A stretch of 41,731 nucleotides of DNA. It comes from Thermoplasmata archaeon (GTDB lineage: Archaea > Thermoplasmatota > Thermoplasmata > Lutacidiplasmatales > UBA184). The notes under the pieces were generated by a model, which saw only the letters and a program-made list of their open reading frames with translations, searched no databases and had not been told where the DNA came from. Each line of letters opens with the position of its first letter. The first letter of the stretch is position 1. Shown piece after piece: positions 1 to 41,731 of this stretch. The position numbers and the translations under genes were made by a program. Where the stretch lies: contig JAKABH010000009.1 of NCBI GenBank assembly GCA_021801925.1, positions 1-41,731 of the forward strand. The letters are read 5' to 3'.

Positions 1-49
1 CGCGTCGTACTTGGGGTGCCGACAAGGGACGATAGGGAGCGTGCGACAG

Positions 50-238
50 GTGTCCGTTTACAAGTCGCGGAAGCAGTCGGCCGAGGGAGTGTACAACTCC
101 CTCGCCGACCTCCCGTCCCCCGACTTCTCAACGTCCCATCCCCGGCCTAAGAGCAAGGCCGAGGTCGCCCGTCGGCGGGCGAAGGACGAGATTCTCGTTC
201 GGCATGGGATGCGGCCGAGCGTGGGGTATGGACGCTAA
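50..238 (+). CDS. small basic protein, possible antitoxin/partner of the downstream nucleotidyltransferase-like gene; start uncertain (ORF open to the left edge)
   Basis: ORF 11..238 (TTG start); stop overlaps the downstream ATG at 228; alternative GTG near 50; no recognised domain. Confidence 0.35.
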   Translation: MSVYKSRKQSAEGVYNSLADLPSPDFSTSHPRPKSKAEVARRRAKDEILVRHGMRPSVGYGR

Positions 239-796
239 GGCGTTCGACTCCACGCTCCAACGGGCCCGGACTCAAACCGAGCGACTGGCGTGGTTCGGCG
301 CCCTGCTTACGAAGGAAACAGGCCTGGAGGGAAGACTCGTCATCGTCGGTGGGTCTGCCATCGAAATCTACCTCGGGAGCGACCAGTACGTTTCCGAAAA
401 CATCGACGTTGTCGGGGAGAAAGCCCGCATCAAGACCGTCCTGGAGCGAGGGGGTTCTCCGAGGTGTCTGGGAGGGACCGGCGCCGGTACTTGGTAAAGG
501 CCGGGGTCGGGCAGGTGGACATAGTTGGTCCGCAGGAAAAATCCGGCCTTCCTGCCCGTAAGGAAGAAACGACGCACGGGCCCGTCCTCCTTGCCCCCGT
601 GGAATACCTCATCGCCCGCCGACTCGTAATGGCCGCTCAGGAGAAATCACCGGAGAGGTTCAGCCAGGCGGTCGCGCTCGCGGTGGAATTCGGCGACGGT
701 TTGGATTGGGACTACATCGAAGGCAACGCCCGGTACGAGCGAGTGCTGCCGCTCTACCAGCAGCTCTGCGACAGGGTCAAGGCCCTCACCACGTAG
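228..796 (+). pseudogene. nucleotidyltransferase-like (MNT/AbiEii-like fold) protein, frameshifted
   Basis: Frame 0 gives MDAKAFDSTLQ...RLVIVGGSAIEIYLGSDQYVSENIDVVGEKARIKTVLERG; frame 2 continues GFSEVSGRDRRRYLVKAGVGQVDIVG...CDRVKALTT; one G added to the GGGGG run at 450-454 restores one ORF. Confidence 0.6.
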
Positions 797-1159
797 GGGG
801 TCTCCGTCCCGGGGGGACCACCCTCCCCACTGCGGAGTGCCCTCGGTGCAAGTGCCGACCTGATTTCGCCCTGCACGGGAGATTGGTGCTCGCGGCAGCG
901 AAGGATCGGGATTCGCATCCCCCCCGAGTGTAGGTCCCCCTGCTCTCACCCCCCCTCACGGTGGGGCTCGGGTTGGGGATCGCCGCGATCCGGCCCGCGC
1001 GCTCCCGGCGGGGACGTCCCCGGCCGTGCCGGGGCCGGGGGAGGCCGACGCCCGGGGCCCCGATCGGGCGACCCCGACCCCCGTCGCCGTCGGCCCGCCG
1101 CCGACCGGGTTCGGCCGACGGAAATAAGAGGTAGGCGCTTACACCCCCGGCGGGCGTAC

Positions 1160-2902
1160 TTGGCGGCGGCACCTCCTCGATCGGACGATTCGCCGCCCCC
1201 GGTCGCCGTGCCGAAGCAGGCGTTCTCCCTGACGCTCAGCTCGGGGGGCGTCTTCGCGACGAGCCTCGCGGTCCAGCTGATCGGGTTCGCGGGCAGCGTC
1301 ATCCTCTACAAGTACTACGCCATCGGCGACGCCCGGACGGCCCTCCTCGGCACGGCGCAGTTCTTCCTGCTGATCGCCTCGTCGATCAACGGCATCGGCG
1401 ACCTCCGCATCGGGACCGCCTACACCTACTTCCTCGCCCGGGGGATGCCGCCCCGCCAGACGACCGCGACGTACCTCCTGCTTCGCGTGATGATGGTCGG
1501 AGGGATCGGGCTGTTCCTGGTCGTGATCGCGCCGCTGTCGCTCGGCGTCGGCCCGATCGCGCCGCCCGGGATCATGTTCGAGACCCTGGCGCTGTTCCTC
1601 GTCCTGCCGATCTTCTGGTCGATCTCGACCGTCTACAACCAGACGTACATCGGCTCGGGCAATTCGCTCCGGGCCCAGTATCCGTCGCTGATCGAGGCGA
1701 TCGCCCGGGTACCGGCGATCTACTGGGTGACGTTCCACAATCCGACGATCCTCACGATCGCCGCCGCCTACGCGGTCGGTGCGGGGGTGGCGGCGGCGTT
1801 CAGTCTGCCGAGCCTCTGGCCCCGTCTCGCCGGGTTCCGCAAAGTCGAGGCGCTCCGGATGTTCCGCTTCGCCTGGCCGCTCATGGCGAGCCTCCTGCTC
1901 AACTACGTCGTCACCAACACCGTGCCGCTCCTCGTCAAGATCGGGGTCAGCGCGGAGGCGTTCTCCTGGTTCCTCGCCGCGAACGGCTGGCGGGTGCTGG
2001 TCCTGTCGCTCCCGGCGGCGATCACGACGCCGCTGTTCCCGTACCTGGCCGGTCTCCATCGGCTGGAGCGATGGGAAGCGATCCGGACCGGGACGTGGCA
2101 GGCGCTGCGGTACTCCTCGATGCTCTTGGTCCCCGGGGTGATCGCGCTGTTCGTCTACCGGTTCAACTTCCTCGACGACTTCGCGAACCACAGCTACGCG
2201 GTCCAGGGGTCGACCGCGCTCGCGATCCTCGCGATCGGGGCCCTCCCGCTCGCCTTGAGCCAGATCATCCAGTCGAGCATCAACGCCATCGGCCGCCAGC
2301 GGCTCGAGCTGTACATCACGATCACGCAGATCCTCGTCCTGCTCGGCGGGATCGGCCTCCTCATGCCGCCGTGGGGGCCGTTCCCGATCCACCCGGGGAT
2401 CGTCGCGGGGGCGGTCGCGATCCTGCTCTCGTCGGTCGCCGCCCTCGCGCTCAACACCTACTTCATGGAGTCGCTGATCCGGGTCCACATCCACCCCGCC
2501 TCGATCGCCGGCATCACCGTCAGTGCCGCGGGCGCCTTCGGGGCCCTGGTCGCGCTCAACCGGTTCCACCTGTTCCCGGTGAGTTCGAGCGTGGAGCTCC
2601 TCGCCGCCGTCCTCGTCGGCTTCGTCGTCTACTTCGTGATCCTCGCGCTCATCGGCGAACTGTCGCGGGACGACGTGCGGCGGATCGGGCACTCGCTCGG
2701 CCTCCCCCGGTCGGTGGTGGAGGCCGTCGGCCGGATCCCGTGGCGGGATCGGAGCCCCGACCTCGCCCCGCTCACCGATCTCACCCTCGCCCCGGGACTC
2801 CGCTCGACGGAGCTCCCCGAAGCGTTCACCGGGATGCGCGAGATGCCCGAGGTCGGCGATGCGCCGATTCCGGGCGACGGGCCGCGCGAGCCTCCCGACT
2901 GA
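1160..2902 (+). CDS. polysaccharide/lipid flippase-like multi-spanning membrane protein (MATE/MVF superfamily-like)
   Basis: 580-aa ORF with about 12-14 hydrophobic segments; N-terminus FSLTLSSGGVFATSLAVQLIGFAGSVILYKYYAIGDARTALLGTAQF; start could be the GTG near 1208. Confidence 0.7.
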   Translation: MAAAPPRSDDSPPPVAVPKQAFSLTLSSGGVFATSLAVQLIGFAGSVILYKYYAIGDARTALLGTAQFFLLIASSINGIGDLRIGTAYTYFLARGMPPRQTTATYLLLRVMMVGGIGLFLVVIAPLSLGVGPIAPPGIMFETLALFLVLPIFWSISTVYNQTYIGSGNSLRAQYPSLIEAIARVPAIYWVTFHNPTILTIAAAYAVGAGVAAAFSLPSLWPRLAGFRKVEALRMFRFAWPLMASLLLNYVVTNTVPLLVKIGVSAEAFSWFLAANGWRVLVLSLPAAITTPLFPYLAGLHRLERWEAIRTGTWQALRYSSMLLVPGVIALFVYRFNFLDDFANHSYAVQGSTALAILAIGALPLALSQIIQSSINAIGRQRLELYITITQILVLLGGIGLLMPPWGPFPIHPGIVAGAVAILLSSVAALALNTYFMESLIRVHIHPASIAGITVSAAGAFGALVALNRFHLFPVSSSVELLAAVLVGFVVYFVILALIGELSRDDVRRIGHSLGLPRSVVEAVGRIPWRDRSPDLAPLTDLTLAPGLRSTELPEAFTGMREMPEVGDAPIPGDGPREPPD

Positions 2903-3007
2903 GCGGCGCGCCGGCCGTGCGGCCCTCTGTCACGCCGCCGGCTACGGGGGATCTGTGTCGGAGAACGACGCCCGGTAGCGGGATCTGTCGCGACCTCCGC
3001 TTCAGAG

Positions 3008-3015
3008 CATTTATC
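3008..3015 (+). promoter_or_regulatory. TATA-like box (catttatc) for the IscA gene
   Basis: AT-rich octamer in a GC-rich intergenic region, about 40 nt upstream of ATG 3052; GGAGG-like RBS at 3038-3042. Confidence 0.5.
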
Positions 3016-3051
3016 CGCCGGCCTGCGCTCGACCAAGGGAGGCACCGACCC

Positions 3052-3441
3052 ATGGTTCACGTAGAGGTTCGCCCGGCCGCGTCCCTGCAGGTGAAGACGC
3101 TCATCCGCGGCCAGAATCCCGAGGTCGCCGTTCGCGTCTACGCGCAGCCCGGCGGCGGCGGTTGCGGCGGCGGCTCGTCGGTGCAGTTCGGGCTCGCCTT
3201 TGCCCGGCCCCGGCCGGACGACGAGGTCATCCCGGGCGACGGCTACCGGCTCCTGGTCGACCCGTCCAGCACGAAGTTCGTCGACGGGGCGGTCATCGAC
3301 TACGTCGAGGGCCTCCAGGAATCCGGGTTCAAGATCACCAACCCGACGCTCCCGGAACCGGACGACGCGGGACGGTCCGGGGGCTGCGGCTCGTGCGGAA
3401 GCAACTCCTCCAACGGCGGCGGCTGCGGCTGCGGGCACTGA
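3052..3441 (+). CDS. HesB/IscA-type iron-sulfur cluster assembly protein with Cys/Gly-rich C-terminal extension
   Basis: MVHVEVRPAASLQVKTLI...VRVYAQPGGGGCGGGSSVQFGLAF...VDPSSTKFVDGAVIDYVEGLQESGFKITNPTLPE...CGSCGSNSSNGGGCGCGH. Confidence 0.85.
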   Translation: MVHVEVRPAASLQVKTLIRGQNPEVAVRVYAQPGGGGCGGGSSVQFGLAFARPRPDDEVIPGDGYRLLVDPSSTKFVDGAVIDYVEGLQESGFKITNPTLPEPDDAGRSGGCGSCGSNSSNGGGCGCGH

Positions 3442-3511
3442 TCGCCTCCCCGACGATCCCGGCGCCGTCGGCGGGTAGGTCCGCCCGGCCTAGGGGCTCC
3501 CCGGGGGACCC

Positions 3512-4438
3512 GTGACCGCCGAACCGCTGCGGGCGGAGAACCTCCGCAAGATCTACACCGTCAAGGGGGCGCCGCCGGTCGAGGCGCTGTCCGGGGTCTC
3601 GATGGCGGTCCACCCCGGCGAGCGGGTCGCCCTGCTCGGGCGGAACGGGGCCGGGAAGACGACGTTCCTCCGGATCGCCTCGACCCTGCTCCGTCCGACG
3701 TCGGGGACGATCGAGGTCTTCGGCTACGACGTCGACGCGGTGCCCGAGCGGGCGCGGCCGTACATCGCCGTCGTCCCCCAGGAGGGGAAGCCGTTCTTCC
3801 ACCTCTGCCCGCGGGAGCAGATCTACACCTACCTGCGGGCCCGCGGACTCTCCCGCGAGACGGCGAAGAGCCGCACGGAGGAGTCGCTCGTGCGGATGGG
3901 CCTCACCGAGGTCGCCGACCGGCTCGCGATCACGCTCTCGGGCGGCCAGCGGCAGCGGACGATGGTCGCGACCGTGATCGCGACGCAGGCGCCGCTGCTG
4001 TTCCTCGACGAGCCGACGATCGGGATGGACCCGTTCGCCCGGCGGGAGGTCTGGGCGTCGCTCCGGGATCTCACGACGAAGGGGTCGACGATCCTCCTGA
4101 CCACCCACTACCTGGACGAAGCGGAGGCGCTGAGCCACCGCCTCTACATCGTCGAGCGGGGCCGGGTGATCGTGACCGGGACAGCGGACGAACTGAAGCG
4201 GTCGGTCGGCGGGACGCTGAAGGTCGTGCTGCCCGGCGCGGCGGGCCGGGCGAGCGAGTTTGCCTCGTTCGGGGAGACCGTCCCCGACGGCGGCACCCTC
4301 ACGGTGATCGTGGCGCCGGAGCGCCTCGGGGAGCTCATGGACCTCGCCGTCCGCAGCCACCTGACGGCGACCGTCGGCCCGGTGACCCTCGAGGAGGCGT
4401 TCCTGCGGGTCGTCGGACGGAAGATCGATGAGGAGTGA
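3512..4438 (+). CDS. ABC transporter ATP-binding protein
   Basis: GTG start; Walker A GRNGAGKTT, signature LSGGQRQR, Walker B LLFLDEPTIGMD. Confidence 0.95.
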   Translation: MTAEPLRAENLRKIYTVKGAPPVEALSGVSMAVHPGERVALLGRNGAGKTTFLRIASTLLRPTSGTIEVFGYDVDAVPERARPYIAVVPQEGKPFFHLCPREQIYTYLRARGLSRETAKSRTEESLVRMGLTEVADRLAITLSGGQRQRTMVATVIATQAPLLFLDEPTIGMDPFARREVWASLRDLTTKGSTILLTTHYLDEAEALSHRLYIVERGRVIVTGTADELKRSVGGTLKVVLPGAAGRASEFASFGETVPDGGTLTVIVAPERLGELMDLAVRSHLTATVGPVTLEEAFLRVVGRKIDEE

Positions 4439-5186
4439 AATCGCCACCACCCGGGCGTTCGGCGGCACCGCCGCGTTCCTCTGGACCGAGGTCCTCGTCC
4501 AGGCGCACGAGGAGCTCGCGATGGCGACGGCGATGGTGACGCAGGTCGTCCTGCTGGTCTTCGTCTACATCCTCGCGCCGTCGCTGATCGGCGTCGCGCT
4601 GGTCGGCTCGGTCGTCTTCTCGACGTTCACCCTCGGCCAGCGGGTCCTCAACGAGGCGGCGTACATCCGCATCGACCACAAGGCGACCGACCTGTATCTG
4701 GCCGGCCCGATGACCGCCGAGGGGTATTTCCTCGGGATGGCCGTCGGGATCCTGGTCGTCTACCTGCCTCCGGTGGCGATCCTCGGGGCCTTGACCGTCC
4801 TGGTCGCCCACCTCTCCGTGGCGACGGCGCTCCTCCTCTTCGGACTGTCGGGGGTCGTCTGGCTGTTCGCGGCGTCGATCGGCTACATCTTCTCGACGTT
4901 CTTCCGCGACAACCGGGCGATCTGGGCCTACGCGAGCCTCTTCTTCAACGTCTTCGGGGTGCTGCCGCCCGTCTTCTATCCGTTCGGCTACTTCCCCGCC
5001 TACCTGCGGCCGGTGGCGCTCTTGATGCCGCCGAGCGCGGCCGCGGCGCTGGTCCAGAGCCGGCTCGGCGCCACGGTCCTCTCCACCGGCGAGACGTGGC
5101 TCGCCGTCGTCGGGCTCGCCGTCGAGACGACCGGCCTCTTCGTCTTCGCCGCCTACTGGGCGCGCCGGACCGTCCGGGGGGCGTAG
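4428..5186 (+). CDS. ABC-2 type permease
   Basis: 252 aa, about 6 TM segments, overlaps the ATPase ORF by 11 nt. Confidence 0.85.
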   Translation: MRSEIATTRAFGGTAAFLWTEVLVQAHEELAMATAMVTQVVLLVFVYILAPSLIGVALVGSVVFSTFTLGQRVLNEAAYIRIDHKATDLYLAGPMTAEGYFLGMAVGILVVYLPPVAILGALTVLVAHLSVATALLLFGLSGVVWLFAASIGYIFSTFFRDNRAIWAYASLFFNVFGVLPPVFYPFGYFPAYLRPVALLMPPSAAAALVQSRLGATVLSTGETWLAVVGLAVETTGLFVFAAYWARRTVRGA

Positions 5187-5190
5187 CGGG

Positions 5191-5973
5191 ATGGCCGGCG
5201 TGGAGGCGGAGTTCCCCGGCGTCCCGACCCGGGGCCGCGCGCTGCCCGCCTTCGCCCTCGTCGGCTGGCGGTGGATCAGCCGCAACCCGGCGGTCACGAT
5301 CACGCCGGTCCTGCTGCCGTTCATTTTCCTCTACTTCCTCTCGCTCATCTCGCCGCCCCGCCTCGTGCCCCTCGAGATCGTCGGCGCGATGCTGTTCACC
5401 ATGCAGAACATCGGCAGCTGGGTCCTGGGGGACAGCGCCACGTGGCGGATCGAGTGCTCCCTCCAGGACATGTTCGTCGCGAGCCCGCTCGGCCGGATCC
5501 GGTACCTGTTCGGCATCGCCTTCTCGAACCTCATCGCGATGCTGCCGGCGCTCGCGATCCTCTTCGCCCTCCTGGTCTGGAAGGGCGGAGTGGAGGGGGT
5601 GCCGATGACCCTGTTCGGGGCCGCCGCGCTGGCGGCGAGCCTCGCGACGCTCTGGATCCTCTTCTCGGCGATCGGGATCGCGATCTCGAGCCGGGTCAAG
5701 ACCCAGCGGGAGATCTGGCCGGTCGGCAACCTCACGTTCACCCTCTTGGGGATGCTGTCGCCGCTGTACTACCCCCTCTCGGCGCTCCCGCCGATCTGGC
5801 AGGACGCCGCCCGCTTCCTGCCGACGACCTACGCCGCGCTCTTCGTCCAGGGGGCCCTCGGGATCACGCCCGCCCCCGCCGCGACGCTCGCCGCCTACGG
5901 CGCGCTCCTCGGGCTGTCGGCGGTCGTGGGGCTCCTCCTCTCCCTCCGTCTCTACCGCTGGGGCGAAGCGTGA
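5191..5973 (+). CDS. ABC-2 type permease
   Basis: 260 aa, about 6 TM segments, 4 nt after the preceding permease gene. Confidence 0.85.
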   Translation: MAGVEAEFPGVPTRGRALPAFALVGWRWISRNPAVTITPVLLPFIFLYFLSLISPPRLVPLEIVGAMLFTMQNIGSWVLGDSATWRIECSLQDMFVASPLGRIRYLFGIAFSNLIAMLPALAILFALLVWKGGVEGVPMTLFGAAALAASLATLWILFSAIGIAISSRVKTQREIWPVGNLTFTLLGMLSPLYYPLSALPPIWQDAARFLPTTYAALFVQGALGITPAPAATLAAYGALLGLSAVVGLLLSLRLYRWGEA

Positions 5974-6146
5974 CCGGCACGCCTTCCAACGACCCCGACA
6001 CGTTCATAGGGGGTGCCGCCATGGTCGGAGCGGTGCCCTTGCGCAACGAGACGTCCCCAGCACGGCCGAATCGTCGGGGGTCTCGACCGGGCGCCGAGGC
6101 CAATCCCTCCTCCGCACGCCGGGGGACGGGGCGCTGAGAACGCACG

Positions 6147-6464
6147 ATGGCGAACGACGAGTTCGATGAGATCCTGTCCGCGCTCGACCGCGAGACCGCG
6201 CGCATCCGGGTCCGCGCCGAGCCGCGCCGGTACAACAAGCCCGCGACCGTGATCTCCGGCTTCCCGCCGGGGGTCGACCTCGAGGAGACGACCCGGACGC
6301 TCAAGAACCGCCTCGCGACCGGCGGCTCCGTGGTCGACGGCGAGGTCTACCTCCAGGGGGACCACCGGGCCCGGATCCGGGACGAGCTCGCCCGCCTCGG
6401 CTTCGACCCCGAGACGGTCGAGGTGTCGGACACGGCACTCCCGAAGCGGGGCCGCCGCGGCTAG
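6147..6464 (+). CDS. translation initiation factor SUI1/eIF1 family (aIF1)
   Basis: NKPATVISGFPPGVDLEETTRTLKNRLATGGSVVDGEVYLQGDHRARIRDELARLGF matches the SUI1 core. Confidence 0.93.
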   Translation: MANDEFDEILSALDRETARIRVRAEPRRYNKPATVISGFPPGVDLEETTRTLKNRLATGGSVVDGEVYLQGDHRARIRDELARLGFDPETVEVSDTALPKRGRRG

Positions 6465-6481
6465 GGGCGTTTCGGCGCCCC
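6464..6481 (+). terminator. GC hairpin directly after the SUI1 stop
   Basis: GGGGCG-tttcgg-CGCCCC starting at the stop codon. Confidence 0.4.
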
Positions 6482-6579
6482 CGGCCGGTCCGTACACCGG
6501 CTCCCCGTCCCGCCGGCCGATCGCCCCCCGGCGCCGCTCACGGTATATGCGGGCGCCCGGTCCCTTGACGGAGCCGACC

Positions 6580-7437
6580 ATGGCGGCATACGCTCACCCG
6601 GAAGTGCTGGTGGAGAACGACTGGCTCGCTGCGCACCTCACCGACCCCAAGGTACGGGTCGTCGAGGTCGACTACGACGCGGCGGCGAACTACGTACTCG
6701 GGCACGTTCCGGGCGCCGTGCTGTTCGACTGGCGACGCGACATCAACGACCCGGTCGCCCGCGACCTCCTCTCCCGGGAGGCGCTCGAGGCGCTGTTCCG
6801 CCGCGCGGGGATCGAGGCAGATTCGACGATCGTCCTCTACGGGGACTTCAACAACTGGTTCGCCGCCTTCGCCTACTGGGTCTTCGCCTACTACGGCGTC
6901 TCGAACACGAAGCTGCTGAACGGCGGCCGGAAGAAGTGGATCGCCGAGGACCGCCCGTTCACCAAGGCGGTGCCGACGCCGACCCCGAGCCGGTACACCG
7001 CCCCGGCCCCGGTCCCGTCGCTGCGGGTCTACCTGGACGACGTCCGGGCGGCGCTGCCCAAGGTCCAGGCGGGGAAGATGGCCCTCGTCGACGTCCGCGG
7101 GCCGAAGGAGTTCTCGGGGGAGGTCACGGCGCCGGCCGAATACCCGACCGAGCACGCCCAGCGCGGCGGCCACATTCCCGGGGCGAAGAACGTCCCGTGG
7201 GCCCAGGCGGTCCGGGACGACGGGACGTTCAAGTCCCGCGAGGAGCTCGAAGCGATCTACGGCGGCAAGGGGATCACCCCCTCCACTCCCGTCATCACCT
7301 ACTGCCGCATCGGCGAGCGGTCGAGCCACACCTGGTTCGTCCTCAAGTATCTCCTCGGATACCCCGACGTCCGGAACTACGACGGCTCCTGGACCGAGTG
7401 GGGGAACCTGATCCGGACCCCGATCGAGCGTCCGTAG
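6580..7437 (+). CDS. sseA: thiosulfate/3-mercaptopyruvate sulfurtransferase (two-domain rhodanese)
   Basis: ATG 6580; VLFDWRRDINDPVARDLL..., active-site loop YCRIGERSS; TATATG box at about 6544. Confidence 0.92.
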   Translation: MAAYAHPEVLVENDWLAAHLTDPKVRVVEVDYDAAANYVLGHVPGAVLFDWRRDINDPVARDLLSREALEALFRRAGIEADSTIVLYGDFNNWFAAFAYWVFAYYGVSNTKLLNGGRKKWIAEDRPFTKAVPTPTPSRYTAPAPVPSLRVYLDDVRAALPKVQAGKMALVDVRGPKEFSGEVTAPAEYPTEHAQRGGHIPGAKNVPWAQAVRDDGTFKSREELEAIYGGKGITPSTPVITYCRIGERSSHTWFVLKYLLGYPDVRNYDGSWTEWGNLIRTPIERP

Positions 7438-7460
7438 GGCGTGGCGCCCCCCCCCAAGGG

Positions 7461-7478
7461 GGCGGAGGCGCCTCCGCC
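7461..7478. terminator. perfect 18-bp palindrome between convergent genes, possible bidirectional terminator
   Basis: GGCGGAGGCGCCTCCGCC, preceded by GCCCCCCCCCAAGGGGGC. Confidence 0.45.
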
Positions 7479-8182
7479 TACCCCGCTCCGCCGCGCGGGC
7501 GCCGGGTCGGCTTCGGGTCGGCCTCCTTGCGGACGAGGAACTGGTGGAGCGCCTCCTCGCGGCGGTGGGCGACGACCGTATGGCCGGTCTGGTCCGACCA
7601 GCGGACCATCTCGATCGGGCTCGTCGGATCGTCGGTAACGAGGAGGAGGTGGCTCCCCGCCGGCCGTCCCGCGAGCTCCTCGTTCAGACGGGAGAGGACC
7701 GCCGAGCATTCGCTGCCGATCTCGTAGAGCTCCGCGTCGGGCGTGGCGGGCCAGCAGCGGATCCGCTCGCGGACGATCCGCTCCTCAAGGCGGGCGGCGA
7801 TCGCGCTCGCCGGCTCCAGCGTGGGGGGGCCGGGCGGGGGCCCGGTCGGCCGGATCCGGACGATCCAGCCGTCGGCATACGGGGCGTCGTTGAGCAGCCG
7901 CGGGCGGGTCGAGAGCGCGGGGTTCCGCTCGAGGACGACGGCGTCGACCGGGAGGCGCACGGCGCCGGTATATCGGACGCTTTCCACGGTCGCCACGCTG
8001 CGGCCGGCGGCGACGGTCCCGTCGACCGGGCGGAACTCGACCCGCAGGAACGGGCCGGCGAAGGCGCCGAGGGTGGCGAGGAGCCCGAGCCGGGCGCTCC
8101 CGTCCGCCTCCGCCTGCCACCAGACGTCGTGCTCCAGGTCGTAGAGCCGGTCCTCGGGGAGCGGGCAGCCTCGGATCTCCAT
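7478..8182 (-). CDS. GcvH-like (lipoyl-fold) domain fused to TusA/SirA-like sulfur-carrier domain
   Basis: N-half: VESVRYTGAVRLPVDAVVLERN...LLNDAPYADGWIVRIRP (GcvH-like, Lys to Arg); C-half: AELYEIGSECSAVLSRLNEELAGRPAGSHLLLVTDDPTSPIEMVRWSDQTGHTVV...FLVRK aligns with TusA. Start ATG 8182 supported by a TATA box at 8207-8216. Confidence 0.8.
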   Translation of the reverse strand: MEIRGCPLPEDRLYDLEHDVWWQAEADGSARLGLLATLGAFAGPFLRVEFRPVDGTVAAGRSVATVESVRYTGAVRLPVDAVVLERNPALSTRPRLLNDAPYADGWIVRIRPTGPPPGPPTLEPASAIAARLEERIVRERIRCWPATPDAELYEIGSECSAVLSRLNEELAGRPAGSHLLLVTDDPTSPIEMVRWSDQTGHTVVAHRREEALHQFLVRKEADPKPTRRPRGGAG

Positions 8183-8206
8183 CCGGCCCGGGGCAGGCGG
8201 TCGCCG

Positions 8207-8216
8207 CCCTATAGGG
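8207..8216 (-). promoter_or_regulatory. TATA box CCCTATAGGG for the GcvH-TusA gene
   Basis: Centre about 29 nt upstream of ATG 8182 on the minus strand; consistent with a leaderless transcript. Confidence 0.55.
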
Positions 8217-8321
8217 ACGACGGGGTCTCCGCGGGCGGCTTTCGCCGGACGCACGGCCGTTGCATCTCCCTCATCTTCGCAAGGGTTAAACCTCCCCCCG
8301 TCTCGGCCGACCTCGGTTACC

Positions 8322-9518
8322 ATGGCCCGGAACGTCCAGGTGGAGCCGCTGCGCACCGTCCACATCGAGGACCAAGCCGTCGAGCTCGTGGAGCGGAAGG
8401 GGCTCGGCCATCCGGATTCGATCGCGGACGGGGTCTCGGAGTCGGTGAGCCAGGCGCTCAGCCGGCTCTACCTCGACGAGTTCGGGAAGATCCTCCACCA
8501 CAACACCGACGAGACCCAGGTCGTCGGCGGGGCCTCCGAGCCGAAGTTCGGCGGCGGCAAGGTCACGAAGCCGATCTACGTCCTCCTGGTCGGCCGGGCG
8601 ACCACCGAGGTCAACGGCGAGAAGCTGCCGATCCACGACACCGCGATCGAGGCGGCCCGGCGCTACATCGGCTCCGTCTGCTCCCACGTCAACCTGGACC
8701 ACGACTTCGAGTTCGACTCGAAGATCGGCAGCGGGTCGGTCGACCTGCGGGGGGTCTTCGACCAGAAGGCGGTCCTCTCGAACGATACGTCGTTCGGCGT
8801 CGGCTTCGCCCCGCTCTCCGACACCGAGCGGCTCGTCCTCGAGAGCGAGCGGTTCCTGACCCTCAAGCTCAAGAAGAAGATGCCGGCGCTCGGCGAGGAC
8901 GTCAAGGTGATGGGGTACCGGGCCGGCGACCGGATCCGGCTCACTGTCGCGGCGGCGCTCGTCGATCGGGCGATCCAGAACGGGACGGAGTACCGCGCGA
9001 TCTGCGACGAGATCGGCGAGAAGCTCGCCGACCAGGCGGCGAAGCTCACGCACCGCGAGGTCGCCATCGACGTCAACACCGCCGACGACCCCGAGCTCGG
9101 GCGGTACTATCTCACGGTCACCGGCTGCTCGATGGAGGCCGGGGACGACGGGTCGGTCGGGCGGGGGAACCGCGCGAACGGCCTCATCACCCCGTGCCGG
9201 CCGATGAGCCTCGAGGCGTCCGCGGGGAAGAACCCCGTGAACCACGTCGGCAAGATCTACAACCTGCTCGGCAACCTGATCGCCCAGGACATCGTGAAGG
9301 AGACGGGCGGCAACGTCAAGGAAGTCCACGTCCGGATCCTCTCCCAGATCGGGAAGCCGGTCGACGAGCCGCAGGTCGCCTCGCTCCAGATCCTGCCGGC
9401 CGACGGCGTGAAGCTCGCCCAGGTGAAGCCGATCGCCGAGTCGGTCGCGAACACCTGGCTCGGCCAGATCGACCAGATCCCGAAGCTCCTGCTGACGGGC
9501 AAGCTGACGGTCTTCTGA
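8322..9518 (+). CDS. mat: archaeal-type S-adenosylmethionine synthetase
   Basis: [27 protein letters not shown]...[12 protein letters not shown]...[37 protein letters not shown]-like ggttaaac at 8284-8291. Confidence 0.97.
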
Positions 9519-9577
9519 GGGACGCCGCGACCCCTCCGACCGTTTCCCGCGCTCCGCCCGGCTCCCGGTCGGCGACC

Positions 9578-9588
9578 CTCTAAATAGG
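9578..9588 (+). promoter_or_regulatory. TATA-like box ctctaaatagg
   Basis: AT-rich element in the intergenic region upstream of the 9640 CDS. Confidence 0.45.
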
Positions 9589-9639
9589 GGGCCGGCGCAG
9601 GTACCGTCCGTCCCGGGTCGGGGACGCGGGGGGTGGACG

Positions 9640-10566
9640 GTGGCCGGCGGATTGGATTCCGGGGCGGTGGTGCTTCCGCTCGTCGCCGTCATCGTCCTCC
9701 TGGTCGTCACCGTCGGGCTCTTCCTCTACCTGCGCCAACGGCTGCGCACGCGGCGGAACGACCTGCTCGGGGAGCTCCGGTCGACGCCGGCGCTCGTGCG
9801 GGACCGGGCCTACAACCGGCTCGCAATGGCGCGGCGGGAGGCGGAGATCCTCACCCGCCGCGGGATCGACGTCTCGGGCCCGGCGGAGCAGATCGCTCAG
9901 GCCCAGGCAGCGTTCGACCTCCGCCAGTACGCCCGCGCCTTGGAGCTCGCGCAGTCGGCGCACGAAGGGCTCGTCCGGCGGGGCCGGGGAGAGGGACGGC
10001 CCCCGGCCCGCGGGGCGCCTCCCCCGAACGCCGCGCCCCCCCGACCCGGAATCGAGGCGGACCCGGTGCTGTCGGACGGCCCGTCGACCGCGCCCACCGA
10101 CGCGCGCCCCGCCGCTCCCCTGCCCAAGGGGCGCGCCGAGGCGCAGTTCCTCATCGGGGCGCTGGAGCGTCAGCTCGCCACCGCCCCGGCGACGCCCCAG
10201 GCCGCGGCGGCGCGGACCTATCTCGCCGACGCGCGCACCCGATTCGGGGCCGGGGAGTTTCCCGCCGCCTTCCAGCTCGCCGCCAAGGGCCGGAGGGCGC
10301 TCGGGGAACCGGGCGACATCGTGCCGCCCACCCCCGCCAGCGCGCCCCGCGGCGGGGCCGCCCGGCCGGCGGACGCAGAGGGGGCTGCGGCGTCGCTCGC
10401 CGACGCCGCCCGATGCCCCGCGTGCGGCTATCCGACGCCGGCGGGGGACACCTTCTGCCGTGGCTGCGGACGGCCGCTTGCCCCGGCGACCTGCCCCGCG
10501 TGCGGGGCCCCCCGTCTCGCGGCCGAGCGGTTCTGCGGCCGCTGCGGCGCGACGTTCCCGGCCTAG
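9640..10566 (+). CDS. membrane-anchored protein with C-terminal double zinc ribbon
   Basis: N-terminal TM VVLPLVAVIVLLVVTVGLFLYL, helical repeats, C-terminal CPACGYPTPAGDTFCRGCGRPLAPATCPACGAPRLAAERFCGRCGATF. Confidence 0.8.
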   Translation: MAGGLDSGAVVLPLVAVIVLLVVTVGLFLYLRQRLRTRRNDLLGELRSTPALVRDRAYNRLAMARREAEILTRRGIDVSGPAEQIAQAQAAFDLRQYARALELAQSAHEGLVRRGRGEGRPPARGAPPPNAAPPRPGIEADPVLSDGPSTAPTDARPAAPLPKGRAEAQFLIGALERQLATAPATPQAAAARTYLADARTRFGAGEFPAAFQLAAKGRRALGEPGDIVPPTPASAPRGGAARPADAEGAAASLADAARCPACGYPTPAGDTFCRGCGRPLAPATCPACGAPRLAAERFCGRCGATFPA

Positions 10567-11879
10567 CGGGGCGGGTCGAGCCAGTCGTCCAGCCGCCGCT
10601 GCGTGCGGGCGTCGTGGAGGACGGCGCTCTGCCGCCGCCAGCGGGCGAGCGGAACGGCGAACGTTTCCCGGATCAGCCGCTCCGCGTCCGCGAGGGTCGG
10701 CAGGGGCCGGGGTGGCTCGTGCAGCGCCGCCCGGACGTGCTCGCGCACGTTCCAGACGCCGAGGGGGAGGATCTCCCCCGGATGGACCTCGCGGAGGACC
10801 ACGACCCCGGCCTGGCGGCCGAGCGCCAGCAGCGCCTCCGATACGGCCAGCCGCGCCGCGTAGTAGCAGCCGCCGATCGAGGCGTAGGTCGTCCGTCCGT
10901 CGTGGCCCTCGTGGTCGCCGATCATCACGACCTCCGTCGGGCTCGGGTTCCAGAGCGTCTCGGGGTACCAGGTCTCGATCGATTCGTACCGCCAGGCCCC
11001 GGGAAGGAGGAGGATGAGCCAGCGGTTGTCGAGGGCCGTCAGCCGGTAGGCCCGACCCTCCCCCAGCTCGGGGAGCTGCCGGACCCGTTCGAGGTTCTGC
11101 TTGCCGAGGACGTCGTCGACCGCCGTGATGCTCCAGCGCGTCGGGACGAGCCGGCGGCGGCCCCGGCGGCCGAGGGTGCCGACGCTGAACGCCCGCTGGA
11201 TGCGGCTCACCCGCACCCCGCGCCCGTACAGTTCGGTGACGGCCACCCGGGCGCTCGCCGCGGTGTCGGAGGCCAGACGGTCGAGGTGGGGATCGACCCG
11301 CCGAACGTCGAGCCGGAGCTGGTCGATCGGCGCCGACGGGCCGAACGGGGGCGCCGAGTCGGTGAGGGTGATGTGGCCCCGCGGCGGCCGGCGGAACCGC
11401 GTCTCGCTCTCGACCGACTCCCCGGCGACCGCGAGCAGCTGCATCTCCTCGAGGAGCGGGATCGGCTTCTCGGCATCGGTCACCCGGATCGGGCTCGTGC
11501 CGCGGACGAGGCCGGTCCGGAACCCGACGACCTCCTCGACCGAGCGGCCGACCCACTCCTCGGGGGTGTCGAGCATCTCGGTCGATCCGTGCTCCGGGCT
11601 GAGCAGCGGCCCGAAGGAGACCTTCGGGTAGCCGAAGCGGCCGACGAAGACGGCCGGCGGCGACGAGCCGGAGAGCTCGCGGCCGGCGACCATCGGAAGC
11701 GTCCGCTCGAAGGCGTGGTACCGGAGCAGGAGGGGACAGATCGGCTTGCCGCAGAGCCGTTGGGCCGATCGGCATCGGAGGCACATCGTCGGGTCCTCCC
11801 GGAGGCCGGGGACGCTCCAGGCGAGGCCCGCGGACGGGGCGACGCCGGGGAGCGGCGGGGCGGTCGGGCCGGCGATCAC
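10563..11879 (-). CDS. nreA: archaeal DNA repair protein NreA
   Basis: CLRCRSAQRLCGKPICPLL motif, NreA-like body (FVGRFGYPKVSFGPL, YPETLWNPSPTEVVMIGDHEG), C-terminal PIP-like QRRLDDWL; GTG 11879 about 25 nt downstream of TATA-like aggtattacc. Confidence 0.85.
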   Translation of the reverse strand: MIAGPTAPPLPGVAPSAGLAWSVPGLREDPTMCLRCRSAQRLCGKPICPLLLRYHAFERTLPMVAGRELSGSSPPAVFVGRFGYPKVSFGPLLSPEHGSTEMLDTPEEWVGRSVEEVVGFRTGLVRGTSPIRVTDAEKPIPLLEEMQLLAVAGESVESETRFRRPPRGHITLTDSAPPFGPSAPIDQLRLDVRRVDPHLDRLASDTAASARVAVTELYGRGVRVSRIQRAFSVGTLGRRGRRRLVPTRWSITAVDDVLGKQNLERVRQLPELGEGRAYRLTALDNRWLILLLPGAWRYESIETWYPETLWNPSPTEVVMIGDHEGHDGRTTYASIGGCYYAARLAVSEALLALGRQAGVVVLREVHPGEILPLGVWNVREHVRAALHEPPRPLPTLADAERLIRETFAVPLARWRRQSAVLHDARTQRRLDDWLDPPR

Positions 11880-11955
11880 GGAACGACCAGGGGCCCCGGA
11901 GGTATTACCTGCCGGCGGAGGCGGTGGAACGGTCCCTCGGCGACGGGTTCCCCGG

Positions 11956-13683
11956 TCACGCCGCGGCGACGGGCGTCCACCCGTTCGCCGCCCGGATCCG
12001 GGAGAGCGACAGGTGGACCGATCGTTCCCGGGCCGTCCTCGACTCCCCGTCCTCCGCCCGCGCGGGCACCGTTCGGGGCCCCTCCCCCGGGCGGGGCGCG
12101 CCCGAGAACCGGACGACCACGAGCGGGGCGAGGGCCATCGGGACGAGCCAGATGCCGTTGAAGACCGCGGCGAGCGGGTTGACGAACACGAGCCCCGCCA
12201 AGAGCGCCCCCTCGAGCACCAGGGCGTAGCGGGCGATCCAGAGGACCTCGCGGAGGGGGAGGGCGGCCTCGTTCTTCGGGGTCACCGGGACGGTCCGGAT
12301 CCGCCGGGAAAGGAGGCTCGCCATGCTGACCGCTTCGTACGGCAGCGAGACGGCGCTCACGGCGGCGGTGAGCCAGCGGTGGCGCCAGTAGATCCCCCAC
12401 CCGATGCCGGTCTGCCGGTAGACGAGGACGGTCGGGATCGCCGCGACGAGCCCCACCAGGAGCAGGTAGCGCAGGAGCGGGATCGACCAGAACGTGGCGG
12501 CCGGGTGCTGGAGGAACGCCTGCGCGAACGCGGCCGCGCTGGCGGGCGTCGAGGCGAAGCCGAAGACCGTGAGGAGCATGCCGAGGGGCAGGATGAGGTT
12601 CGTGAAGTGGGCCCCGGGCGTCTGCCAGAGGTGGAACTTCCGGCCGAGGGAGATCCGCGACCGGCGCGATAGCTCGATGAACTCCATCGCGCCCCGGGTC
12701 CACTTGTTCTGGCGCTTGATGAAGCCCCGGAGGTTCTCGGGCATCGCCTCGTAGGTGTGGAGCGGCACGAACCGGGAGTGCCACCCCCGGTCGGCGAGGG
12801 CGACCGCCGTGGCGAAATCCTCGGAGACGTACCCCTCCACGAATCCGCCGATCTCCCGGACCGCCGCCGTCCGGAGGAGGACGTTGTGGCCGTAGCAGTA
12901 GACCGCATCCAGGGCGTTCGCCAGGCGGGACTCCCAGACGAACTGGCCGACCCGGGACATCGGGGCGAGCGTCTGCACGAAGCGGGTGTCGAGGTTCCAG
13001 AGGTTGATCTGGCCCTGGAAGATCGCCACCCGACGGTGGGCCGGATGCTCGGCGTAGCCGAGCGCCTCCCGGACCCAGTCGCTCGGCAGGAACGAGTCGG
13101 AGTCGAGGAGGACGAAGTAGTCGAACCGGTCGCCGTAGCGGGCGAACCAGTCGTTGATCGCCCCGGCCTTGAACCCGCGCCGGGCCGGGCGGCGGACGAC
13201 CGTGTAGCCCCGCGGGACGGAGATCGCATCGACCACCGCGCGGGCCTTGGGGTCGCTGGAGTCGTCGAGGACGAAGACGTCCACCGGGTACTCCTGGTGG
13301 ATCGCCGCGAGGCATTCGGGCACGACGTCGTTCATCGTCGTGTAGAGGATCGCCACCCGCGGCCGCCCGTCGATCGTCCCGAGGGAGGGGAGCTCCCCCC
13401 CGGGACCGAGCAGCGCGACGATCTGCCGGGCGAGGCCGTAGGCGCCGCCGAGGAAGAGGAGGACGAGGACGACGAACAGGGCGACCGACGCCGAATGGTT
13501 CCAGCGGATGACGAACGTCCCCATCCCGCCGACCAGGGCCGCGAAGATCCCGAGGTACAGGCCGTAGAACAGCCGCCGCGTGCGGGGGAGGTCCGGCGGG
13601 GCGGTCGCGTAGTCGATCGGGGTCGCCCCCGCGTCGGCCGGATGCGGGAGCGGCCCGCTCAACAGCGCCCTCGGCCGCCCCAT
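11956..13683 (-). CDS. family 2 glycosyltransferase, cellulose/glucan synthase-like
   Basis: TTMND..., VLDDSSD, LLDSDS, YVSEDFATAVAL, QNKWTRG plus multiple TM segments. Confidence 0.9.
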   Translation of the reverse strand: MGRPRALLSGPLPHPADAGATPIDYATAPPDLPRTRRLFYGLYLGIFAALVGGMGTFVIRWNHSASVALFVVLVLLFLGGAYGLARQIVALLGPGGELPSLGTIDGRPRVAILYTTMNDVVPECLAAIHQEYPVDVFVLDDSSDPKARAVVDAISVPRGYTVVRRPARRGFKAGAINDWFARYGDRFDYFVLLDSDSFLPSDWVREALGYAEHPAHRRVAIFQGQINLWNLDTRFVQTLAPMSRVGQFVWESRLANALDAVYCYGHNVLLRTAAVREIGGFVEGYVSEDFATAVALADRGWHSRFVPLHTYEAMPENLRGFIKRQNKWTRGAMEFIELSRRSRISLGRKFHLWQTPGAHFTNLILPLGMLLTVFGFASTPASAAAFAQAFLQHPAATFWSIPLLRYLLLVGLVAAIPTVLVYRQTGIGWGIYWRHRWLTAAVSAVSLPYEAVSMASLLSRRIRTVPVTPKNEAALPLREVLWIARYALVLEGALLAGLVFVNPLAAVFNGIWLVPMALAPLVVVRFSGAPRPGEGPRTVPARAEDGESRTARERSVHLSLSRIRAANGWTPVAAA

Positions 13684-13703
13684 CCTTCTCCCCGACTCCG
13701 GTC

Positions 13704-13730
13704 GGATAGACCTCCGTTTTGGCGCAAACC
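13704..13730 (-). promoter_or_regulatory. upstream box TTGCGCCAAAA plus TATA-like CTATCC for the GT2 gene
   Basis: Minus strand TTGCGCCAAAA-CGGAGGT-CTATCC; CTATCC starts 26 nt upstream of ATG 13683. Confidence 0.5.
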
Positions 13731-13739
13731 CCGCCGCCG

Positions 13740-13751
13740 TTGGCGCAAACC
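13740..13751 (-). promoter_or_regulatory. second copy of the GGTTTGCGCCAA box
   Basis: 12 nt identical to the first box (plus-strand TTGGCGCAAACC), 21 bp apart. Confidence 0.5.
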
Positions 13752-13847
13752 GCGCCAGCGGGGCGCCGGCCGGGCGGTCCCGGGGGCGGGGGCGCCCCGC
13801 CGGCGGCCGAGGAAAGTAACATACCCTCGCGCCCGGGTCCCGGGCCG

Positions 13848-14138
13848 ATGGATGCCGTCGCGCTGTTCCTCGGGGTGGTCCTCACCGGTCTGTCGGCGAC
13901 GCTCGCCGCCGTCGGGTCGGCCGCGGCGGTGCGGTACCGCGACGGACGCCTCGCGCTCGTCGCCGCCGGCGTCGCGGTCTTCGCCGTCGTGGGGGCGTTG
14001 GCCGCCGCCCACGAGCTGTCGCCCCGCTACGGGGGGGACCTGGACGTCGACCCGCTGCCGCTCGCCCTCCTGGTGCTCGCGGTGTTGCTGATCTACTTCG
14101 CCCTCCTCCGCGGTCCCCCGCGGCGGCCGACCCCGTAG
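13848..14138 (+). CDS. small membrane protein (3 TM)
   Basis: MDAVALFLGVVLTGLSATLAAVGSAAAVRYRDG...LALLVLAVLLIYFALLR; AT-rich aaagtaacata at 13813-13823 about 27 nt upstream. Confidence 0.65.
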   Translation: MDAVALFLGVVLTGLSATLAAVGSAAAVRYRDGRLALVAAGVAVFAVVGALAAAHELSPRYGGDLDVDPLPLALLVLAVLLIYFALLRGPPRRPTP

Positions 14139-14143
14139 CGCGC

Positions 14144-14668
14144 ATGGAGCCGCTCCTCGAGCAGCCGACCCGTCGCCGGATCTTCGAGGTCGTGCGCGCC
14201 CATCCCGGGTCGAGCGCGCGGGAGATCCAACGGCTCGCCGGCCTCGGCTGGGGCGAGACCGCCTACCACCTCGACCAGCTCACGCGGGCCGGGCTCCTCC
14301 GCCGGGAGCGGGGCGGGCACCGGGACTTCTACTTTCCCGGCCCGATGACGTGGGAGGAGCGGCGGATCCTCCAGGCGCTCCGGCGACCGGCGCCGCGGCG
14401 GATCCTGGTCGCCCTCGTCGATCGCCCGGACCGGACCCTCGCCGAGATCGCCTCGGCCGCCGGCCTGAGCCTCTCCACGGCGTCGTTCCACCTCCGCCAC
14501 CTGCTCGCGGCTTCCGTGGTCGAGGGGCATCCGGACGGCAACCTGCGCCGGTACCGGGCCGCGCAGCCGGAGCGGGTCCGCAAGTTGCTCCAGGAGTACC
14601 GGACCTCGCTCTCCGACTCCTGGGTCGACCGGTTCGTCGAGGCGTGGAGCGGCCTCTTGGAGGGATGA
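14144..14668 (+). CDS. winged-helix transcriptional regulator with two ArsR-like HTH segments
   Basis: TRRRIFEVVRAHPGSSAREIQRLAGLGWGETAYHLDQLTRAGLLRRE and DRPDRTLAEIASAAGLSLSTASFHLRHLLAASVVE. Confidence 0.85.
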   Translation: MEPLLEQPTRRRIFEVVRAHPGSSAREIQRLAGLGWGETAYHLDQLTRAGLLRRERGGHRDFYFPGPMTWEERRILQALRRPAPRRILVALVDRPDRTLAEIASAAGLSLSTASFHLRHLLAASVVEGHPDGNLRRYRAAQPERVRKLLQEYRTSLSDSWVDRFVEAWSGLLEG

Positions 14669-14720
14669 GCGGGCGTCGGCCCCCCTCCGGCGCAGCCCAC
14701 GAAGGGCCCCCGTGCGGGCG

Positions 14721-14742
14721 TTGCGCCAAAAACCAACTATCC
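14721..14742 (+). promoter_or_regulatory. TTGCGCCAAAA box plus TATA-like CTATCC for the surface-protein gene
   Basis: TTGCGCCAAAA-accaa-CTATCC; CTATCC starts 30 nt upstream of ATG 14767. Confidence 0.5.
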
Positions 14743-14766
14743 CTCCCCGGACGATACGTACGGGCG

Positions 14767-15792
14767 ATGCGATTGCCCTTGCCGGGCCGCGCGGCCGCCA
14801 TCCTGCTGCTCGCCGCCGTGGTCGCCGTCGGGAGCGCCGCCGCCGCTCCCGCCGCCCCCGGGCGGGCCGCGGCCGCCGTCGGGGCCGCCGCCTCCGCGGG
14901 GCCGATGCTCTCGGTCGGCAACGGCCGGGTGAACCTCACCTTCCCCGGTCCGTTCCCCGCCTACACCGTCGCCGCGCCCGGGGCCCCGATTGCCGTCACC
15001 CAGACGCTGGCCGGGATCGCCGAGGTGACCCCGGACGGCTACCTCGTCGCCTACGCCGGCTTCGAGGCGGCCGACCTCCGCTGGAACTTCACCTCCACGG
15101 CCGCCGCCGGGGGGACCGTGGTCGCGGCGACCGCCGCGGTGCCGGCGAACGCGACCGGGGGCGACTGGGAATCCGGCGATGACGGGGCGCCGACCGGGGG
15201 CCTCGGGAGCGTGAACGTCTCGATCGCGTGGAGCGTGAACGCCTCCTCCGCGCCCAACCCCTCGACGGTCGCCTACACGATCCGCGTCAGCGACTGGCCG
15301 TGGCAGCACGCCGAGGACGCCCTCGGGATCGAGGTCCTGACCAATGCGACCGGCGGCGGCGCGGGTGTCTGGGCTCCGAGCGGCGCCGACGCCCTTGCGC
15401 TGACGGCGGGAACGGGAGGGGCGTCGTTCCGGTGGGGGAGTTCGGCCGTCGCCGACTACGCGACCGGTCGCGCCGCCGACGGCGCGGTCGAGGATGCCTA
15501 CCGCTCCATCTCGCCGAACGGCCAGACGACCCTGATCCGGCTCGACTTCACCAACGTCACCGGCGGCTATTCCCATCTCCGGTTCGACCCGTGGCTTACC
15601 GTGCTCGGGCCGACCTCGGCGCCCGTGCCGGCCGCCTGGATCGTCGGGGGCGGCGCGCTCGGGGCCGTCGCGGCCGGGGGGCTCCTCTCGGCGGCGTTCG
15701 CGGCCGGGGCCGCGGTCCGCCGTCGGCGGGCCGGCCGCGTCGACCGCCTCGCCGGACCGGCGCCCGCCGCATGCGCGGGCGGCGGTCCCTAG
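14767..15792 (+). CDS. secreted/surface protein with signal peptide and C-terminal TM anchor
   Basis: MRLPLPGRAAAILLLAAVVAVGSAAAAPAAPG signal, several N-x-S/T sequons, C-terminal AAWIVGGGALGAVAAGGLLSAAFAAGAAVRRRRAGR. Confidence 0.8.
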   Translation: MRLPLPGRAAAILLLAAVVAVGSAAAAPAAPGRAAAAVGAAASAGPMLSVGNGRVNLTFPGPFPAYTVAAPGAPIAVTQTLAGIAEVTPDGYLVAYAGFEAADLRWNFTSTAAAGGTVVAATAAVPANATGGDWESGDDGAPTGGLGSVNVSIAWSVNASSAPNPSTVAYTIRVSDWPWQHAEDALGIEVLTNATGGGAGVWAPSGADALALTAGTGGASFRWGSSAVADYATGRAADGAVEDAYRSISPNGQTTLIRLDFTNVTGGYSHLRFDPWLTVLGPTSAPVPAAWIVGGGALGAVAAGGLLSAAFAAGAAVRRRRAGRVDRLAGPAPAACAGGGP

Positions 15793-16712
15793 TGGGCCGC
15801 GACCGGCACCGCTTCGGGCGCCGCCGTCTCCCGTTCGGCGCGGAGGAGCGCCTCCCACCGCGCGCCGACCTCCGCCTGGAGCGCCGCGATGTCGGATTCC
15901 GTGAAGTGACGGAACCGCCCCTGGGCCCGGACGTACTCCGCGACCGGCTTGAGCGCCCCGCCCTTGCGCGTCACCCGATAGCGGCCCTCGTCGACCTCGT
16001 AGAGGGGGAAGATCCCCGAGTCGGTCGCGAGCCGGCCGAGCTCGATCGTTTGGTCGGAGTCGAACTTCCAGCCGGGGGGGCAGGGGGCGAAGACGTGGAA
16101 GAAGCGGGGACCCTTCCGTTCGGCGGCGCGTTCGACCTTCCGGACGAAATCCTCGGGGAACGCCGGGTTGACGGTCGCGGCGTAGACCGGCCGGTGGGCG
16201 AGGACGATCCCCATGATGTCCTTCTTCGCCTCGGGCTTCCCCCGCGCGGAGCCGCCGACCGGGGTCGTGGTCGTCCAGGCGCCGCGCGGCGTCGCGCCGC
16301 TGCGCTGGATGCCGGTGTTCATGTAGCCCTCGTTGTCGTACATCACGTAGATCGCGTCCGTCCGCCGCTCGAGCATCCCGCTGAGCGACTGGAGCCCGAT
16401 GTCCGCGGTGCCGCCGTCGCCCGCGAATCCGACGACCTGGACGCCCTCGAGCCCCAGCGCGTCCGCCGCGGCCCGGAGCCCCGATATCGAGGCGCCGGTC
16501 GCCTCGATCGGGTTGTCGAACGTCGCGACCCCCAGCGCGGTGGTCGGGTACGGCGTGGCGATCACCGTCCAGCAGCACGCCGGGATCGAGACGATCGTCT
16601 TCGGCCCGAGCCCCTTCAGCAGCAGGCGCATCGCCAGCGCCGGCCCGCAGCCGGGGCAGGCGGCGTGGCCGGAGTACATCCGCTCCGAGTCGGGCAGCGT
16701 GAGCTTAGCCAT
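15789..16712 (-). CDS. porB: pyruvate:ferredoxin oxidoreductase beta subunit
   Basis: GHAACPGCGPALAMRLLLKGLG..., GDGGTADIGLQSLSGMLERR, YDNEGYMNTGIQRSGATPRGAWTTTTPVG. Confidence 0.95.
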   Translation of the reverse strand: MAKLTLPDSERMYSGHAACPGCGPALAMRLLLKGLGPKTIVSIPACCWTVIATPYPTTALGVATFDNPIEATGASISGLRAAADALGLEGVQVVGFAGDGGTADIGLQSLSGMLERRTDAIYVMYDNEGYMNTGIQRSGATPRGAWTTTTPVGGSARGKPEAKKDIMGIVLAHRPVYAATVNPAFPEDFVRKVERAAERKGPRFFHVFAPCPPGWKFDSDQTIELGRLATDSGIFPLYEVDEGRYRVTRKGGALKPVAEYVRAQGRFRHFTESDIAALQAEVGARWEALLRAERETAAPEAVPVAAH

Positions 16713-17886
16713 GGACGATCCCTCCGGTCGGTTCGAGGTCCATCCAGCGCACATCGCTCGCCCGGTCGTCGAGGAGCGCCCGGTACATCCGGGTCACCTC
16801 CCCCGGCGTGACGTCCCGCCCGCCGATCCCCGCGAGGAACCCCGAGAGGGTGGGCCGGTGGGGGGATCCGTAGAGGGCGGCCGCGGTCTCGGTCGCGGCG
16901 GCGCCGGCGGCGCCGAAGGTGAACGACCGGTCCATCACCCCGATCCGGTCGACCATCGCGCCCAGGGAGCGGATCGCCTCGACCGGGAACGGACGGAACA
17001 GCCGCAGCTTGGCGAGGCCGACCTTGAGCCCCTGGGCGCGCAGGTCGTCGACGACGCCGCGCGCGGTGGTCGTCGCCGTCCCCATCGTCACGAGGACGGT
17101 GTCGGCGTCCTCGACCCGGTAGAGCGGGAGCGGTCCGCCGTGGTCGCGGCCGGTGACCCGCCGGTACTCCTCCTCGACGCTCGCGAACGTCTCGGGGACC
17201 CGCTCCATCGCCCGGGCGACCTCCCGCCGGAACTCGACGTAGTGGTCGGGGCCGGTGAAGGAGCCGAGGCGGGTCGCGGTGCCGGGGACGAGGATCGCCC
17301 GGGCATCCCGCGGCGGCAGGAACCGGTCGGCCTCTTCGGACGACGGGACGTCGACCGGCTCGACGGTGTGCGACAGGTAGAAGGCGTCCTCGGTGACCAT
17401 CGCCGGCAGCCGGACCGCCGGGTCCTCGGCGAGGCGGTAGGCCTCCAGCACCGTATCCAGCACCTCCTGGTTGCTCTCGGCGTAGAACTGGATCCATCCG
17501 GTGTCCCGCTGGGCGACCGTGTCGGTGTGGTCGACGGCGATGTTCCAGGGCGGGGCGACGGCCCGGTTGACGACGCCCATCACGATCGGGGCGCGCATCC
17601 CGGACGCCCAGTGGAGGAGCTCGTGCATCAGGAGGAGCCCCTGGCTCGAGGTCGCCGTGTAGGTCCGGGCGCCGAGGCCGGCGGCGCTCACCACGACCTG
17701 GAGGGCGCTGTGCTCGGACTCGACCTTGATGTACTGCGCCGCGAGCTCCCCCGCGGCGGCGAAGTCGGCGAGCGTCTCCACGATCGTCGTCTGCGGGGTG
17801 ATCGGGTAGGCGGCGACGACCTGCACGCGGGCGAGCCGCGCGGCGTGGGCCTGCGCCGCGTTGCCGCTCAGGACCATCCGCGTCAT
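16705..17886 (-). CDS. porA: pyruvate:ferredoxin oxidoreductase alpha subunit
   Basis: MVLSGNAAQAHAARLARVQVVAAYPITPQTTIVETLADF..., EDAFYLSHTVEPVDVP. Confidence 0.95.
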   Translation of the reverse strand: MTRMVLSGNAAQAHAARLARVQVVAAYPITPQTTIVETLADFAAAGELAAQYIKVESEHSALQVVVSAAGLGARTYTATSSQGLLLMHELLHWASGMRAPIVMGVVNRAVAPPWNIAVDHTDTVAQRDTGWIQFYAESNQEVLDTVLEAYRLAEDPAVRLPAMVTEDAFYLSHTVEPVDVPSSEEADRFLPPRDARAILVPGTATRLGSFTGPDHYVEFRREVARAMERVPETFASVEEEYRRVTGRDHGGPLPLYRVEDADTVLVTMGTATTTARGVVDDLRAQGLKVGLAKLRLFRPFPVEAIRSLGAMVDRIGVMDRSFTFGAAGAAATETAAALYGSPHRPTLSGFLAGIGGRDVTPGEVTRMYRALLDDRASDVRWMDLEPTGGIVHG

Positions 17887-18749
17887 GCGGGCGCCTCCGC
17901 GACGGCGACCATCTCGATCGTCTTCGGCGGGCACTCCGTGGCGCAGATGCCGCACCCCTTGCAGTAGTCGAGGCGGATCACGGGGTAGCCCTCCGCGTCG
18001 AAGCCGATCGCGTCGTCCGGGCAGAACTTCCAGCAGAAGTTGCACCGGGTGCAGCGCTCGGTGTGGACGACCGGCGTGAGCGTCCTCCAGGCCGCGGTGC
18101 GCAGGGCCCGGCTCGGGATCGACGCGACCGGCCCCTCCGGCCAGGGGGGGAGCGCGGCGGGAACCGGGACGACCGGGGCGGGCGCGGGCGCGTCCGCCGG
18201 GGCGAACCGGACCGCGGCGAACCCGTCGTCGACGGCGGCGCGGTTCTCCGCGTGGAACGCCGGGACGAACCGGTCGACCGCCGCTTCGAGCGCGGTCCGG
18301 CCGACGACCCCGGTCGCGGCGGCGAGGGCGCCGAGGACGGCCGTGTTCACGATCGGGGTGGTGACGCTGCCCAGGCCGTGGGCGACGGCGATGCGCGTCG
18401 CGTCGACCGCCGCCCGCCGCACCCCCGCGGGGGCCGGCAGCGAGGCGGGATCGGCGGCGGTGTTGACGAGCAGCAGCCCGCCCGACCGGATCCCCTCCGT
18501 CACGGGGGTGGTACGGAGGAGACCGGGATCGAGCACCACCACGACCCCCGGGGCGTCGATCGAGGTGCGCAGCCGGATCGGCCGATCGTCGATCCGCGCG
18601 AAGGCGGTGACGGGCGCCCCGCGGCGCTCCACGCCGAAGAACGGGAAGCTCTGCGACTCCTTGCCGTCGAGGAAGGCGGCCTGCGCCAGGAGCTCCGAGG
18701 CGACCACCGCCCCCTGGCCGCCGCGTCCGTGGAACCGGATCTCGATCAT
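17883..18749 (-). CDS. pyruvate:ferredoxin oxidoreductase gamma-delta fusion
   Basis: [26 protein letters not shown]... plus 2[4Fe-4S] [12 protein letters not shown] and [12 protein letters not shown]. Confidence 0.95.
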
Positions 18750-18793
18750 CGTCCTCTCCGTCCGGTCCATCGGCCGGGGGACGCTTGAAGGGA

Positions 18794-18813
18794 CGGTCAA
18801 CCCGGCCTGACCG
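18794..18813. promoter_or_regulatory. inverted repeat CGGTCA-N8-TGACCG between the por operon and ilvE promoters
   Basis: Perfect 6+8+6 dyad between divergent genes (starts 18749 minus, 18848 plus). Confidence 0.4.
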
Positions 18814-18847
18814 CCGGTTCATCCGATGGGGGCCGGTCCACCGGAGC

Positions 18848-19789
18848 ATGGTCGGCATCCGCGCGCTGGCGAAGATCTGGTTGAACGGGCGGCTGGTGCC
18901 GTGGGACGAGGCGCGGATCCACGTGCTGACCCACGGCCTCCACTACGGCTACTCGATCTTCGAGGGGATCCGTTGCCACGGCACGGCGAGAGGGCCGGCG
19001 GTGTTCCGCCTCCGGGATCACCTCGACCGGTTCCTGAACAGCGCCAAGATCTACCGCATGCAGCTGCCGTACGACCGCCCGGCGCTCGAGCGGGCGACCC
19101 TCGACCTGGTCCGGGCGAACGGGATCCCCGATGCCTACCTGCGCCCGGTCGCCTACTCCGGGTACGGCCAGATGGGCCTCGACCCGACCCAGAGCCCGGT
19201 CGAGGTCGCGATCGGGATGTGGGAGTGGGGGGCCTACCTCGGGGACGATGGGGTACGTCGCGGCGTCCGGGCGACGGTGTCGAGCTGGGTGCGCATCGAC
19301 TCGCGGATGCTGCCGCCCCAGGCGAAGTGCGCCGCGAACTACGCGAACTCGGCGCTGGCCAAGATGGAGGCGACCCGCGCCGGCTACGACGAGGCGATCC
19401 TCCTCAACGCCGCCGGGATGGTGGCGGAGGGCCCGGGCGAGAACATCTTCCGGGTGAAGAACGGCATCGTCTCGACGCCGCCGGCGAGCTCGGGGATCCT
19501 GCGGGGAGTGACGCGCGACTCCGTCATCCGGTTCGTTCAGGACGAGGGGCTCGAGTTCCAGCGGACCGATTTCACCCGCGAGGAGCTGTTCACCGCCGAC
19601 GAGCTGTTCTACACCGGCACGGCCGCCGGGATCACGCCGATCCGCGAGGTCGACGGGCGTCCGATCGGCTCGGGCGACTATCCGGTCGTGAAGCGCCTGC
19701 AGGACCGCTACGACGTCGCGATCCACGGGCGCTCGGAGCGGTATGCGGGGTGGCTGACGTACGCGACGGCGCCCGGCCCGGCGGCGTGA
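18848..19789 (+). CDS. ilvE: branched-chain amino acid aminotransferase
   Basis: IWLNGRLVPWDEARIHVLTHGLHYGYSIFEGIRCH..., NYANSALAKMEATRAGYDEAILLNAAGMVAEGPGENIF, ELFYTGTAAGITPI. Confidence 0.95.
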   Translation: MVGIRALAKIWLNGRLVPWDEARIHVLTHGLHYGYSIFEGIRCHGTARGPAVFRLRDHLDRFLNSAKIYRMQLPYDRPALERATLDLVRANGIPDAYLRPVAYSGYGQMGLDPTQSPVEVAIGMWEWGAYLGDDGVRRGVRATVSSWVRIDSRMLPPQAKCAANYANSALAKMEATRAGYDEAILLNAAGMVAEGPGENIFRVKNGIVSTPPASSGILRGVTRDSVIRFVQDEGLEFQRTDFTREELFTADELFYTGTAAGITPIREVDGRPIGSGDYPVVKRLQDRYDVAIHGRSERYAGWLTYATAPGPAA

Positions 19790-19812
19790 GGGGCGTCGCG
19801 CGGAGGGGAACG

Positions 19813-20562
19813 ATGGCGCACGTGACGGTGCTGCTCGCCGGCTCGCCGATCCGGACGAACCTGGGGATCCTCGGGTTCTCGGCGGTCTCGCTCGTCGAGA
19901 CGGAAGGCCTGCGGATCCTGGTCGACGTCGGCCACTACGGCCGGCGCGAGCGCCTCCTCCGCGCCCTCGCCGAGCGGCGGATCGACCCCGTCCTGGTCGA
20001 CCATGTCGTCCTCACCCACCTCCATTGGGACCACGCGCTCAACCTCGACCTGTTCCCCGAGGCGGAGGTGCATGTCGGCGCCGCCGAGATCGATCGGGCC
20101 GAGGCGCCGCCGGCGAGCGATCCCCACACGATCCGGGGCTCGGCGGCGTGGCTGCGCGCCCGTCGCACCCGGGCGATCGCGGCGCCGACGACCCGGCTCG
20201 CCGAGGGGGTCGACCTCCTCCTCACCCCCGGTCACAGCCCGGGCCACCTCGCGGTCTGCGTCCGCGAGCCGGACGGACCGACGGTGATCTCGGGGGATGC
20301 CGCCCCGACGGCGCGGGCCTGGCGGCTCGGCCGGCCCGACCATGTCTACGACGACGCCGCGCTCGCGCGGGCGAGCGTGGCGCGCCTCCACGACCTCCGC
20401 CCGGTCCGGGTCGTCCCCGGCCACGACGCGCCGTTCGCGCTCCGGCCGGACGGGATCGAGCCGGAGCCGGCGGAGGAGGCCGAGTTCCTCTTCCGCGAGG
20501 ATCGGGAGCGGGATTTCCGCGTGCGGGCCGGTGAGCTGCCCGCCCGGGAGACCTATGACTGA
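19813..20562 (+). CDS. metallo-beta-lactamase-fold hydrolase (lactonase/glyoxalase II-like)
   Basis: VLTHLHWDHALN motif, TPGHSPGHLAV, ISGDAA, VPGHDAP. Confidence 0.9.
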   Translation: MAHVTVLLAGSPIRTNLGILGFSAVSLVETEGLRILVDVGHYGRRERLLRALAERRIDPVLVDHVVLTHLHWDHALNLDLFPEAEVHVGAAEIDRAEAPPASDPHTIRGSAAWLRARRTRAIAAPTTRLAEGVDLLLTPGHSPGHLAVCVREPDGPTVISGDAAPTARAWRLGRPDHVYDDAALARASVARLHDLRPVRVVPGHDAPFALRPDGIEPEPAEEAEFLFREDRERDFRVRAGELPARETYD

Positions 20563-22324
20563 GGGGACCGGCGCCGCCGTCCCGGCGCGGCCGGCGGCCC
20601 CGTCCGCGGGATCCGCCCGCGACGACGACGGCCCCGTCCGGCCGCGACCGACGCTGCGCGGGATGGACCTGCTCGACTCCCCGTGCTTCAACAAGGGGAC
20701 CGCGTTCTCGGAAGCGGAACGGGCCGCGTTCGGCCTGAACGGCCTCCTCCCGCCCCAGGTCGAGAGCCTCGCGGAGCAGGCCGAACGGGCCTACCGCGCC
20801 TACCGGCGGAAGACGGACGACCTCGAGCGCCACATCTACCTGCGCGCCCTCCAGGACACGAACGAGGTCCTGTTCTACCGCCTCCTGCTGGACCACATGG
20901 ACGAGCTGATGCCGGTCGTCTACACGCCGGTCGTCGCGCTCGGCTGCGAGGAGTTCAGCCACGTCTACCGCCGCCCCCGGGGATTGTTCGTCCCGTACCC
21001 CCTGCGGGGGGAGATTGCGGCCCTGCTGCGGAACCGGCCCCACCCGGACGTCGACGTGATCGTCGTCACCGACGGCGAGCGGATCCTGGGGATCGGCGAC
21101 CAGGGCGCCGGCGGCCTCGGCATCCCGATCGGGAAGCTGTCGCTCTACACGCTCATCGGCGGCGTCCCGCCCGACCGCACGCTGCCGGTGGTGCTCGATG
21201 TGGGGACGAACAACCCCGAGCGGCTCCGCGACCCCGAGTACCTGGGCTGGCGGCACGCGCGGATCACGGGGCCGGAGTACGACGCCTTCGTCCGGCAGTT
21301 CGTCGACGCGGTGAAGGCGGAGCTGCCGACCACGCTGCTCCAGTGGGAGGACTTTTCGGCGGCGCACGCGCGGCCGATCCTCGAACGGTACCGCGACCAG
21401 CTGCCGACCTTCAACGACGACATCCAGGGGACGGCCGCGGTCGTGCTCGGGGTCGTCAGCGCCGCGCTCCGGGCGCGCCGTGCCCCGATGCGGGAGCAGC
21501 GGATCGCGATCTTCGGCGCCGGCTCGGCCGGGGTCGGGATCGCGGACCGGCTGCGCGCGGCGATGGTCGAGGACGGTCTCTCCGAGCCCGAGGCGCGGCG
21601 CCGCTTCTTCCTCGTCAACCGCGGCGGGCTCCTCTCCGCCGACCGCACCGACCTGTCGGAGGCGCAGCGGGTCTACGCCGCCCCGCCCGACCCGCGGTTC
21701 GGGCGGGACGGGGGTCCCCCGGCCGCCGCGCCGATCGGGCTCTCCGAGGTCGTTGGGGCGGTGCGGCCGACCGTCCTGATCGGCGTCTCGACCGTCGGGG
21801 GCGCCTTCTCCGAACCGATCGTCCGGGAGATGGCCGCCCACGTCGACCGGCCGATCGTGCTGCCGCTCTCGAATCCGACCGCCCGGTCGGAGGCGGCGCC
21901 CGCCGATCTCCTGCGCTGGACCGACGGCCGGGCGCTCGTCGCCACCGGCTCGCCGTTCCCGCCGGTCGACTTCGGCGGGCGGTCGGTGCCGATCGCCCAG
22001 TGCAACAACGTCTACGTCTTTCCGGCGATCGGTCTCGGGCTCATCGCCGGCCGCGCCCGGCGCGTCACCGACCGGATGCTCGGCGCCGCCGCCCGCGCCC
22101 TCGGCGATCTCGCCCCGGTCCTGCGCGACCCGGACGGCCCCCTGCTTCCGCCGGTGACCGAGCTGCGGTCGGTCGCCCGGGAGATCGCCTTCGCCGTCGC
22201 GACGGCGGCGATCGAAGACCGGGTCGCGCCCGAGGCGACGCCGGAGGAGTTGCGCGATCGGATCCGGGCCGCCCAGTGGGCGCCCCGGTACCCGCGCTAC
22301 GCCGTCGACGGGGCGCCGGCCTGA
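20555..22324 (+). CDS. malic enzyme, large bacterial/eukaryotic type
   Basis: NKGTAFSEAERAAFGLNGLLPP, MPVVYTPVVALGCEEFSHVYRRPRGLF, TDGERILGIGDQGAGGLGIPIGKLSLYTLIGGV, FNDDIQGTAAV, GAGSAGVGIADRL; ATG overlaps the preceding stop (ATGACTGA). Confidence 0.95.
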   Translation: MTEGTGAAVPARPAAPSAGSARDDDGPVRPRPTLRGMDLLDSPCFNKGTAFSEAERAAFGLNGLLPPQVESLAEQAERAYRAYRRKTDDLERHIYLRALQDTNEVLFYRLLLDHMDELMPVVYTPVVALGCEEFSHVYRRPRGLFVPYPLRGEIAALLRNRPHPDVDVIVVTDGERILGIGDQGAGGLGIPIGKLSLYTLIGGVPPDRTLPVVLDVGTNNPERLRDPEYLGWRHARITGPEYDAFVRQFVDAVKAELPTTLLQWEDFSAAHARPILERYRDQLPTFNDDIQGTAAVVLGVVSAALRARRAPMREQRIAIFGAGSAGVGIADRLRAAMVEDGLSEPEARRRFFLVNRGGLLSADRTDLSEAQRVYAAPPDPRFGRDGGPPAAAPIGLSEVVGAVRPTVLIGVSTVGGAFSEPIVREMAAHVDRPIVLPLSNPTARSEAAPADLLRWTDGRALVATGSPFPPVDFGGRSVPIAQCNNVYVFPAIGLGLIAGRARRVTDRMLGAAARALGDLAPVLRDPDGPLLPPVTELRSVAREIAFAVATAAIEDRVAPEATPEELRDRIRAAQWAPRYPRYAVDGAPA

Positions 22325-23034
22325 GCCGCGGCGCCGGCGCCCGCGGGGCGATCGACGATCGGCCGGTCCAGGAACGCCCGGACCGCGGCGCGCCAGCGGT
22401 CGAGGGAGGCGGCCGAGGCGACGAGCCGATCGAGGAGCCAGCGGGCGGCGTCCTCGGGGAGGTGCTCGTCCAGCGTGCGCAGCACGAACCCCTCCTCGTA
22501 CTTCGCCCACGCCCGGTCGGAGAACGCCCCGCTGCGGACGAGGGAGGCGAGCATCTGGTCCGTGTAGAACTCGCGCCGGCGATAATGGACCACGAGGTCT
22601 TCGAGCGCGGCGATCCGCTGGGCCATGCGCGTCTGCGTGCCGAGGATGTCGGCGTAGGCCGCCCCGAGGCTCGGCCCGGCGGCGGGGGCGACGGTCTTCG
22701 ACCGGTGGATCCAGCGCTCCCACGCGGCCCGAAGGCGTCCCGCCCGGCGCCGGCCGCTCCCGTAGACCGACGGCGCCGCCTCGACGATGGCGCCCAGCCA
22801 GCCGAGGCGCTGCTGGTGCAGTTCGGCGATGTACTCGTGCCAGACCTTGAATCCGCTCGCGAGGTACTCCGGGTCGATCGGACGGCCGGCACCGAGCGCC
22901 TCGGCGACCTCCAGCAGCCGATCGAGCAACGGGAAGACGAGCTCCCGGTCCTCTCGCTCCATCTCGGCCTCGACGGCTTCGAGCGCCTCCCGGGAACGAT
23001 CCGGCTGGGGAGGGGTGGGCGGGATTTCGGGCAT
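22297..23034 (-). CDS. alpha-helical hemerythrin-like protein (degenerate ligands), function unknown
   Basis: MEREDRELVFPLLDRLLEVAEALGAGRPIDPEYLASGFKVWHEYIAELHQQRLGWL resembles a hemerythrin N-terminal half; ATG 23034 about 31 nt downstream of TATA-like TCTAAG. Confidence 0.45.
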   Translation of the reverse strand: MPEIPPTPPQPDRSREALEAVEAEMEREDRELVFPLLDRLLEVAEALGAGRPIDPEYLASGFKVWHEYIAELHQQRLGWLGAIVEAAPSVYGSGRRRAGRLRAAWERWIHRSKTVAPAAGPSLGAAYADILGTQTRMAQRIAALEDLVVHYRRREFYTDQMLASLVRSGAFSDRAWAKYEEGFVLRTLDEHLPEDAARWLLDRLVASAASLDRWRAAVRAFLDRPIVDRPAGAGAAAQAGAPSTA

Positions 23035-23071
23035 CGCGGAAACCCACCGGGCGCCGCCTCTTAGACCCCGC

Positions 23072-23089
23072 GGTGAATCCGGGTTCACC
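23072..23089. promoter_or_regulatory. perfect inverted repeat GGTGAA-TCCGGG-TTCACC in a divergent promoter region
   Basis: Lies 6 bp upstream of the TATA-like element of the minus-strand gene. Confidence 0.5.
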
Positions 23090-23146
23090 CGCCGGGCTCC
23101 GCCTCCGGGCCGGGGCTTCATACGGACCGGAGGCCGTGTCGCCGTC

Positions 23147-23761
23147 ATGTCCTCCTCCCGTCCGTCCGCCCGGCGTCCCCGGGCCGGCCCGCGCCGCGCC
23201 TCCCCGAATCGGGCCCATCGTTCGGCGCGGGGGCCGCCCCGCCGGCCGCGCGTCCCCACCGGCGCCCCGACCGCCTTCCTTACGATCCGCGAGCTCGTGA
23301 GCACGCCCGCCGTCCTCGTCGCCCCGGACGCGCCGCTGCTCGACGCGGCGATGCTGATGCGCACCCACGAGATCTCGGGCCTACCGGTGGTCGACCGACG
23401 GGGCCGGGTCGTCGGGATCGTGAGCCAGCGCGATCTCGCCCGGCTGCTCGTCGGAACGCCGCGGTTCGCCGGGATCCAGGGGCTGCTCGACGTCGTCCTC
23501 GTCGGCCTCACCGCCGCCCCCGAGGCCGGCCTCCCCCGGGCCCGGGCGCAGCTCGAACGGACCCCGGTGCGCGCGGTCATGAGCCGGCCGGCGATCGTGA
23601 CCCACCCCGACGAGCCGGTCGGGCGGGCCGCCGCCACGATGCGGACGCGCCGGATCAACCGCCTTCCCGTCGTCGAAGAGGGCCGGCTGCTCGGAGTCGT
23701 GACGCGCGGGGACTTGGTCGGCGCCCTCGCCCGGCCGGCGCGGCCCTCCGGCCGCCGCTAG
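23147..23761 (+). CDS. CBS-domain pair protein
   Basis: Two CBS repeats (APLLDAAMLMRTHEISGLPVVDRRGRVVGIVSQRDL and EPVGRAAATMRTRRINRLPVVEEGRLLGVVTRGDL). Confidence 0.9.
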   Translation: MSSSRPSARRPRAGPRRASPNRAHRSARGPPRRPRVPTGAPTAFLTIRELVSTPAVLVAPDAPLLDAAMLMRTHEISGLPVVDRRGRVVGIVSQRDLARLLVGTPRFAGIQGLLDVVLVGLTAAPEAGLPRARAQLERTPVRAVMSRPAIVTHPDEPVGRAAATMRTRRINRLPVVEEGRLLGVVTRGDLVGALARPARPSGRR

Positions 23762-24528
23762 GTCCCGGACGCCGGCTCCGTAGCGGTCCCGTCCTCGAGG
23801 ACGCCGAGCGCCGGAAGCACCTCGTTCGCCGCGGCGAGCGCCCGGGCGGAGTAGTCGCCGAGCCGTTGGGCGGCCTCCTCGGAAAGCTCCAGCGCCGGCC
23901 GCCCCCAGTGGTAGGCGACGGTCGCCCCCGGCCGCAGGTCGGGGAGGAGGGCCGCCTCGAACGGAAGCCGTACTGGCCGCTCCGGCCCCCAGGCAAGGCA
24001 CGGCCCGTCCCGCCGCAGCGCGGCCGCGCGGAGCTCGAGTTCCTCCGACCCGATCCGGGTCACCGTCCCCCACGCCGGGCGGCACGATTCCATGTGGGCG
24101 ACGGTCGTCGCGACATGGCCGGTGACGTTGCCGACGCCGACGAACGCCACGTGGAAGAGGTGGTGGAGGAGGGGCTCCCGGGGCAGATGCGTCCGCAGCC
24201 GGTCGGCGAGGGAGCGGGGAAGGCCCCGCCGCTGGAGGGCGTCGATCAGCGTCCGGAACTCGGGGCGCCCGAGGCCGTCCAGCAGGTCGTTCCCGATCCA
24301 GTAGGCCTCCACCACCGCCTCGTCGAACGGGTCGCGGCCGTGGGCCCGGGCGATCGTCTCGAGGTACGGCATCAGCGCCTCGAACTGCGCCAGGGCGGCC
24401 CGGGCCGCCGGGCGGGCCGCCGGCTCGCGGATCGCCCGCTCGAGGAGCCGGTCGGCCCCGTCCGGGCCGCAGTAGCGGAGCCGGCTCGTGGCGAGGCTGA
24501 ACCGGGCGCCGAGCTCGACCCCGTCCAT
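23758..24528 (-). CDS. DUF6390-like, hydrogenase-associated protein
   Basis: MDGVELGARFSLATSRLRYCGPDGADRLLERA...VEAYWIGNDLLDGL; last gene of the hydrogenase operon. Confidence 0.7.
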   Translation of the reverse strand: MDGVELGARFSLATSRLRYCGPDGADRLLERAIREPAARPAARAALAQFEALMPYLETIARAHGRDPFDEAVVEAYWIGNDLLDGLGRPEFRTLIDALQRRGLPRSLADRLRTHLPREPLLHHLFHVAFVGVGNVTGHVATTVAHMESCRPAWGTVTRIGSEELELRAAALRRDGPCLAWGPERPVRLPFEAALLPDLRPGATVAYHWGRPALELSEEAAQRLGDYSARALAAANEVLPALGVLEDGTATEPASGT

Positions 24529-24535
24529 CGGCGGC

Positions 24536-25510
24536 TCACGCCGTCGGCCGGGCCCGGCCCGCGACCGCCCGCCCGATCCGACGGAAGGCGGTCCCGCCGA
24601 CGGCGATCCCGACCCCGGCGACGACGACCGCCGCCCCCGCGACCTGGGCGACGGAGAACGGCGTCCCCGAAAAGGCGCTCTCGAGCAGGAACGTGACCGG
24701 GAACCCGAGGACGAGCACGGTCGTCGCCGGGCCGACCTCGACCCGCTTAAGGCCGGCATACCAGAGCGCGACGAACGCGGCGAGGAGGAGGGCGCTCACC
24801 CCGACCCACGTCCACTGCGCGCCGGAGAAGGCGGTGAGGCCGCCGACCTGGCCGGTGGCGGCCAGGTACGCCCCGAGGAACGCGACCCCGAACCCCATCC
24901 GCCCGAAGGCGACGGTCGACGACGGCAGGTCGCGGAGCGTGCGGCGGGAGAAGGTGTACTCCCCGGCCCAGAGGAGCGTGGCCGCGAGGACATAGGCGGT
25001 CCCCGGCGTCCAGAGGGGGACGTAGAACGAGAGCAAGAGCGCGTTGCCGCCGAGCACCAGCGCGGCGGCGACCGCGCCGCGCCAGTGGAGCCGCTCCCCG
25101 AGGAAGGCGACCCCGAGCACCGTCGCCGCGAGGAACAGCCCGCGGTAGGCGAACGAGGCGGTCGCCGCGCCCCCGGCGGCCGTCGCGAGGGCGAGACCGT
25201 GGAAGAACAGCAGGAACGGGATCGCGCCCCCGACCAGGCCGATCAGCGCGAGACGCCCCCAGTCGGCCCCGCGGAGCCGCCCGCGGAACGCCCGGTGGCC
25301 CGCCCAGGCGAGCGGCAGCAGGAGCAGCGCGGTCGCGAGGTTCCGGACCGTGACGAACGCATCGGAGCTCGTGCCGCGGACCGCGTAGAAGTTCACGAAC
25401 GTCGAGACGCCGCTCACGACGGCGGTCGCGAAGACGAGCGCGAGGCCGAGCCCCGAGCCGGCGCCGGCCGGGACCGGGCCGGGCGGCGCGCGGACCGCGG
25501 GGGCGGTCAC
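24536..25510 (-). CDS. DMT/EamA-family transporter
   Basis: About 10 TM segments with repeated EamA halves; GTG start overlaps the hypC stop. Confidence 0.85.
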   Translation of the reverse strand: MTAPAVRAPPGPVPAGAGSGLGLALVFATAVVSGVSTFVNFYAVRGTSSDAFVTVRNLATALLLLPLAWAGHRAFRGRLRGADWGRLALIGLVGGAIPFLLFFHGLALATAAGGAATASFAYRGLFLAATVLGVAFLGERLHWRGAVAAALVLGGNALLLSFYVPLWTPGTAYVLAATLLWAGEYTFSRRTLRDLPSSTVAFGRMGFGVAFLGAYLAATGQVGGLTAFSGAQWTWVGVSALLLAAFVALWYAGLKRVEVGPATTVLVLGFPVTFLLESAFSGTPFSVAQVAGAAVVVAGVGIAVGGTAFRRIGRAVAGRARPTA

Positions 25511-25764
25511 GTCCGCCCCCCCAACGTCCCGTCCGCCCCGGTCGCCAACGCCCGAGCGGCCGCGATCGCCTCGAGCGCCTCCGGCTCGGGCACGAGCCGC
25601 ACGGCAAAGCCGGCCTGGACGATGACGTAGCTGCCGACCGTCGCCTCGGGGACGTAGATCAACTGGACCGTCTTCGGCGCCCCGCCCGTCTCGACCGTGG
25701 CGGTCGGGTACGCCGGGTCTCGATCGTCGATCGCCTCGATCCGGGCCGGGATCGCCAGGCACAT
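25507..25764 (-). CDS. hypC: hydrogenase assembly chaperone HypC/HupF
   Basis: MCLAIPARIEAIDDRDPAYPTATVETGGAPKTVQLIYVPEATVGSYVIVQAGFAVRLV. Confidence 0.93.
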   Translation of the reverse strand: MCLAIPARIEAIDDRDPAYPTATVETGGAPKTVQLIYVPEATVGSYVIVQAGFAVRLVPEPEALEAIAAARALATGADGTLGGRT

Positions 25765-25790
25765 CGAAGGCGGACTCCAAAGGCGGGATA

Positions 25791-26099
25791 TCAATCCGGC
25801 GTCGAGCCGGGCCGACGGGCGGCGATGGACGGTCCCCCTTCGGCCTCCTCGACCCGGACCTCGACCAGGACGATCGATCGGGCCCGGGGATCCAGCAGTT
25901 CCTCCGACGTCTCCACCGCGAGGGTCGCCCCCTCGGCCGGGCTCCCCCGGACGACCTCCGCCCAGTGGGCGCGCACGATGTCGGCGGGGATCGGCGCGAG
26001 CGCGCCGACCCAGAGCCGCACCGACCGGATCCGCGCCCCTCGCCCCCCGATCTCCGTGAGCTTCCGGCGCAGGTCCCTCAGGAGGACGCTCTCGTGCAC
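25791..26099 (-). CDS. HypA-like nickel chaperone lacking the zinc-binding domain
   Basis: VHESVLLRDLRRKLTEIG...SVRLWVGALAPIPADIVRAHWAEVVRGSPAEGATLAVETSEELLDPRARSIVLVEVRVEE; contains no Cys. Confidence 0.75.
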   Translation of the reverse strand: MHESVLLRDLRRKLTEIGGRGARIRSVRLWVGALAPIPADIVRAHWAEVVRGSPAEGATLAVETSEELLDPRARSIVLVEVRVEEAEGGPSIAARRPGSTPD

Positions 26100-26109
26100 C
26101 GGGCCCTCC

Positions 26110-26613
26110 TCACGATCGCCGGTCGGCGGGGCGGCCGAGTTCGGCGGCAAGGCGTCGGACGACCCGTTCGGCGGCCCGACGCACCGGCGGGCTCAGCTCC
26201 GCGCCGAGCCCGAAGTCGGCCCCCTCGATCCCGAGCAGTTCGAGGCCCGGGGGTCGCCGGCCGAGGAGGTCGGCGAGCCCGATCGCCTCGGCGAGGGAGA
26301 GTCCGTGGGTCGAGCCGTACGAGGAGGGGGCGGGCGCCGGCTGTTCCGGCCCCGGCGCCCACCGGCGCACCGTCCCCGGGGGGGCTCCCGAGCGGGTCGC
26401 GTCGACGACGATCACCCGCTTGGCCCCGTCCCAGAGGTCGAGGAGACGCCCGACCTCGCCGTCGCTCTCGACGACCCGGACGGCGCTCCCGACCCGCGGG
26501 GCGAGCCGGCGCGCGACCGTGCGGCCGACAGCGTCGTCCCGGCGGAGGTCGTTCCCGATCCCGACGACGAGCGGCCGGTCGTCGGGGCCGTCCGGCCCGG
26601 CCGGGCCGCTCAT
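26110..26613 (-). CDS. [NiFe] hydrogenase maturation protease
   Basis: [57 protein letters not shown]. Confidence 0.92.
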
Positions 26614-27914
26614 GGGCCCGGGCGCCGGCTCACGTCCAGGCGCAGGAAGTGGGTCGCGCAGGAGATGCACGGGTCGTGGTTGCGGATCGCCTTCTCGCAG
26701 CGGTCGCCGAGGGCGGCGTCGTCGAGGTCGAGGGAGCGTTCGACCAGGTGGCGCACGTCCTCCTCGATGCGGCCCTGGTTCTGGGAGGTCGGGGCGACGA
26801 TCTTCGCCTCGTCGATGCGGCCCCCCGCCCCGAGCCGGTACCGGTGGTAGAGCATCCCCCGTGGGGCCTCCGTGATCGCCGCCCCGGCCGCCGAGGCGGG
26901 CAGTGGCGGCGGCGGGGCGAACGGCCGGTCGGGCGGGCGATATCCGTCGATCAGGCGGAGCGCCTCCTCGACGGCAAGCACGACCTCGATCGCCCGGACG
27001 ACGATGCTGCGGTAGGGGTTGCGGACCGGCCCGAGCACCCCCGCCTCCCGGGCGAGGACGCGGGCCCGCGGCGACAGCCGGTCCTGGTTCAGCGCGAAGC
27101 GGGCGAGCGGACCGACGAGGTAGGCCCCGCCCCCGCGGCGGACCGAGTGCAGGGCCGTGGAGTACGGGACCTGGCGCTCCTCGAACACCTCCTCGTAGCG
27201 GTCGACCGGGAGCCGCACGCCGGAGGAGGAGACGACCTCCCCCTCGTTCATCGGATACTCGTCCGGGTGGCGGAGGGAGACGAAGTCGTACTCCTCCTCG
27301 TCGTCGGGGAACGGGAAGTCGGCGACCCAGCGCACGGTCGCCTCCGCGAGGGCGAGCGCCTCCTCGAGCTGGGGGCGGAAGGCGAACAGCTCCTCCCGGC
27401 TCGGGACCCGGTAGAAGCCGCCGATCCGCACGTTGATCGGGTGGATCGCGCGGCCGCCGAGCAGTTCCATGAGCCGGTTGCCGACCTGCTTGAGGCGGAG
27501 CCCCCGCTTCACCGCCTCGGGATGGTCGCGGGCGAGCCGGAGCGCGTCCGGGTAGCCGAGGAAGTCGGGGGCGTGCAGGAGGTAGATGTGGAGAACGTGG
27601 CTTTCGATCCACTCCCCGCAGTAGAGGAGGCGCCGGAGGTCGCGGATCGGGCCGTCGACCCGCATCCCGAGGGCCCGTTCGAGGGCGTGGCAGGCGCTCA
27701 TCTGGTAGGCGACCGGGCAGATCCCGCAGATCCGCGCCGTGATGTCGGGGGCCTCGGCAAAGTCGCGGCCCCGCAGGAACGCCTCGAAGAAGCGCGGCGG
27801 CTCGAAGATGTTCAGCTCGACCGCCTCGACGGCCCGGCCCGAGATCCGCACGGCGAGCGCGCCCTCCCCCTCGACCCGGGCGACGTAGTCGACGGCGATC
27901 GTGCGGTCGGTCAC
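26610..27914 (-). CDS. group-3b-type [NiFe] (sulf)hydrogenase large (alpha) subunit
   Basis: [22 protein letters not shown] and C-terminal [13 protein letters not shown]. Confidence 0.95.
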
Positions 27915-28705
27915 GGTCGCCCGCCCCGCGCCCGAGCCGCCTCGCCCGCCGCCCGGAACGCCGGCGCCGCCGCGGTGAACGTCTGGAAGAGCCGCTCGAC
28001 GGCCGGCGGCGCCATCCCGAGCGTCTCCAGTTTCGGGAGGAGGCCGGCCGGGTTCGCCCCCTCGGCCGGGCCGAAGCAGCCGTAGCAGCCCCGGTGGAAC
28101 CCCGGACAGATCGCCCCGCACCCCGTGTGGGTGACCGGTCCCAGGCACGGCGTCCCGTGGGCGACCGTGACGCAGACGCGGCCCCGGCGCTTGCAGTCGA
28201 TGCAGACGCTGTCGGTCGGCAGGTTCGGGGCGCGGTGGGCCAGGACCGCGCCCAGGATCTCGAGCAGCTGGCCCTTGTCGATGGGGCAGCCCCGCAGCTC
28301 GAAGTCGACCGGGACGTGGGCGGAGATCGGCGTCGACGTCGCGAGGGTCCGCACGTACTCGGGGCGGGCGTAGACGACCCGGCGGAACTCCTCCACGTCC
28401 GCGAAGTTGCGGAGCGCCTGGATCCCCCCCGCGGTGGCGCAGGCACCGATGGTGACGAGGAGCCGGGAGCGGGCCCGGATCTCGCGGATCCGGACGGCGT
28501 CGTCCGGCGTGGAGATCGACCCCTCGACCAGGGAGACGTCGTACGGGCCGTCGACCGCCCGGCTCGTCGCCTCGTGGAAGGTGGCGATCTCGACGCGGTC
28601 GGCGATCGGGAGGAGCTCGTCCTCGCAGTCGAGGAGCGTGAGCTGGCAGCCGTCGCACGAGGCGAACTTCCAGACGGCGAGGCTCGGGCGGACCGGGTCG
28701 GGCAT
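27911..28705 (-). CDS. [NiFe] (sulf)hydrogenase small (delta) subunit
   Basis: [76 protein letters not shown]. Confidence 0.95.
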
Positions 28706-29566
28706 CTACACCTCCCGCCGGTCGAGCCGGTCGCGCACCGCCGCATACGGGAAGACGGGCCCGGTCCGGCACACGAAATCCGGACCGAACTGGCAGTGCC
28801 CGCACAGGCCGATCGCGCACTTCATGTTCCGCTCCATCGAGAGGAAGATCCGCTCCGGCGGCACCCCGGCCTGCTCGAGCGCCCGGGCGGTGAGCCGCAG
28901 CATGATCTCGGGGCCGCAGAGCAGCGCGCTCGTCCGGGCCGGCTCGAACCGCGCGTCGGGCAGGCGGGCGGTGACGAGCCCGACGTCGCCGTACCAGTCC
29001 CGGCCCGCGGCGTCGACCGTCACCTGGATCCGAAGGTCGTCGCGGCGGCGCCACGCCTGCACCTCGTCGTAGAAGACCAGGTCCTTCGGGCTGCGGGCGC
29101 CGTAGATCACCTCGAGCCGGCCGTAGCGTTCCCGGCGGGCGAGGATCGCGAGGAGCGCCGGCCGCAGCGGCGGCAGCCCGAGGCCGCCGGCGACCACGAC
29201 CACATCCCGGCCGGGGAGGTCGTCCATCGGCCAGCCGGTCCCGTACGGCCCCCGGACCCCGACCGTCTCGCCGGGGGCGGCGCCGGCGATCGACTCGGTG
29301 ACCTTCCCGGCGACGCGGACGGTGTGGACGAGCTCCGTCGGCCGCGCGGGATCGCCCGCGATCGAGATCGCCGCCTCGCCGACGCCGAACCGGTACAGCA
29401 TGTTGAACTGGCCCGGCGCGAACGCGGGCGGGGCGGTCCCGGTCGGGGCGCGCAGGGTGAGGGTCACCGTGTCGCCCGTCTCGGCGACCCGGCGCTCGAC
29501 CCGATACGGGGTCGGCCACCACGGGTTGGAGCCGGCGGCCGGCGCCGCCTCACCGACGATGGACAT
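28706..29566 (-). CDS. (sulf)hydrogenase gamma subunit, FAD/NAD(P)-binding
   Basis: [40 protein letters not shown]-terminal [25 protein letters not shown]. Confidence 0.95.
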
Positions 29567-30023
29567 CGAGCACCTGCACGCGGGCCATCTCGAGCCGTTC
29601 GGCGAGGACGGGGAGCAGTTGGCGGAGCAGCCGGAGCCCTTGGAGGGGCTCGGCGTCGATCGCGGCCCGGAGCGGGCCGGCCTCGATCGCGAACAGGCGG
29701 GTCGCCTTGAGCGCCCGCGCGTCGAACCGCCAGCGGTGCGGCGGGACGAGCCACGACCACCCGATCACCTCCCGGGGCCCGACCGTCTGGATCGTGAGCG
29801 GCGGCCCGCCGGGCGAGTGGAGCTCGAGGGCGATCTTGCCGTCGCGCACGAGATAGAAGGCCCGGGCGGGGGTCCCCTCGCGGAAGAGGATCGCGTCCGG
29901 ATCGAGGGTCCGCTCCGAGACGGCGGGTTCCAGCCGACGGAGGAACTCCGGCTCGAAGCCGTGGAAGAACGGATGGTCGTCGAGGCGGGGCCGGTCGGAA
30001 GGGGGGGAACCCGTCGCGGTCAT
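29550..30023 (-). CDS. cyclic nucleotide-binding (Crp-like effector) domain protein without HTH
   Basis: HPFFHGFEPEFLRRLEPAVSERTLDPDAILFREGTPARAFYLVRDGKIALEL...GPREVIGWSWLVPPHRWRFDARAL. Confidence 0.88.
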   Translation of the reverse strand: MTATGSPPSDRPRLDDHPFFHGFEPEFLRRLEPAVSERTLDPDAILFREGTPARAFYLVRDGKIALELHSPGGPPLTIQTVGPREVIGWSWLVPPHRWRFDARALKATRLFAIEAGPLRAAIDAEPLQGLRLLRQLLPVLAERLEMARVQVLDVHRR

Positions 30024-31171
30024 GGAGCGGCCTCCGGCGGCGCGACCGCGGTCGGGTCGGCGCGGATCGCGCGGACCTCCTCGGTAAGGTCGATCCCGAC
30101 GGGACACCAGGTGATGCACCGACCGCAGCCGACGCATCCCGAGGAGCCGAACTGGTCGTGCCAGCTCGCGAGCTTGTGGGTGAGCCATTGCCGGTAGCGG
30201 GAGAGGCCGCTCTGGCGGACGGGCCGGCCGTGGACCTGGCTGAACTCGAGGTTGAAGCAGGAGTCCCAGCGGCGCCACTTCTCGGTCCGGTCGCCCGCCA
30301 GCGACGGGACCTCCTCGGTCGTGCTGCAGAAGCAGGTCGGACAGGCCATCGTACAGTTGGTGCAGCTGAGGCAGCGGCGGGCGACGTCGGCCCAGCGCGG
30401 ATGATCCGGATGGTCGAGGAGCAGCTCCCGGACCCCCGCGGGATCGAGGTGCCGCCCCACCTCCGCGGCCGCGCGGGCGACGGCCGCCTCGGCGGCGGCC
30501 ACGTCGGCCGCTCCCGCGGGCTCGGTCGGCACCCGGTCCAGCACGGCCGCGCCCGCCTCCGAGCCGACCTCGACCAGGAACCGGTGCGGGCCGGGGTCGA
30601 CGATCTCGGTCAAGGCGAGGTCGTGGTCGGACCCGACCCCCGGGCCGGTCCCCATCGACGTGCAGAAGCAGGTCGGCGCCGCTCCGCCGCACTGGACGGC
30701 GATGCGCAGGGTCCGCCTCCGGCGTCCGTGGTAGCCGGGGTCCGGCGCGGTCCGGTCGAAGACCCGGTCGCTGATGCGGACCGCCGCGAGGTCGCAGGCC
30801 CGCATCCCGAGGAAGGCGTCGGCGACCGGCTCGGCCGCGTCGGGCTCGAGGCGGAACGACGTCCCGTCGGCGACGGCGGACCAGAGGCGCTCGCGGGGAG
30901 GAAAGAGGTACTTTTTCCAGCTGTGCGGGCCGACCGTGTAGCCGAAGACGGCGGCATCGTCCCGCCGAACGAGCCGGTAGGTGCCCGCGTCCTGGCGTTC
31001 CGTCCAGCCGATCGGCAGGTCCGTCTCGTCCCGGATCTCCCCGAGCACGATCGCGCCGTCACGCAGCGTCGGCCCGACGACCCGGTAGCCGCGCTCGCGC
31101 AGCGCCGTAAGGAACGCGGGGAAGTCGGCGCGCAGCAGGCGACGCCGCTCCCCGACCGCGTTCGGTGCCAT
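30020..31171 (-). CDS. (sulf)hydrogenase beta subunit, 4Fe-4S protein
   Basis: AFLGMRACDLAAVRI, CLSCTNCTMACPTCFCST, CVGCGRCITWCPVGIDLTEEVRAIR. Confidence 0.93.
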   Translation of the reverse strand: MAPNAVGERRRLLRADFPAFLTALRERGYRVVGPTLRDGAIVLGEIRDETDLPIGWTERQDAGTYRLVRRDDAAVFGYTVGPHSWKKYLFPPRERLWSAVADGTSFRLEPDAAEPVADAFLGMRACDLAAVRISDRVFDRTAPDPGYHGRRRRTLRIAVQCGGAAPTCFCTSMGTGPGVGSDHDLALTEIVDPGPHRFLVEVGSEAGAAVLDRVPTEPAGAADVAAAEAAVARAAAEVGRHLDPAGVRELLLDHPDHPRWADVARRCLSCTNCTMACPTCFCSTTEEVPSLAGDRTEKWRRWDSCFNLEFSQVHGRPVRQSGLSRYRQWLTHKLASWHDQFGSSGCVGCGRCITWCPVGIDLTEEVRAIRADPTAVAPPEAAP

Positions 31172-31213
31172 GCGTAGGTCCAGCGACCCCCTCGAAAACA
31201 GGGAGGAACGGCG

Positions 31214-31238
31214 GAATAAGTACGCTCGGTGAATCCGG
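31214..31238 (-). promoter_or_regulatory. hydrogenase operon promoter: CCGGATTCACCG box plus CTTATTCC TATA-like element
   Basis: Minus strand CCGGATTCACCG-AGCGTA-CTTATTCC upstream of ATG 31171. Confidence 0.5.
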
Positions 31239-31293
31239 TCTGACGGGGCCCGGGCGAGCGGGGTTATCCGCCTCCGCCTCCCTCCGTTCCTCC

Positions 31294-32928
31294 ATGCCGA
31301 GCCTTTCCGACCTCCGGCGCGACCTCGATCTCCCGGACGACGCCCTGCGCGACGCCGGCTCCGGCGCGGCGAAGGCCTCCGTATCGGCGGTGCGGGCGCT
31401 CGCCGGTCGGGGACGGAACGGCCGGCTCGTCCTCGTGACGGCGATGACCCCGACCCGGCACGGCGAGGGAAAGACCGTGACGTCGATCGGTCTCGCGGAC
31501 GGGCTGCGCCGCCGGGGCCACCGGACGGCCGTCTGCCTCCGCCAGCCGTCGCTCGGCCCGGTCTTCGGGATCAAGGGCGGCGCGACCGGCGGCGGCCGCG
31601 CCACGGTCGAACCGTCGACCGAGATCAACCTCGGGTTCACGGGCGATTTGAACGCCGTCGCGGCGGCCCACAACCTGTTGGCGGCCCTCGTCGACAACCA
31701 CCTCTACCACGGCAACGCCCTCGGGATCCGGCCGGATCGGATCGCCTGGCCGCGCACCGTCGACATTGAGGATCGGTCCCTGCGGCACATCGTCACGGGC
31801 GCGGGGGACGACCCCAAGATCCCGCGGCTCTCCTCGTCGTACGTGATCGCCGCCGCCTCCGAGGTGATGGCGATCCTGGCCCTGGCCGGGGATTATGCGG
31901 ACCTCAAGGCCCGCCTCGGCCGGATCCTCGTGGCGGAGCGGGCCGACGGCTCCGCGGTCCGCGCCGCCGACCTCCGGGCCGCGGGATCGATGACCGCCCT
32001 CCTGCGGGACGCCCTCGAGCCGAACCTGGTCCGGACCGCGGAGGGGACGCCCGCGATCGTCCATGCGGGACCGTTCGGCAACATCGCCCACGGCACCTGC
32101 AGCCGGCTCGCGATCGAGCTCGGGCTCGCCACGACCGACTACTGCGTCGTCGAGGCCGGGTTCTCGACGGAGCTGGGGGCGGAGAAGTTCGTCGACATCG
32201 TCACCCCCGTCCTCGGGCACGACGTCGACGCCGGCGTGCTCGTCGTCACCCTGCGCGCGTTGCGGTACCACGGCGGGGCGTCCGACGAGGCGTCGGTGCG
32301 GCCGGATCTTCCCGCGATGGAGCGGGGGCTCGCGAACGTCGAACAGCACCTCGCCAACCTCGCCGCGCTCGGGATCCCGGCGGTGATCGCCCTCAACCGG
32401 TTCCCCGACGACACCCCCGAGGAGATCGCCCGGCTCCACGAGTTCGGCCGGGCGCAGGCGACCCCGGTCGTCGAGTCCCGGGCGTTCGCCGAGGGCGGGG
32501 CAGGGTCGGTCGACCTCGCCGAAGCGGTCGAGGGGCTGGTCGCGCTCGGCCGCCACAGCCGACCGCTCTCGCCGCCGGGGACCGGGCCGGCGGAGCAGGT
32601 CCGCGCGATCGTGACCCGCCTCTACGGCGGGCGGGAGATCGCCCCGTCGGAGGAGGCGGTGCGCGACCTCGCCGAGATCGCCCGGTTCGGGGAGCTCGGC
32701 GGGCCGGTCTGCGTCGCCAAGACGCCGCTGTCGCTCTCCGAGGATCCCCACCGGCTCGGCCGGCCGCAGGGGTTCGTGAGCCCCGTCCACCGGTACAGCC
32801 GGTCGGCCGGCGCCGGGTTCACGGTCGCCTACCTCGGCGCGATCGAACTCATGCCCGGGCTGCCGACCCACCCGGCGGCCGAGCAGATCGACGTCGACGG
32901 GTCGGGACGGATCGTCGGGCTCTCGTAG
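31294..32928 (+). CDS. fhs: formate--tetrahydrofolate ligase
   Basis: TPTRHGEGKTVTSIGLADGL, RQPSLGPVFGIKGGATGGG, INLGFTGDLNAVAAAHNLLAALVDNH, GPFGNIAHG. Confidence 0.95.
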   Translation: MPSLSDLRRDLDLPDDALRDAGSGAAKASVSAVRALAGRGRNGRLVLVTAMTPTRHGEGKTVTSIGLADGLRRRGHRTAVCLRQPSLGPVFGIKGGATGGGRATVEPSTEINLGFTGDLNAVAAAHNLLAALVDNHLYHGNALGIRPDRIAWPRTVDIEDRSLRHIVTGAGDDPKIPRLSSSYVIAAASEVMAILALAGDYADLKARLGRILVAERADGSAVRAADLRAAGSMTALLRDALEPNLVRTAEGTPAIVHAGPFGNIAHGTCSRLAIELGLATTDYCVVEAGFSTELGAEKFVDIVTPVLGHDVDAGVLVVTLRALRYHGGASDEASVRPDLPAMERGLANVEQHLANLAALGIPAVIALNRFPDDTPEEIARLHEFGRAQATPVVESRAFAEGGAGSVDLAEAVEGLVALGRHSRPLSPPGTGPAEQVRAIVTRLYGGREIAPSEEAVRDLAEIARFGELGGPVCVAKTPLSLSEDPHRLGRPQGFVSPVHRYSRSAGAGFTVAYLGAIELMPGLPTHPAAEQIDVDGSGRIVGLS

Positions 32929-32946
32929 GCCGCCGTAGATCCCCTG

Positions 32947-32969
32947 CCCCCGAAGGGCTCCGCCGGGGG
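32947..32969. terminator. hairpin CCCCCG-N11-CGGGGG between convergent fhs and MDR genes
   Basis: Perfect 6-bp stem in the 67-bp convergent intergenic region. Confidence 0.45.
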
Positions 32970-32995
32970 AGGGCGGCCCGCGCCGGACCGGGGGA

Positions 32996-33958
32996 CTACG
33001 GGACCGAGAAGACGAGACGGCGGGCCCCGCCGGTCCGGCCCCAGTGCCGCTCGATCTCGGAGAGCGGCCGGACCTCGGTGTCGACGCGGAACCCGGCCCC
33101 GGGGAACGCCGCCAGGAAGTCGCGGATCCCCGCGGCGAGGGTCGCCGGCGAGGAGCTCCCGAGCCCGCTGCCGAGCAGTTCGACCCCCGAACTGCGGAGC
33201 AGCGCCGCGTCGAGGGGCACGGTCGGGCCGGCGAGGGAGCCGATCTGGACGAAGCGGATCCGGCGAGGTCCCCGCGGCGCCTCCGGCCCGCCGAGGGCGG
33301 TGAGCAGCGTCGCCGCGGGGGGACCCCACAGATAATCGAGCACGACCCCGAGATCGGTGGCGCGGGCGAGGCGGCGGAGCCGATCGGACAGATCGGGGGC
33401 GCCGTCCAGCGGCACGACCTCGTCCGCCCCGAGGGAGCGGACGGCCGCGAGCGCCGCCGGGTCGCGTCCGGTCGCGATGACGTGGGCGGCCCCGAGATGC
33501 CGGGCGACCTGGACCGCCATCCGTCCGGAGGTGCCGGTCGCCCCGTGGACGAGCACGGACTCGCCGGGCCGGATCGGCGCGAGCGTCGTCAGCGGGACCC
33601 AGCACGACATCCCGGCGTTCGCCGCGGCCGCCGCGGTGACGTCGTCGAGCCCGTCGGGGAGCGGGATCAGCCGGTCGGCCGGGACCGGTACCCGCTCGCC
33701 GAGGGAGCCGTACGGCGGGCGGGGCATCGAGAAGTAGACCCGGCGGCCGTCCTCGGTCCGGCCGACCCCGTCGACGCCGGGCACGAACGGCGGACGGGGG
33801 GCGGCTCCGTAGGCGGCGCCGCTCGCCCGGAGGAGCGCGAGGGGCACGACGGCCGCCGCCGAGACCCGGACGGAGGTCTCGCCGGCGAGGGGGGACGGGT
33901 CGGGGAACTCTTCGTACCGGGGCGCCGCCCCGACCTCGCGAATCACGGCCGCCTTCAT
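32996..33958 (-). CDS. MDR-family zinc-independent-like alcohol dehydrogenase/quinone oxidoreductase
   Basis: MKAAVIREVGAAPRYEEFPDP..., VLVHGATGTSGRMAVQVARHLGA. Confidence 0.9.
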   Translation of the reverse strand: MKAAVIREVGAAPRYEEFPDPSPLAGETSVRVSAAAVVPLALLRASGAAYGAAPRPPFVPGVDGVGRTEDGRRVYFSMPRPPYGSLGERVPVPADRLIPLPDGLDDVTAAAAANAGMSCWVPLTTLAPIRPGESVLVHGATGTSGRMAVQVARHLGAAHVIATGRDPAALAAVRSLGADEVVPLDGAPDLSDRLRRLARATDLGVVLDYLWGPPAATLLTALGGPEAPRGPRRIRFVQIGSLAGPTVPLDAALLRSSGVELLGSGLGSSSPATLAAGIRDFLAAFPGAGFRVDTEVRPLSEIERHWGRTGGARRLVFSVP

Positions 33959-34066
33959 GCTGCGCTCGCCCCCCCCGACCGGTCGGGGGAATATGACGCC
34001 GTCATGCCGGACGCCGGGAGCCCGAACGGACGCCGCCCCGCCGACGGGGCGTGCCGCCGCGCGACA

Positions 34067-34082
34067 CCGACCGATCGGTCGG
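34067..34082. promoter_or_regulatory. perfect 16-bp palindrome CCGACCGATCGGTCGG in a divergent promoter region
   Basis: Between minus-strand start 33958 and plus-strand start 34153. Confidence 0.5.
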
Positions 34083-34152
34083 CGGACCGCCGAGGGCTTC
34101 CCCGCCCCCGAAATCCGTATCTGACCGCTGTGAATGGCGACCCGGGGACCCC

Positions 34153-34539
34153 GTGACGCCCATCGAGCTCAAACTGGACGCCGTGTCCGTGCACATCCGA
34201 GACGTCGAGCGCGCCCGCCACTTCTACGGTCAGATCCTCGGGCTGCGGGAGCTCCAACGCCTGCCCGCGGGGCTCGTCTACGCCCTGCCCGGCTCCGCGA
34301 CCGTGCTCTCGGCGCACATCATGCAGCCGAACGAAGTGGGCCGTCCTCCCGGAACCGTCACCGGCGTCGTCTTCGGGGTGGCGGACGCCCGGGCCGCCCT
34401 GGAGGCGATCCGCGCCGCCGGCGGGACGATCACCGACGAGGCCGTCGACGTGACGAACCCGTCCGGGTCGTACGTGCGGGGGACGATCGCCGATCCCGAC
34501 GGCAACGAGTTCCTCGTCCGGCAGCGGGTATCGCCGTAA
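34153..34539 (+). CDS. VOC-family (glyoxalase/bleomycin resistance-like) protein
   Basis: VSVHIRDVERARHFYGQILGLREL..., IADPDGNEFLVRQ. Confidence 0.92.
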   Translation: MTPIELKLDAVSVHIRDVERARHFYGQILGLRELQRLPAGLVYALPGSATVLSAHIMQPNEVGRPPGTVTGVVFGVADARAALEAIRAAGGTITDEAVDVTNPSGSYVRGTIADPDGNEFLVRQRVSP

Positions 34540-34811
34540 GCCGGGGCCTCGTTCCGCCGCCATCACGCGCGTCGCTCCCCCGATCCCCTCCCGGGCGGCT
34601 CGTTCCTCGGGCCGCTCGACCCGGCGACCGCGGCCCCGTCGACCCGGGTCGGTGGTGCGGGCACCCCGAGGCCGGCCCGATCGGCAACCCCGCGGCGCGA
34701 CCCCGGCTCGTCCCCGGTCGGATCGTTTCCCGGAACCCCTCGGAGCGTCGCCGGCGAAGCGAAAGCCGCGCCGCCCGCCGGGGGTCGCAGGGCGGATCGG
34801 TCGTGCGCTCC

Positions 34812-36440
34812 CTACTCCGCGGGCCCCGGCATCGCTCCGTTTCCGGCCGGCCGTACCGGGGTCGCCCCCGCGGTTCCGGGGCTGGGGTCTACGACCGGCC
34901 CCGTCTCGGGCCCCGTCCGGCGCCGGAGGAACACCCCGAGGAGCCCGACGCCGACCGAGAGGAGCGCCCCAATCGCAAAGATCCAGTCAAAGCTCCCCGC
35001 GGTCGGGAGCCCGATCGAGGCGGGAACCCCTCCCCCCGGCACCGCGCGGCCGACGGGCACCGCCGTGGTGAGGCTTGCCAGGACGGCGGCGACCAGCACC
35101 GGACCGATGCTTGCGCCCAAGTCCTGGAACATCTCCGAGAGTCCGGTCTGGATGCCGGTCTCGCCCCGTCGGGCCGACAGCACGACGATATTCGTGATCG
35201 CGATGATCATCGCGACGAGGCCGACAAACGTGGGCACGGCCGTGACGGCGACCTCGAGGTACGTTCGGTGGAACCCGAGGATCGTCAGGAAACCGGCGGT
35301 CGATAGGACGGCGCCCCCCAGGAGGACCGGCTTCGGCCCGAACCGCCCAATCGCCCGCCCCACGAACGGGGCCGCGACCAGCATCGACACGGTCGTCGGC
35401 AGGCTGAGCAGCCCGAACTCGAAGACCGAGTCGCCGAGGCCGACGACCGGCGTCTCGACGTACACGGTGAGGCCGACGAACCCCAGGAAGAGGGCGACCC
35501 CCACCAGCAGGATCGCCATGTAGCTCAGGGCCAGGTTCCGCTCCCGCAGCCGCTCCAAGGGGAGCATCGGGAAGGAGGCCGTCCGCTCCCGCCAGTAGAA
35601 CAGGGCGGCGAGCCCGGCGGCGAGGGCGAGCAGCTCCGGGACGCCACCGACGAGCGGCCCGAGCGCGACCGCGGTCGGATTCGTCCACCCCCACGACGGC
35701 CCTTCCGTCAAGGCGAGGAGGAAGGTCGCCAGCGCCCCTCCCAGCAGGGCCGCTCCCGATAGGTCGACCCCGACCGCGAGCCGGTGCCGGGATTCGGGGA
35801 GCTGCCAGGCGGCGAGCGCGACGAGCGCGACCGCGGCCGGGATCGCCGTGTGGTAGGCGAACGCCCACCCCTGGCTCTGGATCAGCCACGACCCGACGAA
35901 CAGCCCCACGGTGGCGCCCACGGCGAACGTGGCGGCCACGAGCCCCTGCGCCGGGCCGACCCGCTCGGGCGGGAGCTCCTCGCCGATCATCGCGAACGCC
36001 AGCGGGAACAACGCGAGTCCCATCCCCTGCACCCCGCGGACGGCGATCAGCAGGTAGATCGCCTGGGAGCGGGCGAGGCCGACCGTCGCGGCCAAGGCCG
36101 GCGTGTAGCCCGCGACGGAGACGGCGAGCGCGTACACCGCGAGCAGCGCCACCATGACCCGCTTCTTGCCGTAGATGTCGCCGAGCTTCGCGAAGAGGGG
36201 GGTCGTGACGACGCCGACCAGCAGGTAGGCCGAGACGACCCAGGCGACGGTGGGGTACGGGACCCCTCCGAAGAAGCGGACGAGCGCCGGCAGCGCCGGG
36301 ACCATCATCGTTTCGACGTAGTTGACCATCAGACCCGCGCCGGCCAGGAGCAGGAGGATCGTGACCCCCCGCCGGGCGGCCACGCGATCGTCGATCGGGG
36401 AGGCGATCACCCGGGAGGGGGGGTGCGCGTCGTCGGTCAT
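34812..36440 (-). CDS. MFS transporter, DHA2-like (about 14 TM)
   Basis: 542 aa, ALPALVRFFGGVPYPTVAWVVSAYLLVGVVTTPLFAKLGDIYGKKRVM. Confidence 0.92.
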   Translation of the reverse strand: MTDDAHPPSRVIASPIDDRVAARRGVTILLLLAGAGLMVNYVETMMVPALPALVRFFGGVPYPTVAWVVSAYLLVGVVTTPLFAKLGDIYGKKRVMVALLAVYALAVSVAGYTPALAATVGLARSQAIYLLIAVRGVQGMGLALFPLAFAMIGEELPPERVGPAQGLVAATFAVGATVGLFVGSWLIQSQGWAFAYHTAIPAAVALVALAAWQLPESRHRLAVGVDLSGAALLGGALATFLLALTEGPSWGWTNPTAVALGPLVGGVPELLALAAGLAALFYWRERTASFPMLPLERLRERNLALSYMAILLVGVALFLGFVGLTVYVETPVVGLGDSVFEFGLLSLPTTVSMLVAAPFVGRAIGRFGPKPVLLGGAVLSTAGFLTILGFHRTYLEVAVTAVPTFVGLVAMIIAITNIVVLSARRGETGIQTGLSEMFQDLGASIGPVLVAAVLASLTTAVPVGRAVPGGGVPASIGLPTAGSFDWIFAIGALLSVGVGLLGVFLRRRTGPETGPVVDPSPGTAGATPVRPAGNGAMPGPAE

Positions 36441-36444
36441 CGAA

Positions 36445-36530
36445 CGGTCTACCGCGTAACGTGGGGTGAAGCCCGTGCGCGACGGTCCGGACCGAAGGTG
36501 ACCGGAGCGGCTCCCGCCGGTCCGAAACCG
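36445..36530. promoter_or_regulatory. cluster of CGGT-Nx-ACCG dyads, putative operator
   Basis: 36445-36454 CGGTCTACCG; 36483-36494 CGGTCCGGACCG; 36518-36530 CGGTCCGAAACCG. Confidence 0.45.
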
Positions 36531-36588
36531 TCCGACGGGCGGTCGATATCGGAACCGTGAAGGGGACCCCGAGCTACGGCGCTTCGCC

Positions 36589-37665
36589 GTGACGCCGTTC
36601 GCCCGCCCCGAGGAGCTCGATGTCGCCATCCTCCGGGAGATGTACCGGGACCGCCGGGTCGGTCTCACGGGGATCGATCCCCGGCTGAATGCCAGCCGGG
36701 TCGCCCGGTCGCTGGGGATCGGCCGCAACCGGGTCGCCGGCCGACTGCGGGGGTGGCGGACGAGCGGCTTTCTTCGCCGGTATGCGGTCTGGCTCCACCC
36801 CGGCCTCCTCGGGTGGGTCGGGGGATTCTTGAACCTGCGGGTCGGGCACCCGCGGGGGAAGCCGGGCCTCCTCGAGCAGCTCGCCCTCGTCGACGGGGTG
36901 CTCTCCGCGGTGGTGCTGCTCGGCGGGTGGGTCTCCGTCACCGTGATCGCCCCCGACCGGCCGAGCCTCCAGCGGCGGTGGGAGCTGCTCCGCCGCCTGA
37001 CGGGCGTGGTGGAAGCGGAGCCGCTCGACGTGTGGAACGTCCCCCTGGCCCGGACGTCGCTCACGCCGCTCGAGCTGCGGATCGTGCGGGCGCTTAGGGC
37101 GGCGCCGGAGGCGACGATTCACGACATCGCCCGCGCGGTCGGCATCTCGACCCGCACGATGACCCGGAAGTACTCGGCGCTGCTCGACGACGGGTCGGTC
37201 TGGTTCGTGCCGCTCTTCGACTTCTCGGCGTTCCCGTTCCCGGTCGTCATGGTCTCCGCCTCGTTTCGGCCGGACGGGGATCCCGCGCGCTGGGCAGAGG
37301 CCGTCCGAGCTCGCTACCCGCTCGCCGTCGGCGGATCGACGTCGTTCCTCGAACCGAGGAGCTCGACGGAGTCCGCCCTTCTCTACGTCCTGCTGCCGTC
37401 GCCCGCCCAGCTCGAGGATCTGGAGCGGACCGCGGAGGCGGTACCGGGGGTCGACCAGATCGACCTCTCCGTGCTCGTCCGCGTGGTGGACTTCCCCGAG
37501 TGGTACGATCGCCATCTTGCCCAGCTGGCCGGGGCCGGGCCCGTGCGCGGCCGGGCCGAAGCCCGGGATCCGGTGCGCCCGGCCGATCGGTCGGCCCCGG
37601 ACGCGAACGGGACGGCCCGACCGCGGAGCCGCCGAACGGGACGAGCCGCCCCGCCGCACGGCTGA
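36589..37665 (+). CDS. Lrp/AsnC-like transcriptional regulator with two HTH segments
   Basis: NASRVARSLGIGRNRVAGRLRGWRTSGFLRRYAV and LELRIVRALRAAPEATIHDIARAVGISTRTMTRKYSALLDDGSVWFVPLFDF. Confidence 0.8.
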   Translation: MTPFARPEELDVAILREMYRDRRVGLTGIDPRLNASRVARSLGIGRNRVAGRLRGWRTSGFLRRYAVWLHPGLLGWVGGFLNLRVGHPRGKPGLLEQLALVDGVLSAVVLLGGWVSVTVIAPDRPSLQRRWELLRRLTGVVEAEPLDVWNVPLARTSLTPLELRIVRALRAAPEATIHDIARAVGISTRTMTRKYSALLDDGSVWFVPLFDFSAFPFPVVMVSASFRPDGDPARWAEAVRARYPLAVGGSTSFLEPRSSTESALLYVLLPSPAQLEDLERTAEAVPGVDQIDLSVLVRVVDFPEWYDRHLAQLAGAGPVRGRAEARDPVRPADRSAPDANGTARPRSRRTGRAAPPHG

Positions 37666-38115
37666 CCCGCGGGCCGGGGGAATCGAAGGAACGCCAGTCG
37701 AGACCGGCTCCGCACCGGCTACCCAGCGCCCGGTTGGGCCGGGGTCCGGGTCGGCGCACCGATCGAGTTACGGGCGGCGGAGGAAGTCGATCGCGACATC
37801 CACCGGATCTCTCGGAACGGACGGACGGCCCGGTCGGTGAATTGGGAGAGGGGCCCCGCACGGTGTGTGACCGGGGCGAGAGGGCGGAAGCCCCATCGTG
37901 CGGTCCGGTCGGAATACCCCCGGCGGCGCTGGACGGGGGATCCGCGGACGGACATCCGGGAGCCCGCCGTAAGTAGGAGAACGTCGGCGGCGTCGCGGCC
38001 CGCCGTCCGCGGAACGGTCCGGGCGCCGGCGTTCCTCCGGAGCGGAAGGGACCCCGGGAGCGCCTCGGGGCGGCTCTACCGGTCTCTTGGGTGCGGCCGT
38101 AGACCCTTGTGGTAG

Positions 38116-38187
38116 TGGACTGGTCGGGATTTGAACCCGAGACCTCCGGTTTGCAAAACCGGCGATCTTCCGCTGATCTACCAGCCC
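38116..38187 (-). tRNA. tRNA-Ala(UGC)
   Basis: GGGCTGGTAGATCAGCGGAAGATCGCCGGTTTTGCAAACCGGAGGTCTCGGGTTCAAATCCCGACCAGTCCA folds as a full cloverleaf; anticodon TGC; G3:U70 pair; no encoded CCA. Confidence 0.97.
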
Positions 38188-38291
38188 GCGAACGACCCCA
38201 CGGCGCCCTCCGGGTCTTAGGGTTTCCCACCGAGCCGTGGACGGCGGTGGCGGGTCCCAAAGCCCATGTAGCCGCCGAGGGTCGTACGGGT

Positions 38292-39275
38292 GTGAAGCTC
38301 TCCGTCTTCTCGGTCGTCGACGACGCCGGGCCCGGCCGGGACCGGTACCGGGAGACGATCGCGCTCGCCGAGGCGGCCGATCGCGCCGGGTTCTCGGCGC
38401 TCTGGGTCGCGGAGCATCACTTCAACCCGACCGGTCTCTGTCCGGCGCCGGCCGTGCTGCTCGCGGCGTGCGGGGCGCGCACGACCCGGCTGCGGCTCGG
38501 CTCGCTCGTCTCGGTGCTGCCGTTCCACCGACCGGTCGACGTCGCCGAGGAGTACGCCCTCCTCGACCGGCTGGTCGGCGGCCGGGTCAACCTCGGGTTC
38601 GGCAGCGGCTACGTGCCGGCGGAGTTCGAGGGGTACGGGATCGATCCGGGGTCCCGGCACGACCGCTTCGATCTCGCCTATCGGACCGTCGTGGCCGCCC
38701 TCGCCGGGGAGGCGGTGGTGGTGGGGGAGAACGGCGCCCCCCCGGTCCGGCTCAACGTCCGCCCCGTCCAGGAGCCGCACCCGCCGATCTGGATCGCGGT
38801 CCAGCGCCGGGAGGCGATCCCGTACGTCGCGCGCCGGGGCGCCTCGATCGCGCTGATCCCCTACGCCACGGTCCGGGACCTTTCCGAGCTCGCGGACGAG
38901 ATCCGGGAGTTCCGCGCCGCCTGCCCGCCCGGCTCGACGCAGGAGGTGGCGGTCGGTCTGCATCTCTACGCGGGACCGGATCCCGACCACGCCCGGGCCG
39001 CCTTCCGGACCTATCTGGCCGACCGACTGCGCCTCGGCAGCACGCACCTCGAGGCGAAGGCCGCGCGGGCGCCGACGGCGGTCGACCCGGCGGCGCTCGA
39101 GGCGGCGGGCCTGGTCGCCTTCGGCTCCCCCGAGGAGGTCGAGTTCCGCCTCGACCGGCTCGCCGAGATCGGGGTGGACGAGCTGCTCGGCATCTTCGAC
39201 TTCGGTGGGCTCCCGGGGACCGAAGCCGTGGCGTCGATCGAGTCGCTGGGCCACCTGCGCCGCGACCGGGCGTAG
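38292..39275 (+). CDS. luciferase-like (LLM class) flavin/F420-dependent monooxygenase
   Basis: GTG 38292 VKLSVFSVVDDAG..., FSALWVAEHHFNPTGLCPAPAVLLAACGARTTRLRLGSLVSVLPFHRPVDVAEEYALLDRLVGGRVNLGFGSGY. Confidence 0.92.
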   Translation: MKLSVFSVVDDAGPGRDRYRETIALAEAADRAGFSALWVAEHHFNPTGLCPAPAVLLAACGARTTRLRLGSLVSVLPFHRPVDVAEEYALLDRLVGGRVNLGFGSGYVPAEFEGYGIDPGSRHDRFDLAYRTVVAALAGEAVVVGENGAPPVRLNVRPVQEPHPPIWIAVQRREAIPYVARRGASIALIPYATVRDLSELADEIREFRAACPPGSTQEVAVGLHLYAGPDPDHARAAFRTYLADRLRLGSTHLEAKAARAPTAVDPAALEAAGLVAFGSPEEVEFRLDRLAEIGVDELLGIFDFGGLPGTEAVASIESLGHLRRDRA

Positions 39276-39353
39276 CGGGTTCCCGAGAGCCCCGCGGGGT
39301 CCCGGGGGCGAAAACGAGGGCAGGAACGGGTTGGACGCGGGAGGACGGGCCGC

Positions 39354-41731
39354 CTACTGGGCTCCGTCCGGCGGCGTCGGCATCGGGGGGGCCTCCGACG
39401 GGGCCGGCTCCTTCCACTCGGGGGGCGCCGGGGAACTCGGTGCCGGAGCGGGGGGCGCCATCATCGACGCGGATCCGCCGCTGCCGGCGCTCGGGGGGCT
39501 CCGCCGGTGCCGGCGGAGGAGGACCCCGAGCGCGATCGCGACGACCACGATCAGTACCAGGAGGATCAGCCACCCGACGGTGAGACCCGATCCCGGCGCG
39601 ACGTCGAGGCCGAGCACCGACGGGCTCGGGTTGACCGTGAGCAGCGTCCACGCGTAGCAGTAGTTGGACCCGCAGTTCGGCCCGGTGAGGCCGTGGCCCG
39701 CCACCTCCACTTCGACCTCGATGACCCCGGCCGGCTGGTTCGACGGGATCGTCACCTGGAATGTCCCCGACGTGGCGGTGCCCTGGAGGTACAGCTCGAT
39801 CGCGGTGTCGTAGACGAAGACCTGGTAGGCGTAGACGGACGGCAGGGTCGCCGTCCCGTAGCTCTGGATCGAGTAGCTGAACGTGACCGACTCGCCCGGC
39901 TGGAAGCTCCCGTCCGAGTACTTCGACACCGTCTGGATGCCGAGGAGCAGTTGGTAGCCGCTCTCCTCGTAGAGGTAGGTCTGGGTGGAGACCAGCACGT
40001 TCCCGCCGGCGGTCGCCGCCCAAGCGGCGACCTCGTACTCGCCCGGCGCGTCCTGGGTCGGCACGGCGATGTCGATCGCCGAGCCGTTCGCGACCGAGCC
40101 GGTCGAGACGAGCCCGAAGTTCTGCTCCTGGCCCTGGCCGTTGTAGTACGTGGCGTAGACCTCGTAGCCGATCGTCGTGCCCGCGGGGACGAACATCGCC
40201 GTCGGCGTCACGGAGACGGTGGCGCCCGGGGCGTAGTATCCCGAGCTCGTCGCCAGCGTCAGCGTCGGGGCCGTGGCGTAGGCGATGCCGTCGCCGCAGA
40301 ACTCGGTCGTGGCGTTCGTCGCACAGACGTAGACCTGTATTTCGCCGATGTATCCGGCGGGCAGCGACAGCGCGAACGTCCCGGACTGGGCCGACCCGGA
40401 GAGGGGCGCGGTGCCGAACAGGAGGTTGTTGGGGAGGGTGTAGGCATACCAGCCCTGGACGGTGAGGTTCCCGACGGAGGAGGGCGCCGAGGCGCCGACG
40501 GTCCACTGGACGGTGGCGGCCGCTCCCGGGAGGTAGACCGACTGGTTGAAGGCCACCGCCACGTCCCCGGTCGCCTGCGGGGTCCCGAGCTGGAACGTCC
40601 GGTTGTAGCCGGCCGTCCAGTTCCACGCCCCGCCGACGTTCGTCGCGGTCGGGTCGGTCGCCGTCACGTTCACCGCGTTCTCCCGGCTCCCTCCGAAGTA
40701 GTAGGCGGGCCCGAACGGCGGCGACGTCGCGGGGAACGAGAAGGTGGCGTACCCGCTCGCGTTGGTCGTCGCCGTGATCGTGGCGCCCGACGGGGCGACC
40801 CACGTCGTCCCGTTCCAGTAGCGGATCGCGATCGACAGGCCCGCCGCCGGCGTGAATCCCCCGCCGCCATACAATTCGGCCCCGGCGTAGACGCATCCGA
40901 AGACCGGCAGGCCGGGGTTCAACGAGTTCGAATTGTAGCCGTTGCAGGTGTTGGGCGTCTCCGAGAGGTAGACGTAGTCGATGGCGGGGACGCCGATGGT
41001 GAAGGAGGCCGACGCGGTCTCGGTCTCGGCGACGTAGCCGTCCGAGTAGACCGTGCCGGTAAGGGTGAAGTTGAGCGACGTATTCGGCGTCGCGTTCGCC
41101 GGGACGACGAACGACCACTGCCCGGACCCGGGGGACGCCGTCAGAATCTGGGTGAACCGGTCGGCGACCGGGCGGAGGGTGTCGTTCGCGCCGAAGTACT
41201 GCCCGTAGAGGGTCAGGTTCGTGAGCGATCCATAGTTCGCCCCGTTCGAGTTGTAGAACGTGGCATAGAAGAGCGTGATCGGCTGGCCGGGGAGCACCGT
41301 GCCACCGGTGTTCGCGCTCAGGTTCTCGTAGAAGAGGGAGAGGGTCACCGAGGTGTTGTAGCTCCCGCCGAGGGGGGCGGAGGCGGTCAGGTTCCAGACC
41401 CCGCCGATCGAGACCGAGGGAAAGGTGTAGTGGGTCCCCGAAAGCCAGGAGTAGTACCATCCCGTCGCGTTGTCGATCGGCACCTCGACCCGATACGCCG
41501 GGGAGCCGACCCCGTCGCGGGTGGCGTTGTGGTCGACCAGCGTCACGTTGACGAACCGGTCGCCGCTCGGGTCGTACACGGCGAAGTAGAGCTCACCGCC
41601 AGGCCCCGTGCCGGGGACGAACTGCCGGTCGGGGTAGCCGTACCCGGAGTACGGTTCGATGAGCGTCGTGGCGGCGGGACGCACCGCCGTCGACACGGGG
41701 GCCACCGCCCGATGGGGGGCGGCGGTCCCCG
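39354..41731 (-). CDS. large cell-surface protein with C-terminal TM anchor and Pro-rich tail; N-terminus beyond the right edge
   Basis: ORF to 41705 and open towards the edge; many N-x-S/T sequons, beta-rich repeats, TM VGWLILLVLIVVVAIALGVLLRRHRR then Pro/Ala-rich tail; no signal peptide visible at the GTG 41705. Confidence 0.8.
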   Translation of the reverse strand, partial: GTAAPHRAVAPVSTAVRPAATTLIEPYSGYGYPDRQFVPGTGPGGELYFAVYDPSGDRFVNVTLVDHNATRDGVGSPAYRVEVPIDNATGWYYSWLSGTHYTFPSVSIGGVWNLTASAPLGGSYNTSVTLSLFYENLSANTGGTVLPGQPITLFYATFYNSNGANYGSLTNLTLYGQYFGANDTLRPVADRFTQILTASPGSGQWSFVVPANATPNTSLNFTLTGTVYSDGYVAETETASASFTIGVPAIDYVYLSETPNTCNGYNSNSLNPGLPVFGCVYAGAELYGGGGFTPAAGLSIAIRYWNGTTWVAPSGATITATTNASGYATFSFPATSPPFGPAYYFGGSRENAVNVTATDPTATNVGGAWNWTAGYNRTFQLGTPQATGDVAVAFNQSVYLPGAAATVQWTVGASAPSSVGNLTVQGWYAYTLPNNLLFGTAPLSGSAQSGTFALSLPAGYIGEIQVYVCATNATTEFCGDGIAYATAPTLTLATSSGYYAPGATVSVTPTAMFVPAGTTIGYEVYATYYNGQGQEQNFGLVSTGSVANGSAIDIAVPTQDAPGEYEVAAWAATAGGNVLVSTQTYLYEESGYQLLLGIQTVSKYSDGSFQPGESVTFSYSIQSYGTATLPSVYAYQVFVYDTAIELYLQGTATSGTFQVTIPSNQPAGVIEVEVEVAGHGLTGPNCGSNYCYAWTLLTVNPSPSVLGLDVAPGSGLTVGWLILLVLIVVVAIALGVLLRRHRRSPPSAGSGGSASMMAPPAPAPSSPAPPEWKEPAPSEAPPMPTPPDGAQ

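Follow-up and report, generated by a model that had tools for sequence, protein, structure and literature searches.

The LbpA proteins of the sHdr system (PMC6067878, PMC10332631) share with the fusion protein described here the GcvH fold, an N-terminal GCxxP(E/D)D motif, a second cysteine near the C-terminus, and a VES-x-K/R hairpin. A strictly conserved Lys marks the Hdr-associated LbpAs, as do two strictly conserved cysteines, one near each terminus, that are absent from GcvH; with regard to the cysteines, some archaeal LbpAs are exceptions (PMC6067878). LbpAs are reportedly not modified by the canonical lipoyl machineries of E. coli and B. subtilis, and are modified by a dedicated ligase, sLpl(AB) (PMC10332631). 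In archaea, certain Sulfolobaceae are called the only ones known to oxidise elemental sulfur in a 2024 abstract (PMC11323534). How sulfur moves among TusA, LbpA, and sHdr, and what role the two LbpA cysteines play beside lipoate, are the questions that the locus described here addresses.

The window, that is, the whole stretch of 41,731 nucleotides analysed from a Thermoplasmata archaeon, encodes an LbpA-TusA fusion protein of 234 amino acids on its minus strand (7478..8182), with an ATG at 8182 and the stop codon at 7480-7478. An N-terminal domain of the LbpA/GcvH fold (aa 1-145, 7748..8182, minus strand) is followed by a C-terminal domain of the TusA fold (aa 147-220, 7523..7744, minus strand). 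The Pfam family GCV_H matched aa 13-114 (2.2e-20) and the TusA family aa 156-219 (1.1e-6), the latter with 28.8 bits, barely above the family cut-off of 28.6. Both families were matched in 39/39 full-length relatives that were aligned with the protein (alignment A1, identities 34-76%). The AlphaFold2 model obtained with this alignment reached a pLDDT of 94.1 and a pTM of 0.83. When the halves were compared with the PDB by Foldseek, the best matches of the N-half were GcvH structures, the leading ones with a TMt of 0.86-0.89. The C-half matched best the TusA chain of the E. coli complex with IscS (3lvj_C), with a TMt of 0.88 and an rmsd of 1.3. Structure prediction of both halves had been set beforehand as a test of the preliminary description of this DNA, and it returned a lipoyl/GcvH fold and a TusA fold. 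A chance ORF or an antisense-ORF artefact was excluded by the quality of the model, by about 92 distinct fusion homologues that keep the reading frame, and by a dN/dS of about 0.2-0.35 to the nearest relatives. It is therefore near certain that the protein is an LbpA-derived domain fused to TusA. Scans for sigma-70 promoters and terminators gave no match, and such scans are uninformative for an archaeal host.

The N-half had been described as GcvH-like from its landmarks. The GcvH fold was borne out by Pfam, AlphaFold, and Foldseek, but the landmarks proved to be those of LbpA. The NCBIfam GcvH models matched far under their cut-offs (71 vs 117 bits), and the protein is thus GcvH-like rather than GcvH. 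It has the fold and the Pfam family (PF01597) in common with GcvH, but lacks the lipoyl Lys and possesses two LbpA-type cysteines. Cys6 (codon at 8165..8167, minus strand), which lies in the motif GCPLPED, is invariant in 91/91 distinct fusions, and Cys143 (7754..7756, minus strand), which lies in RCW or RCF where the TusA domain adjoins, in 92/92. The stand-alone LbpA encoded in the sHdr cluster of the same genome reads MILNGCEFPDDRAYY...VESGKWAGPV...RCMRCQS, and an LbpA-like protein of an Acidithiobacillus ferrooxidans plasmid reads NGCELPED...LESGKWAGG...QCMRCSE. Stand-alone LbpAs from the same class, like the Acidithiobacillus protein, show about 34-38% identity to the fusion. The CPLP near the N-terminus, listed in the preliminary description as a further CPLP motif, is not a second TusA motif but the LbpA signature GCxxP(E/D)D, which stand-alone LbpAs also have. 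This motif signature makes an sHdr-type LbpA a better reading of the N-half than GcvH, and plain GcvH as the best name is ruled out by the LbpA cysteines. The N-domain tree alone, weakly supported in its root region, does not prove LbpA ancestry. The same genome encodes other GcvH-family proteins with the Lys, including a separate GcvH-like protein on contig C76. The Acidithiobacillus gene (plasmid pACF1, L177:787-1233) is annotated as glycine cleavage H and lies near DUF2249, hemerythrin, and HdrB-like (CCG) genes.

The C-half agreed with the preliminary description, in which it was TusA-like with the cysteine kept and CPxP lost. Fold, position of the cysteine, and the DDP...W...GH motif region are shared with E. 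coli TusA (3lvj/1dcj; PF01206), whereas the longer chain, an identity of only about 23%, and a CSAV-like sequence in place of CPxP set the fusion apart. The cysteine at the TusA persulfide position, Cys159 (7706..7708, minus strand), is invariant in 92/92 distinct fusions. The prolines are gone from the surrounding sequence (ECSAVL), and one divergent fusion has ECPET at this site. The loss of CPxP could mean altered chemistry. Because the fusion misses two LbpA features (the strictly conserved lipoate-accepting Lys, here Arg70, and a place in or beside an shdr cluster, the fusion gene being on contig C14 and the sHdr cluster on contig C46) as well as the TusA CPxP, it is neither LbpA nor TusA proper. 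Strictly speaking it is no LbpA but an LbpA derivative, and it constitutes a new variant that combines the known sulfur-carrier families LbpA and TusA. We found no description of a GcvH/LbpA-TusA fusion in the literature searched, which comprised titles, abstracts, and term counts, with few subscription papers.

The replacement of the lipoylation Lys, already pointed out in the preliminary description, was confirmed: the codon of residue 70 is CGA for Arg (7973..7975, minus strand). In the AlphaFold2 model this residue sits in the turn that links strand 62-68 to strand 72-76, the hairpin turn that carries the lipoylated Lys in lipoyl domains. Of the 92 distinct fusions, 74 have Arg at residue 70, 16 have Lys, and 2 have Thr. 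Homologues that retain Lys had been proposed as a sign of a sequencing error; they do exist, but the error is ruled out, since Arg occupies the position in 66/66 sequences of the window's family (f1), via several codons, and the fusions as a whole use six codons for it. In an N-domain tree built without the residue-70 column, from a short alignment that leaves many forks weak, the fusions formed one clade with 98% SH-aLRT, including one partial contig-end copy counted as a singleton. The clade splits into f11 (Lys and Arg mixed), f25 (Lys, Arg, and Thr mixed), and f1 (66/66 Arg), and at least 8 changes at residue 70 are needed within it; even close sisters are unlike (L074 Arg, L076 Lys). As residue 70 flips beside three invariant cysteines, it probably does not serve as an indispensable anchor for a cofactor. 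Lipoylation appears to have been given up in most of the fusion family, the acceptor Lys being Arg throughout the window's family. Lipoate shortage as the cause of this loss was not supported, because LipA was present in 15/16 genomes tested (the exception being the incomplete genome from which the window comes), indicating that lipoate is generally available in these cells. The 16 of the 92 fusions with Lys might be lipoylated. Within f1, the closest homologue of the lipoate ligase of the C46 type was found almost only in genomes with sHdr, with weaker matches to other ligases elsewhere. Considering this together with the dependence of LbpAs on sLpl(AB), lipoylation of the Lys-bearing f25 fusions seems doubtful. 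Longer reading frames of Desulfobacteraceae (L084:1-1200 and L085:3466-5543) contain GcvH-like domains in which the lipoyl Lys is likewise missing (VRRGENR, KRKDNL); here a GcvH fold may have lost its anchor independently.

The distribution of the fusion was surveyed in a class sample of 300 genomes. In the genus to which the window belongs, 36/41 genomes carried it. Further genera of f1 had it too, as did families f11, f25, and f26. The f26 copy (L139, genome G184), which adds the fourth family, is a fragment cut by the contig end with Arg at the lipoyl site. The MAGs that contain the relatives bear titles naming Thermoplasmata or soil 'Euryarchaeota', and the carriers are archaea of acid soils and mines. 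Beyond the class sample, a search of the phylum added only stand-alone LbpA-like proteins (G323, G469). Such stand-alone proteins of other families also occur in G064, where they lack the N-terminal cysteine. No fusion was found in Bacteria with query-based patterns in genome contigs and a plasmid collection.

The strongest functional clue is the pairing with a rhodanese. Immediately tail-to-tail with the fusion gene lies a gene on the plus strand (6547..7437) for a two-domain rhodanese of the SseA/TST type (Pfam Rhodanese, 9.5e-33; 5.9e-112 against the rhodanese 1uar) with the loop YCRIGERSS, which contains Cys253. Its product, a protein separate from the fusion, is of the kind of the SseA/CysA-type thiosulfate sulfurtransferases (1uar, 3hzu, 3aax), with their two domains and CRIGERSS loop. 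The rhodanese gene was tail-to-tail with the fusion gene in 56/69 sampled loci. Across the 300 genomes, the two genes were convergent and less than 1 kb apart in 59/79 fusion loci, with a median gap of 53 bp. These convergent loci span three families (f1, f11, and a few of f25), and most other genes around the pair differ between families; in the remaining f25 genomes the two genes are more distant or on separate contigs. Both genes were present in 74 genomes, the fusion only in 3, the rhodanese only in 7, and neither in 216, as raw counts that include common descent and in which MAG incompleteness is noise; within f1 the corresponding numbers were 49, 1, 4, and 8. Several near relatives, G018, G061, G148, and G198 among them, lack the two genes together, and G102 and G240 have two fusions each, every one with its own rhodanese copy on its contig. 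The link to the neighbouring rhodanese that had been suggested at the outset is thus a strong, conserved pairing. Since the genes are convergent, an ordinary shared promoter is impossible, and the conserved adjacency may partly stem from shared ancestry.

A role in sulfur relay, as the preliminary description had proposed, is likely on this evidence. The fusion would act as a single-chain cytoplasmic sulfur carrier in which an sHdr-type LbpA is joined to a TusA domain. With thiosulfate or 3-mercaptopyruvate as the source, the active cysteine of the rhodanese would pick up sulfane sulfur and load it as a persulfide onto Cys159 of the TusA domain. From there the sulfur would pass via Cys143, which lies between the domains in the sequence, and/or Cys6 of the lipoate-free LbpA domain to an acceptor, for which the LbpA domain would offer a docking face that the acceptor recognises. 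The acceptor may include the sHdr machinery in sHdr-bearing genomes and a different enzyme elsewhere. Arg70 would retain the positive charge of the hairpin and could not accept lipoate. The computations establish the fusion, both folds, the LbpA-type cysteines, the loss of the Lys, the three invariant cysteines, the rhodanese pairing, and the independence from sHdr. We infer the persulfide chemistry, the direction of transfer, every chemical step, and the acceptor, and we lean with modest confidence toward this route. The fusion may in that case be a lipoate-independent sulfur-relay scaffold. More tentatively, the fusion might be an LbpA that works without lipoate, its two LbpA cysteines and the fused TusA cysteine sufficing for sulfur carriage. 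If true, the conserved cysteines of ordinary sHdr LbpAs would themselves be sulfur-carrying sites, with lipoate as an addition for the oxidative step, and the family would represent a rhodanese-fed, lipoate-free branch in archaea, mostly without sHdr.

Among the other explanations, biosynthetic sulfur trafficking fares best. The protein would then supply sulfur in the manner of the rhodanese/TusA routes that serve tRNA thiolation, the molybdenum cofactor, or Fe-S clusters, with the LbpA domain as a mere docking surface. TusA serves tRNA thiolation and molybdenum cofactor synthesis in E. coli, the fusion is present in most sampled genomes of its genus regardless of energy metabolism, and a gene likely to encode a MOSC domain was seen by eye near several soil-clade loci. 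However, the invariance of Cys6 and Cys143 exceeds the needs of docking, and the near relatives that lack both the fusion and the rhodanese show the route to be dispensable. We regard this explanation as rather unlikely.

An accessory role in sHdr, in which a non-lipoylated LbpA docks on sHdr and delivers TusA-bound sulfur, was weighed against the distribution of sHdr itself. The window's own genome has an sHdr-like cluster on contig C46 with genes for AprA (TIGR02061, 928 bits), AprB, a DsrE2-like protein, two TusA, LbpA, lipoate ligase, and HdrB-like (CCG), HdrC-like, and HdrA-like proteins; this genome, the LbpA-like character of the N-half, and the presence of the fusion in 23/24 genomes with a close sHdrB homologue speak for such a role. 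On the other hand, a close sHdrB homologue was absent from 54/77 fusion genomes, among them G029, G019, G141, G002, and G070, which are an estimated 95-100% complete. Within f1 the association of fusion and sHdr was not significant (16/34/1/11, p=0.15), and the fusion gene is outside the sHdr cluster. As most carriers are without sHdr, the system is not specifically sHdr; a role in sHdr only is not supported, which corrects the sHdr setting invoked in the preliminary description. The accessory role is a still less probable account than biosynthetic trafficking. Contig C46 (L086:1-20000) also encodes a second GcvH-like protein with the Lys, lipoate ligases numbering two in all, and, by eye, EtfA/B-like proteins and flavoproteins. 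Sulfur-oxidation-like clusters of this type are also present in relatives (L090, L091, and L156-L162).

The fusion could also be a sensor of sulfane sulfur or thiol redox, its three cysteines forming disulfides or polysulfide bridges that switch partner binding. Three invariant cysteines, a cofactor site absent in most members, and the lack of a catalytic partner gene in an operon would suit a sensor, but the protein has no DNA-binding or kinase domain, and its pairing with a persulfide-making enzyme suits a carrier better, so that we consider a sensor improbable. That the fusion is a degenerate, drifting LbpA-TusA relic, as the loss of Lys and CPxP might suggest, is scarcely credible given the purifying selection evident in the dN/dS, the 60-70% identity across most of the genus, the invariant cysteines, the highly conserved ECSAVL and DDPTSPIEMVRW, and the presence and absence coupled with the rhodanese.

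Evolution has here fused two players of sulfur transfer in a chain whose lipoate site most members have lost but which retains all three cysteines. What the LbpA cysteines do can thereby be tested on a single small, soluble protein whose partner gene is known, and the fusion and its rhodanese would mark a sulfur-handling pair in uncultivated Thermoplasmata.

Two further genes were observed near the pair. At about 3046-3441 of the window, the plus strand encodes a small protein of the IscA/HesB kind (PF01521) whose tail is rich in Cys and Gly (GGCGSCGSNSSNGGGCGCGH), and at several loci this gene (cluster C10) is a conserved neighbour of the fusion-rhodanese pair. A SUI1/YciH-like translation factor gene (6147-6464, plus strand) is conserved beside the rhodanese in 41 sampled loci, likely as shared synteny only.
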